Program-made: the position numbers and the translations under genes | Shown: in pieces, positions 1 to 64,000 of the stretch | Position numbering within the stretch: position 1 is the stretch's first letter | Layout of the letters: each line of letters opens with the position of its first letter | The notes under the pieces: generated by a model | The model's database searches: none | The model's input: the letters and a program-made list of their open reading frames with translations, nothing else | What the model was told of the DNA's origin: nothing | From: Phycicoccus endophyticus | GTDB lineage: Bacteria > Actinomycetota > Actinomycetes > Actinomycetales > Dermatophilaceae | Assembly: GCF_011326735.1 (NCBI RefSeq) | Contig: NZ_JAANCN010000002.1 | Span: 248,001-312,000 of the forward strand | DNA: 64,000 nt | Direction of reading: 5' to 3'

Positions 1-16
1 GTTCGAAGAAGCTCAT
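1..16 (-). CDS. 5' end of a minus-strand gene (partial)
   Basis: Only the first five codons are inside the window. On the minus strand an ATG at 16-14 reads M-S-F-F-E and continues off the left edge. A purine-rich ribosome-binding sequence (GGGAGGA) lies a few bases upstream at about 21-27, which is the main support. It would be divergent from the AIM24 gene that follows. The product cannot be named from five residues. Confidence 0.4.
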
Positions 17-125
17 CGGGTCCTCCCTGCCTCGTCCCTCGGACTGCCGGAACCATAGCCCCGAACCTCACGTCTGCTCTAGCGTTACCGCAGCGACGAC
101 GCTCCCCGACACCGAAGGCGGCACG

Positions 126-854
126 ATGACCATCCACGGCTCCCTGTTCACCGACTTCGCGGAGAAGCCGAGCCAGGACCCGTTCTCGCTGCAGAACAAG
201 AAGCTGCTGCGGGTGGACATGCGCTACGGCCCCGTCCAGGCGCGCACCGGGTCGATGGTGGCCTACCAGGGGGACGTCCGCTTCCAGAACCGCGGCTCGG
301 GCGGGATGGGCAAGTTCCTCAAGGCCGCGGCCACCGGCGAGGGCGTGCGGATGATGGAGTGCACCGGCAGCGGCGAGCTGTTCCTCGCCGACGAGGCGGC
401 GGAGGTCCAGGTGATGTACCTCGAGGACGACGCCATCTCGGTCAACGGCCGCAACGTCCTCGCCTTCTCCAGCTCGATCCAGTGGGACATCCACCGGATC
501 CAGGCCCGTGGGGCGATGATGACCGGCGGCCTGTACAACGTCTCGCTGCGGGGCACGGGCTACGTCGCGGTGACGACCAAGGGCGACCCCATCGCCCTCG
601 ACGTCGCCTCGTCCCCGACGTTCGCCGACGCCCAGGCCGTCGTCCTGTGGACCGCGGGCGTGACGATGGACGTGCGGGTCGACACCGGCGGGCTCGGCTC
701 GATGATCCGCGGTGGCACCGGCGAGCTGCTCCAGATGGCCTTCGGCGGCCAGGGGTACGTGCTGGTCCAGCCCAGCGAGAACGTCGTCGACGGCGGCCAC
801 CAGGGCGGCGGCGGCAAGGGCGGGGGGATGCTCGGGGACCTCCTCGGCGGCTGA
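126..854 (+). CDS. AIM24 family protein
   Basis: The 242-residue product matches the AIM24 (formerly DUF124) family of beta-rich proteins, with glycine-rich strands and the typical GTGELLQMAFGG and GQGYVLVQPSE stretches near the C-terminus. There is no signal peptide and no membrane segment. The tail (from about residue 222) is a low-complexity Gly/His/Lys stretch, HQGGGGKGGGMLGDLLGG, common in actinobacterial members. The name comes from a yeast mitochondrial protein; the bacterial role is not established. The ATG at 126 is chosen because it gives the full-length family N-terminus. The gene stands alone: a divergent gene starts at the left edge and 175 bp separate it from the next gene downstream. 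Confidence 0.85.
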   Translation: MTIHGSLFTDFAEKPSQDPFSLQNKKLLRVDMRYGPVQARTGSMVAYQGDVRFQNRGSGGMGKFLKAAATGEGVRMMECTGSGELFLADEAAEVQVMYLEDDAISVNGRNVLAFSSSIQWDIHRIQARGAMMTGGLYNVSLRGTGYVAVTTKGDPIALDVASSPTFADAQAVVLWTAGVTMDVRVDTGGLGSMIRGGTGELLQMAFGGQGYVLVQPSENVVDGGHQGGGGKGGGMLGDLLGG

Positions 855-1029
855 GCCCTGCGACGGGCGGCCCCGCCGGCCCGCGCGGCGACGGCACCGG
901 AGGTCCGGACGCGGCCGCCCACGTCGGCAGCACGGCTGCCCGCAGAGGGAATTCGCGAGGGCCGACGACGGTTCACGCGTTCAGGTCAGCGCCGACCCCG
1001 TCCGTGCCGCCCACCCCCGGGAGTCCTCC

Positions 1030-1584
1030 GTGAACGTCCTCGTCCTCGTCGGCAGCCTGCGCCCCGGCTCGACCAACCGCCAGCTCGCCGACGCCGCCGT
1101 CGCCCACCTGCCCGCCGGGGTCGGGACGACGCTCTTCGAGCGGCTGGCCGAGCTGCCGCACTACTCCGAGGAGCTCGACCACGACGACACGCTGCCGGAG
1201 GTCGCCCGCGACCTGCGGGACGCCGTGGCCGACCACGACGCCATCCTCCTGGTGACCCCGGAGTACAACGGCTCACTGCCGAGCAGCCTGAAGAACGCGG
1301 TCGACTGGGCCTCCCGCCCGCGCGGCGCCTCGGTCATCGCGGGCGTGCCCGCGGCCGTGCTCGGGGCGAGCGGGTCCCCGCGCGCCGCCCAGTGGGCCCG
1401 CGAGGACGGCGTGCGGATCCTCACCGTGGCCGGCGCGCGCGTGCTGCCCGACACCATCGGGGTCGGCTCGGCCTTCCAGGCCTTCGAGGAGGGCCGGCTC
1501 ACCGACGCCGAGCTCGACACCGCCCTGCGCGACCTGGTCCAGCGGCTGGCCCGGGAGGCCGAGGCCGCGCACTCGGCCGCCTGA
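1030..1584 (+). CDS. NADPH-dependent FMN reductase family protein
   Basis: A 184-residue flavodoxin-fold reductase of the NADPH-dependent FMN reductase type. The N-terminus MNVLVLVGSLRPGSTNRQLA holds the phosphate-binding loop for the flavin (GSLRPGSTN), and TPEYNGSLPSSLKNAVDWAS at about residues 77-96 is the family signature that contacts the isoalloxazine ring. Such enzymes reduce flavins or quinones with NAD(P)H in the cytoplasm. The start is the GTG at 1030, since the signature begins within ten residues of it; the reading frame stays open upstream to 712, but that part is arginine/alanine-rich shadow sequence. No operon partner is evident. Confidence 0.9.
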   Translation: MNVLVLVGSLRPGSTNRQLADAAVAHLPAGVGTTLFERLAELPHYSEELDHDDTLPEVARDLRDAVADHDAILLVTPEYNGSLPSSLKNAVDWASRPRGASVIAGVPAAVLGASGSPRAAQWAREDGVRILTVAGARVLPDTIGVGSAFQAFEEGRLTDAELDTALRDLVQRLAREAEAAHSAA

Positions 1585-1612
1585 GCACGCCTCCCCCCGG
1601 GGCCGGGTTCGG

Positions 1613-2083
1613 CTAGGCCCCGCGCTCGCGCCGCTCGATCCGCTCGAGCCGCTCGGTGAGGTCGGCTTGGAGGGCACGCAGGGTCCGCAGCTGCTCGGCG
1701 CTGACCCGCAGGAGGACCTCGACGTCCTCCTTGGCGGCCCGGTTGGTGTCGTAGTCGTGCTGCGCCAGGGCGGCGGCGACGGCGTCCTGGCGCTTGGCGG
1801 CGATGAGCAGGATCGCTCCCTGCAGCCCGGCGAGCATCGACAGGAACAGGTTGAGCAGGATGAACGGGTAGGGGTCCCAGGCGCGCCCGAGCGAGTTCAC
1901 GAGCGCCCACAGGCCCATGAACGCCAGGAAGGCGAAGACGAAGCCCCAGCTGCCCATCCCGTTGCGCAGCCCGTCCGCGGCCCGGTCGCCGAGGCCGAGG
2001 GCCGCCGTCCGCCGCTGGTGCCAGTTCACCTCGGGGACAAGGCGGGCGCTGGTCAGGGTGGGGTGGTGCTGGTGTTCGCTCAT
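1613..2083 (-). CDS. DUF1003 family membrane protein
   Basis: The 156-residue protein fits DUF1003. A soluble N-terminus with the motif RTAALGLGDRAADGLRNGMGSW precedes two hydrophobic helices (about residues 45-63 and 71-90) separated by the family-typical WDPYPFILLN, then a charged C-terminal coiled-coil-like tail (ADLTERLERIERRERG). The start is the ATG at 2083, with GGAGG a few bases upstream; an in-frame upstream extension to 2239 lacks a ribosome-binding site and family similarity. Function is unknown; in some genomes such genes neighbour metal transporters. Here it lies 38 bp downstream of the feo operon on the same strand and could be co-transcribed. Confidence 0.85.
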   Translation of the reverse strand: MSEHQHHPTLTSARLVPEVNWHQRRTAALGLGDRAADGLRNGMGSWGFVFAFLAFMGLWALVNSLGRAWDPYPFILLNLFLSMLAGLQGAILLIAAKRQDAVAAALAQHDYDTNRAAKEDVEVLLRVSAEQLRTLRALQADLTERLERIERRERGA

Positions 2084-2121
2084 CGCGACCTCCGAGGGCG
2101 GGTGACGGGGCCACCCCCACG

Positions 2122-2436
2122 CTAGGCCGGTCGGCGCACCGAGATGGTGACGAGCGCCGGCCCGGAGCGGGTCGCCGAGGGGGCCACCGCGCCACAGCCC
2201 GCCTGCCCCGTCGCCGTGGCCGAGGCGCAGGTGCCGCACCCTCCGGTGGGGCAGCCGACGGCGAGCTCGCGGGCCTCGAGCCGGCCGAGGCGCACGAGGT
2301 GGTCGACGCAGGCCTGCACGACGTCGCGCGCGAGCCCGGTGCGCTCACCGACCTCGTCGAGCGAGTGCACCCCGTCCCGGAAGGCCTGCAGGACGGCCGT
2401 CAGCGGGCCGCCCGCCCCGGGGGTCGTCGCGCTCAC
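2122..2436 (-). CDS. feoC: FeoC-like small winged-helix protein
   Basis: A 104-residue protein with an N-terminal winged-helix-like segment (HSLDEVGERTGL...VVQACVDHLVRLGRLEA, residues about 24-56) followed by four cysteines at residues 62, 67, 70 and 81. The spacing C-x4-C-x2-C-x10-C resembles the iron-sulfur cysteine cluster of FeoC proteins. FeoC-like proteins are small partners of FeoB; in enterobacteria FeoC affects FeoB stability, elsewhere the role is open. The GTG start at 2436 overlaps the feoB stop codon by 4 bases (GTGA), so translation is probably coupled. The last cysteine is spaced further than usual, and the roughly 20-residue tail is unassigned. Confidence 0.8.
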   Translation of the reverse strand: MSATTPGAGGPLTAVLQAFRDGVHSLDEVGERTGLARDVVQACVDHLVRLGRLEARELAVGCPTGGCGTCASATATGQAGCGAVAPSATRSGPALVTISVRRPA

Positions 2437-4400
2437 CAGAAGACCCGCCCGACCTGGAAGACGACGACGGCGAGGGTCCAGGCGACCACGAGCTGGACGA
2501 GGACGCCGAACACGGTCCACCGGGTGCCGATCTCGCGGCGCTGCGCCGCGAGGGTCGCGACGCACGGGGTGTAGGCGAGGAGGAAGACCATGAAGGCCAG
2601 CACCGCGACCGCGCCGTGGCCGCCGCTCGAGGCGTCGAAGGTCGCGGTCAGCTGGTCGCCGAGGGCACCGGGTGAGCGCGCCGAGGAGGGCTCGGCGAGC
2701 GCGTAGGTCTGCGCCCACGAGGAGATGACGGCCTCCTTGGCGACGAAGCCGACGACGAGCGCCGAGACCGACTCCCACTGGCCGAAGCCGGCGGGGTCGA
2801 GCGCCGGGGCGACCGTCCGCGAGATCGACGCGTACACGCTGTCCTCGACCGGCACCTCGCCGAAGCTGCCACCGCCCGCGGGCAGCGACTGCAGGAGCCA
2901 GACGGCGACGACGGTGACGACGATGATCCCCGAGGCGGTGCGCAGGAAGCCCTGGAGACGCAGCCACATGACCGACAGCGACAGCCGCACGGTGGGCCGC
3001 TGGTAGGGCGGCAGGTCGATGACGAGGGGCTCGGCGCCCATGCTGCGCCACAGCGTCGAGCGCAGCGCGAGGCCGACGAGGACGACGAGGACGATCGAGG
3101 CGAGGTACATCGCGAAGACGACCGTGCCCGCGTGCTCGGGGAAGAAGGTGCGGGCGAGCAGGACGTAGACCGTGAGCCGCGCCGAGCACGAGGTGAAGGG
3201 CACGAGCAGGGCCGTGAGCACCCGCTGGCGCACCGTCGGCAGGATGCGCGTCGCCGCGACGGCGGGGACGTTGCAGCCGAACCCGACGACGAGCGGGAGG
3301 AAGGCCCTCCCCGGCAGCCCGATCCGACGCATGAGGCGGTCGGTGACGACCGCCGCGCGGGCCATGTAGCCGGAGTCCTCGAGGACGGCGAGCAGCAGGA
3401 ACATCAGCGCCATGAGCGGGACGAAGGTGAGCAGCATCCCGACTCCGGCGACGAGCCCGTCGACGACGAAGCCCTCCACCGGGGTCGCCCCGAGCCCCAC
3501 GGCGCCGACGAGCCACGACGCACCGCTGGAGACGGGCCCGGTGACGAGGGCGTCCAGGGCGTCCTGCAGCGGGGCGGCCACCGTCGTGGTCACCTGGAAG
3601 ACCGCCCACATGACCGCGAGGAAGAGCAGCGGCCCGACGACGGGCGCGGTGGCGACCCGGTCGATGCGGTCCGACCACGTGCGGGCCCGGGCGCCGGTCT
3701 CGTGGACCGCGGCCGTGACCGCCTGCTCCACCCAGCCGAAGCGCTCGTCCGCCAGCCGCAGGTCGGCCTCGGGGTCCTCGTCGCCGGCGGGCCGGGCGCC
3801 CGGCCGCGGCACGAGGGGGCCGCAGTGCAGGGCGTGCTCGACGGCCGTGACGAGCCGCTCGGTCCCCGAACGGCGGCGCGGGTCGAGCGCGACGACCGGG
3901 CAGCCGAGGGCGGCCGTCAGGGCGGCGGCGTCCACCCGCTGGCCCCGGCGGGCCGCGACGTCCTCCATGGTCAGCGCGACGACCACCGGGCGCGAGGTCT
4001 CCCGCAGCTGGGCGACGAGGTAGAGGCTGCGGGCGAGGTGGGCCGCGGACGCGACGACGACCACGACGTCCGGCGCCGAGCCGTCGGTGGCGAGCAGGAG
4101 GTCCCGGGTGAGCTGCTCGTCGGGGCTCATCGGGTCCAGCGAATAGGCGCCGGGCAGGTCGACGACGGCGACGGTCTGCGGCCCGACCGCGACCGCGCCA
4201 CGGCCGACTTCGACGGTGGTCCCCGGCCAGTTGCCGACGGTGCGGCGCGCGCCGGTCAGGGCGTTGAAGAGGGTGGACTTGCCGACGTTGGGTGCCCCCG
4301 CGAGCGCCATCGTCGGGCTGCCGGGAGGCGCGGCCGGACCCCCCGTGTCGCCGTGGCAGGAGGGCGCAGCGGGGGCCCGCTCGGCGGGGCGGGTGGTCAC
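2433..4400 (-). CDS. feoB: Ferrous iron transport protein B
   Basis: FeoB imports Fe(II) across the cytoplasmic membrane. With the GTG at 4400 the product is 655 residues. It has an N-terminal G domain: G1 GAPNVGKST (about 35-43), G3 DLPGAYS (81-87), and a position-4 motif TMED (144-147) where NxxD is usual. A polytopic membrane domain follows, with the Gate regions PLVVGFGCNVPAVAATR and YTPCVATLAAQRREIG. The start was chosen because GTGA overlaps the feoA stop by 4 bases; a longer reading frame to 4508 lies wholly within feoA. It sits between feoA and feoC in one operon. The Thr replacing the G4 Asn may lower guanine-base specificity. Confidence 0.96.
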   Translation of the reverse strand: MTTRPAERAPAAPSCHGDTGGPAAPPGSPTMALAGAPNVGKSTLFNALTGARRTVGNWPGTTVEVGRGAVAVGPQTVAVVDLPGAYSLDPMSPDEQLTRDLLLATDGSAPDVVVVVASAAHLARSLYLVAQLRETSRPVVVALTMEDVAARRGQRVDAAALTAALGCPVVALDPRRRSGTERLVTAVEHALHCGPLVPRPGARPAGDEDPEADLRLADERFGWVEQAVTAAVHETGARARTWSDRIDRVATAPVVGPLLFLAVMWAVFQVTTTVAAPLQDALDALVTGPVSSGASWLVGAVGLGATPVEGFVVDGLVAGVGMLLTFVPLMALMFLLLAVLEDSGYMARAAVVTDRLMRRIGLPGRAFLPLVVGFGCNVPAVAATRILPTVRQRVLTALLVPFTSCSARLTVYVLLARTFFPEHAGTVVFAMYLASIVLVVLVGLALRSTLWRSMGAEPLVIDLPPYQRPTVRLSLSVMWLRLQGFLRTASGIIVVTVVAVWLLQSLPAGGGSFGEVPVEDSVYASISRTVAPALDPAGFGQWESVSALVVGFVAKEAVISSWAQTYALAEPSSARSPGALGDQLTATFDASSGGHGAVAVLAFMVFLLAYTPCVATLAAQRREIGTRWTVFGVLVQLVVAWTLAVVVFQVGRVFW

Positions 4401-4627
4401 GGCCCCGTCGGCTCGGTCCGCACGCGCTGGAGGACCTCGCGGCCGAGCGCGATGCGCGCGCCCGCGACGTCGACGACCCGGCCGCCACCGGCGGTGCGCT
4501 GCAGACACCGGACCTCCACGCCGCCACGCAGCCCGAGCTCGGCGAGGCGTCGCTCGAGGGCGTCGGACCGGTCGGCGGGGGCGATCCGGACGGTCACCCC
4601 GAAGGGCGCGCGGTCCAGGGTCGTCAC
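4397..4627 (-). CDS. feoA: Ferrous iron transport protein A
   Basis: A 76-residue SH3-like FeoA protein: two-part beta barrel with LERRLAELGLRGGVEVRCLQ and a terminal IALGREVLQRVRTE strand, as in the family. FeoA is a small cytoplasmic partner of FeoB. It starts at a GTG (4627) with no clear Shine-Dalgarno sequence. A TACCGT -10-like hexamer at 4636-4641 would place transcription at or next to the GTG, suggesting a leaderless message (inference). The iron box at 4647-4665 overlaps the promoter. It is the first gene of feoABC and overlaps feoB by 4 bases. Confidence 0.92.
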   Translation of the reverse strand: MTTLDRAPFGVTVRIAPADRSDALERRLAELGLRGGVEVRCLQRTAGGGRVVDVAGARIALGREVLQRVRTEPTGP

Positions 4628-4646
4628 GACGTCGACGGTAGCACTG

Positions 4647-4665
4647 AGCGGTTAGGCCTCCCTTA
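4647..4665. promoter_or_regulatory. Putative DtxR/IdeR iron box upstream of feoA
   Basis: Read toward feoA the site is TAAGGGAGGCCTAACCGCT. It agrees at 14 of 19 positions with the actinobacterial iron-box pattern TWAGGTWAGSCTWACCTWA, with one half better conserved than the other. It lies 20 bp upstream of the feoA start, covering the likely -35 region, where iron-loaded DtxR/IdeR would block transcription. It is the weakest of the five boxes in the window; its position before an iron gene is the main support. Confidence 0.55.
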
Positions 4666-4702
4666 TCACGGTCGGGCTCCGGCCGCCCGGGAGGATGGCG
4701 GG

Positions 4703-5215
4703 ATGAGCGAGCGCCCCTACCGCGTCACGGTCGTCTGCCACGGCAACATCTGCCGCTCCCCGATGGCCGAGTTCCTGCTGCGCGAGGCGTTCGAGGACGC
4801 CGGGCTGGCCGACCGGGTGCAGGTCGACTCCGCGGGCACCTCGAGCGAGGAGGTCGGCAACCCGCCCCACCGGCGCACCCTCGCCACGCTGCAGCGCCAC
4901 GGACACCGCGACCTGGGCTGGTCCCGGCACCGCGCGCGGCAGTTCCGGCCCGAGTGGTTCGAGAACCTCGACCTCGTCCTCGCTGCCGACCACCCGCACG
5001 CCGACCGGCTCCTCGACCTCGCCCGCACCGACGAGGAGGCCCGCCGCGTCCGCCTCGTGCGCTCCTTCGACCCCGAGGCCGTCGCCGCCGGCGAGCTCGG
5101 GATGGACGACCCGTGGTACGGCGGCGACGCCGACTACGAGCAGACCTACCAGGAGATCCGCGCGGCCGTGCCCGGCATCGTCGAGCACGTGCGCTCCCAC
5201 CTCGGCGCCGGCTGA
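4703..5215 (+). CDS. Low molecular weight protein-tyrosine phosphatase
   Basis: The 170-residue protein carries the phosphate-binding loop of low-molecular-weight phosphotyrosine phosphatases, VCHGNICRSPMAE, with nucleophile Cys12 and Arg18. The general-acid aspartate lies in GMDDPWYGGDADYEQTY near residue 135. It hydrolyses phosphotyrosine in the cytoplasm; in other actinobacteria relatives act on bacterial or host tyrosine-phosphorylated proteins, but the target here is unknown. The ATG at 4703 follows a GGGAGG site. It is transcribed away from feoABC across a 75-bp gap that contains the iron box, and no tyrosine kinase gene lies nearby. Confidence 0.93.
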   Translation: MSERPYRVTVVCHGNICRSPMAEFLLREAFEDAGLADRVQVDSAGTSSEEVGNPPHRRTLATLQRHGHRDLGWSRHRARQFRPEWFENLDLVLAADHPHADRLLDLARTDEEARRVRLVRSFDPEAVAAGELGMDDPWYGGDADYEQTYQEIRAAVPGIVEHVRSHLGAG

Positions 5216-5272
5216 CCGGCCGGCGCCGGGCACGGACGACGCCGCCCCGGCCGGCTCTGGGAGACTGGCGCC

Positions 5273-6724
5273 ATGCCGCGCACGACCGACGCCACCCCGA
5301 GCGCCCTCCCCGGCGCCCAGTGCCTCGCCGACCTCGACCCGCCGATCGCGCTCGGCGCCCTCGACGGCCGCTACCGCGGGGCGGTCGCCCCCCTCGTCGA
5401 CCACCTCTCCGAGCCGGCACTCAACCGCGCGCGCCTGCACGTCGAGGTCGAGTGGCTCATCCACCTCACCGAGCACGAGGTCCTTCCCGGCGTGCGCCGG
5501 CTCACCGAGGAGGAGCAGGCCCGGTTGCGGGCGGTGGTCACCGGCTTCGGCGCGGCCGAGATCGAGGAGCTGGCGGCGACCGAGCGGGTGACCCAGCACG
5601 ACGTCAAGGCCGTCGAGTACCTCCTCAAGGCGCGGGTGCGCGAGGTCGCGCCCGCTCCCGAGGACGCCGGCCTGGCCGAGCTCGTGCACTTCTGCTGCAC
5701 GAGCGAGGACGTCAACAACCTCAGCTACGCGGTCATGGTCCGAGGGGCGGTCCGCGACGTCTGGCTGCCCCGGGCCACCGCGCTGCTCGAGCAGCTGGGC
5801 GACCTGGCCCGCGCGCTGCGGGAGGTGCCGCTGCTCGCGCACACCCACGGCCAGCCGGCCACGCCGACGACGATGGGCAAGGAGCTGGCCGTCCTCGCCT
5901 GGCGGCTGCGCCGGCAGCTCTCGCGCGTCGAGGACGCCGAGTTCCTCGGCAAGCTCAACGGCGCCACCGGCACCTACGGCGCGCACCTGGCGGCCGTCCC
6001 GGAGGCGGACTGGCAGGCGGTCAGCCGCAGCTTCGTCGAGCACCTCGGCCTGACGTGGAACCCGCTGACCACCCAGATCGAGAGCCATGACTGGCAGGCC
6101 GAGCTCTACGCGGACCTCGCGCGCTTCAACCGGGTGCTGCACAACCTGTGCACCGACGTGTGGTCCTACATCTCGCTGGGCTACTTCGCCCAGGTCCGGG
6201 GCCAGGGCACGGTCGGCTCCTCGACGATGCCGCACAAGGTCAACCCGATCCGGTTCGAGAACGCCGAGGCCAACCTCGAGGTGAGCAACGCGCTGCTCGA
6301 CGTGCTCTCGGCGACCCTCGTCCAGAGCCGGCTGCAGCGCGACCTCACCGACTCCTCGACGCAGCGCAACATCGGCTCCGCCCTCGGCCACAGCCTGCTC
6401 GCCGTCGACAACGTCCAGCGCGGCCTGGCCGGCCTGGACGCGGTGCCGGCCGCGATGGCCGCCGATCTCGACGCGAACTGGGAGGTGCTCGGGGAGCCCG
6501 TGCAGTCCGCGATGCGCGCGCTCGCCGCCCAGGGCGTGCCCGGGATGGAGGAGCCCTACGAGCGCCTCAAGGAGCTCACCCGGGGCCGGCGGATCGGGCG
6601 CGAGGACCTCGTCGCCTTCGTCCGCTCCCTCGGGCTGCCGGTGGAGGTGGAGGAGCGCCTCGCGGCGATGACCCCCGCCACCTACGTCGGGCTCGCCCCC
6701 GACCTCGTCGACCACCTGCCCTGA
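5273..6724 (+). CDS. purB: Adenylosuccinate lyase
   Basis: PurB catalyses two steps of purine synthesis: cleavage of SAICAR to AICAR and of adenylosuccinate to AMP, each releasing fumarate. The 483-residue protein belongs to the fumarase/aspartase superfamily and shows GSSTMPHKVNPIRFENAE at about residue 314. It also shows the H-x-x-T loop LAHTHGQPATPTTMGKE and CCTSEDVNNLSYA, which identify the longer E. coli-type PurB branch rather than argininosuccinate lyase. The ATG at 5273 gives the expected N-terminus (ALDGRYRGAVAPLVDHLSE). It forms a single-gene unit 58 bp after the phosphatase gene. Confidence 0.96.
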   Translation: MPRTTDATPSALPGAQCLADLDPPIALGALDGRYRGAVAPLVDHLSEPALNRARLHVEVEWLIHLTEHEVLPGVRRLTEEEQARLRAVVTGFGAAEIEELAATERVTQHDVKAVEYLLKARVREVAPAPEDAGLAELVHFCCTSEDVNNLSYAVMVRGAVRDVWLPRATALLEQLGDLARALREVPLLAHTHGQPATPTTMGKELAVLAWRLRRQLSRVEDAEFLGKLNGATGTYGAHLAAVPEADWQAVSRSFVEHLGLTWNPLTTQIESHDWQAELYADLARFNRVLHNLCTDVWSYISLGYFAQVRGQGTVGSSTMPHKVNPIRFENAEANLEVSNALLDVLSATLVQSRLQRDLTDSSTQRNIGSALGHSLLAVDNVQRGLAGLDAVPAAMAADLDANWEVLGEPVQSAMRALAAQGVPGMEEPYERLKELTRGRRIGREDLVAFVRSLGLPVEVEERLAAMTPATYVGLAPDLVDHLP

Positions 6725-6747
6725 CGCCACCACCCCCCTCCCCGCAG

Positions 6748-6764
6748 ATACCCCGCAGGGGTAT
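6748..6764. promoter_or_regulatory. CsoR-type copper operator overlapping a -10 element
   Basis: The sequence ATACCCCGCAGGGGTAT is a perfect 7-bp inverted repeat around GCA, matching the G/C-tract palindromes bound by CsoR repressors. A -10-like TATGAT (6762-6767) overlaps its right arm, so bound repressor would cover the promoter. The csoR ATG at 6775 is 7 bases past the -10, where transcription would begin, so the message is probably leaderless. Copper binding to CsoR would release the site. Confidence 0.85.
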
Positions 6765-6774
6765 GATGGCGGGC

Positions 6775-7095
6775 ATGAGCACCCCCACGTCCTCCGCGCC
6801 CGTCGGCGGCCGCCCGCCCGGCTACTCCGACACCAAGGACGCCCACCTGAAGCGGCTGCGCCGGATCGAGGGGCAGGTGCGCGGCATCGCCCGGATGGTC
6901 GAGAGCGACACCTACTGCATCGACGTCCTCACCCAGGTCAGCGCCGTGACCCGCGCCCTGCAGGCGGTCAGCCTCGGGCTGCTCGAGGAGCACATCGCGC
7001 ACTGCGTCGTCGACGCCGCCCGGGAGTCGGACGAGGCGGCGGCCGAGAAGGTCGACGAGGTCGTCGCCGCGGTGACCCGGCTCGTGAGGAGCTGA
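6775..7095 (+). CDS. csoR: Copper-sensing transcriptional repressor CsoR
   Basis: A 106-residue all-helical repressor. Cys48, His73 and Cys77 occur with the spacing (25 and 4) of the Cu(I) ligands in Mycobacterium tuberculosis CsoR, and RLRRIEGQVRGIARMVESDTYCIDVLTQ is the family core. Copper binding lowers DNA affinity and derepresses the adjacent exporter. In-frame ATGs also occur at 6763 and 6766, but both overlap the -10 element, so 6775 is preferred. It ends one base before copA begins, forming a csoR-copA operon under autoregulation. Confidence 0.95.
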   Translation: MSTPTSSAPVGGRPPGYSDTKDAHLKRLRRIEGQVRGIARMVESDTYCIDVLTQVSAVTRALQAVSLGLLEEHIAHCVVDAARESDEAAAEKVDEVVAAVTRLVRS

Positions 7096-7096
7096 G

Positions 7097-9421
7097 ATGA
7101 CCCAGACGACCGACCGGCCCCTCGAGGAGCCCCACGAGGTCGACCTCGCGATCACCGGGATGACGTGTGCCTCGTGCTCGGCGCGCATCGAGCGCAAGCT
7201 CGGCAAGCTCGACGGGGTCGACGCCGTGGTCAACCTCGCGACCGAGAAGGCGACGGTGCGCTGGAGCGGGCCGCTCACCGTCGAGGACCTCCTCGAGACG
7301 GTGCGCCGCACCGGGTACGGCGCCGAGGTGCTGAGCACCGACGCGCCCCTGCGGGCGACGACGGGCACGGCGACCGGTGGTGTGCCCCCCGCCGTGGCCG
7401 GGCCGGGCCCGGCGTCCACCGACACCGTGGAGGCCCACCCGGTCGAGCGGGCCGCCGCACCGAGCCGTCGCCACCAGGTCTCCCGCCAGGAGGACCTGCG
7501 TCGGCGCGCGGTCGTCGCGGCCGTGCTCACCGTGCCCGTCGTCGTCCTCGCCATGGTCCCCGGGCTGGACGTCGCGGCCTCCCCCTGGCTCCAGCTGGTG
7601 CTCGCGACGCCCGTCGTCGCCTGGGCCGCGTGGCCGTTCCACCGCGCGGCGGCGCTCACCGCCCGGCACGGCGCCTCGACGATGGACACCCTCGTCTCGC
7701 TCGGGGTGCTCGCCGCCTACCTGTGGTCGCTCGGCGTCGTCCTCACGGGGAACGCCGCCACCGGGATGAGCGGCGAGGGCTCGCACGTGTGGTTCGAGAC
7801 GGCCGCCGTCGTCACGACCTTCCTCCTCGTCGGCCGGTGGATGGAGGCCCGGGCCACCGACCGCACCCGCGACGCGCTGCGCCGCCTCCTCGACCTCGGG
7901 GCCAAGGACGTCGCCGTCCTGGTCACCGACCCGGCCTCCGGCGCCGAGCGCGAGGAGCGCGTGCCCGTGGACCAGCTGGCCGTCGGCGACCGGTTCGTCG
8001 TCCGGCCCGGCGAGAAGGTCGCCTCCGACGGGGTCGTCCTCGACGGGCGCAGCGCGCTCGACACCGCGCTCGTCACCGGCGAGTCCCAGCCGGTCGACGT
8101 CGCCCCCGGCAGCGAGGTGACCGGCGGGACCGTCAACACCACCGGCCGGCTCGTCGTGCGGACCACCCGGGTCGGCGCCGAGACCACCCTTGCCGGCATC
8201 GCCCGGCTCGTCGAGCGGGCCCAGGCCTCCAAGGCACCGGTCCAGCGGCTCGCCGACCGGGTCTCGGCCGTCTTCGTCCCGCTCGTCCTGGCCCTCGCCG
8301 CGCTGACCCTGCTCGGCTGGTGGCTCGCGAGCGGTGACCCGGCCCGCGCGCTCGAGGTCGCCATCTCGGTGCTCGTCATCGCCTGCCCCTGTGCCCTCGG
8401 CCTGGCCACCCCCACGGCGCTGCTCGTCGGCACCGGCCGCGGAGCCCGGCTCGGCATCCTCATCAAGGGGGCCGACGTCCTCGAGGACACCCGGCGGGTC
8501 GACACCGTCGTCCTCGACAAGACCGGCACGGTGACCTCGGGCGAGATGACGCTCGTCGAGGTGGTCACCGCCGGGCGACTGCCCAAGGACCAGGCCCTGC
8601 GCGCCGCCGCCGCGGTCGAGGCCGGCAGCGAGCACCCCGTGGCCCGGGCCGTGCTCGCCGCGGCCCGCTCGCGAGCGCTGGACCTGCCGGAGACGACCGA
8701 CTTTCAGGCCCTTCCCGGTGCCGGTGCCCGCGCGCGCATCAAGGACACCGAGGTGCTCGTCGGGCGCGCCGACCTCTTCGCCGAGGTCCCCCGCGAGCTC
8801 GCGACACCCTCGGCGGAGGGCACGACCGTGTGGCTGGGCTGGGACGGGCGCGCCCGGGCGGCGCTCACCGTCGCCGACACCGTCCGCCGCAGCTCGGCCC
8901 GGGCCATCCGGGCGCTCGACGCCTCCGGGCTGCTCTGCTACCTGCTCACCGGCGACCACGACCGGGCCGCGCTCACGGTGGCCCGTGACGTCGGCATCCC
9001 CGTCGGCCGGGTGGTCGCCGACGTCCGCCCGCAGGACAAGCACGCCATGGTCGCCGACCTCCAGGCCCGCGGCCGGGTCGTGGCCATGGTCGGGGACGGC
9101 GTCAACGACGCGGCCGCACTCGCCCAGGCCGACCTCGGCATCGCGATGGGCAGCGGCACCGATGTGGCGGCGGACGCGGCCGACATCGTCCTGCTGCGCT
9201 CGGAGCTGCCGGCGGTCGTCGACGCGATGGACCTCTCCCGGGCGACGCTGCGCACCATCCGGCAGAACCTCGGCTGGGCCTTCGGCTACAACGTCGCGGC
9301 GATCCCGCTGGCGGTGGCCGGGGTGCTCGACCCGATGGTCGCCGGCGGCGCGATGGCCCTCTCGAGCGTGCTCGTGGTCTCCAACAGCCTGCGGCTGCGC
9401 CGCTGGTCGCCCCGCGGCTGA
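7097..9421 (+). CDS. copA: Copper-exporting P1B-type ATPase
   Basis: CopA pumps Cu(I) out of the cytoplasm. The 774-residue protein has one N-terminal heavy-metal-associated domain with GMTCASC (Cys24, Cys27), then a low-complexity linker. The ATPase core has the membrane metal site CPC in IACPCALGLATPTALL (about 429), the phosphorylated aspartate in DKTGTVT (about 473), the nucleotide-domain HP in GSEHPVARA, and the hinge GDGVNDAAALAQADLG (about 665). The CPC motif and the HMA domain mark Cu/Ag specificity. It directly follows csoR with a 1-bp gap and is followed by a strong hairpin. Confidence 0.96.
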   Translation: MTQTTDRPLEEPHEVDLAITGMTCASCSARIERKLGKLDGVDAVVNLATEKATVRWSGPLTVEDLLETVRRTGYGAEVLSTDAPLRATTGTATGGVPPAVAGPGPASTDTVEAHPVERAAAPSRRHQVSRQEDLRRRAVVAAVLTVPVVVLAMVPGLDVAASPWLQLVLATPVVAWAAWPFHRAAALTARHGASTMDTLVSLGVLAAYLWSLGVVLTGNAATGMSGEGSHVWFETAAVVTTFLLVGRWMEARATDRTRDALRRLLDLGAKDVAVLVTDPASGAEREERVPVDQLAVGDRFVVRPGEKVASDGVVLDGRSALDTALVTGESQPVDVAPGSEVTGGTVNTTGRLVVRTTRVGAETTLAGIARLVERAQASKAPVQRLADRVSAVFVPLVLALAALTLLGWWLASGDPARALEVAISVLVIACPCALGLATPTALLVGTGRGARLGILIKGADVLEDTRRVDTVVLDKTGTVTSGEMTLVEVVTAGRLPKDQALRAAAAVEAGSEHPVARAVLAAARSRALDLPETTDFQALPGAGARARIKDTEVLVGRADLFAEVPRELATPSAEGTTVWLGWDGRARAALTVADTVRRSSARAIRALDASGLLCYLLTGDHDRAALTVARDVGIPVGRVVADVRPQDKHAMVADLQARGRVVAMVGDGVNDAAALAQADLGIAMGSGTDVAADAADIVLLRSELPAVVDAMDLSRATLRTIRQNLGWAFGYNVAAIPLAVAGVLDPMVAGGAMALSSVLVVSNSLRLRRWSPRG

Positions 9422-9441
9422 CCCGCCGGGTGCCCGGCGGG
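9422..9441. terminator. Hairpin between convergent copA and VOC gene
   Basis: CCCGCCGGGTGCCCGGCGGG forms a perfect 9-bp stem with a 2-base centre (in practice a 4-base loop closed by 8 bp), immediately after the copA stop. No T tract follows, as is common in high-GC actinobacteria. It lies between convergent genes and can fold on either strand, so it may end transcription in both directions. Confidence 0.6.
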
Positions 9442-9448
9442 GCGGTGC

Positions 9449-10093
9449 TCAGACCGTGACCTCACCCTGGGGGGTGTCGAAGGTGACGGCCATGAGGCCC
9501 GGCGTGCCGTGCGGCGCGACGAAGGAGAAGTCGATGACCGAGGAGGTGGAGTCGGCGGGCAGCCCCAGCCAGTCGCGCACCCGCTCGGGGTCGCCGGCGA
9601 TGGTCAGCGACTCGATGGTCACCTCGGTGTCGGCGTCCTCCGACGGGTGCGGGGTGCCGTCCTCCCAGGCGATGAAGAAGGGCAGCTGAGGGTCGGCCTG
9701 CAGGCCGCGGATGCCCAGCTGCTTCCAGCGCAGCTCGACGCCGTCGGGGCGGTGCCGGTTGCCCTGGACCGCCTGACGGCCGAGGCGCTTCTCCTGGGGG
9801 GCGAGGTCGTCGACGCGCACGACCCAGCCGAGCCAGCCGCCCCCGGCCTCGGAGCGGGCGCGCACGACCTGCCCGAACGGCGCCTTGTCGCTCGCCGGGT
9901 GGTCGAGCACCTCGACGACCTCGACGTAGCGCTCGTGGGCCAGCGGGAGGATGACGTTCCGGGTGCCGAAGCGGGGGTGGACCCCACCGTCGACCGCACG
10001 GACGCCGATGAGCTTCGCGAGGCGCTCGGCCGTCGCGTGCACCCCGTCGTGCTCGGCCGCATAGACGACGTGGTCAACTCGCATGCCGTTCAT
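9449..10093 (-). CDS. VOC (glyoxalase-like) superfamily protein
   Basis: About 214 residues with a glyoxalase-like N-terminal half (MRVDHVVYAAEHDGVHATAERLAKLIGV, GGVHPRFGTRNVILPL, RYVEVVEVLDHPASDKAPFG) and a second repeat in which SLTIAGDPERVRDWLGLP and VIDFSFVAPHGTPGLMAVTFDTP resemble the C-terminal betaalphabetabetabeta unit. These folds bind a metal and small organic substrates; no substrate can be assigned. Two starts are possible, ATG 10093 (M-N-G-M) or ATG 10084; neither has a clear ribosome-binding site. It converges on copA across the hairpin at 9422-9441. Confidence 0.8.
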   Translation of the reverse strand: MNGMRVDHVVYAAEHDGVHATAERLAKLIGVRAVDGGVHPRFGTRNVILPLAHERYVEVVEVLDHPASDKAPFGQVVRARSEAGGGWLGWVVRVDDLAPQEKRLGRQAVQGNRHRPDGVELRWKQLGIRGLQADPQLPFFIAWEDGTPHPSEDADTEVTIESLTIAGDPERVRDWLGLPADSTSSVIDFSFVAPHGTPGLMAVTFDTPQGEVTV

Positions 10094-10183
10094 GGTCGCA
10101 CACGGACGGGGGTGCTCCGGACGAGGGGTGGAAGGGTACGCCTCGGCGGCCCCATCCGCACCAGGCACCGCACGAGGCACGGC

Positions 10184-10990
10184 TCACATCCCCCGCTGGC
10201 GCACCGCCTCGTAGAGCACGACGGCGGCGGAGACGCCGGCGTTGAGCGAGTTGACCCGTCCCGCCATCGGGATGCGGACGCGCTCGTCGGCCGCCGCGAG
10301 GGCGGCGGGTGTCAGGCCGGTCTTCTCCGTCCCGACCGCCACCGCCACCGCACCGGTCCAGTCGACCTCGGTGTGCAGGGTGGCCGTGTCCGGGGTCGTC
10401 GCGACGAGCCGGATGCCGTGACCCGCGAGCCACCCGAGTACCCCTGCCAGGGGTGCGGACGCGACCGGGACCGTGAAGACGGTGCCCTTGCTCGCCCGCA
10501 CGACGTTCGGGTTGCCCCAGTCGGTGGCCGGGTCGGCGGCGACGACGGCCGCGACCCCCGCGGCGTCCGCACTGCGCAGCACCGAGCCGAGGTTGCCCGG
10601 CTTCTCCAGCCCCTCGACGACGACGACGAGCGGGTCGGGCCCGAGCACGAGGTCCTCGAGGCGGCGCCCGGCGCCCGGCACCACGGCGAGGAAGCCGTCG
10701 GGACCCTCCCGGTAGGCGACCTTCTCGAAGGCGGTCCGGCCGCACCGTACCGTCGTGGCGCCGAGGCCCCGGACCCGCTCGACGAGGGCGGACTGCGCGT
10801 CCGGGTCGAGCATGAGCTCGGGGCAGTACAGCAGCGTGCGGGGGACGACCCCGGCGTCGACGGCCAGGGCCAGCTCGTCGTAGCCGTCGACGACGGTCAG
10901 CCCCTCCTGGTCGCGCACCCGTCGGCGGCGCAGCGCGGCGACCGCCTTGAGGCGCGGGTTCGTCGCGGAGGTCACGAGCAGCTCGGGCAT
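10184..10990 (-). CDS. SpoU/TrmH-family RNA 2'-O-methyltransferase
   Basis: A 268-residue SPOUT-fold methyltransferase. The N-terminal substrate-binding domain opens with TSATNPRLKAVAALRRRRVR. The knotted catalytic domain shows motif 1 EKPGNLGSVLRSADAAGV, motif 2 VAVGTEKTGLTP and motif 3 RIPMAGRVNSLNAGVSAAVV, which forms the S-adenosylmethionine pocket. It probably methylates a ribose in 23S rRNA. The resemblance to TsnR/AviRb-type enzymes leaves open a resistance role, but with no biosynthetic genes nearby housekeeping modification is likelier. It starts at ATG 10990 and is divergent from the PAP2 pair. Confidence 0.88.
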   Translation of the reverse strand: MPELLVTSATNPRLKAVAALRRRRVRDQEGLTVVDGYDELALAVDAGVVPRTLLYCPELMLDPDAQSALVERVRGLGATTVRCGRTAFEKVAYREGPDGFLAVVPGAGRRLEDLVLGPDPLVVVVEGLEKPGNLGSVLRSADAAGVAAVVAADPATDWGNPNVVRASKGTVFTVPVASAPLAGVLGWLAGHGIRLVATTPDTATLHTEVDWTGAVAVAVGTEKTGLTPAALAAADERVRIPMAGRVNSLNAGVSAAVVLYEAVRQRGM

Positions 10991-11049
10991 GGCCGGGACA
11001 GCATCCCATGCGCGGCCCGGCCCGCCGGTGGGTGCGGTAGAAAGACCCG

Positions 11050-11796
11050 ATGACCAGCACCGAGGCGGCCGGGTCGCCGCGCAGCCGGGCCCGCCGTCTC
11101 CTCCGGGCCGGGCTGTACGCGGTGCTCACCGCCGCCGTCCTCGTCGGGGTGGGCCTGCTCGTCCGGGGAACCTGGAGCCCCCTGGTCGACCTCGACGAGT
11201 CGATCGTGCGTCGGCTCACCGAGGTCACCCGCGAGCATCCCGGGCTGCGCCGACCGCTGCTCGCCTGGCAGTCCCTGACCCAGCCGCTCGGGCTGCATCT
11301 CGTCGGGACCGCGGTGTGCCTGTGGGTGTGGCTGGCCCGCGGCCTGCGCACCCGCGCCTGGTGGGCGTTCGCGACCCTCATGCTCGCGTGGATCCTCGGG
11401 CTGACCGCCAAGGGGCTCTTCCAGCGGGCGCGGCCGGTCCTCCCCGACCCGCTCGAGCAGGCCCCCGGCTACTCCTTCCCCTCCGGGCACGCCGTGAACT
11501 CGGCGGCGTGGGTGTGCGTGCTCGTCCTGCTCCTGTGGCCCCTCGTGCGCCGCCCCCTCGCCCGGTCCGCGCTCGTCGTCGCCGGCGCGGCGGTCGTCGG
11601 GCTCACCGCCCTCGACCGGGTCCTCCTCGGTGTCCACTACCCCACCGACGTCACCGTGGGCGTGGCCACCGGCGCCGGGCTCGCCCTGGCCTCCTACGCG
11701 GGCTACCGGGGCTGGAGCCCCCGGGACGCGAGCGCCTCGCCCGCCCCGCAGCCGGCCGGCGGCACCCACCGCGCCGTGCCCGAGGAGTCGCGATGA
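11050..11796 (+). CDS. PAP2-family membrane phosphatase (first of a pair)
   Basis: A 248-residue polytopic membrane phosphatase. The three PAP2 motifs are present: KGLFQRARP (about 117-125), PSGHA (about 141-145) and RVLLGVHYPTD (about 186-196), whose histidines form and break a phospho-enzyme on the outer face. About five to six hydrophobic helices surround them. Likely substrates are lipid phosphates such as undecaprenyl diphosphate or phosphatidic acid. The C-terminus is a proline-rich tail. The stop overlaps the next gene by 4 bases (ATGA), so the two phosphatases are translationally coupled. Confidence 0.92.
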   Translation: MTSTEAAGSPRSRARRLLRAGLYAVLTAAVLVGVGLLVRGTWSPLVDLDESIVRRLTEVTREHPGLRRPLLAWQSLTQPLGLHLVGTAVCLWVWLARGLRTRAWWAFATLMLAWILGLTAKGLFQRARPVLPDPLEQAPGYSFPSGHAVNSAAWVCVLVLLLWPLVRRPLARSALVVAGAAVVGLTALDRVLLGVHYPTDVTVGVATGAGLALASYAGYRGWSPRDASASPAPQPAGGTHRAVPEESR

Positions 11797-12524
11797 GCCT
11801 GCTCACCCGCTGGGACGAGGACCCCTCGCGGCCGCGGGCCGTCGACGTCGTGCGGGACGTCGCCGTGCGGGCCGTGCTCCCCGCGGTGCCGTGGTTCACG
11901 CTCGTGGTGACGGTCGGGCTGGTCATCATGGGCCCGCTGCGGGGCCTCGAGGCCGAGAACGCCGTCAACCGGTGGTTCCAGGCCCGCCGCACGCCCACCG
12001 GGGAGACGCTCACCCTGGTGATGTCCTCGGCCGGCAACACGGAGTACGTCGTCGCGATGGGCGTGCTCGTGGCGCTCCTCGTCGCGTGGCGCACCCGGGC
12101 GTGGTGGTTCGCGCTCGTCCCGCTCGTGTCGATCTCGGTGCAGGCCACCGGGTTCGTCCTCGCGGCGGCGGTCGTCGGGCGGGGGCGGCCCCCCGTCGAG
12201 CGGCTGGACCCGACCCCGCCGACGTCGAGCTACCCGAGCGGGCACGTCGGCGCCTCGACGGCGCTCTACGTCTCCTTCGCGCTCATGGCCACGCGCATCC
12301 GGCACGACGGCGTGCGCCGGCTGCTCGTCGGCCTGTGCGCCCTCGTGCCGCTGCTCGTGGCGTTCGCCCGGGTGTACCGGGGCGCCCACCACGTCAGCGA
12401 CGTCGTCGTCGCCCTGGCCAACGGCCTCGTGTGCGCCGTTCTCGGGTGGTGCTACCTGCGCCGCGACACCGGCTCCACCGGCGAGACGACGCCCGTCGCC
12501 GAGAGCGCTCAGAGCCGGGCGTAG
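11793..12524 (+). CDS. PAP2-family membrane phosphatase (second of a pair)
   Basis: A 243-residue paralogue of the preceding gene. Motif 2 (SSYPSGHVGAST) and motif 3 (RVYRGAHHVSDVV) are intact. Motif 1 is altered to VVGRGRPPVERLD: the lysine of KxxxxxxRP is missing while the RP is kept. The sequence GETLTLVMSSAGNTEYVV before helix 2 parallels the first copy, so the pair probably arose by duplication and diverged. The ATG at 11793 overlaps the upstream stop. The 3' end overlaps the convergent DUF1206 gene by 16 bp. Confidence 0.9.
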   Translation: MSLLTRWDEDPSRPRAVDVVRDVAVRAVLPAVPWFTLVVTVGLVIMGPLRGLEAENAVNRWFQARRTPTGETLTLVMSSAGNTEYVVAMGVLVALLVAWRTRAWWFALVPLVSISVQATGFVLAAAVVGRGRPPVERLDPTPPTSSYPSGHVGASTALYVSFALMATRIRHDGVRRLLVGLCALVPLLVAFARVYRGAHHVSDVVVALANGLVCAVLGWCYLRRDTGSTGETTPVAESAQSRA

Positions 12525-13303
12525 CGCGCCCGGGCGAAGGAGTACACCCCGTACGCGGCGATGCCGAGCGCGACGACGGTGAGGACCAGCGGCCCGGCGG
12601 TCATGTCCTTGAGCGTCTTGAGGGCTCCGTCGAGGCCCTTGGCGTCCTGCGGGTCCTGCGTCCAGGCCGCGACGAGGAAGAACACCCCGACGACCGCCAG
12701 CGCCAGGCCCTTGGCCACGTACCCGAAGCGGCCGGCGCGCACCGCCCAGCGGCCCGGGTGCTCACGCAGGTCCTCGAGGAAGCCCGCCCGCCAGCCCTTG
12801 ACGACGTGGTGGACCGCCACCCCGAGCACGACGAGCCCGACGATGCCGACGAGGACCTGCCCCGCGGGGCTGCTCATGAGCCGCTGGGTGACGTCGTCGG
12901 TCTGCCGCTCGCTGTTCCCCGTCCCGCCGAGCGCCGCGACCTTGATCGTGCTCCAGGCGAAGAACCCGTAGAGGATGCCCCTGGCCAAGAGCTTGGCCCG
13001 GTCGGCCACCTCGGAGCGGCCGATGACCCCCTCGGTGAGGCTCCACAGGGCGAGCAGGACGAACCCGACCACCCCGACCCACAGGAGCGCCTCCCCCACC
13101 GGCGAGCCGGCGAGCGTGCGCAGCGCACCGGACTGGTCGGCCTCGCGGGACCCGCCGCCGACCCCCCACGCAACGCTGAGCGCGAGGTAGCCGATGAGCA
13201 GGTGCAGACCGCCAAGGACCGCGAACCCGGTGCGTGCGCCCCACTCCACCACCCGGCTCTCGTTGGCCTCACGGGTGGCTCGGGTCACGTCGGTGGGGTT
13301 CAT
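12509..13303 (-). CDS. DUF1206 family membrane protein
   Basis: A 264-residue protein with six hydrophobic helices arranged as three similar two-helix repeats (starting near residues 18, 99 and 185), each opening with a short R-x-G motif (ARTGFAVLGGLHLLIGYLAL, ARGILYGFFAWSTIKV, GRFGYVAKGLALAVVG). This three-repeat layout is the DUF1206 family hallmark. Function is unknown. The ATG at 13303 (M-N-P-T-D-V) is preferred over an in-frame ATG 18 bp upstream. It converges with the PAP2 gene and the two reading frames overlap by 16 bp at their 3' ends. Confidence 0.85.
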   Translation of the reverse strand: MNPTDVTRATREANESRVVEWGARTGFAVLGGLHLLIGYLALSVAWGVGGGSREADQSGALRTLAGSPVGEALLWVGVVGFVLLALWSLTEGVIGRSEVADRAKLLARGILYGFFAWSTIKVAALGGTGNSERQTDDVTQRLMSSPAGQVLVGIVGLVVLGVAVHHVVKGWRAGFLEDLREHPGRWAVRAGRFGYVAKGLALAVVGVFFLVAAWTQDPQDAKGLDGALKTLKDMTAGPLVLTVVALGIAAYGVYSFARARYARL

Positions 13304-13357
13304 GGTGGCACACCCTGCCACCTGCGAGGACGTGCCGTCGAGACAGGTGGCGGGCCG

Positions 13358-14152
13358 CTAGGGGAGCGAGCGCAGGACGGCGACGAGACCGTCGTCGTCG
13401 ACGTGCCCGGTCACCTCGTCCGCGGCCGCCTTGACCTCGTCGGGGGCGTTGCCCATCGCGACCCCCCGAGCGGCCCACCGGAGCATCTCGAGGTCGTTGC
13501 GCTGGTCGCCGACGGCCAGCGTCGCGGAGGGCTCGAACCCGAGCCGCCGGCGCACCGCCTCGAGGGCCGCCGCCTTGGACACGCCCTCGGGGGTGATGTC
13601 GAGCCAGGCGCTCCAGCCGACCGCGTACTCGACGCCGTGCAGCCCGATCCGGTCGGTACCGGCGAGGAAGGCCTCGCTCGTGCTCTCGGGGTCGCGGATC
13701 GTCAACCGGGTCACCGGGTGGGCCATGAGCTCCTCGAACGGGACCACCTCGGGGGTGCCCTCGAGCTCCCCGTCGGGGAAGGGGGCCGAGACCTTGAAGC
13801 CCACCCCGAGCTCCTCGACCGCAACGAGCGCGGCGGGGAACTCCTCGCGCAGCACCCGCAGGGCGGGCGCGGGGTCGAAGGTGACGGCGTCGAGGACCTC
13901 GTAGCCGTCGTCGAGCCGGGGGTCGAGGCCGAGGGTGATGGCGCCGTTGGCGCACACCGCGTAGCCGTCGAGCAGCCCCAGGGCGTCGAGCACCGGCAGC
14001 GTCCCGAGGACGCCACGCCCGGTGGCCAGGACGACCCGGTGGCCGGCGTCGACCACGGCGCGCACGGCCTCTCGGACGGGCTCGTGCAGCTCACCGTCGT
14101 GGTCGACGGTCGTGCCGTCGATGTCGAGACAGACCAGGTGGGAAGCGCTCAT
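13358..14152 (-). CDS. HAD-superfamily (Cof-type) hydrolase
   Basis: A 264-residue haloacid-dehalogenase-type phosphatase of the Cof/IIB class. Motif I is CLDIDGTTVDHDG (Asp10 nucleophile, Asp12 acid/base), motif II is VVLATGRG, the lysine motif is GVSKAAALEAV and motif IV is AVGDQRNDLEML. A large alpha/beta cap lies between motifs II and III. Such enzymes dephosphorylate sugar phosphates, pyridoxal phosphate or flavin precursors, often with broad specificity. It starts at ATG 14152 and reads in the same direction as the siderophore operon, 44 bp downstream of its last gene. Confidence 0.9.
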   Translation of the reverse strand: MSASHLVCLDIDGTTVDHDGELHEPVREAVRAVVDAGHRVVLATGRGVLGTLPVLDALGLLDGYAVCANGAITLGLDPRLDDGYEVLDAVTFDPAPALRVLREEFPAALVAVEELGVGFKVSAPFPDGELEGTPEVVPFEELMAHPVTRLTIRDPESTSEAFLAGTDRIGLHGVEYAVGWSAWLDITPEGVSKAAALEAVRRRLGFEPSATLAVGDQRNDLEMLRWAARGVAMGNAPDEVKAAADEVTGHVDDDGLVAVLRSLP

Positions 14153-14196
14153 CGGTCCTCACGCTACCGACGACCGGGGCGCCGGCGGCGGGCGCC

Positions 14197-15030
14197 TCAC
14201 GGGCGGGGGCGGCCGAGCTTCCAGTAGGCGCAGAAGAACACGTGCCGGCGGTCGGCGCCGTGCCGCACGAGCGCCCGGCGGGCACCGGCGGCCAGGTCGG
14301 CCTCACCGCAGGCCCAGCCGTAGGCGATCCGGCCCGGCCGGGCACCGAGGGTGGTCTCCAGGGCCGGCAGCACGGCGCTGCCCGGGATGCCGGTGCGGAC
14401 GTGCACGTGGGCGTCGCCGAGGTCGTAGGAGTCGAGCACCCGCGGGTCGGCGACCTCGACGTGGACCTCCACCCCGTGGTCGGCCGCGTCCGCCGGCCCG
14501 CCCCAGGCGTCGAGGATCGCCGCGACCGAAGGCACCGCCGTCTCGTCGGCGACGAGCACCTGGCGCCCGCCGACGTCGAAGCCGCGGTAGAGGGCACCGC
14601 TGGCCCGGATGCCCACCGGGTCCCCGACCCGGGCGCGGCAGGCCCACGCCGACCCGGGCCCGCTGTCCCCGTGGGTGACGATGTCGATGTCGAGCCGGCC
14701 ACGCAGCGGGTCGTGCTCGCGCACCGTGTACCAGCGCAGCGCGGGCCGTTCCTCGGCCGGCAGCGCCGCGACCGTGGCCCGGACGTTGGCCGGCTCGGGG
14801 TCGGGCATGACGAGCGCTCGCCCCGGTGGGGGCATGAGCAGGCCGACGTACTCGTCCGGCCCGCAGGGGACGAAGTCGCGCAGGTCGTCCGCGACGCAGC
14901 TGACCCGGCGCATCCCGCCCCCGAGGTCGGAGACGGCGACGACGGTGGCCTCGTACTGCGCGGGCTGCTCGCGGACGACCGCGGTCGCGAGGTCGGCGCG
15001 GCGGTGGGCCCGCAGGCCCGCGCGGCTCAC
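14197..15030 (-). CDS. Siderophore-interacting protein (ferric-siderophore reductase)
   Basis: The 277-residue protein matches the SIP family. An N-terminal FAD-binding barrel contains LRWYTVREHDPLRGRLDIDIVTHGDSGPGSAWA, and the C-terminal domain contains QVLVADETAVPSVAAILDAW and the conserved end AYGWACGEADLAAGARR...FFCAYWKLGR. These flavoproteins reduce ferric siderophores in the cytoplasm and release iron. The GTG start at 15030 overlaps the ATPase stop by 4 bases, making it the last gene of the five-gene importer operon. It supplies the iron-release step for that importer. Confidence 0.94.
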   Translation of the reverse strand: MSRAGLRAHRRADLATAVVREQPAQYEATVVAVSDLGGGMRRVSCVADDLRDFVPCGPDEYVGLLMPPPGRALVMPDPEPANVRATVAALPAEERPALRWYTVREHDPLRGRLDIDIVTHGDSGPGSAWACRARVGDPVGIRASGALYRGFDVGGRQVLVADETAVPSVAAILDAWGGPADAADHGVEVHVEVADPRVLDSYDLGDAHVHVRTGIPGSAVLPALETTLGARPGRIAYGWACGEADLAAGARRALVRHGADRRHVFFCAYWKLGRPRP

Positions 15031-15863
15031 GACGTCCTCCGGCGCGGCACGACGACCGGCGCCCCGCTCTCGGGGTCGGTGAGCACCGCCGCGGTGACGC
15101 CGAACACCGCCTCGACGACCTCGGGGGTGACGACCTCCGACGGCGGCCCCTCGGCGACGACCCGGCCCTCGCGCATGGCGACGAGGTGGTCGGCGTAGCG
15201 GGCGGCCATCCCGAGGTCGTGGAGCACCATGACGACCGTGCAGCCCGCGTCCTCGCACAGGCCCCGCACGAGGTCGAGCACGTCGAGCTGGTGGGCCACG
15301 TCGAGGAACGACGTCGGCTCGTCCAGGAGGAGCACCGGGGTGGCCTGGGCGAGCACGAGCGCCAGCCACACCCGCTGCCGCTGGCCGCCGGAGAGGCTGT
15401 CGACCGGGGTCGAGGCGAGGTCGACGAGGTCGGTGCGCTCGAGGGCGGCGGCGACCGCCTCCTCGTCGGCCCGCCCCCAGGTGCGGAAGAGGCCGTGGTG
15501 CGGGTGGCGCCCCCGCTCGACGAGCTCGAGGACGGTCACGCCCTCGGGGACCACCGGCTGCTGGGGCAGCAGCCCGACCCGCCGGGCGACCTCCCGGGTG
15601 GGCAGCCCCCCGATGTCCTCGCCGTCGAGGAGGACCGCACCACCGGAGGGCCGCAGCAGCCGGCCGAGGCCGCGCAGCAGTGTCGACTTGCCGCAGCCGT
15701 TGGGGCCGACGACGACGGTGGTCCGCCCCTGGGGGACGCGCAGGCTCAGGCCGTCGACGACGACCCGGCCGTCGTAGCCGAGGCTGACCGTGTCGGTGGC
15801 CAGCGGCGCGGGGGCGGCGACCCGGGCTCGGGTCGCCTCACCGGGGAAGTCGGTCACGGTCAT
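15027..15863 (-). CDS. Ferric-siderophore ABC importer, ATPase (system I)
   Basis: A 278-residue ATPase of the FecE/FepC type: Walker A GPNGCGKST (53-61), LSGGQRQR (157-164), Walker B LLLDEP (178-183) and switch His215 in MVLHDLGMAARYADH, the FepC-like form. It powers the FecCD-type permeases encoded immediately upstream. The ATG at 15863 overlaps the permease stop by 4 bases, and the stop overlaps the SIP gene. Its close similarity to the ATPase at 39312-40148 shows that the two importers are paralogous systems. Confidence 0.95.
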   Translation of the reverse strand: MTVTDFPGEATRARVAAPAPLATDTVSLGYDGRVVVDGLSLRVPQGRTTVVVGPNGCGKSTLLRGLGRLLRPSGGAVLLDGEDIGGLPTREVARRVGLLPQQPVVPEGVTVLELVERGRHPHHGLFRTWGRADEEAVAAALERTDLVDLASTPVDSLSGGQRQRVWLALVLAQATPVLLLDEPTSFLDVAHQLDVLDLVRGLCEDAGCTVVMVLHDLGMAARYADHLVAMREGRVVAEGPPSEVVTPEVVEAVFGVTAAVLTDPESGAPVVVPRRRTS

Positions 15864-16918
15864 CGGCCCTCCGGGGTCGGTCGGGAGCGGAGCATCCACA
15901 GCAGGACGGGGGCACCGAGCAGGCCGGTGACCAGACCGACCGGCAGCGCGGTGCCGGGGATGGCGTAGGCCGCGGCGTAGTCCGCCGCGACGACGACGAC
16001 GGCGCCGACGAGTGCCGCGACGCCGACGGCCGGCCGGCCCGGGGTGAGCCGGCGGGCGATCGGGCCGCTGAGGAACCCGACGAAGGCGACCGGCCCGACG
16101 AGCGCGGTGGCGGCCGCGACGAGGCCGACGACGAGGACGGTCACGCCGACGCGCAGCCGGGTGACCCGCACGCCGAGACCGGCGGCGAGGTCGTCGCCGA
16201 GGCCCAGCACCGGCAGCCGGCCCGCCATCGCGAGCAGGAGCGGCAGGAGCAGTGCGTCGAGGACGAGCAGGCGGGCGATGTCGGTCCACGTCACGGTGTT
16301 GAGGCTGCCGCTGAGCCACACGAGGGCGTCCTGAGCCTGGTAGGTGCTCGCCCGCACGAGGAGCCACTGGACGAGCGCGGAGAGCCCGGCCGCCAGGGCC
16401 ACGCCGACGAGGACCATCCGCCCGGTCGCGCCGCCACCACCGCCAGCCTGGCTGAGGATGACGACGGCGGCCAGGACCGCGCCGGCGAGCGCCGCGAGGG
16501 TGACCGGCGCGCCCCGCACGCCGAAGGCGACGACGGCGAGGACGGCGCCCGCGCTGGCGCCGAGGGTGACGCCGAGGACGTCGGGGCTGGCGATCGGGTT
16601 GCGCAGCATCACCTGGAAGGCCGAGCCGGCCGCCCCGAACGCGGCACCGGCGAGCACCCCCATGACCGCCCGCGGCAGCGTCGACTCCATGAGGACGAAG
16701 GACGCGCCGGGGATCTGCTCGCCTCCGAGGATCCGCACGGCGTCGGGGAGGGAGACCCGGTAGTCCCCGAGCAGCGCCCGCACGACGACGAGTGCCACGA
16801 GGAGGACGAGCAGGGTGACGACGACGACGCGGCGCCGGCGGCGTGGACCCCGGCGCGCGGCGGCCAGCGCGTCGGCGGTGCTCGGGCGCTCCACGGTCTC
16901 GAGCAGGGCCATCGTCAC
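15860..16918 (-). CDS. Ferric-siderophore ABC importer, permease (system I, second subunit)
   Basis: A 352-residue FecCD/BtuC-type permease with about nine to ten transmembrane helices. Family motifs include LPRAVMGVLAGAAFGAAGSAFQ, RNPIASPDVLGVTLGAS and the ATPase-contact region GPVAFVGFLSGPIARRL. The arginine-rich stretch RRGPRRRRR before helix 1 fits a cytoplasmic N-terminus. The start is GTG 16918, overlapping the preceding permease stop by 4 bases; an in-frame ATG two codons later is an alternative. It pairs with the permease at 16915-17967 to form a heterodimeric channel. Confidence 0.94.
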   Translation of the reverse strand: MTMALLETVERPSTADALAAARRGPRRRRRVVVVTLLVLLVALVVVRALLGDYRVSLPDAVRILGGEQIPGASFVLMESTLPRAVMGVLAGAAFGAAGSAFQVMLRNPIASPDVLGVTLGASAGAVLAVVAFGVRGAPVTLAALAGAVLAAVVILSQAGGGGGATGRMVLVGVALAAGLSALVQWLLVRASTYQAQDALVWLSGSLNTVTWTDIARLLVLDALLLPLLLAMAGRLPVLGLGDDLAAGLGVRVTRLRVGVTVLVVGLVAAATALVGPVAFVGFLSGPIARRLTPGRPAVGVAALVGAVVVVAADYAAAYAIPGTALPVGLVTGLLGAPVLLWMLRSRPTPEGR

Positions 16919-17967
16919 ACACCCCTGACCCGGCGCACGACGAGGACGAGCATCGGCGCCCCGAGGACGGCGCAGACGATGCCGACCTGGACCTCCGACG
17001 GCGGGGCGACGAGCCGGCCGACGACGTCGGCGAGGACGACGAAGGCGGGGCCGAGCAGCGCCGAGAGGAGGAGCAGCCGGCGGTGCCCGACACCGACGAG
17101 GGCGCGTGCGACGTGCGGCACGACGAGTCCGATGAACGCGATCGGGCCGGCGAGGGCCGTGGCCCCGGCGGCGAGGAGGACCGCCCCCGCGGCGGCGAGC
17201 CCGCGGTGGAGCAGCACCCGCTGGCCGAGGCCACGCGCGAGGTCGTCGCCGAGGGCGACGGCGTCGAGTGTCGGCCCCGAGCTCAGCGCGAGCACGGCTC
17301 CGAGAAGCAGGACGGGGAGGATCTCGAGCACCTGGCCGGCGTCGCGGCCCGCGACCGAGCCGACCTGCCAGAAGCGGAAGCTGTCGAAGGAGGCGCGGTC
17401 GGTGACGAGCACGGCACCGATGAGGCTCTGGGCCAGGGCCATGACCGCGGCACCGGCGAGGGCCATGGAGACCGGCGCCGCGGCGCGGGGGGCCAACGCG
17501 GTGAGCGACTGGACGAGCAGTGCCACCACGACGGTGCCGACGATCGCGGCCACGACGTACCCGCCGACCGTCCCGAGCCCGAGGAAGCGGATGCCGAGGA
17601 CGACGGCGAGCGCCGCCCCGGAGTTCAGCCCGAGGATCCCCGGCTCGGCGATCGGGTTGCGGGTCAGCCCCTGCAGGACGACCCCGCTCAGGGCGACCGC
17701 GGCCCCGACGACGAGCCCGATGACGGTGCGGTCGACGCGGGCGGCGACGATCGCCGCCGTCTGCGGGTCGGAGCCGTCGCCGAGCAGGGCGTGCAACACC
17801 GCCGGGGGCGCGAGGTGCTGGACGCCGAGGAGCACCGAGGCGAGCACCGCCAGGAGGACCGTGCCGACGCCCGCCGCGAGCGCCCAGGAGGTGGGCACCC
17901 GTCCGGAGCCCGCCCGCGGCCCGGCGACCGGGGCGGGGCGGCTCGGGGCGGGCGCCGTCGTCGTCAC
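16915..17967 (-). CDS. Ferric-siderophore ABC importer, permease (system I, first subunit)
   Basis: A 350-residue FecCD/BtuC-type permease: RNPIAEPGILGLNSGAALAVVLG and GPIAFIGLVVPHVARALVG are the signatures of the family, with about ten transmembrane helices starting near residue 27. The GTG at 17967 overlaps the binding-protein stop by 4 bases (GTGA). The frame continues upstream to 18534, but only as shadow of the binding protein. It forms the pore with the next permease. Confidence 0.94.
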   Translation of the reverse strand: MTTTAPAPSRPAPVAGPRAGSGRVPTSWALAAGVGTVLLAVLASVLLGVQHLAPPAVLHALLGDGSDPQTAAIVAARVDRTVIGLVVGAAVALSGVVLQGLTRNPIAEPGILGLNSGAALAVVLGIRFLGLGTVGGYVVAAIVGTVVVALLVQSLTALAPRAAAPVSMALAGAAVMALAQSLIGAVLVTDRASFDSFRFWQVGSVAGRDAGQVLEILPVLLLGAVLALSSGPTLDAVALGDDLARGLGQRVLLHRGLAAAGAVLLAAGATALAGPIAFIGLVVPHVARALVGVGHRRLLLLSALLGPAFVVLADVVGRLVAPPSEVQVGIVCAVLGAPMLVLVVRRVRGV

Positions 17968-19019
17968 GACGCGGGTGTGCCGTTCACCGCGGAGACGAGC
18001 TTGGGCAGGAACTCCTCGACGGCCGTGCGCATCGACAGGGGGCTCGGCAGCGACATCGACAGCGCGACGGCGTTGTCGGTGCTCGCGACGTAGTGCCCGT
18101 CGGCGAGCGCGGGGATCTGCCCGATGAGGTCGTTCTTCTTCAGGGCCTGCGCGGTGCTCTCGTCCTGGGCGTAGAAGACGATGATGTCCGCCTGCAGGCT
18201 CGAGGCCTTCTCCGCCGAGAGGTTCGTCGTGAAGGCCGAGGGGTCCTTCGCGCTCAGCTCGACGACGGTCGGGGAGGGCTCGAAGCCGAGCTCGGTGAGC
18301 ATCTGCGGGCGCAGGTCGGAGGTCGTGTAGAGCCCGACCGTCGACAGGTCGGTCGTCGTGAACCAGGCCCAGGCAGCCGTCTTGCCCTCGATCTCCGGGT
18401 GCGCGGCGACGGCGTCGCTGATCGTCTGCTCGGTGTCGGTGACGAGCTGCTCGGCGTCCTGCGAGCGGCCGACCGCCTCGCCGATCGTCCGCACCTGCTC
18501 CTGCCAGGGCGTCCCCCAGGCCTTCTCGGTCCACGCCACGGTCGGGGCGATCTTGGTCAGCTTGTCGTAGTCCTCCTCGCTGATGCCGGAGCTGAGGCCG
18601 AGGATGAGGTCCGGCGCCGTCGCGGCGATCTTGTCGAACGGGATGCCGGCCGAGTCGTCGTAGCGCGTCACGTCCGAGGGGTCGGCGCCGATGCTCGCCA
18701 GCTGCTCGTCGAACCAGTCGGTCGAGCCCGCCTCGTTGCCGCCCCAGGTGATCTTCGGGGCCCCGACGGGGACGATGCCGAGGGCCGCGAGGGTGTCGGC
18801 GTCGGCCCAGCCGACGGTGGCGACCCGGGTGGGCGCCGCCTCGATCGTCGTCGTGCCGTAGGTGTGCTCGACCGACACCGGGAAGGCGTCGGCCGGCGCG
18901 GTCGTGCTCGCGGAGGACTGGGCCTCCTCGCCCCCGCTCGGGCCCGTCGAGCAGGCGGACACGGCGAGGGCTGCGGCGAGCAGGGGGGCGGCGGCGAGCA
19001 GCCGGCGGCGCGAGGGCAC
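17964..19019 (-). CDS. Ferric-siderophore-binding lipoprotein (system I)
   Basis: A 351-residue type III periplasmic-binding-fold lipoprotein. The signal peptide MPSRRRLLAAAPLLAAALAV ends in the lipobox AVSAC with Cys23, so the protein is anchored on the outer face of the membrane. A Ser/Thr/Gly-rich linker precedes the domain HTYGTTTIEAAPTRVATVGWADADTLAALGIVPVG. WFDEQLASIGADPSDVT and the Trp-rich lid ITWGGNEAGSTDWFDEQ resemble iron-siderophore-binding proteins. The ATG at 19019 has GGAG at a good distance. It is the first gene of the operon, behind a strong iron box. The ligand is not identifiable. Confidence 0.93.
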   Translation of the reverse strand: MPSRRRLLAAAPLLAAALAVSACSTGPSGGEEAQSSASTTAPADAFPVSVEHTYGTTTIEAAPTRVATVGWADADTLAALGIVPVGAPKITWGGNEAGSTDWFDEQLASIGADPSDVTRYDDSAGIPFDKIAATAPDLILGLSSGISEEDYDKLTKIAPTVAWTEKAWGTPWQEQVRTIGEAVGRSQDAEQLVTDTEQTISDAVAAHPEIEGKTAAWAWFTTTDLSTVGLYTTSDLRPQMLTELGFEPSPTVVELSAKDPSAFTTNLSAEKASSLQADIIVFYAQDESTAQALKKNDLIGQIPALADGHYVASTDNAVALSMSLPSPLSMRTAVEEFLPKLVSAVNGTPAS

Positions 19020-19045
19020 GATGGTCTCCAGACGGGGACGGTCAC

Positions 19046-19064
19046 TAAGGTCAGGCTTACCTTA
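19046..19064. promoter_or_regulatory. DtxR/IdeR iron box of siderophore operon I
   Basis: TAAGGTCAGGCTTACCTTA matches the pattern TWAGGTWAGSCTWACCTWA at 18 of 19 positions and is nearly palindromic. On the minus strand it contains a -10-like TAAGGT (19064-19059), and TTGACG at 19089-19084 is a plausible -35 at 19 bp spacing. Iron-bound repressor would therefore occlude the promoter. It ends 26 bp before the binding-protein ATG. Confidence 0.9.
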
Positions 19065-19111
19065 CCCAGCGCGCTCCCACCCCCGTCAACGCCCCCCCTC
19101 CGCCCCCGCCC

Positions 19112-19270
19112 GTGCCTGATTCGACCAATAGGTCACGCCAGACACACGCCGGCGTGCCTGATTCGACCAATAGGTCACGAAAAGCACGGGAGGCGTACCT
19201 GACGTGACCTATTGGTCACGAGAAGCACGGGGAGGCGTACCTGAGGTGACCTATTGGTCGAATGAGGCAC
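19112..19270. repeat. Palindromic repeat array 1 (four units, about 42-bp period)
   Basis: Four copies of a hairpin core (GACC-N4-GGTC with outer GT/AC) have centres near 19128, 19170, 19211 and 19253, spaced 42, 41 and 42 bp. Units 1 and 2 have centre AATA, units 3 and 4 have TATT. The outer 25 bp (19112-19136 and 19246-19270) are inverted repeats with 24 of 25 matches. Spacers between units are similar but not identical. The array lies between the promoter of siderophore operon I and the 3' end of an ABC-2 permease gene. The same core occurs at 33.2-34.0 kb with a different spacer family. Confidence 0.9.
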
Positions 19271-19291
19271 GGCGGGGACGGGGCGCGCGGG

Positions 19292-20479
19292 TCACTCGGG
19301 GGCGGACCAGGCCTGGCGCATGGAGAGCTTGCCGCCGGTCTGCAGGAGGGAGCGCCGGTAGAGGCGCTCGGCGGCGACGACGACGCCACCGGCCGCCGCG
19401 AGGAGCAGGGCGAAGGCGAGGACCGCCTGCCACCACGTGGCGTCCCCCTCGAGGAGCCGGGTCGGCATGAGCACCGCGGAGAACGGCGGCACGAACGACA
19501 GGACGGTGCGCGCGGTCCCGGTCACGAGCAGCGCACCGAGGAAGACCGCGAGGACGAGGAAGGTCAGCGGCGTGGCGGTGCTCTGGACCTCCTCGACGCG
19601 CGAGGCGAGCGCGCCGGCGACCGCCCACAACGCCGCAAGCGCGACGAAGCCGGCGACGAAGAACGCGACGAACCACGCAACGGGCCCGCCGACACCGGGG
19701 ACGAGGGAGGCGTACGGGGTGAACGACAGCCCGACGAGCCCGACCCCGGCGTACAGCAGCATCTGGGCGATCGCGAGCACACTGTTGCCGACGACCTTGC
19801 CGATGAGCAGCTGGCGGACCGGGACCGACGTCGCGATGATCTCGACGACCCGGGACTGCTTCTCCTCGACGACGCTGTTGGCGAGCGTGATGCCGAAGGT
19901 CAGGGTCGCGACGTAGAAGAGGAACGCGAAGGCGTACGCGACCCCACCGGCGAGCTGGGACTGCTCGGCGTCGCCCCGCAGCAGCGCGGTCGTCACGGTG
20001 CTCCCGGCCCGCAGCCGCTGCACGGTGGTGCCGAGGTCGGCGGCCTGCTCCTCGAGAGCGACGTCGCGCACGACGTCCTGGGTGACGCGGGTCAGCGCGC
20101 CCTTCTCCTCGGAGTCCGTCGTGAGCACCCAGCCGTCGTCACCGCGGTGCAGCCAGGCGTCGGCATCCCCGGAACGGACGGCCGCCCGGGCGGCCGCGTC
20201 GTCGGCGACGGCGTCGACCTCGACGGCGACCTGCTCGTCCAGCGAGGGCGCGTCCGAGGCGAGCCGGTCCGCGACCGGCCGCACGTCCGAGGTCGCCGCC
20301 ACCGTGTACGTGGCGGTGCGCCCGGCGTCCCACACCTGGTAGCCCATGAGGCCGCCGATGAGGAGCAGCGTGACGAGCGTGCCGATGAGGAACGCGCGGT
20401 CGGTGATCTTGACGACGATCTCGCGGCGGGCGACGAGCGCCCAGCCGGCCTCTCGCTGCGTCGACGGGACGCTGCTCAT
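19292..20479 (-). CDS. ABC-2 type exporter, permease (NatB-like)
   Basis: A 395-residue permease. One N-terminal helix (about 30-46) is followed by a large extracytoplasmic domain of about 130 residues, then six helices in the C-terminal half, with VEEKQSRVVEIIATSVPVRQLLIGKVVGN as the cytoplasmic coupling segment. This layout is that of NatB/YhaP-type exporters. The ATG at 20479 overlaps the ATPase stop by 4 bases. With the downstream-facing two-component genes nearby, drug, lipid or ion export in response to envelope stress is plausible, but the substrate is unknown. The 3' end lies 21 bp from repeat array 1. Confidence 0.9.
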   Translation of the reverse strand: MSSVPSTQREAGWALVARREIVVKITDRAFLIGTLVTLLLIGGLMGYQVWDAGRTATYTVAATSDVRPVADRLASDAPSLDEQVAVEVDAVADDAAARAAVRSGDADAWLHRGDDGWVLTTDSEEKGALTRVTQDVVRDVALEEQAADLGTTVQRLRAGSTVTTALLRGDAEQSQLAGGVAYAFAFLFYVATLTFGITLANSVVEEKQSRVVEIIATSVPVRQLLIGKVVGNSVLAIAQMLLYAGVGLVGLSFTPYASLVPGVGGPVAWFVAFFVAGFVALAALWAVAGALASRVEEVQSTATPLTFLVLAVFLGALLVTGTARTVLSFVPPFSAVLMPTRLLEGDATWWQAVLAFALLLAAAGGVVVAAERLYRRSLLQTGGKLSMRQAWSAPE

Positions 20480-21360
20480 CGGGCGGCCACCTCTCGGTAG
20501 ATGTCGGCCAGGGCGGGTCGTACGGGCGTGAACTCGCGCACGGCGCCCCGCCCGGCCGCCTCGCGCAGGAGAGCCTGCTCCGCACCGTCCTCGACCACCT
20601 CGACGAGCGCGACCGGCCCCTCGACGTCGACGACGTGCAGGCCGCGCACCTCGCGGACCCAGCCGGCGTCCCGGTCCAGGGCGAGGCGGTAGCGGACCGG
20701 CCCCTGGGCCCGCAGCTCGTCGACCCCACCGACCGCCACGACCCGGCCGTGACCGAGGATGACGAGCCGGTCGCACAGCCGCTCGACGAGGTCGAGCTGG
20801 TGGCTGGAGAACAACACCGGGACCCCGGTCGACGCGTGTTCGCGCAGGATGTCGGCCATCGCGTCGACCGCGCTCGGGTCGAGCCCGGAGAACGGCTCGT
20901 CGAGGACGAGCGCGGTGGGCCCGTGGAGCAGTGCGGCGATGATCTGGACCCGCTGCTGGTTGCCGAGGCTGAGCGCCTGCAGGCGGTCCTCGGCCCGCTC
21001 GGCGAGCCCGAAACGCTCGAGGTGCTCCTGGGCGGTGCGGCGCGCGGCGGCGTCCGGAAGGCCCTTGAGCCGGGCGAGGTAGACCAGCTGGTCGAGCACC
21101 CGCTGCTTGGGGTAGAGCCCGCGTTCCTCGGGCATGTACCCGAAGCGGCGCTGGTCGGCCGCGGTGACCGGCCGGCCCTGCCAGAGCACCCGCCCGGCGT
21201 CGATGCCGAGCACCCCCATGACCATCCGCATCGTCGTCGTCTTGCCGGCGCCGTTGCCCCCGACGAAGCCGGTGAGGATGCCGTCGCGGACGTCGAAGCT
21301 GACGTCGTCGACGGCGGTGACGTCGCCGAAGCGCCGGGTGAGGCCCTCGATCTCGAGCAT
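20476..21360 (-). CDS. ABC-2 type exporter, ATPase (NatA-like)
   Basis: A 294-residue ATPase with Walker A GGNGAGKTT (34-42), Q-loop region in RFGYMPEERGLYPKQRV, signature LSLGNQQRVQ (LSGGQ variant seen in NatA/YhaQ-type ATPases), Walker B ALVLDEPFSGLDP and switch SSHQLDLVERL. A C-terminal regulatory extension of about 80 residues follows. The ATG at 21360 fits the family N-terminus MLEIEGLTRRFG. It is first in a two-gene unit with the permease and is separated by 51 bp from the response regulator stop. Confidence 0.93.
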   Translation of the reverse strand: MLEIEGLTRRFGDVTAVDDVSFDVRDGILTGFVGGNGAGKTTTMRMVMGVLGIDAGRVLWQGRPVTAADQRRFGYMPEERGLYPKQRVLDQLVYLARLKGLPDAAARRTAQEHLERFGLAERAEDRLQALSLGNQQRVQIIAALLHGPTALVLDEPFSGLDPSAVDAMADILREHASTGVPVLFSSHQLDLVERLCDRLVILGHGRVVAVGGVDELRAQGPVRYRLALDRDAGWVREVRGLHVVDVEGPVALVEVVEDGAEQALLREAAGRGAVREFTPVRPALADIYREVAAR

Positions 21361-21411
21361 GCCCCCACGGTAGGGACGGCCCGGCCCGGGCGGATCCACC
21401 CTCGGGTGGGT

Positions 21412-22116
21412 TCAGCCCTCCGTCCCGGTGAGGAGGCCGGTCTCGTGGGCGAGGACGACCGCCTGCACCCGGTCGCGCAGGTGCAGCTTGGCCAGGCAGC
21501 TGGACACGTGGGTCTTCACGGTCGCCTCGCCGAGGACGAGGCGCGCGGCGATCTCGGCGTTGGACAGCCCCCTCCCGACGAGGACGAGCACCTCCCGCTC
21601 GCGTTCGGTGAGCCGCTCCAGGCCCGCGGGGGCGGCCCGGCGGGAGGGGCGTTCGGCGGTCATCCGCTCGATGACCCGGCGGGTGACCTCCGGGGCGAGG
21701 ATCCCCGAGCCGGAGCCGACGACCCGCACGGCGTCGACGAGCTGCTCGGGCTCGGCGTTCTTCAGCAGGAAGCCGCTCGCCCCGGCCTCGAGCGCGTCGA
21801 ACAGGTAGTCGTCACGGTCGAAGGTCGTGAGGATGACGACCCGCCCGAGCCCCTCGGCGACGAGCCGGCGGGTGGCCTCGATGCCGTCGAGCACGGGCAT
21901 CTGGACGTCCATGAGGACGACGTCGGGCAGGGTCTCGCGGGCCCGGACCACCGCCTCCGCGCCGTGGGAGGCCTCCCCGACGACCTCGAGGTCGTCCTCG
22001 ACCGAGAGCATCATCGCGAAGCCGGAGCGGACCATCGCGTGGTCGTCGACGAGCAGGACGCGCAGCGGCCGGGCGGGTGGCGGGGCGGGCTGCGGGGCCG
22101 CCGGGGTGGCCGTCAC
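21412..22116 (-). CDS. NarL/LuxR-type response regulator
   Basis: A 234-residue two-domain regulator. The receiver domain has the acidic pair in VLLVDDHAMVR, phospho-acceptor Asp70 in VVLMDVQMP, Thr in VVILTTFD and Lys in GFLLKNAEPEQL. The C-terminal helix-turn-helix is LTEREREVLVLVGRGLSNAEIAARLVLGEATVKTHVS of the LuxR type. Phosphorylation by the adjacent kinase is expected to drive dimerisation and DNA binding. The GTG at 22116 overlaps the kinase stop by 4 bases. The ABC exporter downstream on the same strand is its most likely target, by position only. Confidence 0.93.
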   Translation of the reverse strand: MTATPAAPQPAPPPARPLRVLLVDDHAMVRSGFAMMLSVEDDLEVVGEASHGAEAVVRARETLPDVVLMDVQMPVLDGIEATRRLVAEGLGRVVILTTFDRDDYLFDALEAGASGFLLKNAEPEQLVDAVRVVGSGSGILAPEVTRRVIERMTAERPSRRAAPAGLERLTEREREVLVLVGRGLSNAEIAARLVLGEATVKTHVSSCLAKLHLRDRVQAVVLAHETGLLTGTEG

Positions 22117-23504
22117 CGGCGACCTCCCACGGCGGTGGGAGCGGCCGGCGCCGCGTCGGCGGCGACGTCGTCCGGCCACGGGTAGCGCACCCGCACCCGG
22201 TACCCGCCACCCGCTCGGGGCCCGATCTCGACGCTGCCGCGGTGCAGGGCGGCGCGCTCCCGGATGCCGAGCTGGCCCAGACCGCTTCCGGAGGAGCCGG
22301 CCCGCGGCCGCCCGTCGTCGACCACCTCGAGCTCGGCGAACCGCCCCTCCTCGAGGCGGACGACGACCGAGACCCGGGTCGCGGTCGAGTGCTTCTCGAC
22401 GTTCGTCAGGGCCTCCTGCACCGTGCGGTGGATGGAGTGGGCCAGCGGCGGGGAGCACCGGCCGGCGGCGCCCGGCGAGCTCTCCACGAGGTCGTAGCCC
22501 ACCCGGCGCCCCGGGGTCGAGCATGCCTCGACGAGCACCGGCAGGTCCTCGAGGCCCGGCTGCGGGCTGCGGGGGCGCGGGCCGGTGCCGTCCTGCGGTG
22601 CGTCGCTGGAGCGCAGGGTGCCGAGCAGGCCGCGCATCGAGGACACGGCCGCGCGCGAGGACCCCTCGATGCCCTCGAGAGCCCTGCGGGTGGCGGCCGG
22701 GTCGCGGTCCATCACCCGACGGGCGGCCGCGGCCTGGATGCCGATGACGGACACGTGGTGGGCGACGACGTCGTGCAGCTCGCGCGCGATCCGCAGGCGC
22801 TCCTCGGCGACCGCCCGGGTGCGCAGCGCCTCGGTCTGGGCGCTGATGGTCGCCGCCTGCCGGGCGAGGAGGGCACGGTCACGGGCGGAGCGCCACTGCA
22901 GCCCCCCGATGACGACCGCGCCGCCGAAGTAGAGCACGTTGACGAGCACCGTGAGCAGCACCGCGGCGGGCACCGGCGCGAGGACGCCGTGCCGGGGGGT
23001 GCCCGCGTAGTCGTCGACGAGCCCCTGCAGCGCGCTGCCGACGGCGAACTGCAGGGCGATCCAGGCGAACATCACGACGACGATGAACCCGACGACGACG
23101 AGCATCCACCGGCGGTCGCGCGCCCAGGCGACCCCCGACATCAGGGCGACGAAGTAGACCACCTGGAGGGTGAACTGCCCCATGACGACGGGCATCGTCA
23201 CCCCGACGAGGATCATGTGCCCGGCGGCGAGCGCCGCGACCGCGACCGGCCAGCGGCGCCGGCCGACGAGCAGGGCCGCGCCCGAGCTGACCGCGAGCCA
23301 CTGCAGCCACCACGGGAAGGGCAGGTCCTGGAGCGTCTCGTTGCCGATGCTGCGGACCAGCTCGAGGCCGACGAGGCCGATGAGCTCGACGACGGCGGCC
23401 GTGAGGACGTCCGCCCGGCCGACCGCGGGGCGGGGACGCTCCCACGGGTCACCGACACCGAACCACCCCGCGAGGCGGGTGGCGGCGGGCGGGAGGCGCG
23501 TCAT
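22113..23504 (-). CDS. DesK/NarX-type sensor histidine kinase
   Basis: A 463-residue membrane kinase with about five to six hydrophobic helices (residues about 34-205) and no large extracytoplasmic sensor domain. A HisKA_3 dimerisation domain follows, with phospho-acceptor His244 in RIARELHDVVAHHVSVI, then a HATPase domain with N box VQEALTNVEKHS and a G-rich ATP lid GSGLGQLGIRERAALH. Such intramembrane-sensing kinases often respond to membrane or cell-wall stress. It is first in a kinase-regulator pair located just upstream of the ABC-2 exporter, an arrangement typical of drug or stress-inducible exporters. Confidence 0.92.
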   Translation of the reverse strand: MTRLPPAATRLAGWFGVGDPWERPRPAVGRADVLTAAVVELIGLVGLELVRSIGNETLQDLPFPWWLQWLAVSSGAALLVGRRRWPVAVAALAAGHMILVGVTMPVVMGQFTLQVVYFVALMSGVAWARDRRWMLVVVGFIVVVMFAWIALQFAVGSALQGLVDDYAGTPRHGVLAPVPAAVLLTVLVNVLYFGGAVVIGGLQWRSARDRALLARQAATISAQTEALRTRAVAEERLRIARELHDVVAHHVSVIGIQAAAARRVMDRDPAATRRALEGIEGSSRAAVSSMRGLLGTLRSSDAPQDGTGPRPRSPQPGLEDLPVLVEACSTPGRRVGYDLVESSPGAAGRCSPPLAHSIHRTVQEALTNVEKHSTATRVSVVVRLEEGRFAELEVVDDGRPRAGSSGSGLGQLGIRERAALHRGSVEIGPRAGGGYRVRVRYPWPDDVAADAAPAAPTAVGGRR

Positions 23505-23536
23505 GCCCTCCAGCCTAGGCAGCGCGGGCCGCCGCC

Positions 23537-23558
23537 CCCTCCCTCGCTCGGGGGAGGG
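23537..23558 (-). terminator. Possible hairpin terminator downstream of serS
   Basis: CCCTCCC at 23537-23543 pairs with GGGAGGG at 23552-23558 around an 8-base loop. It lies about 30 bp past the serS stop and before the kinase gene. No T run follows, so the call rests on stem strength and location. Confidence 0.4.
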
Positions 23559-23588
23559 CGGGCTCAGCCGGCCGCCGGAGCCCCGGGG

Positions 23589-24857
23589 TCAGCGCACCGG
23601 GGTGAGCACGTCGAGGCCGACGAGGGGGCGCAGTGCCTCGGGCACGGTGACCGAGCCGTCCGCCTGCTGGTGGTTCTCGAGCATCGCCACGAGCCAGCGG
23701 GTCGTCGCGAGCGTCCCGTTGAGGGTTGCGGCGACCTCGTTGCCGTGCTCGCCCTTGAAGCGCGTGCCGAGCCGGCGCGCCTGGAAGGTCGTGCAGTTCG
23801 ACGTCGAGGTCAGCTCGCGGTAGCGGCCCTGGCTCGGCACCCAGGCCTCGCAGTCGTACTTGCGCGCGGCCGGCCCGCCGAGGTCCCCGGCCGCGGTGTC
23901 GATGACCCGGTAGGGCACCTCGACGGCGGCGAGCATCTCCTTCTCGAGCCGTAGGAGGTTCTCGTGCTCCGCCTGGGCCTGCTCGGGCCGGCAGTAGACG
24001 AACATCTCGATCTTGTTGAACTGGTGGACCCGGATGATGCCCCGGGTGTCCTTACCGTACGAGCCGGCCTCGCGGCGGTAGCAGGTCGACTGGCCGGCGT
24101 AGCGCAGCGGGCCGTCGCTCAGGTCGACGACCTCGCCGGCGTGGTAGCCCGCGAGCGCGACCTCCGAGGTGCCGGTGAGGTAGAGGTCGTCGGCCTCGAG
24201 CCGGTAGACCTCGTCGGCGTGCGCGTCGAGGAAGCCCGCGCCGGCCATCACCTCCGGCGTGACGAGGGTCGGCGTGATGAGCGGGACGAAGCCGAGCTCG
24301 ACCGCACGCTGCATCGCCAGGCCGAGCAGGGCCATCTCGAGGCGCGCGCCGACGCCCTTGAGGAAGTAGAACCGGGCACCGGCGACCTTGGCCCCCCGGG
24401 CCATGTCGATGGCGTCGAGCGCCTCCCCGAGGTCGAGGTGGTCCTGGGGCTGGAACCCCTCGGCCGCGAAGTCGCGCGGGGTGCCGACCTCCTCGAGGAC
24501 GGTGTAGTCGTCCTCGCCGCCGGCGGGCACCTCGGGCTCGACGACGTTGCCGATGGTGCGCATCAGCCGGTCGAGCTCGGCCTGCGCCTCGTCGGCCGTC
24601 GCCTGCAGCGACTTCACCTGCGCGGCAAGCTCCTTGGTCCTTGCCAGCAGGTCCTGCTTCGCCTCCCCCTGGGCCCGGGCGACCTCCTTGCCCATCGACT
24701 TCTGCTCCGCCCGGAGCCGCTCGAAGGCGGTGAGCGAGGACCGACGGCGCTCGTCGGCGGCGAGCACGGCATCGACGACGGCGTCGTCCTCGCCGCGGGC
24801 GCGCTGGCTGGCGCGCACCGTGTCGGGGTCCTCCCGGAGCAGCTTGATGTCGATCAC
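23589..24857 (-). CDS. serS: Seryl-tRNA synthetase
   Basis: SerRS charges tRNA-Ser. The 422-residue class II synthetase has the N-terminal antiparallel coiled-coil arm (about residues 30-100, rich in Lys/Glu/Ala) that binds the long variable arm of tRNA-Ser. The catalytic core has TGTSEVAL, motif 2 [21 protein letters not shown] and motif 3 [19 protein letters not shown]. The length is normal. It starts at ATG 24857, 79 bp from the LysE-type gene stop, and appears to be its own unit. Confidence 0.97.
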
Positions 24858-24936
24858 CGGGCGAGTCTATCGACGGCGCCCGGCCGGGCTCGCCCCGCTT
24901 TTCGGCAGGCCGGGGCCGCGGCGAGCCGGCGGAGAG

Positions 24937-25572
24937 TCAGTCCGAGCGACCGGTGACGAGCAGGCCGGCACCGAGACCGACCATCATCAGCCCGCCGGCA
25001 CCGCCCACCCGCTCCAGCCGACGCGGCGAGGAGGCGAACCAGTCCCGACAGCGCGCGGCCGCGAGGGCCACCGAGCCGTCCATGGCGAGGGCGACGACGA
25101 CGAAGACGGCGCCGAGCACCAGCAGCTGCGGCGCGACCGGGCCGGACCGGTCGACGAACTGGGGCAGCAGGGCCATGAAGAACACGAGCGACTTCGGGTT
25201 GGTCACGCCGACGAGGTAACCCGCCCGTACGGCGCGCGTCGCCCGGACGGCAGCGAGCCTCTCGTGCAGCGACCCCGCGAGCGCGCGCCGGTGTCGCACC
25301 GACTGCACCCCCAACCACACGAGGTACCCCGCCCCGACGGCCTTCAGCCCGGAGTACACGGCCGCACTCGAGGCGACCAGTGGTCCGAGACCGACGGCGA
25401 TGGCGACGATCTGGGTGAGGATGCCTCCGGCGTTGCCGAGGACGGTGAGCAGCGCCACCCGGCGACCGGCCGAGAGTGCCCGGCCGACGGTGAAGAGGAC
25501 CGAGGGACCGGGGACGGCGACGATGGCGAGCGAGGCCAGGGCGAACGCGGCGACCGAGGTGAGCGGGGGCAC
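24937..25572 (-). CDS. LysE-family translocator
   Basis: A 211-residue protein with six hydrophobic helices and the RhtB/LysE signature near the N-terminus (AIVAVPGPSVLFTVGRALSAGRRVALLTVLG) and a second helix motif GYLVGVTNPKSLVFFMALLPQFV. These proteins export amino acids or related metabolites. The start is the GTG at 25572 (V-P-P-L-T-S), which places the signature at the usual distance; no strong ribosome-binding site is seen. Divergent from the oligopeptide importer across a 166-bp AT-enriched gap. Confidence 0.88.
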   Translation of the reverse strand: MPPLTSVAAFALASLAIVAVPGPSVLFTVGRALSAGRRVALLTVLGNAGGILTQIVAIAVGLGPLVASSAAVYSGLKAVGAGYLVWLGVQSVRHRRALAGSLHERLAAVRATRAVRAGYLVGVTNPKSLVFFMALLPQFVDRSGPVAPQLLVLGAVFVVVALAMDGSVALAAARCRDWFASSPRRLERVGGAGGLMMVGLGAGLLVTGRSD

Positions 25573-25738
25573 GTGAGCAGCATGCGCGGTTCGGGGCCGC
25601 GCACGCACCCGAGTTCCAGGGTGTAAAAAAATTCCGCTCGATCTATCCAAGCCGGAACTGGTTGACCTAGCATCGTGCGCCTGAGGGCCCCCGCTCCCGC
25701 CCGGGAGGCCCGGTGACCGACCTGAGGAGACCACGCCG
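25573..25738. promoter_or_regulatory. Divergent intergenic region with AT-rich tract
   Basis: This 166-bp gap separates the LysE-type gene from the importer/AnmK operon. It holds an A7 tract (25625-25631) within the only clearly AT-rich stretch of the neighbourhood (about 25620-25675), with TTGACC at 25662-25667 and TAGCAT at 25668-25673 as promoter-like words. No pair with ideal spacing can be fixed. It probably contains the divergent promoters and any operator for the cell-wall recycling operon. GAGGAGACC just before 25739 contains the ribosome-binding site of the first gene. Confidence 0.5.
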
Positions 25739-27265
25739 ATGACCCTCCGCCGCTCCACCGCCGTCCTCGCCGCGGCCGCCGCCCTGGCCCTGACCGCCTG
25801 CGGCGGCGGGGGCGAGGAGCCGGCGGCCAGCCCCGGGGAGGGGACGATCGTCGTCGGCATCACCGCCGACCCCACCCAGATGTTGCCGTGGACGGTGACC
25901 TCCAAGCAGGCCATCCAGGTGCTCTCGCAGGTGTACAGCACCCTGCTCGACACCGGCGAGAGCTCCGAGCCGGTCGCCGGCCTCGCCGACCTGCCCGAGG
26001 TGTCCGACGACGGCCTGACGTACACGTTCACCCTCAGCGAGGGCGTCACCTTCACCGACGGGTCGACGCTGGACTCCGAGGACGTCAAGTACACCTTCGA
26101 CACGATCATGGACCCCGACTCCAAGGCCTCCTCGGCCTCCTACTTCGGCTCGGTCAAGAGCGTCGAGGCTCCCGACCCGCGCACCGTCGTCGTCACGCTC
26201 GAGCACCCCGACGCCTCCTTCCCCTCGGGCCTGACCGGCGTCAACACCGGCATCGTCCCCTCGGACGCCGACCCGGCGACGCTCGAGAAGACACCGCTCG
26301 GCTCCGGTCCCTATGCGTGGGAGAAGCGCACGCCAAACCAGTCGATCACGTTGGCGCGCAACGACTCCTACTTCAAGGGCACGCCCGGCGCCGCACACCT
26401 GGAGTTCCGCGTCATCCCGGACGAGCAGTCCATGGTCTCGGCCCTGCGCACCGGGTCGGTCAACCTCACGGTCTTCGACAACCCGGTCACCGCCAAGACC
26501 GCCGGCACCGGCTCGGTCACGAGCACGCCCGTGGACTCGCTGAGCTACCACGTCCTCCAGCTGCGGGCGGCCTCGCCCGTCCTCTCCGACGTCAACTCCC
26601 GCCTCGCCATCCAGTGCGCCGTCTCCCGCCAGGACGTCGTCGACTCCGCGGCGCTCGGCGCCGGCGAGGTGACCGGCCCGGTCACCTCGCCGGAGTACCG
26701 CTCCGACCCGGCCGCGCAGCCCTGCCCGGAGCAGGACCTCGACCGGGCCAGGGAGTACCTCGCCAAGGCCGGCACGCCGGACGGCTTCACGCTCAAGCTC
26801 ATGACGTCCCAAGGCCTGTACTCGACCGCCGTCGACGAGGCGCAGGCCATCCAGGCCCAGCTGGGCAAGGTCGGCATCGACGTCCAGCTCGAGAGCCTCG
26901 ACTCCGGTGACTACGTCGACCGCTGGCTCGCCGGCGACTTCGAGGCCGCCATCGCGCTCAACGGTGGCAGCTCGGACCCCAACACGATGTACGCCCGCTA
27001 CTTCACGAGCGACGGCAGCTTCAACACCGTGGCCGGGTACTCCTCGAAGAGCCTGGACACCCTCTTCGCCCAGGGGATCGCGACGACGGACACCGACGAA
27101 CGCGCCGAGGTCTACTCCGAGATCAGCGCCGAGCTCGTCGACAACGCGGTGTGGGTCTGGCTGTTCACCCCGAAGCTCTTCGTCGTACACACCTCGTCGA
27201 TGTCGGGTCTCGAGGCACGCACCGACGGCAGCTACTCCGAGCTGTGGAAGGCCTCCCTGGGCTGA
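25739..27265 (+). CDS. Dpp/Opp-type substrate-binding lipoprotein (putative muropeptide importer)
   Basis: A 508-residue family 5 solute-binding protein. The signal peptide ends in LALTACGGGG with lipobox Cys21. The domain shows EVSDDGLTYTFTLSEGVTFTDGSTLDSEDVKYTFD, the usual family-5 motif. Such proteins bind peptides or glycans outside the membrane. Because it begins a six-gene operon containing anhydro-N-acetylmuramic acid kinase, its ligand is inferred to be an anhydro-muropeptide or anhydroMurNAc-containing fragment. An ordinary peptide ligand cannot be excluded from the sequence. Confidence 0.92.
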   Translation: MTLRRSTAVLAAAAALALTACGGGGEEPAASPGEGTIVVGITADPTQMLPWTVTSKQAIQVLSQVYSTLLDTGESSEPVAGLADLPEVSDDGLTYTFTLSEGVTFTDGSTLDSEDVKYTFDTIMDPDSKASSASYFGSVKSVEAPDPRTVVVTLEHPDASFPSGLTGVNTGIVPSDADPATLEKTPLGSGPYAWEKRTPNQSITLARNDSYFKGTPGAAHLEFRVIPDEQSMVSALRTGSVNLTVFDNPVTAKTAGTGSVTSTPVDSLSYHVLQLRAASPVLSDVNSRLAIQCAVSRQDVVDSAALGAGEVTGPVTSPEYRSDPAAQPCPEQDLDRAREYLAKAGTPDGFTLKLMTSQGLYSTAVDEAQAIQAQLGKVGIDVQLESLDSGDYVDRWLAGDFEAAIALNGGSSDPNTMYARYFTSDGSFNTVAGYSSKSLDTLFAQGIATTDTDERAEVYSEISAELVDNAVWVWLFTPKLFVVHTSSMSGLEARTDGSYSELWKASLG

Positions 27266-27266
27266 C

Positions 27267-28244
27267 ATGGGCCGCCTGCGCGCCGTCCTCGGCCACACCG
27301 CCGTCCGCCGGCTCGGCGAGGCCCTCGTCACGCTCGTCGGCGTCTCGCTGCTCACCTTCGTCGTCCTGCGCGTCGTCCCGGGCGACCAGATCACGGCCTC
27401 CTACGGCATCGCCGCCGGTGAGCTGAGCCCCGAACAGATCGCCTCGCTGCGGGAGTACTACGGCATCGACCAGCCCTGGCCGGTGCAGTACCTCGGCTGG
27501 CTCGGTGGCGTCGTCACCGGCAACCTCGGGGTCTCGACGACCTCGGGGCTGTCGGTGGCCGCACTCACCGCGCAGGCGCTGCCCAACACCGTCGAGCTCG
27601 CCGTCCTCGCGATCCTCGTCGGGCTGGCACTCGGGGTTCCCGGCGGGATGCTCGCCGCGAGCCGGCCCGGGGCCGCCCGCGACGGGGGCACCCAGGTCGC
27701 CAGCCTGCTCTCGCTGTCGGTGCCGTCCTTCCTCCTCGCGACGGCGGTCGCGACCTTCCTCGCCAACCAGCTCGGGTGGTACCCCAACGGCGAGGGCTAC
27801 CGCACGCTCGCCGAGGACCCCTGGCTCAACCTCCAGCAGATGGTGCTGCCGGCCGCCGTCCTCGGGATCAGCATCGCCTCTCCCGTCCTGCAGACGACGC
27901 GGACGGCCATCCTCGGGGTACGCGCCGAGGACTTCGTGCGGACCGCGCAGGCCAAGGGCGTCCCCCCGGGTCGCCTCCAGGTGCGGCACGTCCTGCGCAA
28001 CGCCCTCATCCCCGTCGTGACGATGACCGGGCTCCAGTTCGGCTTCCTGCTCTCCGGAGCCCTGGTCGCCGAGCAGATCTTCGCCATCCCCGGCATCGGC
28101 CGGCAGACCCTCCTCGGCCTCCAGCAGAAGGAGTACGCCGTCGTGCAGAGCACCGTCCTCGTCATCGCGGCGATGTTCGTCCTCGTCAACCTGCTCACCG
28201 ACGTCCTCTACCGGGTGGTCGACCCCCGGGTGCGGCTGCGATGA
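27267..28244 (+). CDS. Dpp/Opp-type ABC importer permease, first subunit
   Basis: A 325-residue DppB-type permease with six transmembrane helices. The N-terminal helix VTLVGVSLLTFVVLRVVPGD is the DppB hallmark, and the cytoplasmic EAA loop reads RAEDFVRTAQAKGVPPGRLQVRHVLRNALIPVV. The ATG at 27267 is one base after the binding-protein stop. It overlaps the second permease by 4 bases (ATGA). It forms the channel with the DppC-type subunit. Confidence 0.94.
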   Translation: MGRLRAVLGHTAVRRLGEALVTLVGVSLLTFVVLRVVPGDQITASYGIAAGELSPEQIASLREYYGIDQPWPVQYLGWLGGVVTGNLGVSTTSGLSVAALTAQALPNTVELAVLAILVGLALGVPGGMLAASRPGAARDGGTQVASLLSLSVPSFLLATAVATFLANQLGWYPNGEGYRTLAEDPWLNLQQMVLPAAVLGISIASPVLQTTRTAILGVRAEDFVRTAQAKGVPPGRLQVRHVLRNALIPVVTMTGLQFGFLLSGALVAEQIFAIPGIGRQTLLGLQQKEYAVVQSTVLVIAAMFVLVNLLTDVLYRVVDPRVRLR

Positions 28245-29125
28245 GCGCCACCGAGACCGGCCTCGAGGCCCCGGCCGAGCCCACGGGGCGCACCCGGGCG
28301 TGGCGCTCGGCGTTCCTCACCCCGGCCGGCGTCACCGGCGTGGCCCTCATGACGGTCGTCCTCGTGCTCGCCGCCCTGTCGGCCCTCGGCCTCCTCCCGC
28401 ACGACCCCGCCGCCCAGGACGTCGGCCGCTCGCTCCTCGGCCCGAGCGGTGACGCCTGGTTCGGCACCGACCAGTTCGGCCGGGACGTCTTCTCCCGGGT
28501 CGCGTCCGGGCTCGCCAACTCGCTGCGGGTCGCGGCGGTCTCGGTGGCCGTCTCGGCCGCGGTGGGCATCACCCTCGGGGTACTCGCCGGCTACCTCCAG
28601 GGCGTCGTCGACCGGCTCGTCGGGGTGGTGACCAACGTGCTCTTCGCGTTCCCGTCGCTGCTGCTCGCGTTGGCCCTCGCCGCGACCCTCTCCCGCAGCT
28701 GGGTCACGGTGAGCGTGGCGATCGCCGTCGTGTACGTCCCGATCTTCGCGCGGGTGGCGCGCGGGCCGGTGCTCAGCCTGCGCACGGCCGACTACGTCCT
28801 CGCCGCCCAGGCCGTCGGGCGCTCGCGGCTCTCGACCCTCGTCGAGCACGTCGTGCCGAACATGGCCGGCATCCTCGTGGTGCAGACGACCCTGTCGCTG
28901 TCCTGGGCGATCCTCACCGAGGCCTCGCTGAGCTTCCTCGGGTTCGGGACCCCACCCCCGGCCGCGTCGCTCGGCGGCATGGTCTACGACGCCCAGGCGC
29001 TGACCAGCGTCGCGCCGTGGCTGCTCGTCTTTCCCGGAGTGGGCCTCGTCGTCGCCGTCATCGGCCTCAACCTCATCGGCGACGCGCTGCGCTCGGTCCT
29101 CGACCCCCGGGCGGGGGGACGCTGA
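28241..29125 (+). CDS. Dpp/Opp-type ABC importer permease, second subunit
   Basis: A 294-residue DppC-type permease. [24 protein letters not shown] marks the N-terminal portion of DppC proteins, and the EAA loop is [48 protein letters not shown] is the conserved DppC C-terminal motif. About five to six helices. The stop codon TGA and the next start ATG share one base (TGATG), so anmK translation is coupled to that of the transporter. Confidence 0.94.
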
Positions 29126-30315
29126 TGCGCGTCCTCGGGATGATCTCGGGCACCTCGCACGACGGGATCGACGTGGCGGTGGTCGACCTCGACGTCGAGG
29201 GCGAGACCCTGCGGGCCCGGCTCGAGCACACCGGCACCGTGCCGTACGAGCCGGCGCTGAGACGCCGGCTCGCCGGGGCCCTGCCGCCGGCGCCCGTGGG
29301 GTTCGACGTGGTCTGCGAGCTCGACACGAGCATCGGGCGGGCGTTCGCGGCGGCGGCGCGGTCGGCCGTGGCCGCCGCCCCCGGGCCGGTGGACCTCGTG
29401 TGCTCGCACGGCCAGACGGTCTTCCACTGGGTCGAGGGCGGCGAGGCGCTCGGGACCCTGCAGCTCGGGCAGCCCGCCTGGGTGGCCGAGGCGACGGGCC
29501 GACCCGTCGTCTCGGACGTGCGGGCCGCCGACCTGGCCGCCGGCGGGCACGGCGCCCCGCTCGTGCCGGTCCTCGACCGGCTGCTGCTCGCCGAGGCCGT
29601 GGCCGACGGCCGCCGGGCCGGCGCCCTCAACCTCGGCGGCATCGCCAACCTCACCGTCTGCGCGCCGGGTACCGAGCCCGTGGCCTGGGACATCGGCCCG
29701 GCCGGCGCGCTCGTCGACGCCGTCGTCAGCGCGGCCACCGACGGTGGCTCGGCCTTCGACGACGGGGGCCGGCTGGCCGCCGCCGGTAGCGTGCAGGAGC
29801 CCTTGCTCGAGCACCTGCTGGACGACCCGTACTACGCGCTGCCGCCACCGAAGAGCACCGGCAAGGAGCTGTTCCACCTCGGCTACGTCGAGGCGGCGCT
29901 CGACGCGGTCGGTACCCGGCCCGAGCTGCCCGACCTCGTGGCGACGCTCACCGAGCTCACCGCGCGCACGGTCGCCCGGGCGGTGTCGGACGCGCGCCTC
30001 GACGTGCTCGTCGCCTCCGGGGGCGGGGTGCGCAACCGCGTGCTCCACGCCCGTCTCGCCGAGCTCGTCGCGCCGACCCCGCTGCGCCCGAGTGACGACC
30101 TCGGGGTCCCCGCGGGCGAGAAGGAGGCGCTGGCGTTCGCGCTCATCGGCTGGGCGACCGCACACGGCCTGCCCGGGAACGTCCCGAGCTGCACCGGCGC
30201 CGACGGGCCCCGGGTGCTCGGCCGGGTCACCCCCGCGCCGACCGGCGGGTGGCTGCCGCCCGCACCGCTCGCCGGGTGGCCGAGCCGCCTGGTCGTCGAG
30301 GACGCGACCCGATGA
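29125..30315 (+). CDS. anmK: Anhydro-N-acetylmuramic acid kinase
   Basis: AnmK opens the 1,6-anhydro ring of anhydroMurNAc and phosphorylates it, giving MurNAc-6-phosphate for cell-wall recycling. The 396-residue protein has the ATP-binding [16 protein letters not shown] (about 7-22), [30 protein letters not shown], the conserved NLGGIANLT and the late [12 protein letters not shown], all AnmK landmarks. The ATG at 29125 shares a base with the upstream stop. Its place inside a transporter operon ties the importer to murein fragments. No MurQ etherase, NagZ or MurR regulator is in the window. Confidence 0.95.
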
Positions 30316-31475
30316 CCCTCCTCGCCCAGCCCCTCGAGCGGCTGCTCGCCCTCGGCGACCTCGGGCGCGCCCCGGCGGGCGCGGTCGTCGGGGTGCACAC
30401 GCCGGCCCGGCGTTCCGTCGCCGCCGGCGGGTGGGCCGTGCTGCCGACGCAGGAGTCCGACGGGGTGCCGATGACCCGGGACACCTGGCTGGACTGGGCG
30501 TCGGTGACGAAGGTCGCCGCGACGACCCTCCTGCTCCTCCTGCTCTCCGATGCCGGCGAGCTCGACCTCGACCAGCCGGTGGCCCGGCAGGTGCCGGGGT
30601 TCGCCGGCGGAGGCCGGGAGCGGGTCACCGTCACACACCTGCTGACCCACACCTCCGGCCTGGCCGCCTGGGAGCCGCTGTACTGCCGCGCGACCGACGT
30701 CGCCGCGGCGACGGCGGCCGTCGTCGGCCTGCCCCTGGTGAGCGCCCCCGGAGAGGTGCGCCGCTACTCCGACCTCGGGCTCGTCCTCGCCGGGCACGTC
30801 GTGGAGCGGGTCACCGGGCTCGACCTGCCGACCGCGTTCCGCCGGCACGTCGCCGCCCCCCTGGGCCTCTCGCTGCGGCTCGGGCCGGTGCCCGCCGTGT
30901 GGGCGGCGACGAGCGCGGACAGCGACGTCGTGGAGCAGGTCATGGTCGCCCGCGGCGAGCCCTACCCCGTGGAGGCCTCGCCGGAGGACTTCGCCGGCTG
31001 GCGCGGCACCCCGGTGCGCGGCGACACCCACGACGGCAACGCGGCGCACGCGTTCGGGGGGGCCGCCGGCCATGCCGGGCTCTTCGGCCAGGCCGCCGAC
31101 CTGCTCGCCCTCGGCGCCGCCCTGTGCGACGGCACACTGCTCGCACCCGCCACCCTCGAGGCGGCGGCCCACCCGACTCCGGCCGACCCCACCCAGGGGC
31201 TCGGTCTCCGTCTGCTCGAGCGGCCCGGCCCGCACGGCGCGCCCGTGACCTGGCTGTGGCACGGCGGGTTCACCGGCACGGTCTGGGCGCTCGAGCCGCG
31301 CTCGGGCACCGTCGTCGCCGGCGGCGCGACCCGGCTGCACGGCACGACCGGTCCGCTGCGCACCCGGCCCTCGGCCTCCCGGGGCCCCGGCCCGCTCGCC
31401 GGCCTGGCCACGGGCGAGCAGATCCGCGACGTCGTCCTCGCGGCGGCGCATCCGCCGAAGGAGACCAGCCGATGA
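30312..31475 (+). CDS. Serine hydrolase, beta-lactamase/PBP fold
   Basis: A 387-residue class C beta-lactamase-like hydrolase. The active-site serine motif is SVTK (64-67), the second motif is YSD (152-154; YxN or YxS is commoner), and HGGFTG about residue 317 occupies the KTG position. [10 protein letters not shown] is the usual family loop. There is no signal peptide, so it is probably cytoplasmic. Other bacteria also place a beta-lactamase-fold protein in MurNAc-use operons (for example YbbE in Bacillus subtilis), so a peptidase or amidase acting on imported muropeptides is plausible. It overlaps anmK and the ATPase gene by 4 bases each. Confidence 0.85.
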
Positions 31476-33148
31476 CCGCCCTCCCTCCCGCGAGGCCGCT
31501 GCTGTCCGTCCGCGACCTCACCGTGGCCTTCGCCACCTCACGCGGCGAGATCGAGGCGGTCCGCGGGGCCGACCTCGAGGTCTCCGCGGGCGAGACCGTC
31601 GCCGTCGTCGGCGAGTCCGGTTCGGGCAAGTCGACGCTCGCCGCATGCGTCACCCGGCTGCTCGCCGACAACGGCCGGATCGCGGCCGGCACGGTGATGC
31701 TGCGCGACCTGGACCTGACCCGCGCCGACGAGCGCACCCTGCGGGAGGTGCGCGGCCGGCGGGTCGGGTTCGTCCCGCAGGACCCGATGACCGGGCTCAA
31801 CCCGGTGATGACGGTCGGGGCCCAGATCGCCGAGGCCCTCGAGGTGCACGGCCGCGCCCAGGGGCGCCAGGCCCGGGCGCAGGCCGCCGACCTGCTCGCA
31901 CGGGCCGGCATCGCCGACGCCGCGACCCGGGTCGACCAGTACCCGCACGAGTTCTCCGGAGGGATGCGCCAGCGGGTCCTCATCGCGATGGCCCTGGCCT
32001 GCCGGCCCGAGGTGCTCGTCGCCGACGAGCCCACCTCCGCACTCGACGTCACGGTGCAGCGGCTCGTGCTGGACCAGATGGCCGAGCTCGCCGCCGACGT
32101 CGGCGCCGCCGTCGTCCTCATCACCCACGACCTCGCGCTCGCGGCCGAGCGGGCCGACCGGGTGGTCGTCATGTACCGCGGCCAGGTCGTCGAGACCGGG
32201 CCGGCCGAGCAGGTCGCCGAGCGCCCGCAGCAGGAGTACACCCGGCGCCTGCTGGCGGCCGCCCCGGGCATCGCCGAGCGGAAGGTGTCGGTGGTCGAGC
32301 CGGTCCAGGGGCGGGCGGGCGCCTCCGAGGGCTCCGGTGGGTCGTCGGGTTCCGGTGGCTGCGAGGAACCGCTGCTCGTGCTCTCCGGTGCGGTCAAGCG
32401 CTACCGGGTGCGGGGACGGCGCGAGCCGCTCGTGGCGGTCGACGACGTCGACCTCGCGGTGCCGCGCGGGCAGACGGTCGCCGTCGTCGGGGAGTCCGGG
32501 TCGGGGAAGTCGACGGCCGCCCGGCTGGCGCTGCGGCTCGAGGACGCCGACGCCGGCACCGTGCGGTTCGCCGGCGAGGACGTCACCCACCGGCACGGGA
32601 GGGCGCTGCGCGGGTTCCGGCGCGCGGTGCAGCCGGTCTTCCAGAACCCCTACGCCTCGCTCGACCCGCGCTACACGATCGAGCAGGTGGTCGCCGAGCC
32701 GCTCGTCGTCCATGGCGTCGGCGACGCGGGGCATCGCCGCCGGGCGGTACGCGACCTCCTCGAGCGGGTCGCGCTGCCCGCCGACCTCGCGTCCCGGCGG
32801 CCGCACGAGCTCTCCGGGGGCCAGCGGCAGCGGGTCGCCATCGCGCGGGCGCTCGCGCTCGACCCGCAGCTCGTCGTCATGGACGAGGCGGTCAGTGCCC
32901 TCGACGTGCTCGTCCAGGAGCAGATCCTCGACCTCATGGTCGAGCTGCAGCGCGAGCTCGGCCTGTCCTACCTGTTCATCACCCACGACCTCGCGGTCGT
33001 CCGGCTCGTCGCGCACGAGGTGTACGTCATGCAGGGCGGCCGGGTCGTCGAGCGGGGCGAGCCGGGGCGGCTCTTCGCCGAGCCCCGGGAGGAGTACACG
33101 CGCACCCTCCTCGCGGCCATCCCCGGGCAGTCGCTCGTCCACCACTGA
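31472..33148 (+). CDS. Fused double-domain oligopeptide-type ABC ATPase (DppD-DppF)
   Basis: A 558-residue protein with two complete ATPase domains. Domain 1 has Walker A GESGSGKST (47-55), then FVPQDPMTGLNPVMTVG and FSGGMRQR; domain 2 has a second GESGSGKST near 340, QNPYASLDPRYTIEQVV and LSGGQRQRVAIARAL. A glycine/serine-rich linker (about 280-305) joins them. It supplies both ATP sites for the Dpp-type permeases. Translation starts at ATG 31472, overlapping the hydrolase stop. It is the last gene of the operon and ends 24 bp before the larger repeat element. Confidence 0.95.
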   Translation: MTALPPARPLLSVRDLTVAFATSRGEIEAVRGADLEVSAGETVAVVGESGSGKSTLAACVTRLLADNGRIAAGTVMLRDLDLTRADERTLREVRGRRVGFVPQDPMTGLNPVMTVGAQIAEALEVHGRAQGRQARAQAADLLARAGIADAATRVDQYPHEFSGGMRQRVLIAMALACRPEVLVADEPTSALDVTVQRLVLDQMAELAADVGAAVVLITHDLALAAERADRVVVMYRGQVVETGPAEQVAERPQQEYTRRLLAAAPGIAERKVSVVEPVQGRAGASEGSGGSSGSGGCEEPLLVLSGAVKRYRVRGRREPLVAVDDVDLAVPRGQTVAVVGESGSGKSTAARLALRLEDADAGTVRFAGEDVTHRHGRALRGFRRAVQPVFQNPYASLDPRYTIEQVVAEPLVVHGVGDAGHRRRAVRDLLERVALPADLASRRPHELSGGQRQRVAIARALALDPQLVVMDEAVSALDVLVQEQILDLMVELQRELGLSYLFITHDLAVVRLVAHEVYVMQGGRVVERGEPGRLFAEPREEYTRTLLAAIPGQSLVHH

Positions 33149-33171
33149 CCCACCACCCCGACGCGCTCCCA

Positions 33172-33301
33172 CGTTCCTCATTCGACCAATAGGTCACGTC
33201 AGCGACAGCGACGCGGGGCCAGACGTACCTGACGTGACCTATTGGTCACTCCAGCGACAACGACACGGGGCCACACGTACCTGAGGTGACCTATTGGTCA
33301 C
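33172..33301. repeat. Palindromic repeat array 2, left part (three units, 52-bp period)
   Basis: Three hairpin cores are centred near 33189, 33241 and 33293, exactly 52 bp apart. The first has an AATA centre, the other two TATT (GTGACCTATTGGTCAC at 33234-33249 and 33286-33301). The spacer of about 36 bp is conserved and starts with a (T)CCAGCGACA-like segment and ends CGTACCTGA. The left 26 bp (33172-33197) form one arm of an inverted repeat with 34025-34050. The third core contains the stop codon of the TmrB-like gene. Confidence 0.9.
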
Positions 33302-33821
33302 TCCAGCGACGGCACAGGGCGGCGACCCGAGCGGCCACGTCTGCCGGTGGCGCGCCGGTCGTGTCCACCACGGTGGCCGACTCGTGCAGCCAGGTCCGCG
33401 CGGCCTGCGCGTACGGGCGTAGGTGCGCCAGCCGGAAAGACGAGGGGACCTCGTGCTCGCCGGTGATGCGGTCTCGCAACGTCGCCTCGTCCGCGTGCAG
33501 CACGACGTGCCGAACGGGGATGCCATGCGCCCGCAGTCCGTCACTGATCTCCCGCCAGTACCCCTCGACGAGCACGGTCATCGGGACGACGAGCGTGCCC
33601 CCGGCATACTCGAGCACGCTCCGGGCGGTCTCGACGACGAGGGCGCGCCACGGGGGCCAGTGCTGGAAGTTGTCCGTGGCAGGGAGTCCCGGCGTGATGT
33701 CCATGAGCATCTCGCCCACCCTCTCGGCGTCGAAGACTCGCGCGTTCGCAAGCAGCGGCTGCAGGAGAGCGCTCGTCGTCGTCTTCCCCACCCCGTGCGT
33801 TCCGTTGACCCAGACGATCAC
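33291..33821 (-). CDS. TmrB-like P-loop protein
   Basis: A 176-residue AAA/P-loop protein resembling TmrB, the tunicamycin-resistance protein of Bacillus subtilis. It starts with a Walker A (MIVWVNGTHGVGKTTTS, residues 7-14), keeps DNFQHWPPWRALV and LVVPMTVLVEGYW, and has DEATLRDRI in the region matching TmrB. TmrB-like proteins bind ATP and confer tolerance, but the substrate here is unknown. The C-terminus W-S-D-Q-stop is encoded by the third palindrome of the repeat array. Its base composition is visibly less GC-rich than the neighbours, which with its location suggests horizontal acquisition. Confidence 0.8.
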   Translation of the reverse strand: MIVWVNGTHGVGKTTTSALLQPLLANARVFDAERVGEMLMDITPGLPATDNFQHWPPWRALVVETARSVLEYAGGTLVVPMTVLVEGYWREISDGLRAHGIPVRHVVLHADEATLRDRITGEHEVPSSFRLAHLRPYAQAARTWLHESATVVDTTGAPPADVAARVAALCRRWSDQ

Positions 33822-33868
33822 GGGTCGACGCTAACGCTGGCGGGAGGACCACCGCAGACGTACCTGAC

Positions 33869-34050
33869 GTGACCTATTGGTCACTCCAGCGACAACGACG
33901 CGGGGCCACACGTACCTGACGTGACCTATTGGTCACTCCAGCGACAGCGACGCGCGAGCAGACGTACCTGACGTGACCTATTGGTCACTCCAGCGACAGC
34001 GACGCGGGGCCACACGTACCTGACGTGACCTATTGGTCGATTGGGGGACG
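33869..34050. repeat. Palindromic repeat array 2, right part (four units, 52-bp period)
   Basis: Four cores GTGACCTATTGGTCAC or its terminal variant start at 33869, 33921, 33973 and 34025, with exact 52-bp steps. All have TATT centres. The spacers are near-identical (GCGACAACGACGCGGGG-like, with the third slightly diverged as GCGACGCGCGAGCA). The last unit changes to the terminal form GGTCGATTGGGG and overlaps the 3' end of the amidotransferase gene, whose stop codon lies in the core. Spacer identity and palindromic units exclude a CRISPR array. Confidence 0.9.
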
Positions 34051-34773
34051 GAGGGTGGGGCGGCCGGGGTGGCGCACCACCGCGAGGAACCCCTCGAGCA
34101 GCAGCCGGGCGGCGGATGCGGAGGCCGGCTCGGCTGCCTGGGCGCCCGCCCGGAGCGCCGCGAGGTCGACACCCTCGTCGGCCAGCCGCGCGGGGTCCCA
34201 GCGGTCGAGGCGCTCGGCGCCCACCTCGGGGTGGAACTGGACCCCCCAGGCGCGCTCCCCGACGCGGAACGCCTGGTGCTGGCAGGTGTCCGACGCCGCG
34301 AGGTGGACCGCCCCGGGCGGCAGCGTGGCCACCTCGTCGCGGTGGTTCTCGATGGCGGGGAACGTGCGGGGCAGGCCGCCGAGCACCGGGTCGGCGTCGC
34401 TCGGGGGAAGCCGGCGCACCGTCACCGAGCCCCGTTCCGGCCGACCGGAGTCCGCGAGCACCCGCCCGCCCGTCACCTGTGCGAGCAGCTGCGCCCCCAG
34501 GCAGATGCCGAGCAGCGGCACCCCGTCGCGCACCGCCGCGGCGCACAGGGCGCGCTCGCGCGGCAGCCAGGGCGCTCGCTCGTCGGCATCGGGCATGAAG
34601 CCCCCGCCGAGGAGGACCACCCCGGCGTGCCCGTCGGGGTCGGTCGGGACGTCGGCGCCGTCGACGAGGTCGAGGCGCACACCGGCCTCGGCACACCAGC
34701 CGGCGAACCGACCCGGCCCGCTGCCCGGGTCGTTGCGGACGACGAGCAGCGCCGGGCTGCCCGCGTCAGCCAC
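34030..34773 (-). CDS. Class I glutamine amidotransferase-like protein
   Basis: A 247-residue stand-alone glutaminase domain. The nucleophile is Cys91 in LLGICLGAQLLAQ; His181 and Glu183 in WGVQFHPEV complete the triad, and GGGFMPD forms the oxyanion region. Stand-alone members are often annotated as GMP synthase-like or as gamma-glutamyl-peptide hydrolases; the acceptor substrate is unknown. The start is GTG 34773, overlapping the antiporter stop by 8 bases. The C-terminal P-P-I-D-Q-stop is encoded by the terminal palindrome of the repeat array, so the natural C-terminus may have been altered by it. Confidence 0.9.
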   Translation of the reverse strand: MADAGSPALLVVRNDPGSGPGRFAGWCAEAGVRLDLVDGADVPTDPDGHAGVVLLGGGFMPDADERAPWLPRERALCAAAVRDGVPLLGICLGAQLLAQVTGGRVLADSGRPERGSVTVRRLPPSDADPVLGGLPRTFPAIENHRDEVATLPPGAVHLAASDTCQHQAFRVGERAWGVQFHPEVGAERLDRWDPARLADEGVDLAALRAGAQAAEPASASAARLLLEGFLAVVRHPGRPTLRPPIDQ

Positions 34774-36088
34774 GCGCGCCCTCCGCCCGGGCGAGCCGCT
34801 CCGCCCGAGCCGCGCGGCGGCCGTCGAGCCAGCGCATCGTCGGCGTCGCCAGCACCCCGTGGACCAGCACCGACACGGCGATGGTGAACCCGACCGTCGA
34901 CCACATCCACCGCTCCTCGGTGAAGCTCGCCGTCCCGGCGGCGAACGCCAGGTAGTACAGCGAGCCCACGCCGCGCACCCCGAAGAAGCCGACGACGAGC
35001 CGCTCGCGTCGGTCCAGACCGACCGTGCGGGTGCTGCGGTGGTGCCCGGCGAACGCCAGGTAGCCCGCCAGCGGCCGCACGACGAGGACGAGCGCCACCC
35101 CGACGAGGACGCCGCGCCAGTCGAGGTTCGCGAGCAGGCCGGTGGTGAAGGAGAACCCGAGGCCGAGCAGGACGACGAGGGTGAGCAGCATCTCGAGCCG
35201 CTGGACCACCTCGTGCATGTGCCGGTGGTACTCGTCGCGGCGCTCGACCGAACGCAGCGTCACCGCGCAGGCGAACACGGCGAGGAACCCGTAGCCGTGG
35301 ACGACCTCGGCCGCGCCGTAGGCGAGCAGCAGCGCCGAGAGGGCGAGCAGCGGCTGGCCCACCTCGGCGAGCCGGAGCGAGGGCGACGGCGCGCGGAAGG
35401 CGAGCCGCGCGAGCAGCCACCCCAGCGCCGCCCCGACGAGGACCCCGAGGACCACCTTGCCGACCAGCTCCCAGCCCACCCAGCGCAGCACGCCGCCGGC
35501 CGGTGCGCCGGTGGCGAGGAAGACCGCACCCCAGACGAACGGGAAGGCCAGCCCGTCGTTGAGCCCGGCCTCGCTCGTCAGGGCGAACCGGACCTCGTCG
35601 TCCTCGTCGACCTCCTCCCCGCCCTCGAGGGTCGGGCCGGTCACCTGTACGTCGGAGGCCAGCACCGGGTCGGTGGGCGCGAGCACCGCCCCGAGGAGCA
35701 GCGCAGCCGGCGCGGCCACGCCGAGCGGCCCCCACGCGAGCAGGGCGGTCCCGCCGATCGTCAGGGGCATCGCGACCCCGAGCAGCCGCCAGGTCGTCGA
35801 CCACGACGCCCACGAGGCGAGCAGCCGCGGGCGCAGCGGCCGGTCGAGCGCGAGGCCCACGCCCATGAGCGCCACGAGGACGGTGACCTCGGTGAGGTGC
35901 TCGACCCAGGGCCGCAGCGCGACCGGGTCGACGAGCACGTCCCCGCTCACCGGGAGCAGGCCGACGAGCAGCCCGACGGCGATCAGGACGATGGGCGCCG
36001 ACAGCGCCCACCGGTGCAGCAGCTGGGGCAGCACGGCGGCGAGGAGGAGGGCCCCGCCGAGCAGGGCGTACACGAGCGCAGAGCTCAC
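34766..36088 (-). CDS. CPA1-type Na+/H+ antiporter
   Basis: A 440-residue cation:proton antiporter with about twelve transmembrane helices. The family ion-binding region shows AAPAALLLGAVLAPTDPVLASDVQ and LTSEAGLNDGLAFPFVWGAVF, the latter matching the N-D motif of CPA1/NhaP exchangers. GFFGVRGVGSLYYLAFAAG is the conserved late helix. It exports Na+ or K+ in exchange for H+ for pH and salt balance. The GTG at 36088 removes an unsupported 66-residue upstream extension. It overlaps the amidotransferase gene at its 3' end. Confidence 0.92.
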   Translation of the reverse strand: MSSALVYALLGGALLLAAVLPQLLHRWALSAPIVLIAVGLLVGLLPVSGDVLVDPVALRPWVEHLTEVTVLVALMGVGLALDRPLRPRLLASWASWSTTWRLLGVAMPLTIGGTALLAWGPLGVAAPAALLLGAVLAPTDPVLASDVQVTGPTLEGGEEVDEDDEVRFALTSEAGLNDGLAFPFVWGAVFLATGAPAGGVLRWVGWELVGKVVLGVLVGAALGWLLARLAFRAPSPSLRLAEVGQPLLALSALLLAYGAAEVVHGYGFLAVFACAVTLRSVERRDEYHRHMHEVVQRLEMLLTLVVLLGLGFSFTTGLLANLDWRGVLVGVALVLVVRPLAGYLAFAGHHRSTRTVGLDRRERLVVGFFGVRGVGSLYYLAFAAGTASFTEERWMWSTVGFTIAVSVLVHGVLATPTMRWLDGRRAARAERLARAEGARG

Positions 36089-36221
36089 GGGCGGGCAGCC
36101 CCCCGGCCATCGATGGCACCGCGGGGGTCGGCCCCGTGAGAACGGCTGCGGCCCGGCGTGGTCATGTCCGCAGGGTACGGCGGTGGCGGACGCCGGCCGG
36201 CGCTGAGGTACCTTCCGATGT

Positions 36222-37349
36222 GTGTCGGGAGAGACGTGGGCCTGGGTGGCCGTGGCGGTCGCCCTGCTCGTCGCCCTCGGTGGCACCTACCTGGTGCTCT
36301 CGGCCCGCGAGCCCGAGGAGCAGCCCGGGGGTGGGCGCCCGAACCGGGGCGCGTTCCGCCCCGACGGCTCCGAGGAGCCCCCGCCGCGCAAGCGGGTCGC
36401 GGTCGTGGTCAACCCGACGAAGTTCGAGGACCTCGCCGCGGTGCGCGCCTCGCTCGCCCGGGTGTGCGACCAGCACGGCTGGGCCGAGCCCGAGCTGCTC
36501 GAGACCACCGAGCACGACGTCGGCTTCGGGCAGACCCGGCGGGCCCTCGAGGACGGCGTCGACCTCGTCTGCGCGCTCGGCGGGGACGGCACCGTCCGGG
36601 CCGTGGCCCAGGAGATGGTCGGCAGCGGCGTGCCGCTCGGGCTCCTCCCGGGAGGCACGGGCAACCTGCTCGCCCGCAACCTCGAGACGCCGGTCGACGA
36701 CCTCGCGCGGGCGATGACGGTCGCCCTCACCGGGCGCAACCGGCACGTCGACGCCGCGTGGCTCACCCTCGACCCCGACGACCTCGAGCCCGAGGGCCAC
36801 ACCGGGGAGGGGTCCACCGCCGGGCCGAGCCGGCACGCCTTCTTCGTCATGGCCGGGCTCGGGCTCGACGCCGCGATCATGGGCTCGACCTCCGAGCAGC
36901 TGAAGTCGCGCATCGGCTGGGGGGCCTACGTCCCGGCCGGCCTGCGGCACATGCTCACCGAGCGGTTCCGGGTGACCCTGAGCATCGACGGCGGCCCCGA
37001 GAGCACCGAACGGGCGCGGATGGTCGTCATCGGCAACTGCGGGAAGATCACCGGCGGGATCGACCTGCTGCCCGACGCCGAGCCCGACGACGGCACGCTC
37101 GACGTCATCGTCCTCGCGCCCCGAGGGGTCGCGGCATGGGCCTCGGTCGCGGCGCGGGTCATCACCCGCAGCGACCGCACGAACGCCAACCTCTCCCGGC
37201 ACCGCTGCCAGTCGGCCACCGTGGCCGTCGACGAGCCGCAGCGGGTCCAGGTCGACGGCGACGTCGTCGGCGAGGCCTCCAAGGTCACCGTCGAGGTCCA
37301 GCCGAGGGTCCTCATCGTGCGCACCGGGAACGGGCGCACCGGCGGCTGA
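36222..37349 (+). CDS. Diacylglycerol kinase family lipid kinase
   Basis: A 375-residue protein with one N-terminal membrane helix (about 7-27), a proline-rich linker and a diacylglycerol-kinase catalytic domain: VVVNPTKFEDL, LVCALGGDGTVRAVAQ (GGDGT about 120-124) and LLPGGTGNLLARNL. The C-terminal half has GNCGKITGGIDLLPDAEPDDGTLDV. It phosphorylates a lipid such as diacylglycerol, or a related lipid, at the membrane. The start is GTG 36222; an ATG 4 bp upstream is out of frame. It is divergent from the antiporter over about 130 bp. Confidence 0.92.
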   Translation: MSGETWAWVAVAVALLVALGGTYLVLSAREPEEQPGGGRPNRGAFRPDGSEEPPPRKRVAVVVNPTKFEDLAAVRASLARVCDQHGWAEPELLETTEHDVGFGQTRRALEDGVDLVCALGGDGTVRAVAQEMVGSGVPLGLLPGGTGNLLARNLETPVDDLARAMTVALTGRNRHVDAAWLTLDPDDLEPEGHTGEGSTAGPSRHAFFVMAGLGLDAAIMGSTSEQLKSRIGWGAYVPAGLRHMLTERFRVTLSIDGGPESTERARMVVIGNCGKITGGIDLLPDAEPDDGTLDVIVLAPRGVAAWASVAARVITRSDRTNANLSRHRCQSATVAVDEPQRVQVDGDVVGEASKVTVEVQPRVLIVRTGNGRTGG

Positions 37350-37411
37350 GCGCCGGCCCCGGGCCGGACCGTCCACCCACGGGGGGGTGCGACCTCGGAC
37401 GCGCGCGGTCC

Positions 37412-38173
37412 TCAGCCGGCCGCGTGCTCCTCGACGAAGGCGACCACCAGAGCGCAGACGACCTCCGGGTGCTCCTCGAGCAGCGCGTGGGTCGCCTCGG
37501 GCACGAGGTGGAGGTACCCGTCGGGGAGCGCCGCGGCGATGAGGGCGCTGTGCTCGGGGCGGACGGCGTCGTGCTCCCCGGCGAGGACGAGCGTCGGCGC
37601 CCGCACCGTGCGCAGGCTCGCGGGCGTGACCCGCGGGTGGTCCCGCCACAGCCGCCGCAGCTTGTCGAGGACGATGTCACCGTGGGCCGGCCCGTCCGGG
37701 GAGAGCGCGGCGTGCAGCTCCCGGTCGGGGTCGGGCATGCCGTCCGGCGCGGTCCCCGCGAGGGCGAGGGCGGCGTCGAGCTCCTCGGGCTCCACGGCGA
37801 AGCCGGAGGGGTCGAGGTTCCCGCTGACCGAGACCAGCGAGCGCACCCGCCGCGGATGGTCGCGCGCGAGGAGGAGGCCGATGACGGCGCCGTCGCTGTA
37901 GCCGACGACGTGCGCCGAGTCGAGCCCGAGGAGGTCGAGGTAGGCGAGGGCCTGCTCGACCCCGCGCGCGTAGGAGTACTCCCCGGGCACGTCGGGCGAG
38001 CGGCCGTGCCCCGGACGCTCGAAGGCGTGCACGGCCCGGGAGTGCGCCAGCGCGCGCCCCACGGGCCGCAGCGACTCCAGGGTCATGAAGCCGCCGTGCA
38101 GCAGCACGACCGGCTCCCCCGCGCCCGTCGACTCCGACCACACCCGGTCTCCGGCGAGGTCGAGGTAGGGCAC
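37412..38173 (-). CDS. Alpha/beta-fold hydrolase
   Basis: A 253-residue hydrolase. The oxyanion loop is LLHGGFMT, the nucleophile elbow is GYSDG with Ser93, Asp lies in VLAGEHDAVRPEH and His in PEATHALLEEHP. Cap sequences are short. No substrate is indicated. The reading direction is shared with the siderophore importer upstream (65 bp), but there is no overlap, so co-transcription is uncertain. Start ATG 38173 gives the normal family length. Confidence 0.9.
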   Translation of the reverse strand: MPYLDLAGDRVWSESTGAGEPVVLLHGGFMTLESLRPVGRALAHSRAVHAFERPGHGRSPDVPGEYSYARGVEQALAYLDLLGLDSAHVVGYSDGAVIGLLLARDHPRRVRSLVSVSGNLDPSGFAVEPEELDAALALAGTAPDGMPDPDRELHAALSPDGPAHGDIVLDKLRRLWRDHPRVTPASLRTVRAPTLVLAGEHDAVRPEHSALIAAALPDGYLHLVPEATHALLEEHPEVVCALVVAFVEEHAAG

Positions 38174-38237
38174 GGTGTTCTCCGGGGGCGGGTCGGCCGG
38201 TGCTGCGCCGGACGGCCCGGCGCAGCACCGGGGAGGG

Positions 38238-39263
38238 TCAGGACGAGGCGACCGGGTGCGCGTCGCGGAGGATGCGCGCGAGCTCGGTCATGTGGTCGGC
38301 CTGCGAGGCGTAGTCGAGCGCCTCACCGTTCCACGTGTACACCTGGCCGGCCTGCAGGGCCGGGTGGGAGGCGAACGTGGCCTGGTCCTTCAGCTGCTCC
38401 TCCTGGTAGCCCTCGACGTTGACGAGCAACACGTCGCCGGTCATCATCCGCGAGGCGTTCTCCCACGAGTAGATGTCCCAGTAGTAGTCGCCGTCCGGGC
38501 GCAGGTCGGTGAAGTCGACCCCGTAGGTGCTGTAGAGCTGGGTCTCCGGCTCGTCGGCCGGCTTGACGAGGTAGATGCCGTCGGCGTCGGCGTACATCTG
38601 GGTGACCTCCAGGCCCGAGGACGTGGCGGCGGCCTCCAGCTCCTCGCCGGCGGCGTCGAACTCGGCCTTGGCGCTCGCGATGGTGTCCTCGGAGACACCG
38701 AGCGCCGTGGCCAGGGAGTTGAAGCTGTCGATGACGTCCGCCCCGGCCCCGCCGACCTCGATGGCGACGACGGGGGCGATCTGCTCGAGCTGCGTCTGCT
38801 GCTCGACGTCGGCGAACCCGTACAGCGGCCCCTCGAGGTCGAGGGTGCCCTTGCGGTCGGTGGGGTAGATGCCGGTGACGATGAGGTCGGGCTCGGCCGC
38901 GGCGAGCGCCTCGAGGTCGATCTCGCCGTAGGAGTTGCCGACGACGGTGGCCGCGGAGGTGTCGTAGTCGGCGAGCCGGGGGTCGGAGTCGACGTCGACC
39001 CGGCCGAAGAGCGCGACCGGCTCCAGGCCGTAGGCGTACATCCCGATCGCGTAGTCGGTGAAGCTCGCGATCCGCGTCGGCTGCGCGTCGAGCGTCACCT
39101 CCTCGCCGCGGTCGTCGGTGTAGGTCCACTGACCGTCGGCGGAGGAGCTCGCCGGGTCGGCGGCGTCGGAGGCGCCGGAGGAGCAGGCGGCGACGGCGCC
39201 GAGGAGGACGACGGCGGCCAGGAGCGAGAGAAGGCGCCGGAGGGCGCGGGGCGTGCGATCCAT
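38238..39263 (-). CDS. Ferric-siderophore-binding lipoprotein (system II)
   Basis: A 341-residue iron-complex-binding protein. Signal peptide with lipobox AVAAC, Cys27. After an acidic linker come QWTYTDDRGEEVTLDAQPTRI and IDLEALAAAEPDLIVTGIY, as in FepB/FhuD-type proteins. It has its own iron box 6 bp upstream of the ATG at 39263. It lies downstream of the ATPase and permease genes of system II (48-bp gap) rather than upstream as in system I. It differs markedly from the system I binding protein, suggesting a different siderophore. Confidence 0.93.
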   Translation of the reverse strand: MDRTPRALRRLLSLLAAVVLLGAVAACSSGASDAADPASSSADGQWTYTDDRGEEVTLDAQPTRIASFTDYAIGMYAYGLEPVALFGRVDVDSDPRLADYDTSAATVVGNSYGEIDLEALAAAEPDLIVTGIYPTDRKGTLDLEGPLYGFADVEQQTQLEQIAPVVAIEVGGAGADVIDSFNSLATALGVSEDTIASAKAEFDAAGEELEAAATSSGLEVTQMYADADGIYLVKPADEPETQLYSTYGVDFTDLRPDGDYYWDIYSWENASRMMTGDVLLVNVEGYQEEQLKDQATFASHPALQAGQVYTWNGEALDYASQADHMTELARILRDAHPVASS

Positions 39264-39268
39264 GGCAG

Positions 39269-39287
39269 TGAGGTTAGCCTAACCTCA
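39269..39287. promoter_or_regulatory. DtxR/IdeR iron box of the system II binding protein
   Basis: TGAGGTTAGCCTAACCTCA is a perfect 19-bp palindrome around a central base, matching the pattern at 17 of 19 positions. On the minus strand it includes a -10-like TAGGCT. Its edge lies 6 bp from the ATG, implying a very short or absent leader and direct occlusion of the promoter by repressor. Confidence 0.92.
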
Positions 39288-39311
39288 GTGCACGTCGTGC
39301 CCGACCCCCCG

Positions 39312-40148
39312 TCACCGGGACGGGGCCGGGTGCTCGGCGTCGAGCGGGACCACGAGGGGGGTGCCGCTCGCCGGGTCGGGCACGACGAGCGCGTCCAGCC
39401 CGAAGGCCGAGCGCAGGGTCTCGGGGGTGAGCACGTCCCACGGTCGCCCGTCGGCCACGACCCGCCCCTCGCCGAGGACGACGAGCCGGTCGGAGTAGCG
39501 CGCCGCGAGGGTCAGGTCGTGCAGCACCATGACGACGGTCGTGCCGCGCTCGGCGTTGACCGCGCGCACGAGACGCAGCAGGTCGACCTGGTGGGCGAGG
39601 TCGAGGAAGGTCGTCGGCTCGTCGAGGAGGACGACGGGAGCCTGCTGGGCGAGGACGAGCGCGATCCACGCGCGCTGGAGCTGGCCCCCCGAGAGGGCCG
39701 CGGCGTCGCGGTCGGCGATGTCGGTGAGCCGGGTCGCCGCGAGCGCGGCGTCCACCGCCTCCGCGTCGGCGGCGCTCCACGGCCGCAGCAGGCTCTGGTG
39801 GGGGTGGCGGCCGCGGGAGACGAGGTCGCGCACGGTGGTCGCGGCGGGGGTCACCGGCTTCTGCGGCAGGATCGCGAGCTGCCGGGCGACCTCGCGGGTC
39901 CGCAGCTCGCGCAGCGGGCGGCCGCGCAGGCTGACGCTGCCGGCGCGTGGCGTCAGCAGCCGGCCGAAGGCCCGCAGCAGGGTCGACTTGCCGCTGCCGT
40001 TGGCGCCCACGAGGGTGGTGACCTCCCCCTCGGCGACCGACACCGAGAGGCCCTCGAAGACCGTCGCACTGTCGTAGGCGAGGGTGACGTCGTGGACCGC
40101 GAGCGCGGTCGGCGCCGTCGTGCGGGCGTGTGCCTGGGTCGTCGTCAC
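39312..40148 (-). CDS. Ferric-siderophore ABC importer, ATPase (system II)
   Basis: A 278-residue FepC-type ATPase: Walker A GANGSGKST (48-56), LSGGQLQR (152-159), Walker B PVVLLDEPTTFLDLAHQ and switch His in MVLHDLTLAARYSDR. The GTG at 40148 overlaps the permease stop by 4 bases. It follows the two permease genes, with the binding-protein gene next. Similar in length and order of motifs to the system I ATPase, consistent with paralogy. Confidence 0.95.
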   Translation of the reverse strand: MTTTQAHARTTAPTALAVHDVTLAYDSATVFEGLSVSVAEGEVTTLVGANGSGKSTLLRAFGRLLTPRAGSVSLRGRPLRELRTREVARQLAILPQKPVTPAATTVRDLVSRGRHPHQSLLRPWSAADAEAVDAALAATRLTDIADRDAAALSGGQLQRAWIALVLAQQAPVVLLDEPTTFLDLAHQVDLLRLVRAVNAERGTTVVMVLHDLTLAARYSDRLVVLGEGRVVADGRPWDVLTPETLRSAFGLDALVVPDPASGTPLVVPLDAEHPAPSR

Positions 40149-41215
40149 GACACCGTCTCCCGTTCCTTGAGCCGAGTGAGCAACCAGATGAGGTAGGGGG
40201 CGCCGACGACCGCCGTCACGATGCCGACCGGGAGCTGCCCCGGCAGCACGGTGCGGCTCGCGGCGTCCGCGCCGGCGACGACGAGCGCCCCGACGAAGGC
40301 CGAGGCCAGCAGCGGTGGGCGGGCGGTGGCCGCGAGCCGCTGGGCGACCTGCGGCGCGAGGAACGCGACGAACTCCACGGGGCCGCTCGCCGAGACCGCC
40401 GCCGCGGTGAGCAGCACGGCGCACCCGAGCACGAGCAGCCGGTGGCGCTGGACGGCCACCCCGAGCCCGGAGGTGACGTCGTCGCCGAGCTGGCTGACCT
40501 CGAGGTCGCGCGACTGCGCGAGGGCCACGGGGGTGACGAGGAGGACGACGACCAGGAGGGGCCGGACGCTGGACCACGACATCCCCGAGAGGCTGCCGAC
40601 GAGCCACTGCGCGGCGTTGGCGGCCTCGGTGATCTGCGCGCGGGCCACGAGGTAGCTCGTGACCCCCGACAGTGTCGCGGTGGCGCCGATGCCGATGAGG
40701 ATGATCCGGAAGCTGTCGATGCCGCCACGCCAGGCGAGCCCGTAGACGACGAGCGCGGTGAGCAGCGCCCCGACCGCGGCCGCGGCGGGCATCCCGAGCG
40801 ACAGGGTGCCCGCGGCCACCTGGTAGGTGCCACCGGCGAGGACGATGGCCATGACCGCCCCGAGGCTGGCGCCCGAGGTCACGCCGATGATGTCCGGCGT
40901 GGCGAGGGGGTTGCGCGCGAACGTCTGGGTCAGGGCCCCGGCGAGGCCGAGGGCCGTGCCGACGAGCAGGGCCCCGAGGACCCGCGGCAGCCGCAGCCCG
41001 ACGACGATGAGGTGCTCGCCCGGGCTGCCCCCGCCGAGGAGGGTGCGCACGGCGTCCCCGGCCGTCAGCGAGGAGGAGCCGGCGGCGAGCCCGACGACAC
41101 CGACGGCCAGGGCCGCGAGGAGGCAGCCCACGGTGACGAACACGACGCGGCGGCGAGGCGGACGCCCGGGCACGCGGCGCCACGGGCGGGCGGCGACCGC
41201 CGAGGGAGCGCTCAC
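40145..41215 (-). CDS. Ferric-siderophore ABC importer, permease (system II, second subunit)
   Basis: A 356-residue FecCD/BtuC-type permease with about nine to ten helices. RLPRVLGALLVGTALGLAGALTQTFARNPLATP and IIGVTSGASLGAVMAIVLAGG are family motifs; GPVEFVAFLAPQVAQRL is the ATPase-contact segment. The GTG at 41215 overlaps the previous stop by 4 bases. It pairs with the next permease. Confidence 0.94.
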   Translation of the reverse strand: MSAPSAVAARPWRRVPGRPPRRRVVFVTVGCLLAALAVGVVGLAAGSSSLTAGDAVRTLLGGGSPGEHLIVVGLRLPRVLGALLVGTALGLAGALTQTFARNPLATPDIIGVTSGASLGAVMAIVLAGGTYQVAAGTLSLGMPAAAAVGALLTALVVYGLAWRGGIDSFRIILIGIGATATLSGVTSYLVARAQITEAANAAQWLVGSLSGMSWSSVRPLLVVVLLVTPVALAQSRDLEVSQLGDDVTSGLGVAVQRHRLLVLGCAVLLTAAAVSASGPVEFVAFLAPQVAQRLAATARPPLLASAFVGALVVAGADAASRTVLPGQLPVGIVTAVVGAPYLIWLLTRLKERETVS

Positions 41216-42222
41216 AGCGCCGTCATCCTCGTCCGGCGCACGATGAGGACGAAGGCGAGCCCGCCGAGCACGGAGAGGACGACGCCGACGGACACCTCCG
41301 AGGTCGCGCCCCCGACGAGCCGTCCGACGACGTCGCAGCCGAGCAGCACCGTGGCGCCGACGAGCCCGGAGGCCGGCAGCAGCCAGGCGTGTCCGCCGCC
41401 GACGAGGCGCCGGGCCACGTGGGGGGCGGTGAGGCCGACGAAGCCGATGGGACCGGTGAGCGCGACGGCGCTGGCGGTGAGCAGCGTGATCGCGGCGAGC
41501 CCGGCGAGGCGCGCCCGCAACAGGTGCTGGCCGAGGCTGGCGGCCAGGTCGGCACCGAGCGCGAGCGCGTCGAGGGTACGGGTGTGCGCGGCGGCGACGA
41601 GCAGCCCGGCTGCGGCGAGGAGGACGACGACGCCGACACCGTGCAGCGAGCGGCCGGAGAGCGAGCCGACCACCCAGATCCGGTAGGCGGCGAGGCTCGT
41701 CTCGTCGGCCAGCACGAGCGCGGAGGTGAACGCCGTGACGAACGCCGAGACGGCCGTGCCGGCGATGGCCAGGGGGACCGGGCTGGAGAGCCCGCGCCCC
41801 AGGGCGGCGACGGTGAAGACCGCGACGCTGGCCACGAGGGCGCCGAGCAGGGCGAGCCAGACGGTGGCGAGCACCGAGAGGCTGCCGAGGAGGGTGACCC
41901 CGAGGACGACCGCGAGGCTCGCCCCGGCGGTGACCCCGAAGATGCCGGGGTCCGCGAGCGGGTTGCGGGTCTGTCCCTGCATCACCGCGCCGGCGACGCC
42001 GAGGCAGAGGCCGACGAGCAGACCGAGCACCGTGCGCGGGACGCGCGAGCCCCAGACGACGGCGCCGACGTCCTCGCCCGGGTGCACGAGGGCGGTGAGC
42101 ACGACGCCGGGGTCGAGGTGGTTGCTCCCGAGGAGGATGCTCACCGCGGCGGCGGACAGGGCGGTGACGACGAGCCCGAGCACCGCGGCCGCACGGCGGG
42201 CGGCGAGGGCTCGAGCGGGCAC
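41212..42222 (-). CDS. Ferric-siderophore ABC importer, permease (system II, first subunit)
   Basis: A 336-residue FecCD/BtuC-type permease with about ten helices. SRVPRTVLGLLVGLCLGVAGAVMQ and RNPLADPGIFGVTAGASLAVV are the family signature, and GPIGFVGLTAPHVARRLVG matches the corresponding part of system I. The start is GTG 42222, whose first base is shared with the iron box at 42222-42240. With a -10-like TAGGCT at 42235-42230 the message is probably leaderless. It begins a four-gene cluster (two permeases, ATPase, binding protein). Confidence 0.94.
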   Translation of the reverse strand: MPARALAARRAAAVLGLVVTALSAAAVSILLGSNHLDPGVVLTALVHPGEDVGAVVWGSRVPRTVLGLLVGLCLGVAGAVMQGQTRNPLADPGIFGVTAGASLAVVLGVTLLGSLSVLATVWLALLGALVASVAVFTVAALGRGLSSPVPLAIAGTAVSAFVTAFTSALVLADETSLAAYRIWVVGSLSGRSLHGVGVVVLLAAAGLLVAAAHTRTLDALALGADLAASLGQHLLRARLAGLAAITLLTASAVALTGPIGFVGLTAPHVARRLVGGGHAWLLPASGLVGATVLLGCDVVGRLVGGATSEVSVGVVLSVLGGLAFVLIVRRTRMTAL

Positions 42223-42240
42223 GAAGTTAGCCTAGCCTTA
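42222..42240. promoter_or_regulatory. DtxR/IdeR iron box of siderophore operon II
   Basis: CGAAGTTAGCCTAGCCTTA matches the pattern at 15 of 19 positions. It abuts and shares one base with the permease start codon. On the minus strand it includes TAGGCT as a possible -10, so the promoter and operator coincide. Confidence 0.8.
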
Positions 42241-42280
42241 CCCCGTAGGCGTCGATCACCGGTCCCGCTCCGGCCCGCGT

Positions 42281-42295
42281 CCGGGCGTTGCCCGG
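42281..42295 (-). terminator. Possible hairpin downstream of zwf
   Basis: CCGGGC and GCCCGG form a 6-bp stem with a 3-base loop, 17 bp past the zwf stop. There is no T tract. It may separate zwf from siderophore operon II, which reads in the same direction. Confidence 0.35.
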
Positions 42296-42311
42296 GCCCG
42301 CGCCGGTGGGG

Positions 42312-43742
42312 TCAGACCCGCTTCTCGCGCCACTTCCGCTCGAACGGCAACCGCCAGGTGAACGGCGCGATGAGCTGGTGGATCTGGTTCGGCCCGTACG
42401 TCCCCTGGGCGTAGGGGTGCACCGGCGGGGGGTTGTCGAGCAACGGCTGGCTGATCTCCCACAGCCGCTCGATGCCGGTGGCCGCGGTGAAGAGGGTGCG
42501 GTCCCCCCGGGCGGCGTCGTAGATGAGCCGCTCGTAGGCCTCGAGCACGGCGCCGGCCCAGTCGGTCTCGTGCATCGAGAACTGCATCGAGAGCTTGTCG
42601 AGCCGGAAGCCCGGGCCGGGGCGCTTGCCGTAGAACGAGAGCGACATCCGCGAGCGGTCGGCGAGGTCGAAGGTGAGGTGGTCCGGGCCCTGGTCCCCGA
42701 CCCCGGAGCCCTTGGGGAACATCGACTGCGGCGGCTCCCGGAACGCGATGGAGATGATCCGCGCCCCCTCGGCCATCCGCTTGCCGGTGCGCAGGAAGAA
42801 CGGCACCCCGGCCCAGCGCCAGTTGTCGACGAAGCACTTCAGGGCGACGAACGTCTCGGTCTCGGAGTCGGGGGCGACGCCCGGCTCGTCGTGGTAGCCG
42901 CTGTACTGCCCGCGCACGACGTCGGTGGGCACGATCGGCTGCATCGAGCGGAAGACCTTGTTCTTCTCCCGGCTGATGGCCGCCGGCTCGAGCGCGGTCG
43001 GCGGCTCCATCGCGGTGAACGCGAGGATCTGGAACAGGTGGGTGACGATCATGTCGCGGTAGGCGCCGGTCGCCTCGTAGAAGTCCGCCCGCTGCGAGAG
43101 CCCCAGGGTCTCCGGCACGTCGATCTGGACGTGCGAGATGTTGTTGCGGTGCCAGATCGGCTCGAAGAGCCCGTTGGCGAACCGGAAGGCGAGGATGTTC
43201 TGCGCGGGCTCCTTGCCGAGGAAGTGGTCGATCCGGAAGATCTGGTCCTCGTCGAAGACCTCGTGCAGGTGCCCGTTGAGCGCGACCGCCGTGGCGTGGT
43301 CGTGCCCGAACGGCTTCTCCATGACCACCCGGCTGTTCTCGACGAGGCCCGCGTCGGCGATGGTCTGGACGGCCGCGAGCGCGGCCTTGGGGGGCACGGC
43401 GAGGTAGTGCAGCCGCAAGGTGGTGTCGCCGGGCAGCTGGGCCTCGGCCTCGTCGACGGCCCGGCGCAGCGCCTCCGGCCCGGCCGAGAGCGGCGCGTAG
43501 TCGAGCCGCTGGACGAAGTCGCGCCAGTCCGACTCCTCGATGTCCCGGGTGCTGTGCTCGCGGATGGCGGTGAGCGCGAGGTCGCGGAAGTCCTCGAGGG
43601 AGATGTCGTCCAGGGAGGTGCCGACGACCCGCAGGTCGTCGAGCAGCCGGGTCTGGAACAGGTGCAGCAGCCCCGGGAGGAGCTTGCGCTGGGCGAGGTC
43701 GCCGGTGGCGCCGAAGAGGATGACGGTCGTGGGCGCGGTCAT
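42312..43742 (-). CDS. zwf: Glucose-6-phosphate 1-dehydrogenase
   Basis: Zwf oxidises glucose-6-phosphate to 6-phosphogluconolactone, supplying NADPH for the pentose phosphate pathway. The 476-residue protein has the nucleotide-binding GATGDLA (11-17), EKPFG (142-146) and the active-site RIDHFLGKE (170-178), with its substrate-binding Lys and His. The ATG at 43742 gives the family N-terminus; a 23-residue upstream extension has no support. It stands apart from tkt, tal, opcA and pgl genes, which are usually adjacent in actinobacteria, so it may be a second copy; that cannot be judged here. Confidence 0.96.
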   Translation of the reverse strand: MTAPTTVILFGATGDLAQRKLLPGLLHLFQTRLLDDLRVVGTSLDDISLEDFRDLALTAIREHSTRDIEESDWRDFVQRLDYAPLSAGPEALRRAVDEAEAQLPGDTTLRLHYLAVPPKAALAAVQTIADAGLVENSRVVMEKPFGHDHATAVALNGHLHEVFDEDQIFRIDHFLGKEPAQNILAFRFANGLFEPIWHRNNISHVQIDVPETLGLSQRADFYEATGAYRDMIVTHLFQILAFTAMEPPTALEPAAISREKNKVFRSMQPIVPTDVVRGQYSGYHDEPGVAPDSETETFVALKCFVDNWRWAGVPFFLRTGKRMAEGARIISIAFREPPQSMFPKGSGVGDQGPDHLTFDLADRSRMSLSFYGKRPGPGFRLDKLSMQFSMHETDWAGAVLEAYERLIYDAARGDRTLFTAATGIERLWEISQPLLDNPPPVHPYAQGTYGPNQIHQLIAPFTWRLPFERKWREKRV

Positions 43743-43864
43743 GGGGTCCACCCTCGCGTGCCGGGAGCACCCCGCGCTACCCCCCGGCCGGGTCTCCTCG
43801 CAGGTGAGCACGGCTGCCCGCAGGGTGCCCCCGCCCGGCGGAGGTTCCGCAGCGAGGGACGCCG

Positions 43865-43894
43865 TTGGGCTCCGGTGGGGGCCGGTGCTACTGT
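43865..43894 (+). promoter_or_regulatory. Promoter of efeUOB
   Basis: TTGGGC (43865-43870) and TACTGT (43889-43894) are separated by 18 bp, with TGC just before the -10, an extended -10 form. Transcription would begin near 43901, within the iron box at 43899-43917, so the message starts inside the operator and repressor would cover the start point. Confidence 0.65.
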
Positions 43895-43898
43895 CCGG

Positions 43899-43917
43899 TT
43901 AGGTAAGCCTAACCAGA
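43899..43917. promoter_or_regulatory. DtxR/IdeR iron box of efeUOB
   Basis: TTAGGTAAGCCTAACCAGA agrees with the pattern at 17 of 19 positions. It covers the predicted transcription start of efeUOB and lies 14 bp upstream of the efeU ATG. Confidence 0.88.
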
Positions 43918-43931
43918 TCGGATCCCCCGTC

Positions 43932-44801
43932 ATGTTCCTCGCCAACTTCCTCATCGCCCTCCGGGAGGGCGTCGAGGCCGCCCTCGTCGTGGGCATCATC
44001 GCGGCCTACCTCATCAAGAGCGGCCACCGCGAGGCGCTCACCAAGATGTGGGTGGGGGTCGCCGTCGCGGCCGCCCTGCCGCTCGCCCTCGGCGCCGTGC
44101 TCACCTGGGGGCCCAAGACGCTGACCTTCCAGGCCCAGGAGGTCATCGGCGGGGTGCTCTCGCTGCTCGCCGCCGGCCTGGTCACGTGGATGATCTTCTG
44201 GATGGCCTCGCACGCCCGGCACATCAAGGGCGAGCTCGAGGGCCAGCTGTCGACCTCCCTCGACAAGGACACGACCGGGCGCGGCGTCGTGTGGATCGCC
44301 GTGCTCGCCGTCGGCCGGGAGGGCCTGGAGACCGCCCTGTTCATCTGGGCCACCGTCCGCTCGGCCGTCCAGGCCGAGACCGCGCTCACCGTCGTCGGCG
44401 TCGTCTCCGGCCTCGCCGTCGCGGTCGTCATCGGCTACGTCGTCTACCGCGGCGCGGTGCGGGTCAACCTGCGGCGCTTCTTCGTCGTCACCGGCGCCCT
44501 GCTCGTCCTCGTGGCCGCAGGCATCGTCGCCTACGGCGTCGGCGACCTGCAGGAGGCCGGTGTGCTGCCCGGGATCATGCAGCACGCCTGGGACCTCTCC
44601 GGCTACCTGCCCGCCCAGACCTCGCCCGTGCACTGGGTGTACGTCCTGGCCCAGGCGATGTTCCAGGCCAACCTCCAGCCGACCGTCCTCCAGGTGATCG
44701 CCTGGTGGCTCTACCTCGTGCCCACGCTCGTCTTCTTCGCCCGCCAGTCCCGTCAGTCGCGCCCCGCGGCCGCCACGCCCAAGGAGTACGCCACCTCATG
44801 A
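43932..44801 (+). CDS. efeU: Iron permease EfeU (FTR1 family)
   Basis: EfeU is the membrane permease of an oxidative iron-uptake system. The 289-residue protein has seven hydrophobic helices and the two REGxE motifs of the FTR1 family, REGVE (11-15) and REGLE (129-133), which bind iron in the pore. The ATG at 43932 is chosen because the first motif then sits in helix 1 as usual. Its stop overlaps efeO by 4 bases. In EfeUOB systems the periplasmic subunits deliver and oxidise iron before transport. Confidence 0.95.
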   Translation: MFLANFLIALREGVEAALVVGIIAAYLIKSGHREALTKMWVGVAVAAALPLALGAVLTWGPKTLTFQAQEVIGGVLSLLAAGLVTWMIFWMASHARHIKGELEGQLSTSLDKDTTGRGVVWIAVLAVGREGLETALFIWATVRSAVQAETALTVVGVVSGLAVAVVIGYVVYRGAVRVNLRRFFVVTGALLVLVAAGIVAYGVGDLQEAGVLPGIMQHAWDLSGYLPAQTSPVHWVYVLAQAMFQANLQPTVLQVIAWWLYLVPTLVFFARQSRQSRPAAATPKEYATS

Positions 44802-46105
44802 ACCGCTCGTTCGCCCTCGCCATCGCCCCGGCGGCCCTGCTCACGCTGGCGCTGTCCGCGTGCGCCGACAACACCTCGGGCTCCTCGGCCTCCGGGGAGG
44901 ACGGTCCGCTGACCGTCACCGCGACCGACTCCGGCTGCGAGGTGTCCGCGGCGAGCGCACCCTCGGGCGCGGTGACCTTCTCGATCGAGAACACCGGCAC
45001 GGTCGCCAACGAGTTCGAGGTGCTCGCCGAGGACAAGCTGCAGATCATCAGCGAGAAGGAGAACATCGGGCCCGGCACGACGACCGACCTGACGACCTCG
45101 CTGCCGGAGGGCACCTACTACACGGCGTGCAAGCCGAACATGGTCGGCGACTTCGTCGGCCTCGCCGAGTTCACCGTGACCCCGGGCGAGGAGGTCGAGG
45201 TCAGCGACGACGTCAAGGCCCTCCAGGACGAGGCGGTGACGAAGTACACCGGGTACATCAAGGACCAGGTCGGCGCGCTCGTCACCGCCACCGAGGAGTT
45301 CGCCGACGCCTACACCTCCGGTGACACCGCCACCGCCCGACGGCTCTTCCCGCTGGCCCGGATGCACTACGAGCGCATCGAGCCGACCGCGGAGGCCTTC
45401 GGCCTCGAGGAGGCCGGCGACCTCGACACCGCCCTCGACATCCGGGTCCAGGACGTCGCCGCCGACGCCGGGTCCTCGGTGTCCGACCCCGACGTGCTCG
45501 CCGACTGGCACGGCTGGCACCGGATCGAGGCCGACCTCTTCACGCCGGAGGACTCGCCGTTCACCTTCGCCGACGACGCCGAGCGCCAGGCCGAGGCGGA
45601 CGCCCTCGTGGAGAACACCCAGGTGCTCTACGACTTCGTCTTCGGTGAGCGCACGAACGCCGACGGCAAGCCCTTCGCGGTGACCCTCGAGGACATCGCC
45701 AACGGTGCCGGCGGCCTCATGGAGGAGGTCGCGCTGAGCAAGATCGTCGGCGAGGAGGAGACCTTCAGCCACACCGACCTCTACGACTTCCAGGCCAACG
45801 TCGAGGGCGCCCAGGTCGCCTACGCCAACGTCGCGCCGATCGTCGAGCAGAAGGACCCCGACCTCGACGCCTCGATCACCGAGCAGTTCGCCGACATCGA
45901 GGACCTCCTGAAGGCCCAGCAGGACGGCAGCGGCTCGGGCGACGAGCCGAGCTACCCGTCCTACGCCGACGTCGCCGCGGTGCAGAAGAACGCCGGCGAG
46001 ACCCCCGACGACTCCTCGTACACCGACGTGCAGCGGCAGTTCTCCGACGCCGTGAACGGGCTCTCCGAGGCCCTCTCGAAGGTGGCCGCGGTGGTCCTGG
46101 AATGA
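44798..46105 (+). CDS. efeO: Iron uptake lipoprotein EfeO
   Basis: EfeO binds iron outside the membrane for EfeU. The 435-residue protein has a lipobox LSAC (Cys22), a cupredoxin-like N-terminal domain (about 38-125, with Cys50 in SGCEVSA and Cys109 in YYTACKPNMVGDF) and a peptidase-M75-like helical domain. The M75 domain has DWHGWHRIEADLF near residue 236, matching the iron-site motif HWHRIE in part. The ATG overlaps the efeU stop and its own stop overlaps efeB (ATGA at both). Lipid anchoring replaces the free periplasmic form of Gram-negative EfeO. Confidence 0.94.
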   Translation: MNRSFALAIAPAALLTLALSACADNTSGSSASGEDGPLTVTATDSGCEVSAASAPSGAVTFSIENTGTVANEFEVLAEDKLQIISEKENIGPGTTTDLTTSLPEGTYYTACKPNMVGDFVGLAEFTVTPGEEVEVSDDVKALQDEAVTKYTGYIKDQVGALVTATEEFADAYTSGDTATARRLFPLARMHYERIEPTAEAFGLEEAGDLDTALDIRVQDVAADAGSSVSDPDVLADWHGWHRIEADLFTPEDSPFTFADDAERQAEADALVENTQVLYDFVFGERTNADGKPFAVTLEDIANGAGGLMEEVALSKIVGEEETFSHTDLYDFQANVEGAQVAYANVAPIVEQKDPDLDASITEQFADIEDLLKAQQDGSGSGDEPSYPSYADVAAVQKNAGETPDDSSYTDVQRQFSDAVNGLSEALSKVAAVVLE

Positions 46106-47439
46106 CGCCCAGCGGCTCCGAGGACACCACCCCGACCGCCCCCGACGCCCGGCCGAGCCGCCGAGGCCTCTCGCGCCGCTCGTTCTTCGGCGCCGGAGGC
46201 CTCGCCGCGGCCGGAGGGGTCGCGGCGGGCTACGCCCTCGCCCGGGCCGTCGACGACGGCCCGGGCGGGGCGCACGTCGCGGACGCGGCCCCCTACCGGG
46301 GGGACACCCAGTCGGGGATCATCACCCCGGCCCAGGACCGGCTCGTCGCCGCCGCCTTCGACGTGCGCGCCGACGAGCGGGAGGAGGTCGCGGCGCTGCT
46401 CCAGGAGTGGTCGACCGCGGCCGAGCAGATGGCCGCCGGTGAGCTCGTCGGCGGGGAGGCTTACCAGGACGAGCGGCTCCCGCCGCGGGACACCGGCGAG
46501 GCGTGGGGCTACCCACCGGCCGGCCTGACGGTCACCTTCGGCTACGGGCGCTCGCTCTTCGTCGACGCCGACGGCGCCGACCGGTTCGGTCTGAAGGACC
46601 GGATGCCCGCCGTCCTCGCCGACGGCGTGCCCCGGTTCGCCAACGAGACCCTCCGCGAGGCCGACTCCGACGGCGACCTGCTCGTCCAGATCTGCGGCAA
46701 CGACGCCCAGGTGTGCATGCACGCCCTGCGCACCCTGACCCGGATCGCGTTCGGCCGGGCCACCCTGCGGTGGAGCCAGGTCGGCTTCGGCCGGACCTCC
46801 TCGACGACGACCGGGCAGGACACCCCGCGCAACCTCTTCGGGTACAAGGACGGCACCGCCAACCTCAAGGCCGAGGACGGCCGGGCCGAGCTCGCCGAGC
46901 ACCTGTGGGTGCAGGACGGGGACGACTCCGCAGCACCGTGGATGGTCGGCGGGACCTACTTCGTCGTCCGCAAGATCCGGATGTTCCTCGAGGTCTGGGA
47001 CCGGCAGAGCCTGCGCGACCAGGACGCCTTCATCGGCCGCTCCAAGCGCCACGGCGCGCCCCTGTCGGTGGTCGAGCCCACCGCCGAGGACGAGTTCGCC
47101 CCCATCGACCTCGCGGCGCGCGACGACGAGGGCGCCCTGCGGGTCCCCGTCGACTCCCACGTCCGGGTGGTCCACCCGGACACCAACGACGGGGTCCGGA
47201 TGCTCCGGCGCGGCTACAACTACGCCGACGGCAACGACTCCCTCGGCCGGCTGGACGCCGGGCTGTTCTTCATCGCCTTCGTCCGTGACCCGCGCACGCA
47301 CTTCTACCCGGTGCTCACGAAGATGACCCAGCAGGACGCCCTGACCGAGTACCTCCAGCACCACGCGTCGGCGCTGTTCGCGGTGCCACCGGGCATCGGC
47401 GAGACCGGCCGCTTCCCCGGCGAGGCGCTCTTCGCCTGA
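46102..47439 (+). CDS. efeB: Dye-decolourising peroxidase EfeB
   Basis: EfeB is a heme peroxidase exported by the Tat pathway that acts with EfeO and EfeU. The twin-arginine signal is SRRSFFGAGG (Arg25, Arg26) followed by a hydrophobic stretch. The DyP domain has FGYKDGTANL (the GxxDG heme motif, about 246-255) and a proximal His in VVHPDTND (about 357). The length of 445 residues is usual. It ends the three-gene operon. No heme-synthesis gene is adjacent. Confidence 0.95.
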   Translation: MTPSGSEDTTPTAPDARPSRRGLSRRSFFGAGGLAAAGGVAAGYALARAVDDGPGGAHVADAAPYRGDTQSGIITPAQDRLVAAAFDVRADEREEVAALLQEWSTAAEQMAAGELVGGEAYQDERLPPRDTGEAWGYPPAGLTVTFGYGRSLFVDADGADRFGLKDRMPAVLADGVPRFANETLREADSDGDLLVQICGNDAQVCMHALRTLTRIAFGRATLRWSQVGFGRTSSTTTGQDTPRNLFGYKDGTANLKAEDGRAELAEHLWVQDGDDSAAPWMVGGTYFVVRKIRMFLEVWDRQSLRDQDAFIGRSKRHGAPLSVVEPTAEDEFAPIDLAARDDEGALRVPVDSHVRVVHPDTNDGVRMLRRGYNYADGNDSLGRLDAGLFFIAFVRDPRTHFYPVLTKMTQQDALTEYLQHHASALFAVPPGIGETGRFPGEALFA

Positions 47440-47483
47440 CGAGGGGGCGTTTGCGCCGCACCCTTCGGCGGCATGATGGACCC

Positions 47484-48326
47484 ATGCCCTCGCGCCGGAC
47501 CTCCCCCGGTGGCGGGCGCACCGCGTTCGTCCTCGGCGGCGGCGGGGTCCTCGGCGCCACCCAGCTCGGGATGGTGCGGGCGCTCACCGAGGCCGGCGTC
47601 GTGCCGGACGTCGTCCTCGGCACGAGCATCGGGGCGCTCAACGGCGCGTTCGTCGCCGCCGACCCCACCCCCGCGGGAGCCTCCCGGCTGGCGGAGGTCT
47701 GGGAGGCCGTCGTCCGCGACGGCGTCTTCCTGGAGAACCCCGTGCGCCAGGTGGCGCGGGTCGCCCGCTCGCGCACCCACCTGCTCTCCAACGGGCCGCT
47801 GCGCCGCATCGTCGACGAGTACCTGCCGGTCGACACCTTCGAGGAGCTCGCGGTCCCCTTCCAGTGCGTCGCGGCGTGCATCGAGGACGCGAGCGCGGCG
47901 TGGTTCTCGGCCGGGGAGCTCTCGTGGCCGGTCGTCGCCTCGTGCTCGGTCCCCGGGCTCTTCCCGCCGGTGGAGATCGGGGGGCGGCACTTCCTCGACG
48001 GCGGTCTCGTGCACTCCATCCCCGTCGGCCGGGCCGTGGAGCTCGGGGCGGCCCGGGTCTTCGTCCTCCAGGTCGGCCGGGTCGAGCAGCCGCTCGCCCC
48101 ACCGCGCCACCCGTGGCAGGTCGGCACCGTCGCCTTCGAGATCGCCCGGCGGCACCGGTTCGTCCACGAGATGGCCTCCCTCCCCGCGAGCGTGGAGACC
48201 CACGTCCTCCCGAGCGGCGCCACCGCGGCCCCGAACCTGCCGGTCCGGGCCGCCCGCACGGCCCGGATGCGCGAGCGGGCCGAGCAGGCCTACGCGGCCT
48301 CCGCCGCCTACCTCGAGGCCCTCTGA
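47484..48326 (+). CDS. Patatin-like phospholipase
   Basis: A 280-residue protein with the patatin catalytic dyad: GTSIG (46-50, Ser48) and DGG (172-174) with Asp172. The oxyanion loop is LGGGGVLGATQ. Such enzymes are lipid acyl hydrolases. The start is ATG 47484; an upstream in-frame TTG at 47451 would add 11 residues but has little support. It lies 44 bp after efeB on the same strand and 73 bp before the acyltransferase gene, a pair suggestive of lipid remodelling. Confidence 0.92.
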   Translation: MPSRRTSPGGGRTAFVLGGGGVLGATQLGMVRALTEAGVVPDVVLGTSIGALNGAFVAADPTPAGASRLAEVWEAVVRDGVFLENPVRQVARVARSRTHLLSNGPLRRIVDEYLPVDTFEELAVPFQCVAACIEDASAAWFSAGELSWPVVASCSVPGLFPPVEIGGRHFLDGGLVHSIPVGRAVELGAARVFVLQVGRVEQPLAPPRHPWQVGTVAFEIARRHRFVHEMASLPASVETHVLPSGATAAPNLPVRAARTARMRERAEQAYAASAAYLEAL

Positions 48327-48399
48327 GCACCCCGCTCGGGGGGCCTCGAGGGCGTCGGGCCGCTCCCGCCGGTCGGTGCGCGCCTCTAGGCTCACCCGC

Positions 48400-49446
48400 A
48401 TGCGCGCCCGGAGCATCCCGCCGCCGCCGCCGGCGGTGCGCCGCCTCCTGGCGCCCCTGTGGCCGCTCGTCGGGGTCGTCGTCACCGGCCTCATGGTGCC
48501 CGTCGTGCTCGCCGGCGCCGTGCACGCGCTGGTCGACCGCCGGGCCCGGCTGCTGCGGATGGCCTGCCTCGCCGTGCTCCTGCTGTGGGTCGACATCCGC
48601 ACCCTCGCGCGGTGCTGGGCGCTCGCCGCCGGCTCGGTGACCTCGGGGCGGGTGCCGTGGCGCCGCGCCCACGAGCGGGTCTTCACCGAGGCGCTGGACG
48701 CGCTGATGTTCTACACCCGCCGCTGGCTCGGGCTCGAGGTACGGCTGAGCGACCGGATGCACTTCGGCACCGACGGCCGGCCGCTGCTCGCCCTCGCCCG
48801 GCACGCCGGCCCGTTCGACTCACTGGCCATCGCCTGGCTGCTGGCGCGCACGGCCGGCCGGCTGCCGCGGATCGTGCTCGCCGAGGCCCTGCGCTGGGAC
48901 CCGGGCGTGGACACCCTCCTCACCCGGCTGGACTCCTACTTCGTGCCGTCCGCCGGGCGGGACCGGCTCGCCGGGGTGCGCGGGATGGCGGCCTCGCTCG
49001 CGCCCGACGACGTCCTGCTGCTCTTCCCCGAGGGCGAGAACTGGACGCCGGCGCGGCGGGCCCGGCTCATCGAGCGGCTGCGCCGGGGCGGCGAGGACGA
49101 GCGCGCCGAGCGCGCCGAGCGGCTCGTCAACGTCCTGCCGCCCAAGGTCCGCGGCGCCTGGGCCGCGCGGTCCGCCCGCCCGGACGCCGACGTCATGATC
49201 GTCGCGCACGCCGGCTACGGCCAGCTGAGCAGTGCCCGGCTCGTCTGGGAGGCGATGCCCTTCCACGACCGGCCCTTCCTCGTGCGCACCTGGACCTACC
49301 GGGCCGAGGACGTCCCCGACGAGCCGGTCGCCTTCGCCGCGTGGCTCGAGGCCCGCTGGCGGCAGGTCGACGCCTGGGTCAGCACGCACACGGCGGCGGG
49401 TGGCATCCCCACCGCTCTCGGCCCCGACGAGCAGACCGGGGCGTGA
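48400..49446 (+). CDS. Lysophospholipid acyltransferase-like protein
   Basis: A 348-residue PlsC-like acyltransferase with two N-terminal hydrophobic helices (about 20-45 and 52-68). Motif I is RHAGPFD (His135 and Asp140 in the HxxxxD pattern), motif II-like FVPSAGRDRL and motif III LLFPEGENWTPARR (about 208-220). It probably transfers an acyl chain to a lysophospholipid or another hydroxyl. Start ATG 48400. Its position downstream of the patatin gene suggests they act on related lipids. Confidence 0.85.
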   Translation: MRARSIPPPPPAVRRLLAPLWPLVGVVVTGLMVPVVLAGAVHALVDRRARLLRMACLAVLLLWVDIRTLARCWALAAGSVTSGRVPWRRAHERVFTEALDALMFYTRRWLGLEVRLSDRMHFGTDGRPLLALARHAGPFDSLAIAWLLARTAGRLPRIVLAEALRWDPGVDTLLTRLDSYFVPSAGRDRLAGVRGMAASLAPDDVLLLFPEGENWTPARRARLIERLRRGGEDERAERAERLVNVLPPKVRGAWAARSARPDADVMIVAHAGYGQLSSARLVWEAMPFHDRPFLVRTWTYRAEDVPDEPVAFAAWLEARWRQVDAWVSTHTAAGGIPTALGPDEQTGA

Positions 49447-49461
49447 GCTGCCGGGAGGGCC

Positions 49462-50427
49462 TCAGACCCCGCCGTCGCGGATGGTGTGCAGCCAGGCGCG
49501 GGCGGCGGCGAAGTCCGCGTCGCTCGCCTGCGGCGCGATCGTCGCCCGCTGCCGGTCCGCCCGGGGGTAGGAGCCGAGGAAGCGCACCTCGGCGCAGATT
49601 CGCCGCAGGCCCATGAGGGCCTCACCGAGGCGCTCGTCGCGGACATGCCCCTCGATGTCGACCGAGAAGCAGTACGAGCCCATCGACGCCTTCGTCGGGC
49701 GGGACTCCAGGCGGGTCATGTTGATGCCACGGGCGGCGAACTGCTCGAGCAGCTCGAGCAGGCCACCGGCGTGGTCCTGGCGCTGGTAGAGCACGACGGT
49801 GGTCTTGTCGGCCCCGGTCGGCTCCGGGAGCGCTCCGGGGCGGGCGACGAGCACGAACCGGGTGACCGCACCCGTCCGGTCCCCGATCCCGTCGGCGACC
49901 ACCTCCAGGCGGTGCAGGGTGGCGGCGGCGGGGGCACACACCGCCGCGTCGAACACCGGCCGGCCGGACGCGGCCGCGCGCCCCTCGTGGACCGCCCCGA
50001 GGGTCTGCGCGGCGGCGGCGGTCGACAGCGTCGGGACGTACGTGGCGCCGGGCAGGTTGGCCGCCATCCACCCACGCACCTGGGCCCACGCGTGCGAGTG
50101 TGTGCCGACGGCGCGCACGTCCGCCAGGGCCGTGCCGGAGCGGGCGGCGAGCACGAAGGAGACCGGCACGAGCACCTCGCCGGTCACGAGCAGCGGGTCG
50201 CCGTTGGCGAGGGCGTCGAGGGTGGCCGACACACCTCCCTCGACGGAATTCTCGATCGGCACCATCGTCGCGTCGACCTCGCCCGCGCGGACCGCCGCGA
50301 CGGCGGCGTCGACCGAGCCGAAGGGGACCCGCTGGGCCCCCTCGGCCTGCGGCCAGGCGTCCAGGGCCATCGAGGTGAACGTCCCCTCGGGGCCGAGGTA
50401 GCCGAGGCGGCGGGGGCGGGGGGTCAT
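49462..50427 (-). CDS. pheA: Prephenate dehydratase
   Basis: PheA converts prephenate to phenylpyruvate for phenylalanine synthesis. The 321-residue stand-alone (no chorismate mutase) enzyme has a periplasmic-binding-like catalytic domain with GYLGPEGTFT, the substrate-site PIENSVEGGVSATLD and the conserved TRF in DRTGAVTRFVLV. The C-terminal ACT domain carries the phenylalanine-binding motif TRLESRPTKASMGSYCF. The ATG at 50427 overlaps the preceding DUF4446 stop by 4 bases. Confidence 0.96.
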   Translation of the reverse strand: MTPRPRRLGYLGPEGTFTSMALDAWPQAEGAQRVPFGSVDAAVAAVRAGEVDATMVPIENSVEGGVSATLDALANGDPLLVTGEVLVPVSFVLAARSGTALADVRAVGTHSHAWAQVRGWMAANLPGATYVPTLSTAAAAQTLGAVHEGRAAASGRPVFDAAVCAPAAATLHRLEVVADGIGDRTGAVTRFVLVARPGALPEPTGADKTTVVLYQRQDHAGGLLELLEQFAARGINMTRLESRPTKASMGSYCFSVDIEGHVRDERLGEALMGLRRICAEVRFLGSYPRADRQRATIAPQASDADFAAARAWLHTIRDGGV

Positions 50428-50852
50428 GGGCGTTCCTTCCCGGTGCGGGCGGCGGCGAGGGCCTGCTGCTCCTCGGGGGTCAGGGTCGCGTCGGGCGTGC
50501 CGCCGACGACACCCTTGGCGTACGTCCGCGACTCACCGCGGGCGTGGATCGAGCTGATGACGAGGCCGTCGCCGCGGTCGTCGACGAGCGCGGCGCTGAA
50601 GCTCAGCCGGCCACCCATGTCGCCGAAGGCGTCGTAGCGCACCACGGCCACGTGCCGCAGCGCCTGGGCGACCTCGGCCCGCAGCACGGCGAGGTCGCCC
50701 TCCCCGGCGGGCCGGTGCGCCTCGAGGGCGGCGACGCGGCGGCGGGTCGCCGCGGTGCGGACGAGGAGGACGACGACGCCGACGAGTGCGAGCACGACCC
50801 CCGCGCCGAGGAGCCCGGCGACGAGCCCGTCGGGGAGCGGCTGCGACGACAT
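50424..50852 (-). CDS. DUF4446 family protein
   Basis: A 142-residue protein with one N-terminal membrane helix (about 11-32) and the DUF4446 core: VVRYDAFGDMGGRLSFSAALVDDRGDGLVISSIHARGESRTYAKGV. The family often precedes or follows pheA or serS in actinobacterial genomes; the role is unknown. The gene is four bases downstream of the GT87-type gene and overlaps pheA, so the three form one operon. Confidence 0.88.
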   Translation of the reverse strand: MSSQPLPDGLVAGLLGAGVVLALVGVVVLLVRTAATRRRVAALEAHRPAGEGDLAVLRAEVAQALRHVAVVRYDAFGDMGGRLSFSAALVDDRGDGLVISSIHARGESRTYAKGVVGGTPDATLTPEEQQALAAARTGKERP

Positions 50853-50856
50853 GCCC

Positions 50857-52143
50857 TCAGGCTAGGGCGGAGGCCCGGCGCGCGGCGCCGTCGTCCGCCG
50901 GGGTGTCCCCGGGTGCCGGCCGGCCCTCCCCCGCTGCCCGGCCGAGCCACCACAGCAGGACGAGGCAGCCGAGGGCACCGGCGACGTCCGCGTTCTGGAG
51001 GGCCCGGCCGGCCCACCGCGGCCAGTCCGGGTGCGCGAGCCAGCTGATCCCCCACCACGGAAGGCGCATCGTGAAGAACACGACGACACCGGCCGCCGCC
51101 CACACCCGGCGCCGGTCGCGCCACGGGTCGGCGCCGAGGACGGCGAGGACGACGACGACCACCCAGTGGTAGTGGTGGATCCACGCCACGGGCGAGAGGA
51201 GGCACGCGAGCAGCCCGACGACGGCGACCTCGCCGACGGGGTCGCCGGCTTGGTACCGCCGGGCGGCCAGCCGGAACCCGGCCAGCGCGAGGAGCAGGAC
51301 GATGCCGGCCCAGAGGAGCGTCCCGGCCGTCCCCTCCGGCCCGAGGCGCAGGAGCAGCCCACGCACCGACTGGTTGGACGTCCCCGCGTTCGGGCCGAGA
51401 CGGTCGGGGTCGCGCAGCGCGCTCGTCCAGTACGTCCACGACGCCGACGGCACGAGCACCGCGGCGGCGACGGTGGCGGCGACGGCGGTGGCCACCGCCG
51501 TGCCCGCCTCGCGCCACCGGCGGGTCACCAGCAGGTGGACGACGAAGACCCCCGGCGTCAGCTTGACCGCCGTCGCCAGCCCGACGAGGACACCCCGCGG
51601 GAGCCGGCGCACGAGCCCCGGGCGCGGCGCCTGGAGGTCGACGAGGCAGGCCAGCACGAGGAAGGCGTTGACCTGGCCGAACCGGATGCCGTCGGCGACG
51701 GGGTGCAGCCAGAGCATCGGCGCGGTGAGCCCCGCGAGCGCGAGCGGCGCCCAGCGCCCGGCCCGCACGAGCAGCCGGCGGCCGGCGAGCCAGGTGACGG
51801 CGGTGGTCGCGAGCACCTGGAGGACCGCCCACAGCCAGCCGACGACGCCGAACGGCAGCAGGGCGAGCGGCACCGCGAGGAACGCCGCGAACGGCGGATA
51901 GGTGAACGGCAGCAGCTGCGGTGGCTCGGTGAGGGTCGAGTAGACCGGGCGCCCGGTGAGCAGCGACACCCCCGCGGCGCGGTAGACCTCGACGTCGACC
52001 TGCCACTGGTCCAGCGGCCAGAACACGAGGTAGCGCAGCACGACCGGCGCCGCGGCGAGCGCCAGCAGGAGCCCGCCGAGCAGCCAGCGCCACCCCCCCG
52101 CCGGCGCGGACGGTGCGGGCTCCTCGGTGGTCCGGGTGGTCAC
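50857..52143 (-). CDS. GT87/DUF2029-type membrane mannosyltransferase-like protein
   Basis: A 428-residue polytopic membrane protein of the polyprenol-phosphate-mannose-dependent mannosyltransferase type (GT87). The N-terminal extracytoplasmic region has WQVDVEVYRAAGVSLLTGRPVY with the catalytic-type aspartate, and PNAGTSNQSVRGLLLR and WIHHYHWVVVVVLAVL are family motifs. About ten helices. The GTG at 52143 gives the normal length. It is divergent from the phosphatase-like membrane protein, across 37 bp. It starts the operon with DUF4446 and pheA. Confidence 0.9.
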   Translation of the reverse strand: MTTRTTEEPAPSAPAGGWRWLLGGLLLALAAAPVVLRYLVFWPLDQWQVDVEVYRAAGVSLLTGRPVYSTLTEPPQLLPFTYPPFAAFLAVPLALLPFGVVGWLWAVLQVLATTAVTWLAGRRLLVRAGRWAPLALAGLTAPMLWLHPVADGIRFGQVNAFLVLACLVDLQAPRPGLVRRLPRGVLVGLATAVKLTPGVFVVHLLVTRRWREAGTAVATAVAATVAAAVLVPSASWTYWTSALRDPDRLGPNAGTSNQSVRGLLLRLGPEGTAGTLLWAGIVLLLALAGFRLAARRYQAGDPVGEVAVVGLLACLLSPVAWIHHYHWVVVVVLAVLGADPWRDRRRVWAAAGVVVFFTMRLPWWGISWLAHPDWPRWAGRALQNADVAGALGCLVLLWWLGRAAGEGRPAPGDTPADDGAARRASALA

Positions 52144-52180
52144 CGCACCATTCTCACCGGCACTGCGTACCCTGTCCGGC

Positions 52181-54340
52181 GTGACCCGCGCAGCCCTGGC
52201 CCCCGCGCTCGCGTTCGTCGCCCTGGTGGCCGGGCTCCTCGTGGCCACGCCCACCCCGGCGAACGCCGAGCAGACCGGCGCGGTCGTCCTCGTCGGCACC
52301 GGCGGCGTCAGCTGGTCCGACGTCGACGAGGAGACCACCCCGAACCTGTGGTCGCTGCTGCGCGACGGGTCCTCGGCAGCGCTCTCGGTGCGGTCGGTGA
52401 CCTCGACGACCTGCCCCGGGGACGGCTGGCTCGGGCTCTCCGCGGGGACCCGCGCGGGCGTCCCCCGCGAGGGCAGCGAGCCCAACCCGGCCAACCGCCC
52501 CTGCCCCGAGGACCCCACGGTCGTCGACGGGCGGGTCACCGAGTGGGACGACTACCTCGACGCCGCCGAGGAGCAGTCGTTCGACACCCACCTCGGTCTC
52601 CTCGCCGAGCAGGTCGAGGACGCCGGGATGTGCGTCGAGGCCGTCGGTGCCGGCGCGGCGGCCGGGGCGGCCCGCCCCGACGGCACCGTCGAGCACTACA
52701 CCGACTTCGTCCCGGAGAACCTCCTCGTCGACCTCAACACCTGCCCGGTGACGCTCGTCGACGTCGGCGCCCTGCGCGACCCGCAGGACGTCGCCGACGG
52801 CGAGTTCACCAGCGGGTCGCGCGAGGAGCAGCTGCGCGCCATCGACCAGCGCATCGGCCAGGTGCTCGAGGCCGGCCCGAACGGTGCCGACTTCGTCGTC
52901 GCCAGCCTCGCCGACGCCGGACTCTCCGAGCGCCTGCGCCTCGTCATCGCCCGCGGGCCGCACTTCGGGCCGGGGACGCTCCACTCGGGCTCGACCCGCC
53001 AGGTCGGTCTCACCCAGTCCCCCGACCTGACCGCGACCGTCCTCGCGGACGTCGGCCTCTCGGTGCCCGACGCGGTGACCGGCTCCCCGCTGACCTCCGA
53101 CCCCGCCGCCGACAACTCCGAGCGGCGCGCGCGCGAGCGGCTGACCGCCCTGCGCGACCTCGACGAGGCCAGCCACGACGTCCACGGTCTCGTCGAGCCG
53201 TTCTTCCAGGTCTTCGCCTACGGCCAGCTCGTCGTCTACCTGCTCGTCCTGCTCGTGTGGAAGGGGCGGATCGGGTCCGAGGAGACCCGCACCACCGTGC
53301 TCCTACGGGTACGGGCGCTGTCGGTGGCGGCCGCGTCGGTCCCGGTCTCGACGTTCCTCGCCAACCTCGTGCCGTGGTGGCGCTTCCCGCTGGAGATGCT
53401 CGCGGTCGTCGTCGCCGTCCTCGCGTTCGTCGCCGTCATCGCCGGAGCCGCGCTGCGGGGGCCGTGGGCACGCTGGCAGCTCGGGCCGATGGCGTTCGTC
53501 TCCGCCGTCACCGCCACCGTGCTCGCCGCCGACGTCGTCACCGGGTCGCGCCTGCAGCTGTCCTCGCTCATGGGGCTCCAGCCGGTGGTCGCCGGGCGCT
53601 TCTACGGGATGGGGAACCCGACGTTCGCGCTGTTCGGCACGGCGACGCTGCTGCTCGCGACCGCGGTGTCCTCGTGGCTCGTGCTCCGCGGCGCCCCCGG
53701 CCCGGCCGCGGTCGCGGTCGCGGTGCTCGGCCTCGGAGCGCTCCTCGTCGACGGCGCACCGTTCTGGGGCGCCGACGGCGGAGGTCCCCCGGCGCTGCTG
53801 CCGGCCGTGGTCTACCTCGTCCTGGCCGTCCTCGGCATCCGGATGACGTGGCGGCGCTGGCTGCTCGTCGCCGTCGCGGTGGTCCTCGTCTTCTTCGGCG
53901 TGGCGGGGGCGGACTGGCTGCGTGCACCGGCCGACCGCAGCCACCTGGGCCGGTTCGTCCAGGCGATGATCGACGGGACGGCGGGCGACATCGTTCTGCG
54001 CAAGGCCCACCAGAACTGGGACATCCTCACGAGCAACGCACCGCTGACGCTGCTCGTACCGGCCGCCCTGCTCTTCGTCGTCTACGTCCTCGCCCGCCCG
54101 ACCTCGTGGGGCTCGCGGGCCCTCCAGCGCTCCTACGACGGCGCCCCGACCCTGCGACCCGGGCTCGTGGCCCTCGTCCTCATGCTCGCGATCGGCTTCG
54201 CGGTCAACGACTCCGGGGTCGCGATCCCGGCGGTCGGAGCCACCCTCGCGGTGCCCCTCATCGTGTCGGTGTCGGTGGGCTTCCTGCTCGAGGAGGCCCG
54301 AACCACCGCCCCGACCCGCCGCGCGCGCCGGCGGCGCTGA
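52181..54340 (+). CDS. Membrane protein with alkaline-phosphatase-like extracytoplasmic domain
   Basis: A 719-residue protein. A signal peptide (residues about 1-31, ending NAEQT) is followed by an extracytoplasmic domain resembling the alkaline phosphatase superfamily: DVDEETTPNLWSLLRDGSSAALSVRSVT and STRQVGLTQSPDLTATVLADVGLSVP, as in phosphoglycerate-mutase/nucleotide-pyrophosphatase-like folds. About ten to twelve helices (365-700) follow, with the motif GRFYGMGNPTFALFGTATLL. The fusion recurs among actinobacteria and is uncharacterised. Start GTG 52181. Its 3' end overlaps the convergent mannosyltransferase gene by 83 bp. Confidence 0.8.
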   Translation: MTRAALAPALAFVALVAGLLVATPTPANAEQTGAVVLVGTGGVSWSDVDEETTPNLWSLLRDGSSAALSVRSVTSTTCPGDGWLGLSAGTRAGVPREGSEPNPANRPCPEDPTVVDGRVTEWDDYLDAAEEQSFDTHLGLLAEQVEDAGMCVEAVGAGAAAGAARPDGTVEHYTDFVPENLLVDLNTCPVTLVDVGALRDPQDVADGEFTSGSREEQLRAIDQRIGQVLEAGPNGADFVVASLADAGLSERLRLVIARGPHFGPGTLHSGSTRQVGLTQSPDLTATVLADVGLSVPDAVTGSPLTSDPAADNSERRARERLTALRDLDEASHDVHGLVEPFFQVFAYGQLVVYLLVLLVWKGRIGSEETRTTVLLRVRALSVAAASVPVSTFLANLVPWWRFPLEMLAVVVAVLAFVAVIAGAALRGPWARWQLGPMAFVSAVTATVLAADVVTGSRLQLSSLMGLQPVVAGRFYGMGNPTFALFGTATLLLATAVSSWLVLRGAPGPAAVAVAVLGLGALLVDGAPFWGADGGGPPALLPAVVYLVLAVLGIRMTWRRWLLVAVAVVLVFFGVAGADWLRAPADRSHLGRFVQAMIDGTAGDIVLRKAHQNWDILTSNAPLTLLVPAALLFVVYVLARPTSWGSRALQRSYDGAPTLRPGLVALVLMLAIGFAVNDSGVAIPAVGATLAVPLIVSVSVGFLLEEARTTAPTRRARRRR

Positions 54341-55811
54341 CCCCCAGCGTCACCACCCACAGGAGCAGCACGAGCCACGGGGCGACCTCGCGCCGGAACC
54401 CCATCGAGGCGGCCTCGACCGCGGGCGTCATCCCGAGGACCCGCCCGGGGACGTAGGCGAGGGCCATCACGGCCAGCCGGGCCAGGGCGAGCAGGTCCAC
54501 CGTTCCCGGGACGAGGGCGGGCAGCGCCGACCAGACGAGGACGTCGTACCAGGGCAGCGAGTACGGCGCTGCGAGGGAGTAGGCCAGGGCGAGGACGGCG
54601 ACGAGCCACAGGGCCAGCACCGCCGGCCGGTTCCCGGCCTCCTCCTGCGGCGCCGCAGGCCGGGTGGCGCGTGCGAGCGCCGCGGCCATCACCACGGCGA
54701 CGACGGCGGCGCCGAGGGTGACCAGCGAGCGTGCCTGGTCCTCGCCGAGGTCGCCGCGCAGGGCCTCGAACAGTGGACGCCACGGCGTCGCCAGCGACAC
54801 CGCGTCCCGCGAACGGCGCAGCTGGTCGTACACGTGCGGACCGGCCCAGGCGTGCAGCGCCCCCGCGACGAGGACGGAGCCGGCGACGAGGCCGACCGTG
54901 CGGGCGACGGCCTCCCGCGGGGCCCTCCGGGCCAGCCACACCCCGCCGACGACGGCGAGCAGGCCCACCCCGTAGGTCACCTTCGTCGAGGCGGCGAGGC
55001 CGAGCACGGCCCCGGCCAGCAGCCCACCCGTGGGTCCGGGGCGCCGTGCGAGGAGCGCCACCCCGGCGGCGACGAAGGCCGCGGCCACCACGTCGACGTG
55101 CGCCCCGAGCACGCCGACGCCGAGGACGAGCGGGTTGGTCGTCCAGGCGACGTCGACCCGCCCGTGCAGCCGCTGGGGCAGGGCCGCGCGCAGGGCGGCG
55201 CGGGTCGCGAGCCAGGCCAGGACGACGAGCAGCTGCCAGACCCAGACCTCCTGGCGCAGCTGCGGCCCGCCGAGCGCGGCCGAGAGGCCGTGCAGGAGGG
55301 TCGCGGCGGGTCCGTAGACGCTCGGCTCCTCCGTCCACGGTGCCTCGACCCGGCTGGTCACCGGGTCGCTGCCGCCGGCCCAGGTCTGCGGGGAGGCGAC
55401 CCAGGGGTTCCCGCCCATGACGAGGATCCGCCCGTAGGCGACGTAGCTGATGTGGTCGGCCGAGCCGAACGGGGCGACGAGGAGGGCCCCGAGCGCCAGC
55501 CCGCCCGCGCCCCACCAGCCGCGCAGGGCCCGTGCGCCCCGGCGCAGACCGACGAGCACCCCGGCCGCGCCGAGCAGGTAGGCCGCCGCGAGCACCGCGG
55601 TGACGGTCGCCGGCCCGAGGGTGACCGGCAGCAGCGGACCGGGGGCCCAGCCGCGGGGCAGCAGGTCGGGCTGGGCGGCGTTCGGGCGGCTCAGGCCGAC
55701 GAGCAGCAGCAGGCCGGTGGCGGCCACGAGGAGGATGCGCCGGGCACCCTCGGACCGACGAGCCCCGAGCGGCCCGGTACCCCCCGGTGGCGTCCTCAGC
55801 CCCGGTGCCAC
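54258..55811 (-). CDS. MptB-like GT-C mannosyltransferase
   Basis: A roughly 517-residue GT-C membrane glycosyltransferase of the mannosyltransferase (MptA/MptB) type. It has about eleven to thirteen helices; DHISYVAYGRILVMGGNPWV and EPSVYGPAATLLH are conserved loop motifs, and SLPWYDVLVWS is the later loop. In mycobacteria MptB extends lipomannan with alpha-1,6 mannose; the same role is only inferred here. The start is uncertain: GTG 55811 and GTG 55820 both lie just inside the end of the GT2 gene, overlapping it by 16 or 25 bp. The 3' end overlaps the convergent membrane-protein gene by 83 bp. Confidence 0.85.
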   Translation of the reverse strand: MAPGLRTPPGGTGPLGARRSEGARRILLVAATGLLLLVGLSRPNAAQPDLLPRGWAPGPLLPVTLGPATVTAVLAAAYLLGAAGVLVGLRRGARALRGWWGAGGLALGALLVAPFGSADHISYVAYGRILVMGGNPWVASPQTWAGGSDPVTSRVEAPWTEEPSVYGPAATLLHGLSAALGGPQLRQEVWVWQLLVVLAWLATRAALRAALPQRLHGRVDVAWTTNPLVLGVGVLGAHVDVVAAAFVAAGVALLARRPGPTGGLLAGAVLGLAASTKVTYGVGLLAVVGGVWLARRAPREAVARTVGLVAGSVLVAGALHAWAGPHVYDQLRRSRDAVSLATPWRPLFEALRGDLGEDQARSLVTLGAAVVAVVMAAALARATRPAAPQEEAGNRPAVLALWLVAVLALAYSLAAPYSLPWYDVLVWSALPALVPGTVDLLALARLAVMALAYVPGRVLGMTPAVEAASMGFRREVAPWLVLLLWVVTLGVSAAGARGGSGRWFGPPRAGSPPTPTR

Positions 55812-56515
55812 GGACGCCACCCGCGCCGGACGAGGGCGAGCCAGACGTCGCGGTACTGGGCGGCGCGGTGCAGCTGCCCCCGCCAGTCCGAGCCGCTGAC
55901 CCGGTGCTGGAGTGCGCACGGGACCTCGAGCACCCGCAGGCCGGCCCGCAGGACGTCGACGGTGAGTGCCGTCTCGACCCCCCAGCCGCGCGCGAGCGGG
56001 GTGGCGGCGGTGTACGCGGCCGGTGAGAGGCAGCGCATCCCCGAGAGCGGCTGCACGGGACGGAATCCGGTGAGCCGCTCGATCCCGCCGCGGGCCAGGC
56101 CGACGACGAGGCCACGGCCGCCGCCGGCGGTCAGCTGCTCGGGCAGCGTCGCGACGGTCATGTCCGCCGACCCGGCGAGGACCGCGTCGGTGAGCACGCC
56201 GAGGGCGGCTGCGGTCTCCTGGAGGTCGCCGTCGACGAAGAGCAGCGCCGCCGGTGGCTCGCCGGCGCGGTCCTCGAGCTCACGGACCCGGGCCACGCCG
56301 GTCTCGAGCGCCGCGGCCTTGCCCCGGTTCGTGCCGTGCCGGACGACATCGGCTCCCGCGGCCTCGGCAGCCGCGGTCGTCGCGTCGCCGCTGCCGTCGT
56401 CGACGACGACGACCCGGCCCACGACGTCGAGCGCGGCCACCGCCTGCACGGTCGCGGCGATCCGGTCGGCCTCGTCCTTGCACGGCACGACGGCGGCGAC
56501 CCGGCCGGTCGCCAT
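55796..56515 (-). CDS. Family 2 glycosyltransferase
   Basis: A 239-residue GT-A enzyme with VVPCKDEADRI, VVVVDDGSGDAT and the metal-binding DxD region FVDGDLQ, as in polyprenol-phosphate glucose or mannose synthases. It lacks a membrane anchor. Its likely product is a polyprenol-phosphate sugar that the adjacent GT-C enzymes use as donor (inference from neighbours). It starts at ATG 56515, sharing one base with the DUF5926 stop, and ends inside the MptB-like gene. Confidence 0.88.
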   Translation of the reverse strand: MATGRVAAVVPCKDEADRIAATVQAVAALDVVGRVVVVDDGSGDATTAAAEAAGADVVRHGTNRGKAAALETGVARVRELEDRAGEPPAALLFVDGDLQETAAALGVLTDAVLAGSADMTVATLPEQLTAGGGRGLVVGLARGGIERLTGFRPVQPLSGMRCLSPAAYTAATPLARGWGVETALTVDVLRAGLRVLEVPCALQHRVSGSDWRGQLHRAAQYRDVWLALVRRGWRPWHRG

Positions 56516-57405
56516 CAGCGGAGGGTGACCTGACGGCTCAGCAGCCCGGCGCGGGCCCGGCGCTCGTCACCGGTGAGTGCCCGGTCCTGCGCGAGGGCCT
56601 CGGCGTAGCGCCGACCCCAGGCGGCGAGCTCGTCCTCGTGGGCGGATGCCTCGAGCTCGGGGTCGAGGTCCCACACGGGCACGAGCAGCCCGCAGGCCCG
56701 GAACGCGCCGAGCAGCCGGGTCCCGTCGCCGAGCCCGTCGGCACCCGCCGCGTGCAGCCGGGCGAGCGCGTCGGTGGCGGGGTCCTCGTCCTCGGGCAGG
56801 ACGAGCCGGATGTGGGCCCGCTCGCCGATCCGCACCCAGTAGGCCGAGGTCATCGCCTCGAGCGCGCGGGTCGGCACGATCGACTCGTTGGCCCGCTCGA
56901 GCGACTCCTTGGCCTCGCCCTCGAGGTCCTGGCCCTCGACCCAGAAGTCGAAACCCTCGTGGAGGGTGACCTCGACGGGGGCGTCGGCGACGAGGACGTC
57001 CTGGAGCCGGGGGGTGTCGGCGGTCGCCGGCGAGGTCGTGGTGACCGGGGTGCCCTCCGGCGCGGCCAGGCCGGCGAGCAGCTGGGCGGCCAGGTCGCGC
57101 GAGGCGTCACCGCTGGAGCTGCCGGACTGGGTGCCGATGAGCACCGTGCCGTCGGCCCGGTGCAGCGCGGGCCAGGCGAGCGGGAGGACGGTGGCGACCG
57201 TGACCTCGCTCGGTGCCCCGTCGGGGACGTGCTCGGGCCGCACGGAGACGACCGCGGTGGCCGCGGGGAGGATCTCGCGCAGGGCCACCCACTCGCTCTC
57301 TCCCGGCAGGCCGGCGAACGGCCGCGGCTCGAACGGCGCCGGGCGGGGCCGGGTGGCCTTCGCGGAGCGGCCGGGGCCGCGCTGACGTCGGGATGCCTTG
57401 CCCAT
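56515..57405 (-). CDS. DUF5926 family protein
   Basis: A 296-residue cytoplasmic protein that starts with the basic leader MGKASRRQRGPGRSAKATRP, then FEPRPFAGLPGESEWVALREILPAATA and a repetitive alternation of beta and alpha segments, as in DUF5926. No known catalytic motif is evident. It heads the GT2/MptB-like run, with one-base overlap to the GT2 gene, so it may be linked to envelope glycan synthesis. Start ATG 57405 is chosen because the basic leader is family-typical. Confidence 0.85.
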   Translation of the reverse strand: MGKASRRQRGPGRSAKATRPRPAPFEPRPFAGLPGESEWVALREILPAATAVVSVRPEHVPDGAPSEVTVATVLPLAWPALHRADGTVLIGTQSGSSSGDASRDLAAQLLAGLAAPEGTPVTTTSPATADTPRLQDVLVADAPVEVTLHEGFDFWVEGQDLEGEAKESLERANESIVPTRALEAMTSAYWVRIGERAHIRLVLPEDEDPATDALARLHAAGADGLGDGTRLLGAFRACGLLVPVWDLDPELEASAHEDELAAWGRRYAEALAQDRALTGDERRARAGLLSRQVTLR

Positions 57406-57452
57406 GCGCGTCACCCTAGAGGACCGCCCGCGGGGGGCGAGCGGCGCTCGCG

Positions 57453-57944
57453 TCAGGTGGCGCGCCGGCGGCTCGGCCCGCCGAGGGTGGCCCACACGAC
57501 GTTGCCGGTGCGGTCCTCGGTGACTCCCCACTCGTGGGCCATGGACCGCACGATCCGCAGACCGCGGCCCGAGGAGAGCCAGACGGTGCGCGGCGCCGGC
57601 TTGGGCGTCGTCGCGCCGCCGCCGTCGGTGACCTCGACCTCGACGACCTCGCCGCGGATCTTCCAGCGCACCCGGATCGTGCCGTCGGAGAGGGGCCGGG
57701 CGTGGCGGACCGCGTTGGTCAGCAGCTCCGAGGCCACGATCTCGGCCTCGCCGACGAGGTCCTCGGGGAGGTCACGGCCGGTGAGGTCGGCGACGACCGC
57801 CTTGCGCACCGAGGCGACCGCGGCCGGGTCGGCGGGCACCCGCACGGTGCAGACGATGCTGTCGACCCCCGGCCCGGAGGTCTCGACGACCTCGGGGTCG
57901 GTGTCGCCCGGCACCGGGGCGACGGACGGGTCGGGCGAGGTCAC
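57453..57944 (-). CDS. RsbW-like ATP-binding protein
   Basis: A 163-residue single-domain histidine-kinase-type ATPase (HATPase_c_2). The N box is ASELLTNAVRHARP, G1 is EVTDGGGATTPKP and G2 is SSGRGLRIVRSMAHEWGV. Such proteins act as anti-sigma factors or serine kinases, with an anti-sigma antagonist partner. No antagonist is adjacent. The ECF-like sigma factor about 1 kb away is of a different type from the sigma-B family that RsbW binds, so linkage is uncertain. Start ATG 57944. Confidence 0.9.
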   Translation of the reverse strand: MTSPDPSVAPVPGDTDPEVVETSGPGVDSIVCTVRVPADPAAVASVRKAVVADLTGRDLPEDLVGEAEIVASELLTNAVRHARPLSDGTIRVRWKIRGEVVEVEVTDGGGATTPKPAPRTVWLSSGRGLRIVRSMAHEWGVTEDRTGNVVWATLGGPSRRRAT

Positions 57945-57953
57945 CGCACCAAC

Positions 57954-58787
57954 CTACCCGCCGGCCGCGAACCGGTCGATGGCCCGCCGGGGGCGGTTGG
58001 TGATGACGACGTCCACCCCGAGCTCGCGGCACAGGTCCAGGTCGGCCGTCTCGTCGACGGTCCACACGAACACGCCGTGGCCGTGCTTGCGGAACTTGCG
58101 CACGAGCTTGGGCTTGCGCCGGACGAGGGCGATGTCGAGCCCGACGACCCCGACCCCCTTGGGCAGGGTCCCGTCGAGCGGCAGCGAGGGGCCCTTGGCC
58201 GAGACCAGGTGGACGAGCGGGACCTGGGGTGAGAGCTTGTGCACCCGCTGCAGCGCCCGGGCGGAGAAGGACATGACCCGTACGCGCGGCCGGCCGGGCC
58301 GGTCGCCGCGGTCGAGGTCGAAGGAGCGCAGGACCTGCACGAGGGTCTTCTCGACGTCGTCGCCGTGACGCGTCGGGTGCTTGGTCTCGACGAGGACGAT
58401 CGGCTCGCCGCCCTCCTCGACGATGGTGGCGAGCAGCCGCCGCAGGGTGAGCAGGCGCGCACGCTCCGGGTCGGAGTCGGGGGCCTCGAGGTCCTCGGGG
58501 CGGGTCTTCCACGAGGCCCAGTCCAGCTCCTCGAGCCGGGCCAGCTCGAGGGTGGAGACGACGCCGGCACCGTTGGAGGTGCGCTCGACCCGCCGGTCGT
58601 GGACGCACACGAGGTGGTGGTCGGCGGTCAGCCGCACGTCGCACTCGACGCCGTCGGCGCCGTGCGCGAACGCCTTGCGGTAGGCGCGGAGCGTGTGCTC
58701 GGCCTCCTCGTCGCTCGCGCCGCGGTGGGCGACGACGAGTGGGGTCGCGGTGGCCTGGTGCTGCTCGACGGTCACGGCGACCATCAT
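57954..58787 (-). CDS. Glycerophosphodiester phosphodiesterase
   Basis: A 277-residue GDPD-domain protein, which hydrolyses glycerophosphodiesters to glycerol-3-phosphate and an alcohol. The catalytic motifs are VVAHRGASDEEAEHTL (His of HR), GADGVECDVRLTADHHLVCVHD and a late VFVWTVDE. No signal peptide, so probably cytoplasmic. The start is ATG 58787 or the next codon ATG 58784; the long upstream extension lacks motifs. It is ten bp upstream of the ATPase gene on the same strand. Confidence 0.92.
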   Translation of the reverse strand: MMVAVTVEQHQATATPLVVAHRGASDEEAEHTLRAYRKAFAHGADGVECDVRLTADHHLVCVHDRRVERTSNGAGVVSTLELARLEELDWASWKTRPEDLEAPDSDPERARLLTLRRLLATIVEEGGEPIVLVETKHPTRHGDDVEKTLVQVLRSFDLDRGDRPGRPRVRVMSFSARALQRVHKLSPQVPLVHLVSAKGPSLPLDGTLPKGVGVVGLDIALVRRKPKLVRKFRKHGHGVFVWTVDETADLDLCRELGVDVVITNRPRRAIDRFAAGG

Positions 58788-58915
58788 TCCCGGCGCACGC
58801 CCCCCGTGTCGGCCCCGGGGTCCACGACACGCGCATTTCACCCCGTGTTCGTGGCCCCTCCACCGCGGCCGGTGGGCCGCGCTCACACGACGGCGCGTCC
58901 TACCGTTGGACCATC

Positions 58916-59404
58916 GTGAGCCTCCCACCCTTCCAGCAGCTCGTCGACGACCACTGGCGCGACGTGGCCCGGCTGGCCCACGGCCTCGCCGGCCCGGTCC
59001 ACGGGGACGACGTCGCCCAGCAGGCCTGGACGCAGGCCCTCGCGGCCTACCCCCGGCTCACGCACGCGCGCAACCTGCGCTCGTGGCTGCTCACCATCAC
59101 CCACCGGTGCGCGATGGACCACCACCGCACCCGGGGCCGCACCACCGCGCACGAGGACCCCGCCTCGCTCGCGCAGGCACCGGTCGAGCCACCTCCGCAG
59201 GCCCCGGACGACGTGCTCTGGCAACGGGTGCGCGCCCTGCCCGAGCGGCAGCGCCAGGCGGTGGTCCTGCGGTTCGTCGGCGACCTCGACCACCGGGCCG
59301 TCGCCGCCGCCCTCGCCACCTCACCCGGGATGAGCCGGCGTCTCGTCAGCGACGCCCTGGCCACCCTCCGACTCGAGCTCACCGACCCCGAGGACCCCCG
59401 ATGA
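58916..59404 (+). CDS. ECF-like RNA polymerase sigma factor
   Basis: A 162-residue two-domain sigma factor. Region 2 includes GDDVAQQAWTQALAAYPRLTHARNLRSWLLTITHRCAMDHHR, and region 4 includes VLWQRVRALPERQRQAVVLRFVGDLDHRAVAAALATS. The start is GTG 58916, with no ribosome-binding site; a leaderless message starting at TACCGT-proximal sequence is possible. The stop overlaps the following alkylguanine repair gene by 4 bases. No anti-sigma factor is adjacent, suggesting regulation at another level. Pairing with a DNA repair protein suggests a role in alkylation stress. Confidence 0.88.
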   Translation: MSLPPFQQLVDDHWRDVARLAHGLAGPVHGDDVAQQAWTQALAAYPRLTHARNLRSWLLTITHRCAMDHHRTRGRTTAHEDPASLAQAPVEPPPQAPDDVLWQRVRALPERQRQAVVLRFVGDLDHRAVAAALATSPGMSRRLVSDALATLRLELTDPEDPR

Positions 59405-59988
59405 CACCACCGACCGACCCGTTCACCGCGTTCGCGCCTGCGCTGGCCGGTCCGCCCCGGCTGGAGCCGACCGACGTCTCCTACGTCCTCGAGGACACCT
59501 CGCTCGGGCGGATGCTGCTCGCCGTGCGCGACGACGGCCGGGTGCTCACCACCGCCTTCGCCCCGGACGCCGCCCACGAGCAGCACTGGCTGGAGCGGGT
59601 CGCTCAGCGGGTGAGCCCCCGGGTGCTGCGCCACCCGCGACCCACCGACGCGGTGCGCCGGGCCCTCGAGGACTTCCTCGCGGGCCGGGCGCGGCAGGTG
59701 GCGGTCGAGCCCGACCTCGCGCTGCTCTCGGACTTCCAGCGGCTCGTGCTCACCGGCCTGGCGGCGTCGGTCGGCTACGGCCGGCGCACGACCTACGCCG
59801 CCCTCGCGCAGCACCTCGGGCGGCCGCGAGCCGCGCGGGCGGTCGGTACGGCGCTCGCCGGGAACCCCCTGTGCGTCACGCTGCCGTGCCATCGTGTCCT
59901 GCCCGCGGCGGGCGGCGTCGGCGGGTACGCCGGCGGCCCGGCGGCGAAGGAGGCGCTGCTCGCCCTCGAGGCCCGCAGCGCGGGGTGA
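59401..59988 (+). CDS. O6-alkylguanine-DNA alkyltransferase-like protein
   Basis: A 195-residue protein. The C-terminal DNA-binding and active-site domain has GYGRRTTYAALAQHLGRPRAARAVGTAL and the alkyl-acceptor motif LPCHRVLPAAGGVGGYAGG with Cys163, as in Ogt/MGMT suicide repair enzymes. The N-terminal domain carries no obvious metal-binding motif. It repairs O6-alkylguanine by transfer to its own cysteine. It is translationally coupled to the sigma factor (ATGA), so sigma and repair protein are co-expressed. Confidence 0.92.
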   Translation: MTPPTDPFTAFAPALAGPPRLEPTDVSYVLEDTSLGRMLLAVRDDGRVLTTAFAPDAAHEQHWLERVAQRVSPRVLRHPRPTDAVRRALEDFLAGRARQVAVEPDLALLSDFQRLVLTGLAASVGYGRRTTYAALAQHLGRPRAARAVGTALAGNPLCVTLPCHRVLPAAGGVGGYAGGPAAKEALLALEARSAG

Positions 59989-59991
59989 GGG

Positions 59992-60771
59992 TCACGCCCA
60001 GCGGAACCAGCGCACCGCGGCGACTCCGAGGACGACGGCCCAGCCGGCGACGACGCCGAGGTCGAGCGCCGACGGGAACGCCCCGGCCATCGCGTCGCCG
60101 AGCGCCTGGGCGCCGGCACCGAGAGGGGTGTACCCGACCACCTGGCCCAGCAGCTGCGGCATGACCTGGACGGGAAGCCACACCCCGGAGGTGAACATCA
60201 TCGGGAACAGCAGCGAGGTCCCGACCGCCTGGGCCACCTTCGTCGTCGGCGAGACGGCAGTGACGAGGGCGCCGAGCCCGCTCATCGCCGCGACGACGAG
60301 CACGAGGGCCACGGCGTAGCCCAGTGGGGACGCGGGCAGCGGCACGCCGAACCCGGCGCGTCCCACGACCAGCACGAGGACCACGGAGACCAGCACCGCC
60401 ACCGCGTGGACGAGGACCTGGGCGAGCAGCAGCGTCCCCGCGGACAGCGGTGTCGTCCGCAACCGGGTGACGATGCCGCGCTCGCGGTAGCTCGTGAGGA
60501 CCGGCGGCATCGTCTGGACCCCCGCGACGAGCACCGCCAGGAGGACGCAGACCGGCACGTAGAGGTCGAGCACGCGCGCTCCCCCGAGGTCGGGCGTGGG
60601 CTCCCGGAAGCTCGGGACCAGCGCGATGGCACACAGCAGCGCGGTCGGGAAGACGAGGACCCAGAACCAGGCCCCCGGCTCCCGGACGAACAGCCGCGCC
60701 TCGGTCCACAGCAGCGCGCGGGCGCCGGCCGAGCGCTCCAGCGCCGAGGGCTCCCGGCCGTGCGTGGTCAC
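59992..60771 (-). CDS. ABC-2 type exporter, permease (drug-type)
   Basis: A 259-residue ABC-2 permease with six helices. Its cytoplasmic coupling motif is TSYRERGIVTRLRTTPLSAGTLLLAQVLVHAV, typical of DrrB/YadH-like permeases. It starts at GTG 60771, overlapping the ATPase stop by 4 bases, and ends 3 bp from the repair gene (convergent). Substrate unknown; antibiotic or lipid export is typical. Confidence 0.92.
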   Translation of the reverse strand: MTTHGREPSALERSAGARALLWTEARLFVREPGAWFWVLVFPTALLCAIALVPSFREPTPDLGGARVLDLYVPVCVLLAVLVAGVQTMPPVLTSYRERGIVTRLRTTPLSAGTLLLAQVLVHAVAVLVSVVLVLVVGRAGFGVPLPASPLGYAVALVLVVAAMSGLGALVTAVSPTTKVAQAVGTSLLFPMMFTSGVWLPVQVMPQLLGQVVGYTPLGAGAQALGDAMAGAFPSALDLGVVAGWAVVLGVAAVRWFRWA

Positions 60772-61703
60772 CTGCGCTCCTCGGGCCGGGCGGTCTCCGG
60801 GCGGCGTACGAGGTCGAGGTAGGCCTGGTCGAGGCTGCCGTCGGACACCCGCAGACGTCCCGGTCGGACACCGCGTGCGTGCAGCCGCTCCAGGACGAGC
60901 AGCACCGCCTCGTCGCTGCCGGTGACGAGGACCCGTCCGTCCTCGCAGCGGACTGCCGCGACCCCGGCGACCGCCGAGAGCTCGGTCGGGTCGAGCGCGG
61001 GCTCGGGAGTGAAGGCCATGACGGTCGCGTCGGCACCGCCGACGAGCTCGCGCGGCGTCCCCGTGGCCCGGACCCGGCCCCCGACGATGACGGTCACCCG
61101 GTCGCAGAGCAGCTGGGCCTCCTCCATCGAGTGCGTGACGAGCAGGACCGTCGTCCCGCGGTCCCGGGTCTCGCGGACGATCTGCCAGGTGTCGCGCCGG
61201 GCCTCGGGGTCCAGCCCGGTGGTCAGCTCGTCGAGGATGACGAGCGTGGGCCGGCCGAGGAGGGCCAGGGCGATCGACAGCCGCTGGCGCTGCCCGCCGC
61301 TGAGGCGGTCGAAGCGCCGCCCGAGGAGGCCCTCGAGGCCCAGCCGCCCGGCGAGCTCGCGCCACGGGACGGGGTCGGCGTAGAGGGCCGACCAGAGCGC
61401 GAGCGCCTCGCCCACCCGCAGCTTCGGCTGCAGCTGGGCCTCCTGCAGCTGGACGCCGACGAGCCGCGTGGCGGCCCTCCGGTCGGCGGCCGGGTCGATG
61501 CCCGCGACCCGGACGCTGCCGGAGTCCGGTCTGCGCAGCCCGGCGACGGTCTCCACGGTGCTCGTCTTGCCGGCGCCGTTCGGTCCGAGGACGCCGTGGA
61601 TCTCCCCCTGCTCGACGGTGAGGGACACCCCGGCGACGGCCTCGAGGTCGCCGTGGGAGACGCACAGCTCGGTGACCTCGACGAGAGGCACGGCAGGGCC
61701 CAT
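60768..61703 (-). CDS. ABC-2 type exporter, ATPase (drug-type)
   Basis: A 311-residue ATPase with Walker A GPNGAGKTS (40-48), LSGGQRQRLSIALAL, Walker B LVILDELTTGLDP and switch HSMEEAQLL. The DEL variation at the Walker B end (DEP is usual) is seen in some members. A C-terminal regulatory domain of about 90 residues follows, as in DrrA-like ATPases. The ATG at 61703 gives the normal N-terminus; upstream frame is unlikely. It is followed by its permease with 4-base overlap. Confidence 0.93.
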   Translation of the reverse strand: MGPAVPLVEVTELCVSHGDLEAVAGVSLTVEQGEIHGVLGPNGAGKTSTVETVAGLRRPDSGSVRVAGIDPAADRRAATRLVGVQLQEAQLQPKLRVGEALALWSALYADPVPWRELAGRLGLEGLLGRRFDRLSGGQRQRLSIALALLGRPTLVILDELTTGLDPEARRDTWQIVRETRDRGTTVLLVTHSMEEAQLLCDRVTVIVGGRVRATGTPRELVGGADATVMAFTPEPALDPTELSAVAGVAAVRCEDGRVLVTGSDEAVLLVLERLHARGVRPGRLRVSDGSLDQAYLDLVRRPETARPEERR

Positions 61704-61840
61704 GCCTCGAGCATGACAACGCCGGCTCCGCCCCGCAGCCGTCCGGCGAAAGAGGAGTGCGGCACGCCGGTCCCGAACGCGGCGCGGGCCCGTGTGCACA
61801 CCCCGCCTCCTCGGTCGGGGCGGGGTGACATAGTGCGCTC

Positions 61841-62932
61841 GTGCGTGCCTTCCGCTGCCGGGTGTGTGACAGCCCGCTCTTCTTCGAGAACTCCGTGTGC
61901 GTCTCCTGCGGCACCCCGCTCGCCTTCTCCCGCGAGGAGCGGGCGATCGTCCCCGTCGACGACCAGGGGCGCTACGTCGACGCCGGCGGGATGCTCTGGT
62001 ACGTCTGCGCCAACCGCGAGGTCGCCGCCTGCACGTGGCTGGCCCGGGCCGAGGGCGGGCAGTGCTCGGCGTGCGAGCTCACCCGCACCCGGCCCGCCGA
62101 CGACGACACCGTCGGCCTGGCCCAGCTGCCCGTCGCGGAGGCGGCCAAGCGCCACCTCGTCGTCGAGCTGGACGCCCTCGGCTTCCCCGTCATCGGCAAG
62201 CACGAGGACGCCGTCAACGGGCTGGCCTTCGACCTGCTCTCCAGCGTCGACGAGAGCGTCGTCATCGGCCATGCCGACGGCGTGGTGACGATCGACCTCG
62301 CGGAGTCGGCCGACGACCGGCGGGAGAAGGTGCGCGTCGAGCTCGACGAGCCGTACCGGACCATGCTCGGGCACTTCCGGCACGAGGTGGGGCACTACTA
62401 CGACTGGCAGCTCGTCACCGACGGCCCGCTGCGCGAGCGCTACCGAGAGCTGTTCGGGGACGAGACCGCCGGCTACCAGGCCGCCATCGACCGGCACTAC
62501 GCCGAGGGCCCGCCCGCGGACTGGCGCGAGCACTACATCTCCGCCTACGCGACGATGCACCCGTTCGAGGACTTCGCCGAGTGCTTCGCGCACTACCTGC
62601 ACATCTGCGACACCGTGGACACCGCCGCCGAGCAGGGCCTGCTCACCGTCTCACCGGCGGCCTTCTCGAGCGTGCGCGACCTCGTCGTCGGGGTCTGGGT
62701 GCCGCTGTCGACCGCGCTGAACCAGATCAACCGCTCGATGGGCAAGGACGACCTCTACCCGTTCGTCATCCCGGCCGCCGTCCTCGACAAGCTGGCCTTC
62801 GTCGCCTCGGTCGTCCCCGGCTCCTCGGCTCCGGGCGCGAGCGGTGCCCAGCCCACCCACGCCGAGGACGTCCGCAGCGCCAACCGGGCCGAGAGCCGGC
62901 GCCGGGGCTTCCTGCGTCGGCTGCGCGGCTGA
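61841..62932 (+). CDS. Zinc-ribbon metallopeptidase-like protein
   Basis: A 363-residue protein. An N-terminal zinc ribbon has Cys6, Cys9, Cys20 and Cys23 (RCRVCDSPLFF, VCVSCGTPL). A second cysteine group CANREVAACTW and GGQCSAC follows at about 56-78. The zinc-metallopeptidase motif HEVGHYYD lies near residue 180 in FRHEVGHYYDWQL, and a downstream glutamate in HPFEDFAECFAHYLH may complete the site. The layout fits the putative zinc-binding metallo-peptidase family (DUF2248-like). Function unknown. The GTG at 61841 follows a -10-like CATAGT by 6 bases, so the message may be leaderless. Confidence 0.85.
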   Translation: MRAFRCRVCDSPLFFENSVCVSCGTPLAFSREERAIVPVDDQGRYVDAGGMLWYVCANREVAACTWLARAEGGQCSACELTRTRPADDDTVGLAQLPVAEAAKRHLVVELDALGFPVIGKHEDAVNGLAFDLLSSVDESVVIGHADGVVTIDLAESADDRREKVRVELDEPYRTMLGHFRHEVGHYYDWQLVTDGPLRERYRELFGDETAGYQAAIDRHYAEGPPADWREHYISAYATMHPFEDFAECFAHYLHICDTVDTAAEQGLLTVSPAAFSSVRDLVVGVWVPLSTALNQINRSMGKDDLYPFVIPAAVLDKLAFVASVVPGSSAPGASGAQPTHAEDVRSANRAESRRRGFLRRLRG

Positions 62933-62962
62933 GCGCCCCCGGCGGCGGGCAGGGCCCCGCGG

Positions 62963-64000
62963 TCAGTGGAACCCGTGGCGCGCGAGCGGGTGCATCAGCT
63001 CGCGCTCCTCGTAGGCCAGGTGCGAGAGCAGGGTGTCGGTGAGCAGGTCGACGACGTGCCGGAGGCGCTCGAGCGCCCCGTCCTCCTCGGCGACGAGCGC
63101 GACGAGCGCGCGGTCGACGTCGTCGAGGACGTCGTGGATGACCTCGTGCTCCTCCTCGAGGCGGGTGATGACCGGTGCCGCCTCCGGGTCGGTCCAGCGC
63201 AGATGCGGGAAGATCGCCTGGTCCTCGAGGGTGTGGTGGCCGGTGACGACCCGGCAGTACGACTCGCAGTAGGCCCCGAGGGTCCACTGGTTCTGGCGCA
63301 TCGTCATCGCGTTGACCGCCGAGCGCGCGGACCCGACCGAGAGCATCCCTCGGGCCACCTGGTCGACGATGTCGCGCACCTGGGCCAGCTCGGCCCGCAG
63401 GTGGTCGTGGACCTCGACGAGGTGACGGGGCGCGGCGAGCTCGGCGTCGGAGTAGCCGGCGGACCCGGAGCGGTCGGGGTAGGTCGGGCGGGCCGCCTCG
63501 TCCCACGCGAGCTCTCCGGTCAGCCGGGTGCCGTCGTCCGGGGTCGGGACGAAGGGGGTGGCGGTCGAGGAGACGGGTGCCCGCTGCGACGGTGCCTGGT
63601 CGGCCAGCGGCTGCCCGCCCGTGGCCGCCTCCGGTGGCCGGGTGGCCGCCCCGGCCCGGCCGGCCTCGACGAGCTCGCGGGTCGCCGGCGCGACCTGCCC
63701 GGCCCACGCCTCGACGAGGGCCGGGTCGTCGGTCCCGAGGACGAACGTCGACATCCCCTGCTCGAGGGCCAGGGCCGCGAGCTGCTCGGGCCAGTCACCG
63801 GGCCGGCCGCGCAGCCCGCGCGGCCCGGGGAAGACGTTGTACAGGCGCCGCACGTCCTCGGGCGCCCGGCCCGCGGCCACGGCGGCCTCGTCGATGGTCG
63901 CGTTCATCGGGCCGAGGTCCTCCGGGTCGGCGTAGCCCATGCTCGGCAGCCACCCGTCGGCGAGCCGGCCGGTGACCCGCAGCATCCGCGGCTTGTAGGC
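62963..64000 (-). CDS. Luciferase-like oxidoreductase fused to a hemerythrin domain (partial)
   Basis: The C-terminal 345 residues of a longer protein that continues off the right edge (its 5' end is missing). The first part, YKPRMLRVTGRLADGWLPS and STFVLGTDDPALVEAWAGQV, is the end of an LLM-class (F420- or FMN-dependent) barrel. After a linker of about 80 residues comes a hemerythrin-like four-helix domain with VEVHDHLRAELAQV, HHTLEDQAIFPHL, EEEHEVIHDVLDDVD and HLAYEERELMHPL, whose histidines and glutamates bind a di-iron centre. The fusion may couple flavin chemistry with oxygen or NO sensing, which is inference. Confidence 0.88.
   Translation of the reverse strand, partial: AYKPRMLRVTGRLADGWLPSMGYADPEDLGPMNATIDEAAVAAGRAPEDVRRLYNVFPGPRGLRGRPGDWPEQLAALALEQGMSTFVLGTDDPALVEAWAGQVAPATRELVEAGRAGAATRPPEAATGGQPLADQAPSQRAPVSSTATPFVPTPDDGTRLTGELAWDEAARPTYPDRSGSAGYSDAELAAPRHLVEVHDHLRAELAQVRDIVDQVARGMLSVGSARSAVNAMTMRQNQWTLGAYCESYCRVVTGHHTLEDQAIFPHLRWTDPEAAPVITRLEEEHEVIHDVLDDVDRALVALVAEEDGALERLRHVVDLLTDTLLSHLAYEERELMHPLARHGFH

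Follow-up and report, generated by a model that had tools for sequence, protein, structure and literature searches.

The array and its flanking genes

The window, a 64,000-nucleotide stretch of the Phycicoccus endophyticus genome (G000; G numbers denote genomes and L numbers loci), holds an array of palindromic repeats between a gene for an ABC transporter ATPase and one for a class-I glutamine amidotransferase (GATase), with a third gene inside the array and a second array of the same family further to the left:

31472-33148, plus strand: ABC transporter ATPase gene, left flank, convergent
33172-34050, no strand: whole array in the window, seven 36-bp units with inverted ends
33172-33207, minus strand: unit 1, inverted, left terminal, reading GACCAATAGGTC on the plus strand
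33224-33259, plus strand: unit 2
33276-33311, plus strand: unit 3, source of the AAA/TmrB-like gene's stop codon (GAC CAA TAG)
33291-33821, minus strand: AAA_33/AAA_18 P-loop gene, TmrB-like, of low GC3, between units 3 and 4
33859-33894, plus strand: unit 4
33911-33946, plus strand: unit 5
33963-33998, plus strand: unit 6
34015-34050, plus strand: unit 7, right terminal, which supplies the GATase stop codon
34030-34773, minus strand: GATase gene, right flank
19111-19271, no strand: second array, same repeat family (locus L041), units --++, steps 42, 41 and 42 bp

The core GACCTATTGGTC occurs seven times in the first array (once inverted), at 33184, 33236 and 33288 and, beyond the gene, at 33871, 33923, 33975 and 34027, giving steps of 52, 52, 583, 52, 52 and 52 bp, of which 583 is the gap that holds the gene. 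This agrees with a preliminary description of the locus, which had reported seven palindromes at 52-bp spacing, inverted ends and an enclosed gene of lower GC content: the two ends (33172-33202 and 34020-34050), each 31 nt long, show 90% complementarity, and the gene, whose stop lies within unit 3, has 70.2% GC against 75.6% for most of the ABC gene and 78.4% for the GATase gene. The unit length of 36 bp and the repetition of the core across the genome go beyond that description. Allowing up to three mismatches, the 16-mer matches the window 17 times against 0.15 expected, a count reached in 0 of 100 shuffles; this total counts palindromic sites once per strand and takes in the second array at 19121-19261. 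The GATase of G000 terminates in the array-encoded PPIDQ; the C-termini in G011 and G003 are different and longer.

The TmrB-like gene has the lowest GC3 (0.887) among the window's called genes longer than 400 nt (mean 0.967, sd 0.019), and a foreign composition is supported. Its product is an AAA_33 P-loop protein related to PDB 2vli, an "antibiotic resistance protein" (E 3e-15), and relatives with 71-80% DNA identity lie on plasmids of Streptomyces and other actinobacteria; the long matches in the plasmid search belong to this gene, not to the repeats. It has no NCBIfam or PADLOC match and no relative in the other 11 genomes of the genus among the matches listed (down to about E 1e-14), and a phage search with the array region gave no match. 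At this locus the closest genomes share about 75-80% identity with G000. Sites free of the array, which the preliminary description had thought worth seeking, do exist: the ABC gene directly adjoins or overlaps the GATase gene in G011, G003 and G001, and both the array and the TmrB-like gene are absent there. It follows that the G000 lineage acquired the array, which the gene may then have entered or by which it may have become enclosed, and the gene is probably a bystander or a captured gene. Of the earlier proposal of a cassette captured by a repeat array, the repeated core, the gain of the array and the foreign gene composition stand; the cassette as a unit does not, as discussed below.

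The repeat unit and its distribution

Each unit is an imperfect palindrome of 36 bp, CGTNCCTGNNGT-GACCTATTGGTC-GATNNGGGNACG, in which arms of the form CGTNCC...GGNACG flank the core; because the central TATT is not self-complementary, each unit has an orientation, a minus unit being one that reads GACCAATAGGTC on the plus strand. The core is not unique to this locus, a question that the preliminary description had raised: the 12-mer occurs 97 times exactly in the 3.18-Mb G000 genome (99 when one mismatch is allowed, and twice for the reversed pattern), in 23 fetched loci, nearly all as arrays, and most arrays enclose no gene. In a first survey, 7 of 58 genomes had an exact match to this core (core 1), with many copies only in G000 and G011, and a profile search of 186 genomes of the family returned 9 at E<=0.01, four of them (G000, G011, G083 and G084) with 36-48 matches. 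A second genus likewise has core-1 arrays. A contig scan with the 16-mer gave 96 stretches, many of them lone matches in unrelated phyla, at chance level.

Three genomes of the genus that have no core 1 (G003, G005 and G008) carry arrays of a second core related to the first, found at the acyl-CoA carboxylase locus, with the palindrome CGTGCAN-NAATCG[AT]CGAA[AT]G[TC]GTCGATTNNTGCACG and a period of 51-53 bp. With up to one mismatch, TCGWCGAAWGTGTCGA has 26, 22 and 43 copies in these three genomes and 0 to 7 in each of the other 183 of the family, at least one being present in 117 of 186. Set in one register, the core-1 and core-2 consensus units have the same ends, the same surroundings of the core and the same internal AA and GTC. 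In G121 (Janibacter sp. HTCC2649), a third core, GTCCTATTGGAC, which is a compensated change of GACC...GGTC, brackets the nuclease-like gene described below with units at L141:177, 1969 and 2023 (a 54-bp step); arrays with a third core, of which this is an example, could have been scored as absent.

A de novo repeat scan of 200 kb around the origin, which recovers 17/23 and 12/25 known loci, found one other array in G010 and one in-gene repeat in G006; the origin tracts of these two genomes contain no core-1 units and, respectively, no core-2 unit and one. An Rfam search with the array gave nothing credible (best E 2.6), and a literature search gave no report of such a repeat family in Dermatophilaceae among the matches listed. 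REPs in general are palindromes of 20-40 bp, high in copy number and mostly intergenic, found in convergent or tandem gaps near 3' ends; here the unit is 36 bp, with 97 exact cores and 78 of 82 arrays intergenic, and the same gaps are favoured; divergent gaps are not depleted. We are confident that the repeats are a REP-like, genome-wide family of the Dermatophilaceae.

Spacing, polarity and gene context

Of the 79 core-1 spacings in G000 and G011 (per-array distinct values), 75 lie within 41-45, 49-56 or 61-64 bp, and their best period, 10.6 bp, was equalled in strength by 0 of 2000 jittered sets. The 69 core-2 spacings of G003, G005 and G008 give a best period of 10.5 bp, 57 of them falling within 1.5 bp of a multiple, and the jitter test on 49 per-array values again found equal strength in 0 of 2000 sets. 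Array steps thus correspond to four, five or six helical turns (42, 52 or 63 bp). As RNA, a perfect unit folds with -30.7 kcal/mol, and terminal and core-2 examples with -15.2 and -16.6 kcal/mol, and the arms show no covariation above that of shuffles. The helical phasing together with the lack of arm covariation therefore points to a site in duplex DNA, and we lean slightly towards the units being read as phased duplex. That whole-turn spacing is found in two families argues for selection on duplex-DNA geometry, and bears on whether the repeats act as DNA or as RNA.

Minus units lie to the left of plus units in 43 of 45 mixed-orientation arrays of G000, G011 and G083, divergent gaps included, and these arrays have inverted ends whether or not a gene is enclosed; in G008 the same order is seen in one of two mixed arrays. 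The match between the ends of the window array is a trait of the family, because outer arms resemble each other no more within an array than between arrays (8.25/12 within and 8.01/12 between in G000; 6.65/12 and 7.38/12 in G011), and pair-specific matching of array ends was rejected on this ground.

By codon-usage gene calls, 78 of 82 arrays are intergenic and 67 lie in convergent or tandem gaps (30 convergent, 37 tandem and 11 divergent, with 4 intragenic); the caller is a simple one that errs at some loci, and it overlooked the nuclease-like gene of G083 and that of G084. With the gene pairs of the window and of the tracts from G010 and G006 as baseline (48 convergent, 257 tandem, 52 divergent), the arrays show an enrichment in convergent gaps (p 3e-8) and no depletion in divergent ones (11/78 vs 52/357; p 1.0). 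The median distance of arrays to gene 3' ends is 21 bp, and in 18 genes of G000, G011 and G083 a unit centre lies at most 20 bp from the stop codon, with 8 of these 18 proteins ending in DQ, coded by the unit's GAC CAA TAG. Some arrays are read in frame. The 3' part of hyuA (hydantoinase) holds in-frame arrays in three genomes of two genera, with five units in G000, three in G011 and one in G083 (L033:2698-2895, L167 near 2456 and L229:7104), encoding peptides such as PESTNRSP, PTSTNRSQ and the like, and in G008 an in-frame core-2 array with steps of 93, 93 and 81 bp (L294:2574-2841) encodes VQKSTNVSIDDHDESDPWDDQ repeats within the gene for a 1435-residue Fe-S/CCG-domain protein. In-frame copies in genes and repeat-derived stop codons are likewise reported for REPs in excerpts of an earlier study (PMC3733652).

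A nuclease-like gene bracketed by arrays

The acyl-CoA carboxylase locus of all eight array-bearing genomes (core 1: G000, G011, G083 and G084; core 2: G003, G005 and G008; third core: G121) contains a gene whose product resembles a restriction endonuclease, with minus units before it and plus units after it in 8/8; the bracket in G000 and G121 encloses a MOSC gene as well. The fetched stretches of this locus gave no match to the protein in eight genomes lacking both cores (G001, G002, G004, G006, G007, G009, G010 and G085, with about 1 kb of the G009 locus unread), and elsewhere in these genomes the matches listed, down to about E 1e-8, are weak partial DNA matches in G006 and G007; G003 too has weak partial matches to relatives of the gene at other places. 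That the nuclease-like gene (DUF559) at L032, the G000 copy of this locus, is a plain host gene was rejected, the gene being absent where arrays are absent. MOSC, present at the locus in seven of the eight genomes without either core (G001, G002, G006, G007, G009, G010 and G085), is a host gene. The finding of one nuclease-like gene between arrays in each array-bearing genome examined makes it a likely partner of the repeats, and probably a dedicated one.

The protein has 308-313 residues (431 in G005 with the first start) and is 52-94% identical among the eight genomes. Its C-terminal half is restriction-endonuclease-like, with the motif FR[LI][DE]L...EYDGRWH...D..RR...WTF, of which the EYDGRWH and D..RR residues are kept in 8/8, and its N-terminal half has a conserved LSHWTAARLWGG stretch. 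We take it to resemble nucleases of the Vsr/DUF559 type; three of the proteins match PF18741 (REase_MTES_1575) below the cut-off (26.7-36.2 vs 38.2 bits), and there is no NCBIfam match.

On a tree built from three conserved genes (the three-gene tree) the joint presence of gene and arrays needs 5 changes, at least 3 of them forced by starred branches; in the supported independent pairs gene and arrays go together in 3/3, a number too small to reach significance (sign test p 0.25), and G005, which has the gene and core 2, and G010, which has neither, are sisters at 100/100. In the nuclease tree the core-2 genomes form one clade (99/97), which the three-gene tree rejects for G003, G005 and G008 (AU p 0.00125), and a nuclease tree with G000 held beside G005 is also rejected (AU p 0.029). 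Given this conflict between the two trees, the core follows the nuclease-like protein and not the species. Columns separating the core types include D92R, F/L95W, R104C and R106I/T (G011 numbering), and they number 29, which is not outstanding since another split has 32; without residues 80-115 the support of the core-2 clade is 77/81, and part of the signal therefore lies in these residues.

Position on the chromosome and shared slots

G083 is a single contig of 3,695,644 bp with dnaA at 2.396 Mb, and its 61 clusters (one-mismatch-only clusters outside the fetched stretches excluded) are distributed over successive tenths of the distance from oriC as 15, 7, 5, 11, 8, 7, 4, 2, 2 and 0. The oriC half holds 46 of the 61 (p 9e-5; KS 4e-5), or 34 of 46 when loci less than 10 kb apart are merged (p 0.002), and the terminus-proximal 30% holds 4/61. 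A 200-kb tract at the terminus has 0 units (168 called genes), and one at oriC has 11 (161 called genes). In G008, with the origin taken at parB (0.846 Mb), the origin half has 19 of the 23 clusters and the terminus half the other 4 (p 0.003). A density gradient along the chromosome, like the oriC bias here, is described for E. coli REPs in excerpts of PMC4820846.

Some slots are shared between genomes, as judged from protein matches of the flanking genes and from reading of the slots. Six of 23 G000 loci are common to G011 (L032, L033, L034, L039, L046 with one extra gene, and L049), and four of 19 G083 regions are common to G000 (L032, L033, L035 and L040; six gene-sharing pairs, two in adjacent slots, were counted as four). 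Six of 21 G008 loci match core-1 arrays of G000, G011 or G083 (L295, L301, L302, L303, L196 and L307, the last with one extra gene). Rough expectations are 0.3, 0.3 and 0.8 for these 6, 4 and 6, and with the expectation doubled p is 7e-5, 0.002 and 0.006. Slot sharing fits long retention with change of the core in place and repeated use of favoured slots alike, the two not being separable here.

A lone unit in G000 (L048:2684; C17:184183) lies some 140 bp beyond the stop codon of dnaA, in what is likely the oriC region.

Relation to known systems and interpretation

The closest parallel is the REPtron, for which excerpts of PMC8266576 and PMC3116915 describe genome-wide palindromes, inverted pairs, tandem clusters, species-variable repeats and a mostly single-copy TnpA-REP (RAYT) gene bordered by palindromes. 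All of these features have a likeness here, the bordered gene included, but the bordering repeats surround a restriction-endonuclease-like protein and no Y1 enzyme: the Y1 transposase (PF01797) was found in 0 of 12 genus genomes and in 5 of 14 control genomes, and was rejected as a partner. GTAG REPs and REPINs differ in that no GTAG is present here, where the 36-bp unit ends in CGT/ACG and steps by whole turns. CGTC REPs, according to excerpts of PMC3733652, have an unpaired CGTC tag, a stem of 8-9 bp and a CCA tail, lie near 3' ends and have no known dedicated partner transposase; the last two features are shared by the present repeats, whereas in the present units CGT is paired with ACG (80-100% of units, depending on position and class), the stem reaches 16 bp, there is no CCA tail and clusters are common. 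The word Actinobacteria is absent from the main text of that paper. BIMEs are bound by gyrase, IHF and Pol I. BIMEs alternate in orientation, as excerpts of PMC4820846 have it, whereas the arrays here keep one polarity from end to end. A MITE of a known IS would share its ends with an autonomous element and be flanked by a target-site duplication; the window array has inverted ends. Integron cassette arrays differ in having a gene with each site, while most arrays here hold none.

On the whole, we moderately favour a REP/REPtron-like system with a different candidate enzyme, of which the window array is one copy. The nuclease-like protein would read the units as duplex DNA, as TnpA-REP does its REPs in the REPtron, and a change in its sequence would go with a change of core. 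We lean towards the arrays spreading via cutting and repair by this protein, together with tandem growth; alternatively, the protein may bind the arrays and organise the chromosome, and a spreading rather than housekeeping role is suggested with some reserve. Tentatively, this may be a new class of REP, in which a restriction-endonuclease-like protein with its own phased arrays has been inherited vertically at a single locus across at least three genera, has been lost jointly with them several times, and has changed its target word (GACCAATAGGTC; GWCGAAWGYGTC; GTCCAATAGGAC) while positions partly persisted. The novel features would be the class of the enzyme, phasing in whole turns, a fixed polarity and the related cores that go with the candidate nuclease-like protein. 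No partner enzyme had been known for REP-like repeats that lack a Y1 transposase, as PMC3733652 states for the CGTC REPs. Since the candidate gene tracks the arrays, is bracketed by them and splits by core type, the question of a partner enzyme becomes testable.

A first alternative, which we regard as unlikely, is that the units are sites for a chromosome-organising protein (Noc/SlmA-like or gyrase/BIME-like) and the nuclease-like gene a mere neighbour. Noc sites are absent from the terminus in excerpts of PMC4331003, and as with Noc and SlmA the palindromic sites here are spread across the chromosome and depleted at the terminus (G083, G008); the oriC bias, the helical phasing and the arrays kept at shared slots across genera fit this reading too. 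Against it stand the patchy occurrence within the genus, the joint pattern of arrays with the nuclease-like gene, and the organisation in arrays with a changing core and no accompanying extra gene of the ParB family. An extra ParB/Noc paralogue as partner is unsupported: ParB_N counts do not track the arrays, there being one match in seven of the eight array-bearing genomes and two in G003.

It is decidedly unlikely that the repeats are a selfish miniature element, moved by some unspecified transposase and neutral to the host. Patchiness, the array-free site at the window locus and the inverted pairs would suit such an element, but no Y1_Tnp (the class searched) occurs in the 12 genomes, slots are kept, and units are retained in frame in hyuA of three genomes. 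That selection acts on the units as RNA, either as bidirectional terminators or as hairpins for 3' RNA stability, we consider improbable. They do fold as RNA and favour 3' ends and convergent gaps, and the majority sign of tandem arrays leans with transcription (14/18 ++, 8/12 --; Fisher p 0.024), but covariation is missing, no evident function of helical phasing in RNA suggests itself, and the polarity rule extends to divergent gaps, and these are not depleted. Least probable is a non-autonomous cassette that carries genes between array ends, the reading of the preliminary description, for although the inverted ends, the low-GC3 gene, the array-free site in G011, G003 and G001 and, formally, the bracketed nuclease-like gene (8/8 genomes) would each fit, exact copies are separated by 0.4-1.8 kb at just 3 of the 23 fetched G000 loci, one of them L032 with MOSC and the nuclease-like gene inside, and the other 20 have no DNA of such size there, no gene enclosed elsewhere matches that of the window array, the enclosed MOSC is a host gene, and the nuclease-like gene is a partner more likely than a cargo.

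Other repeats

Several further repeats were seen. In G009 a long intergenic tract (L200:661-1503) consists of a different repeat type, GGACGGGCCGACGACACGG ... CGTGTCGTCCGCCCG blocks, and in G010 an intergenic array of period 51 with another palindrome, CCCCTGTTGGGG, lies about 80 kb from parB (L277:1796). A lone 20-mer match to the unit is present in a viral contig (IMG/VR 3300022745_000292; L190:4162). Behind the acyl-CoA carboxylase gene, G085 (L203:2046) and G084 (L127:3760-4080) carry a period-42 repeat, CCCTATGACCTCYTCGCAGGCTC..., of unrelated sequence.
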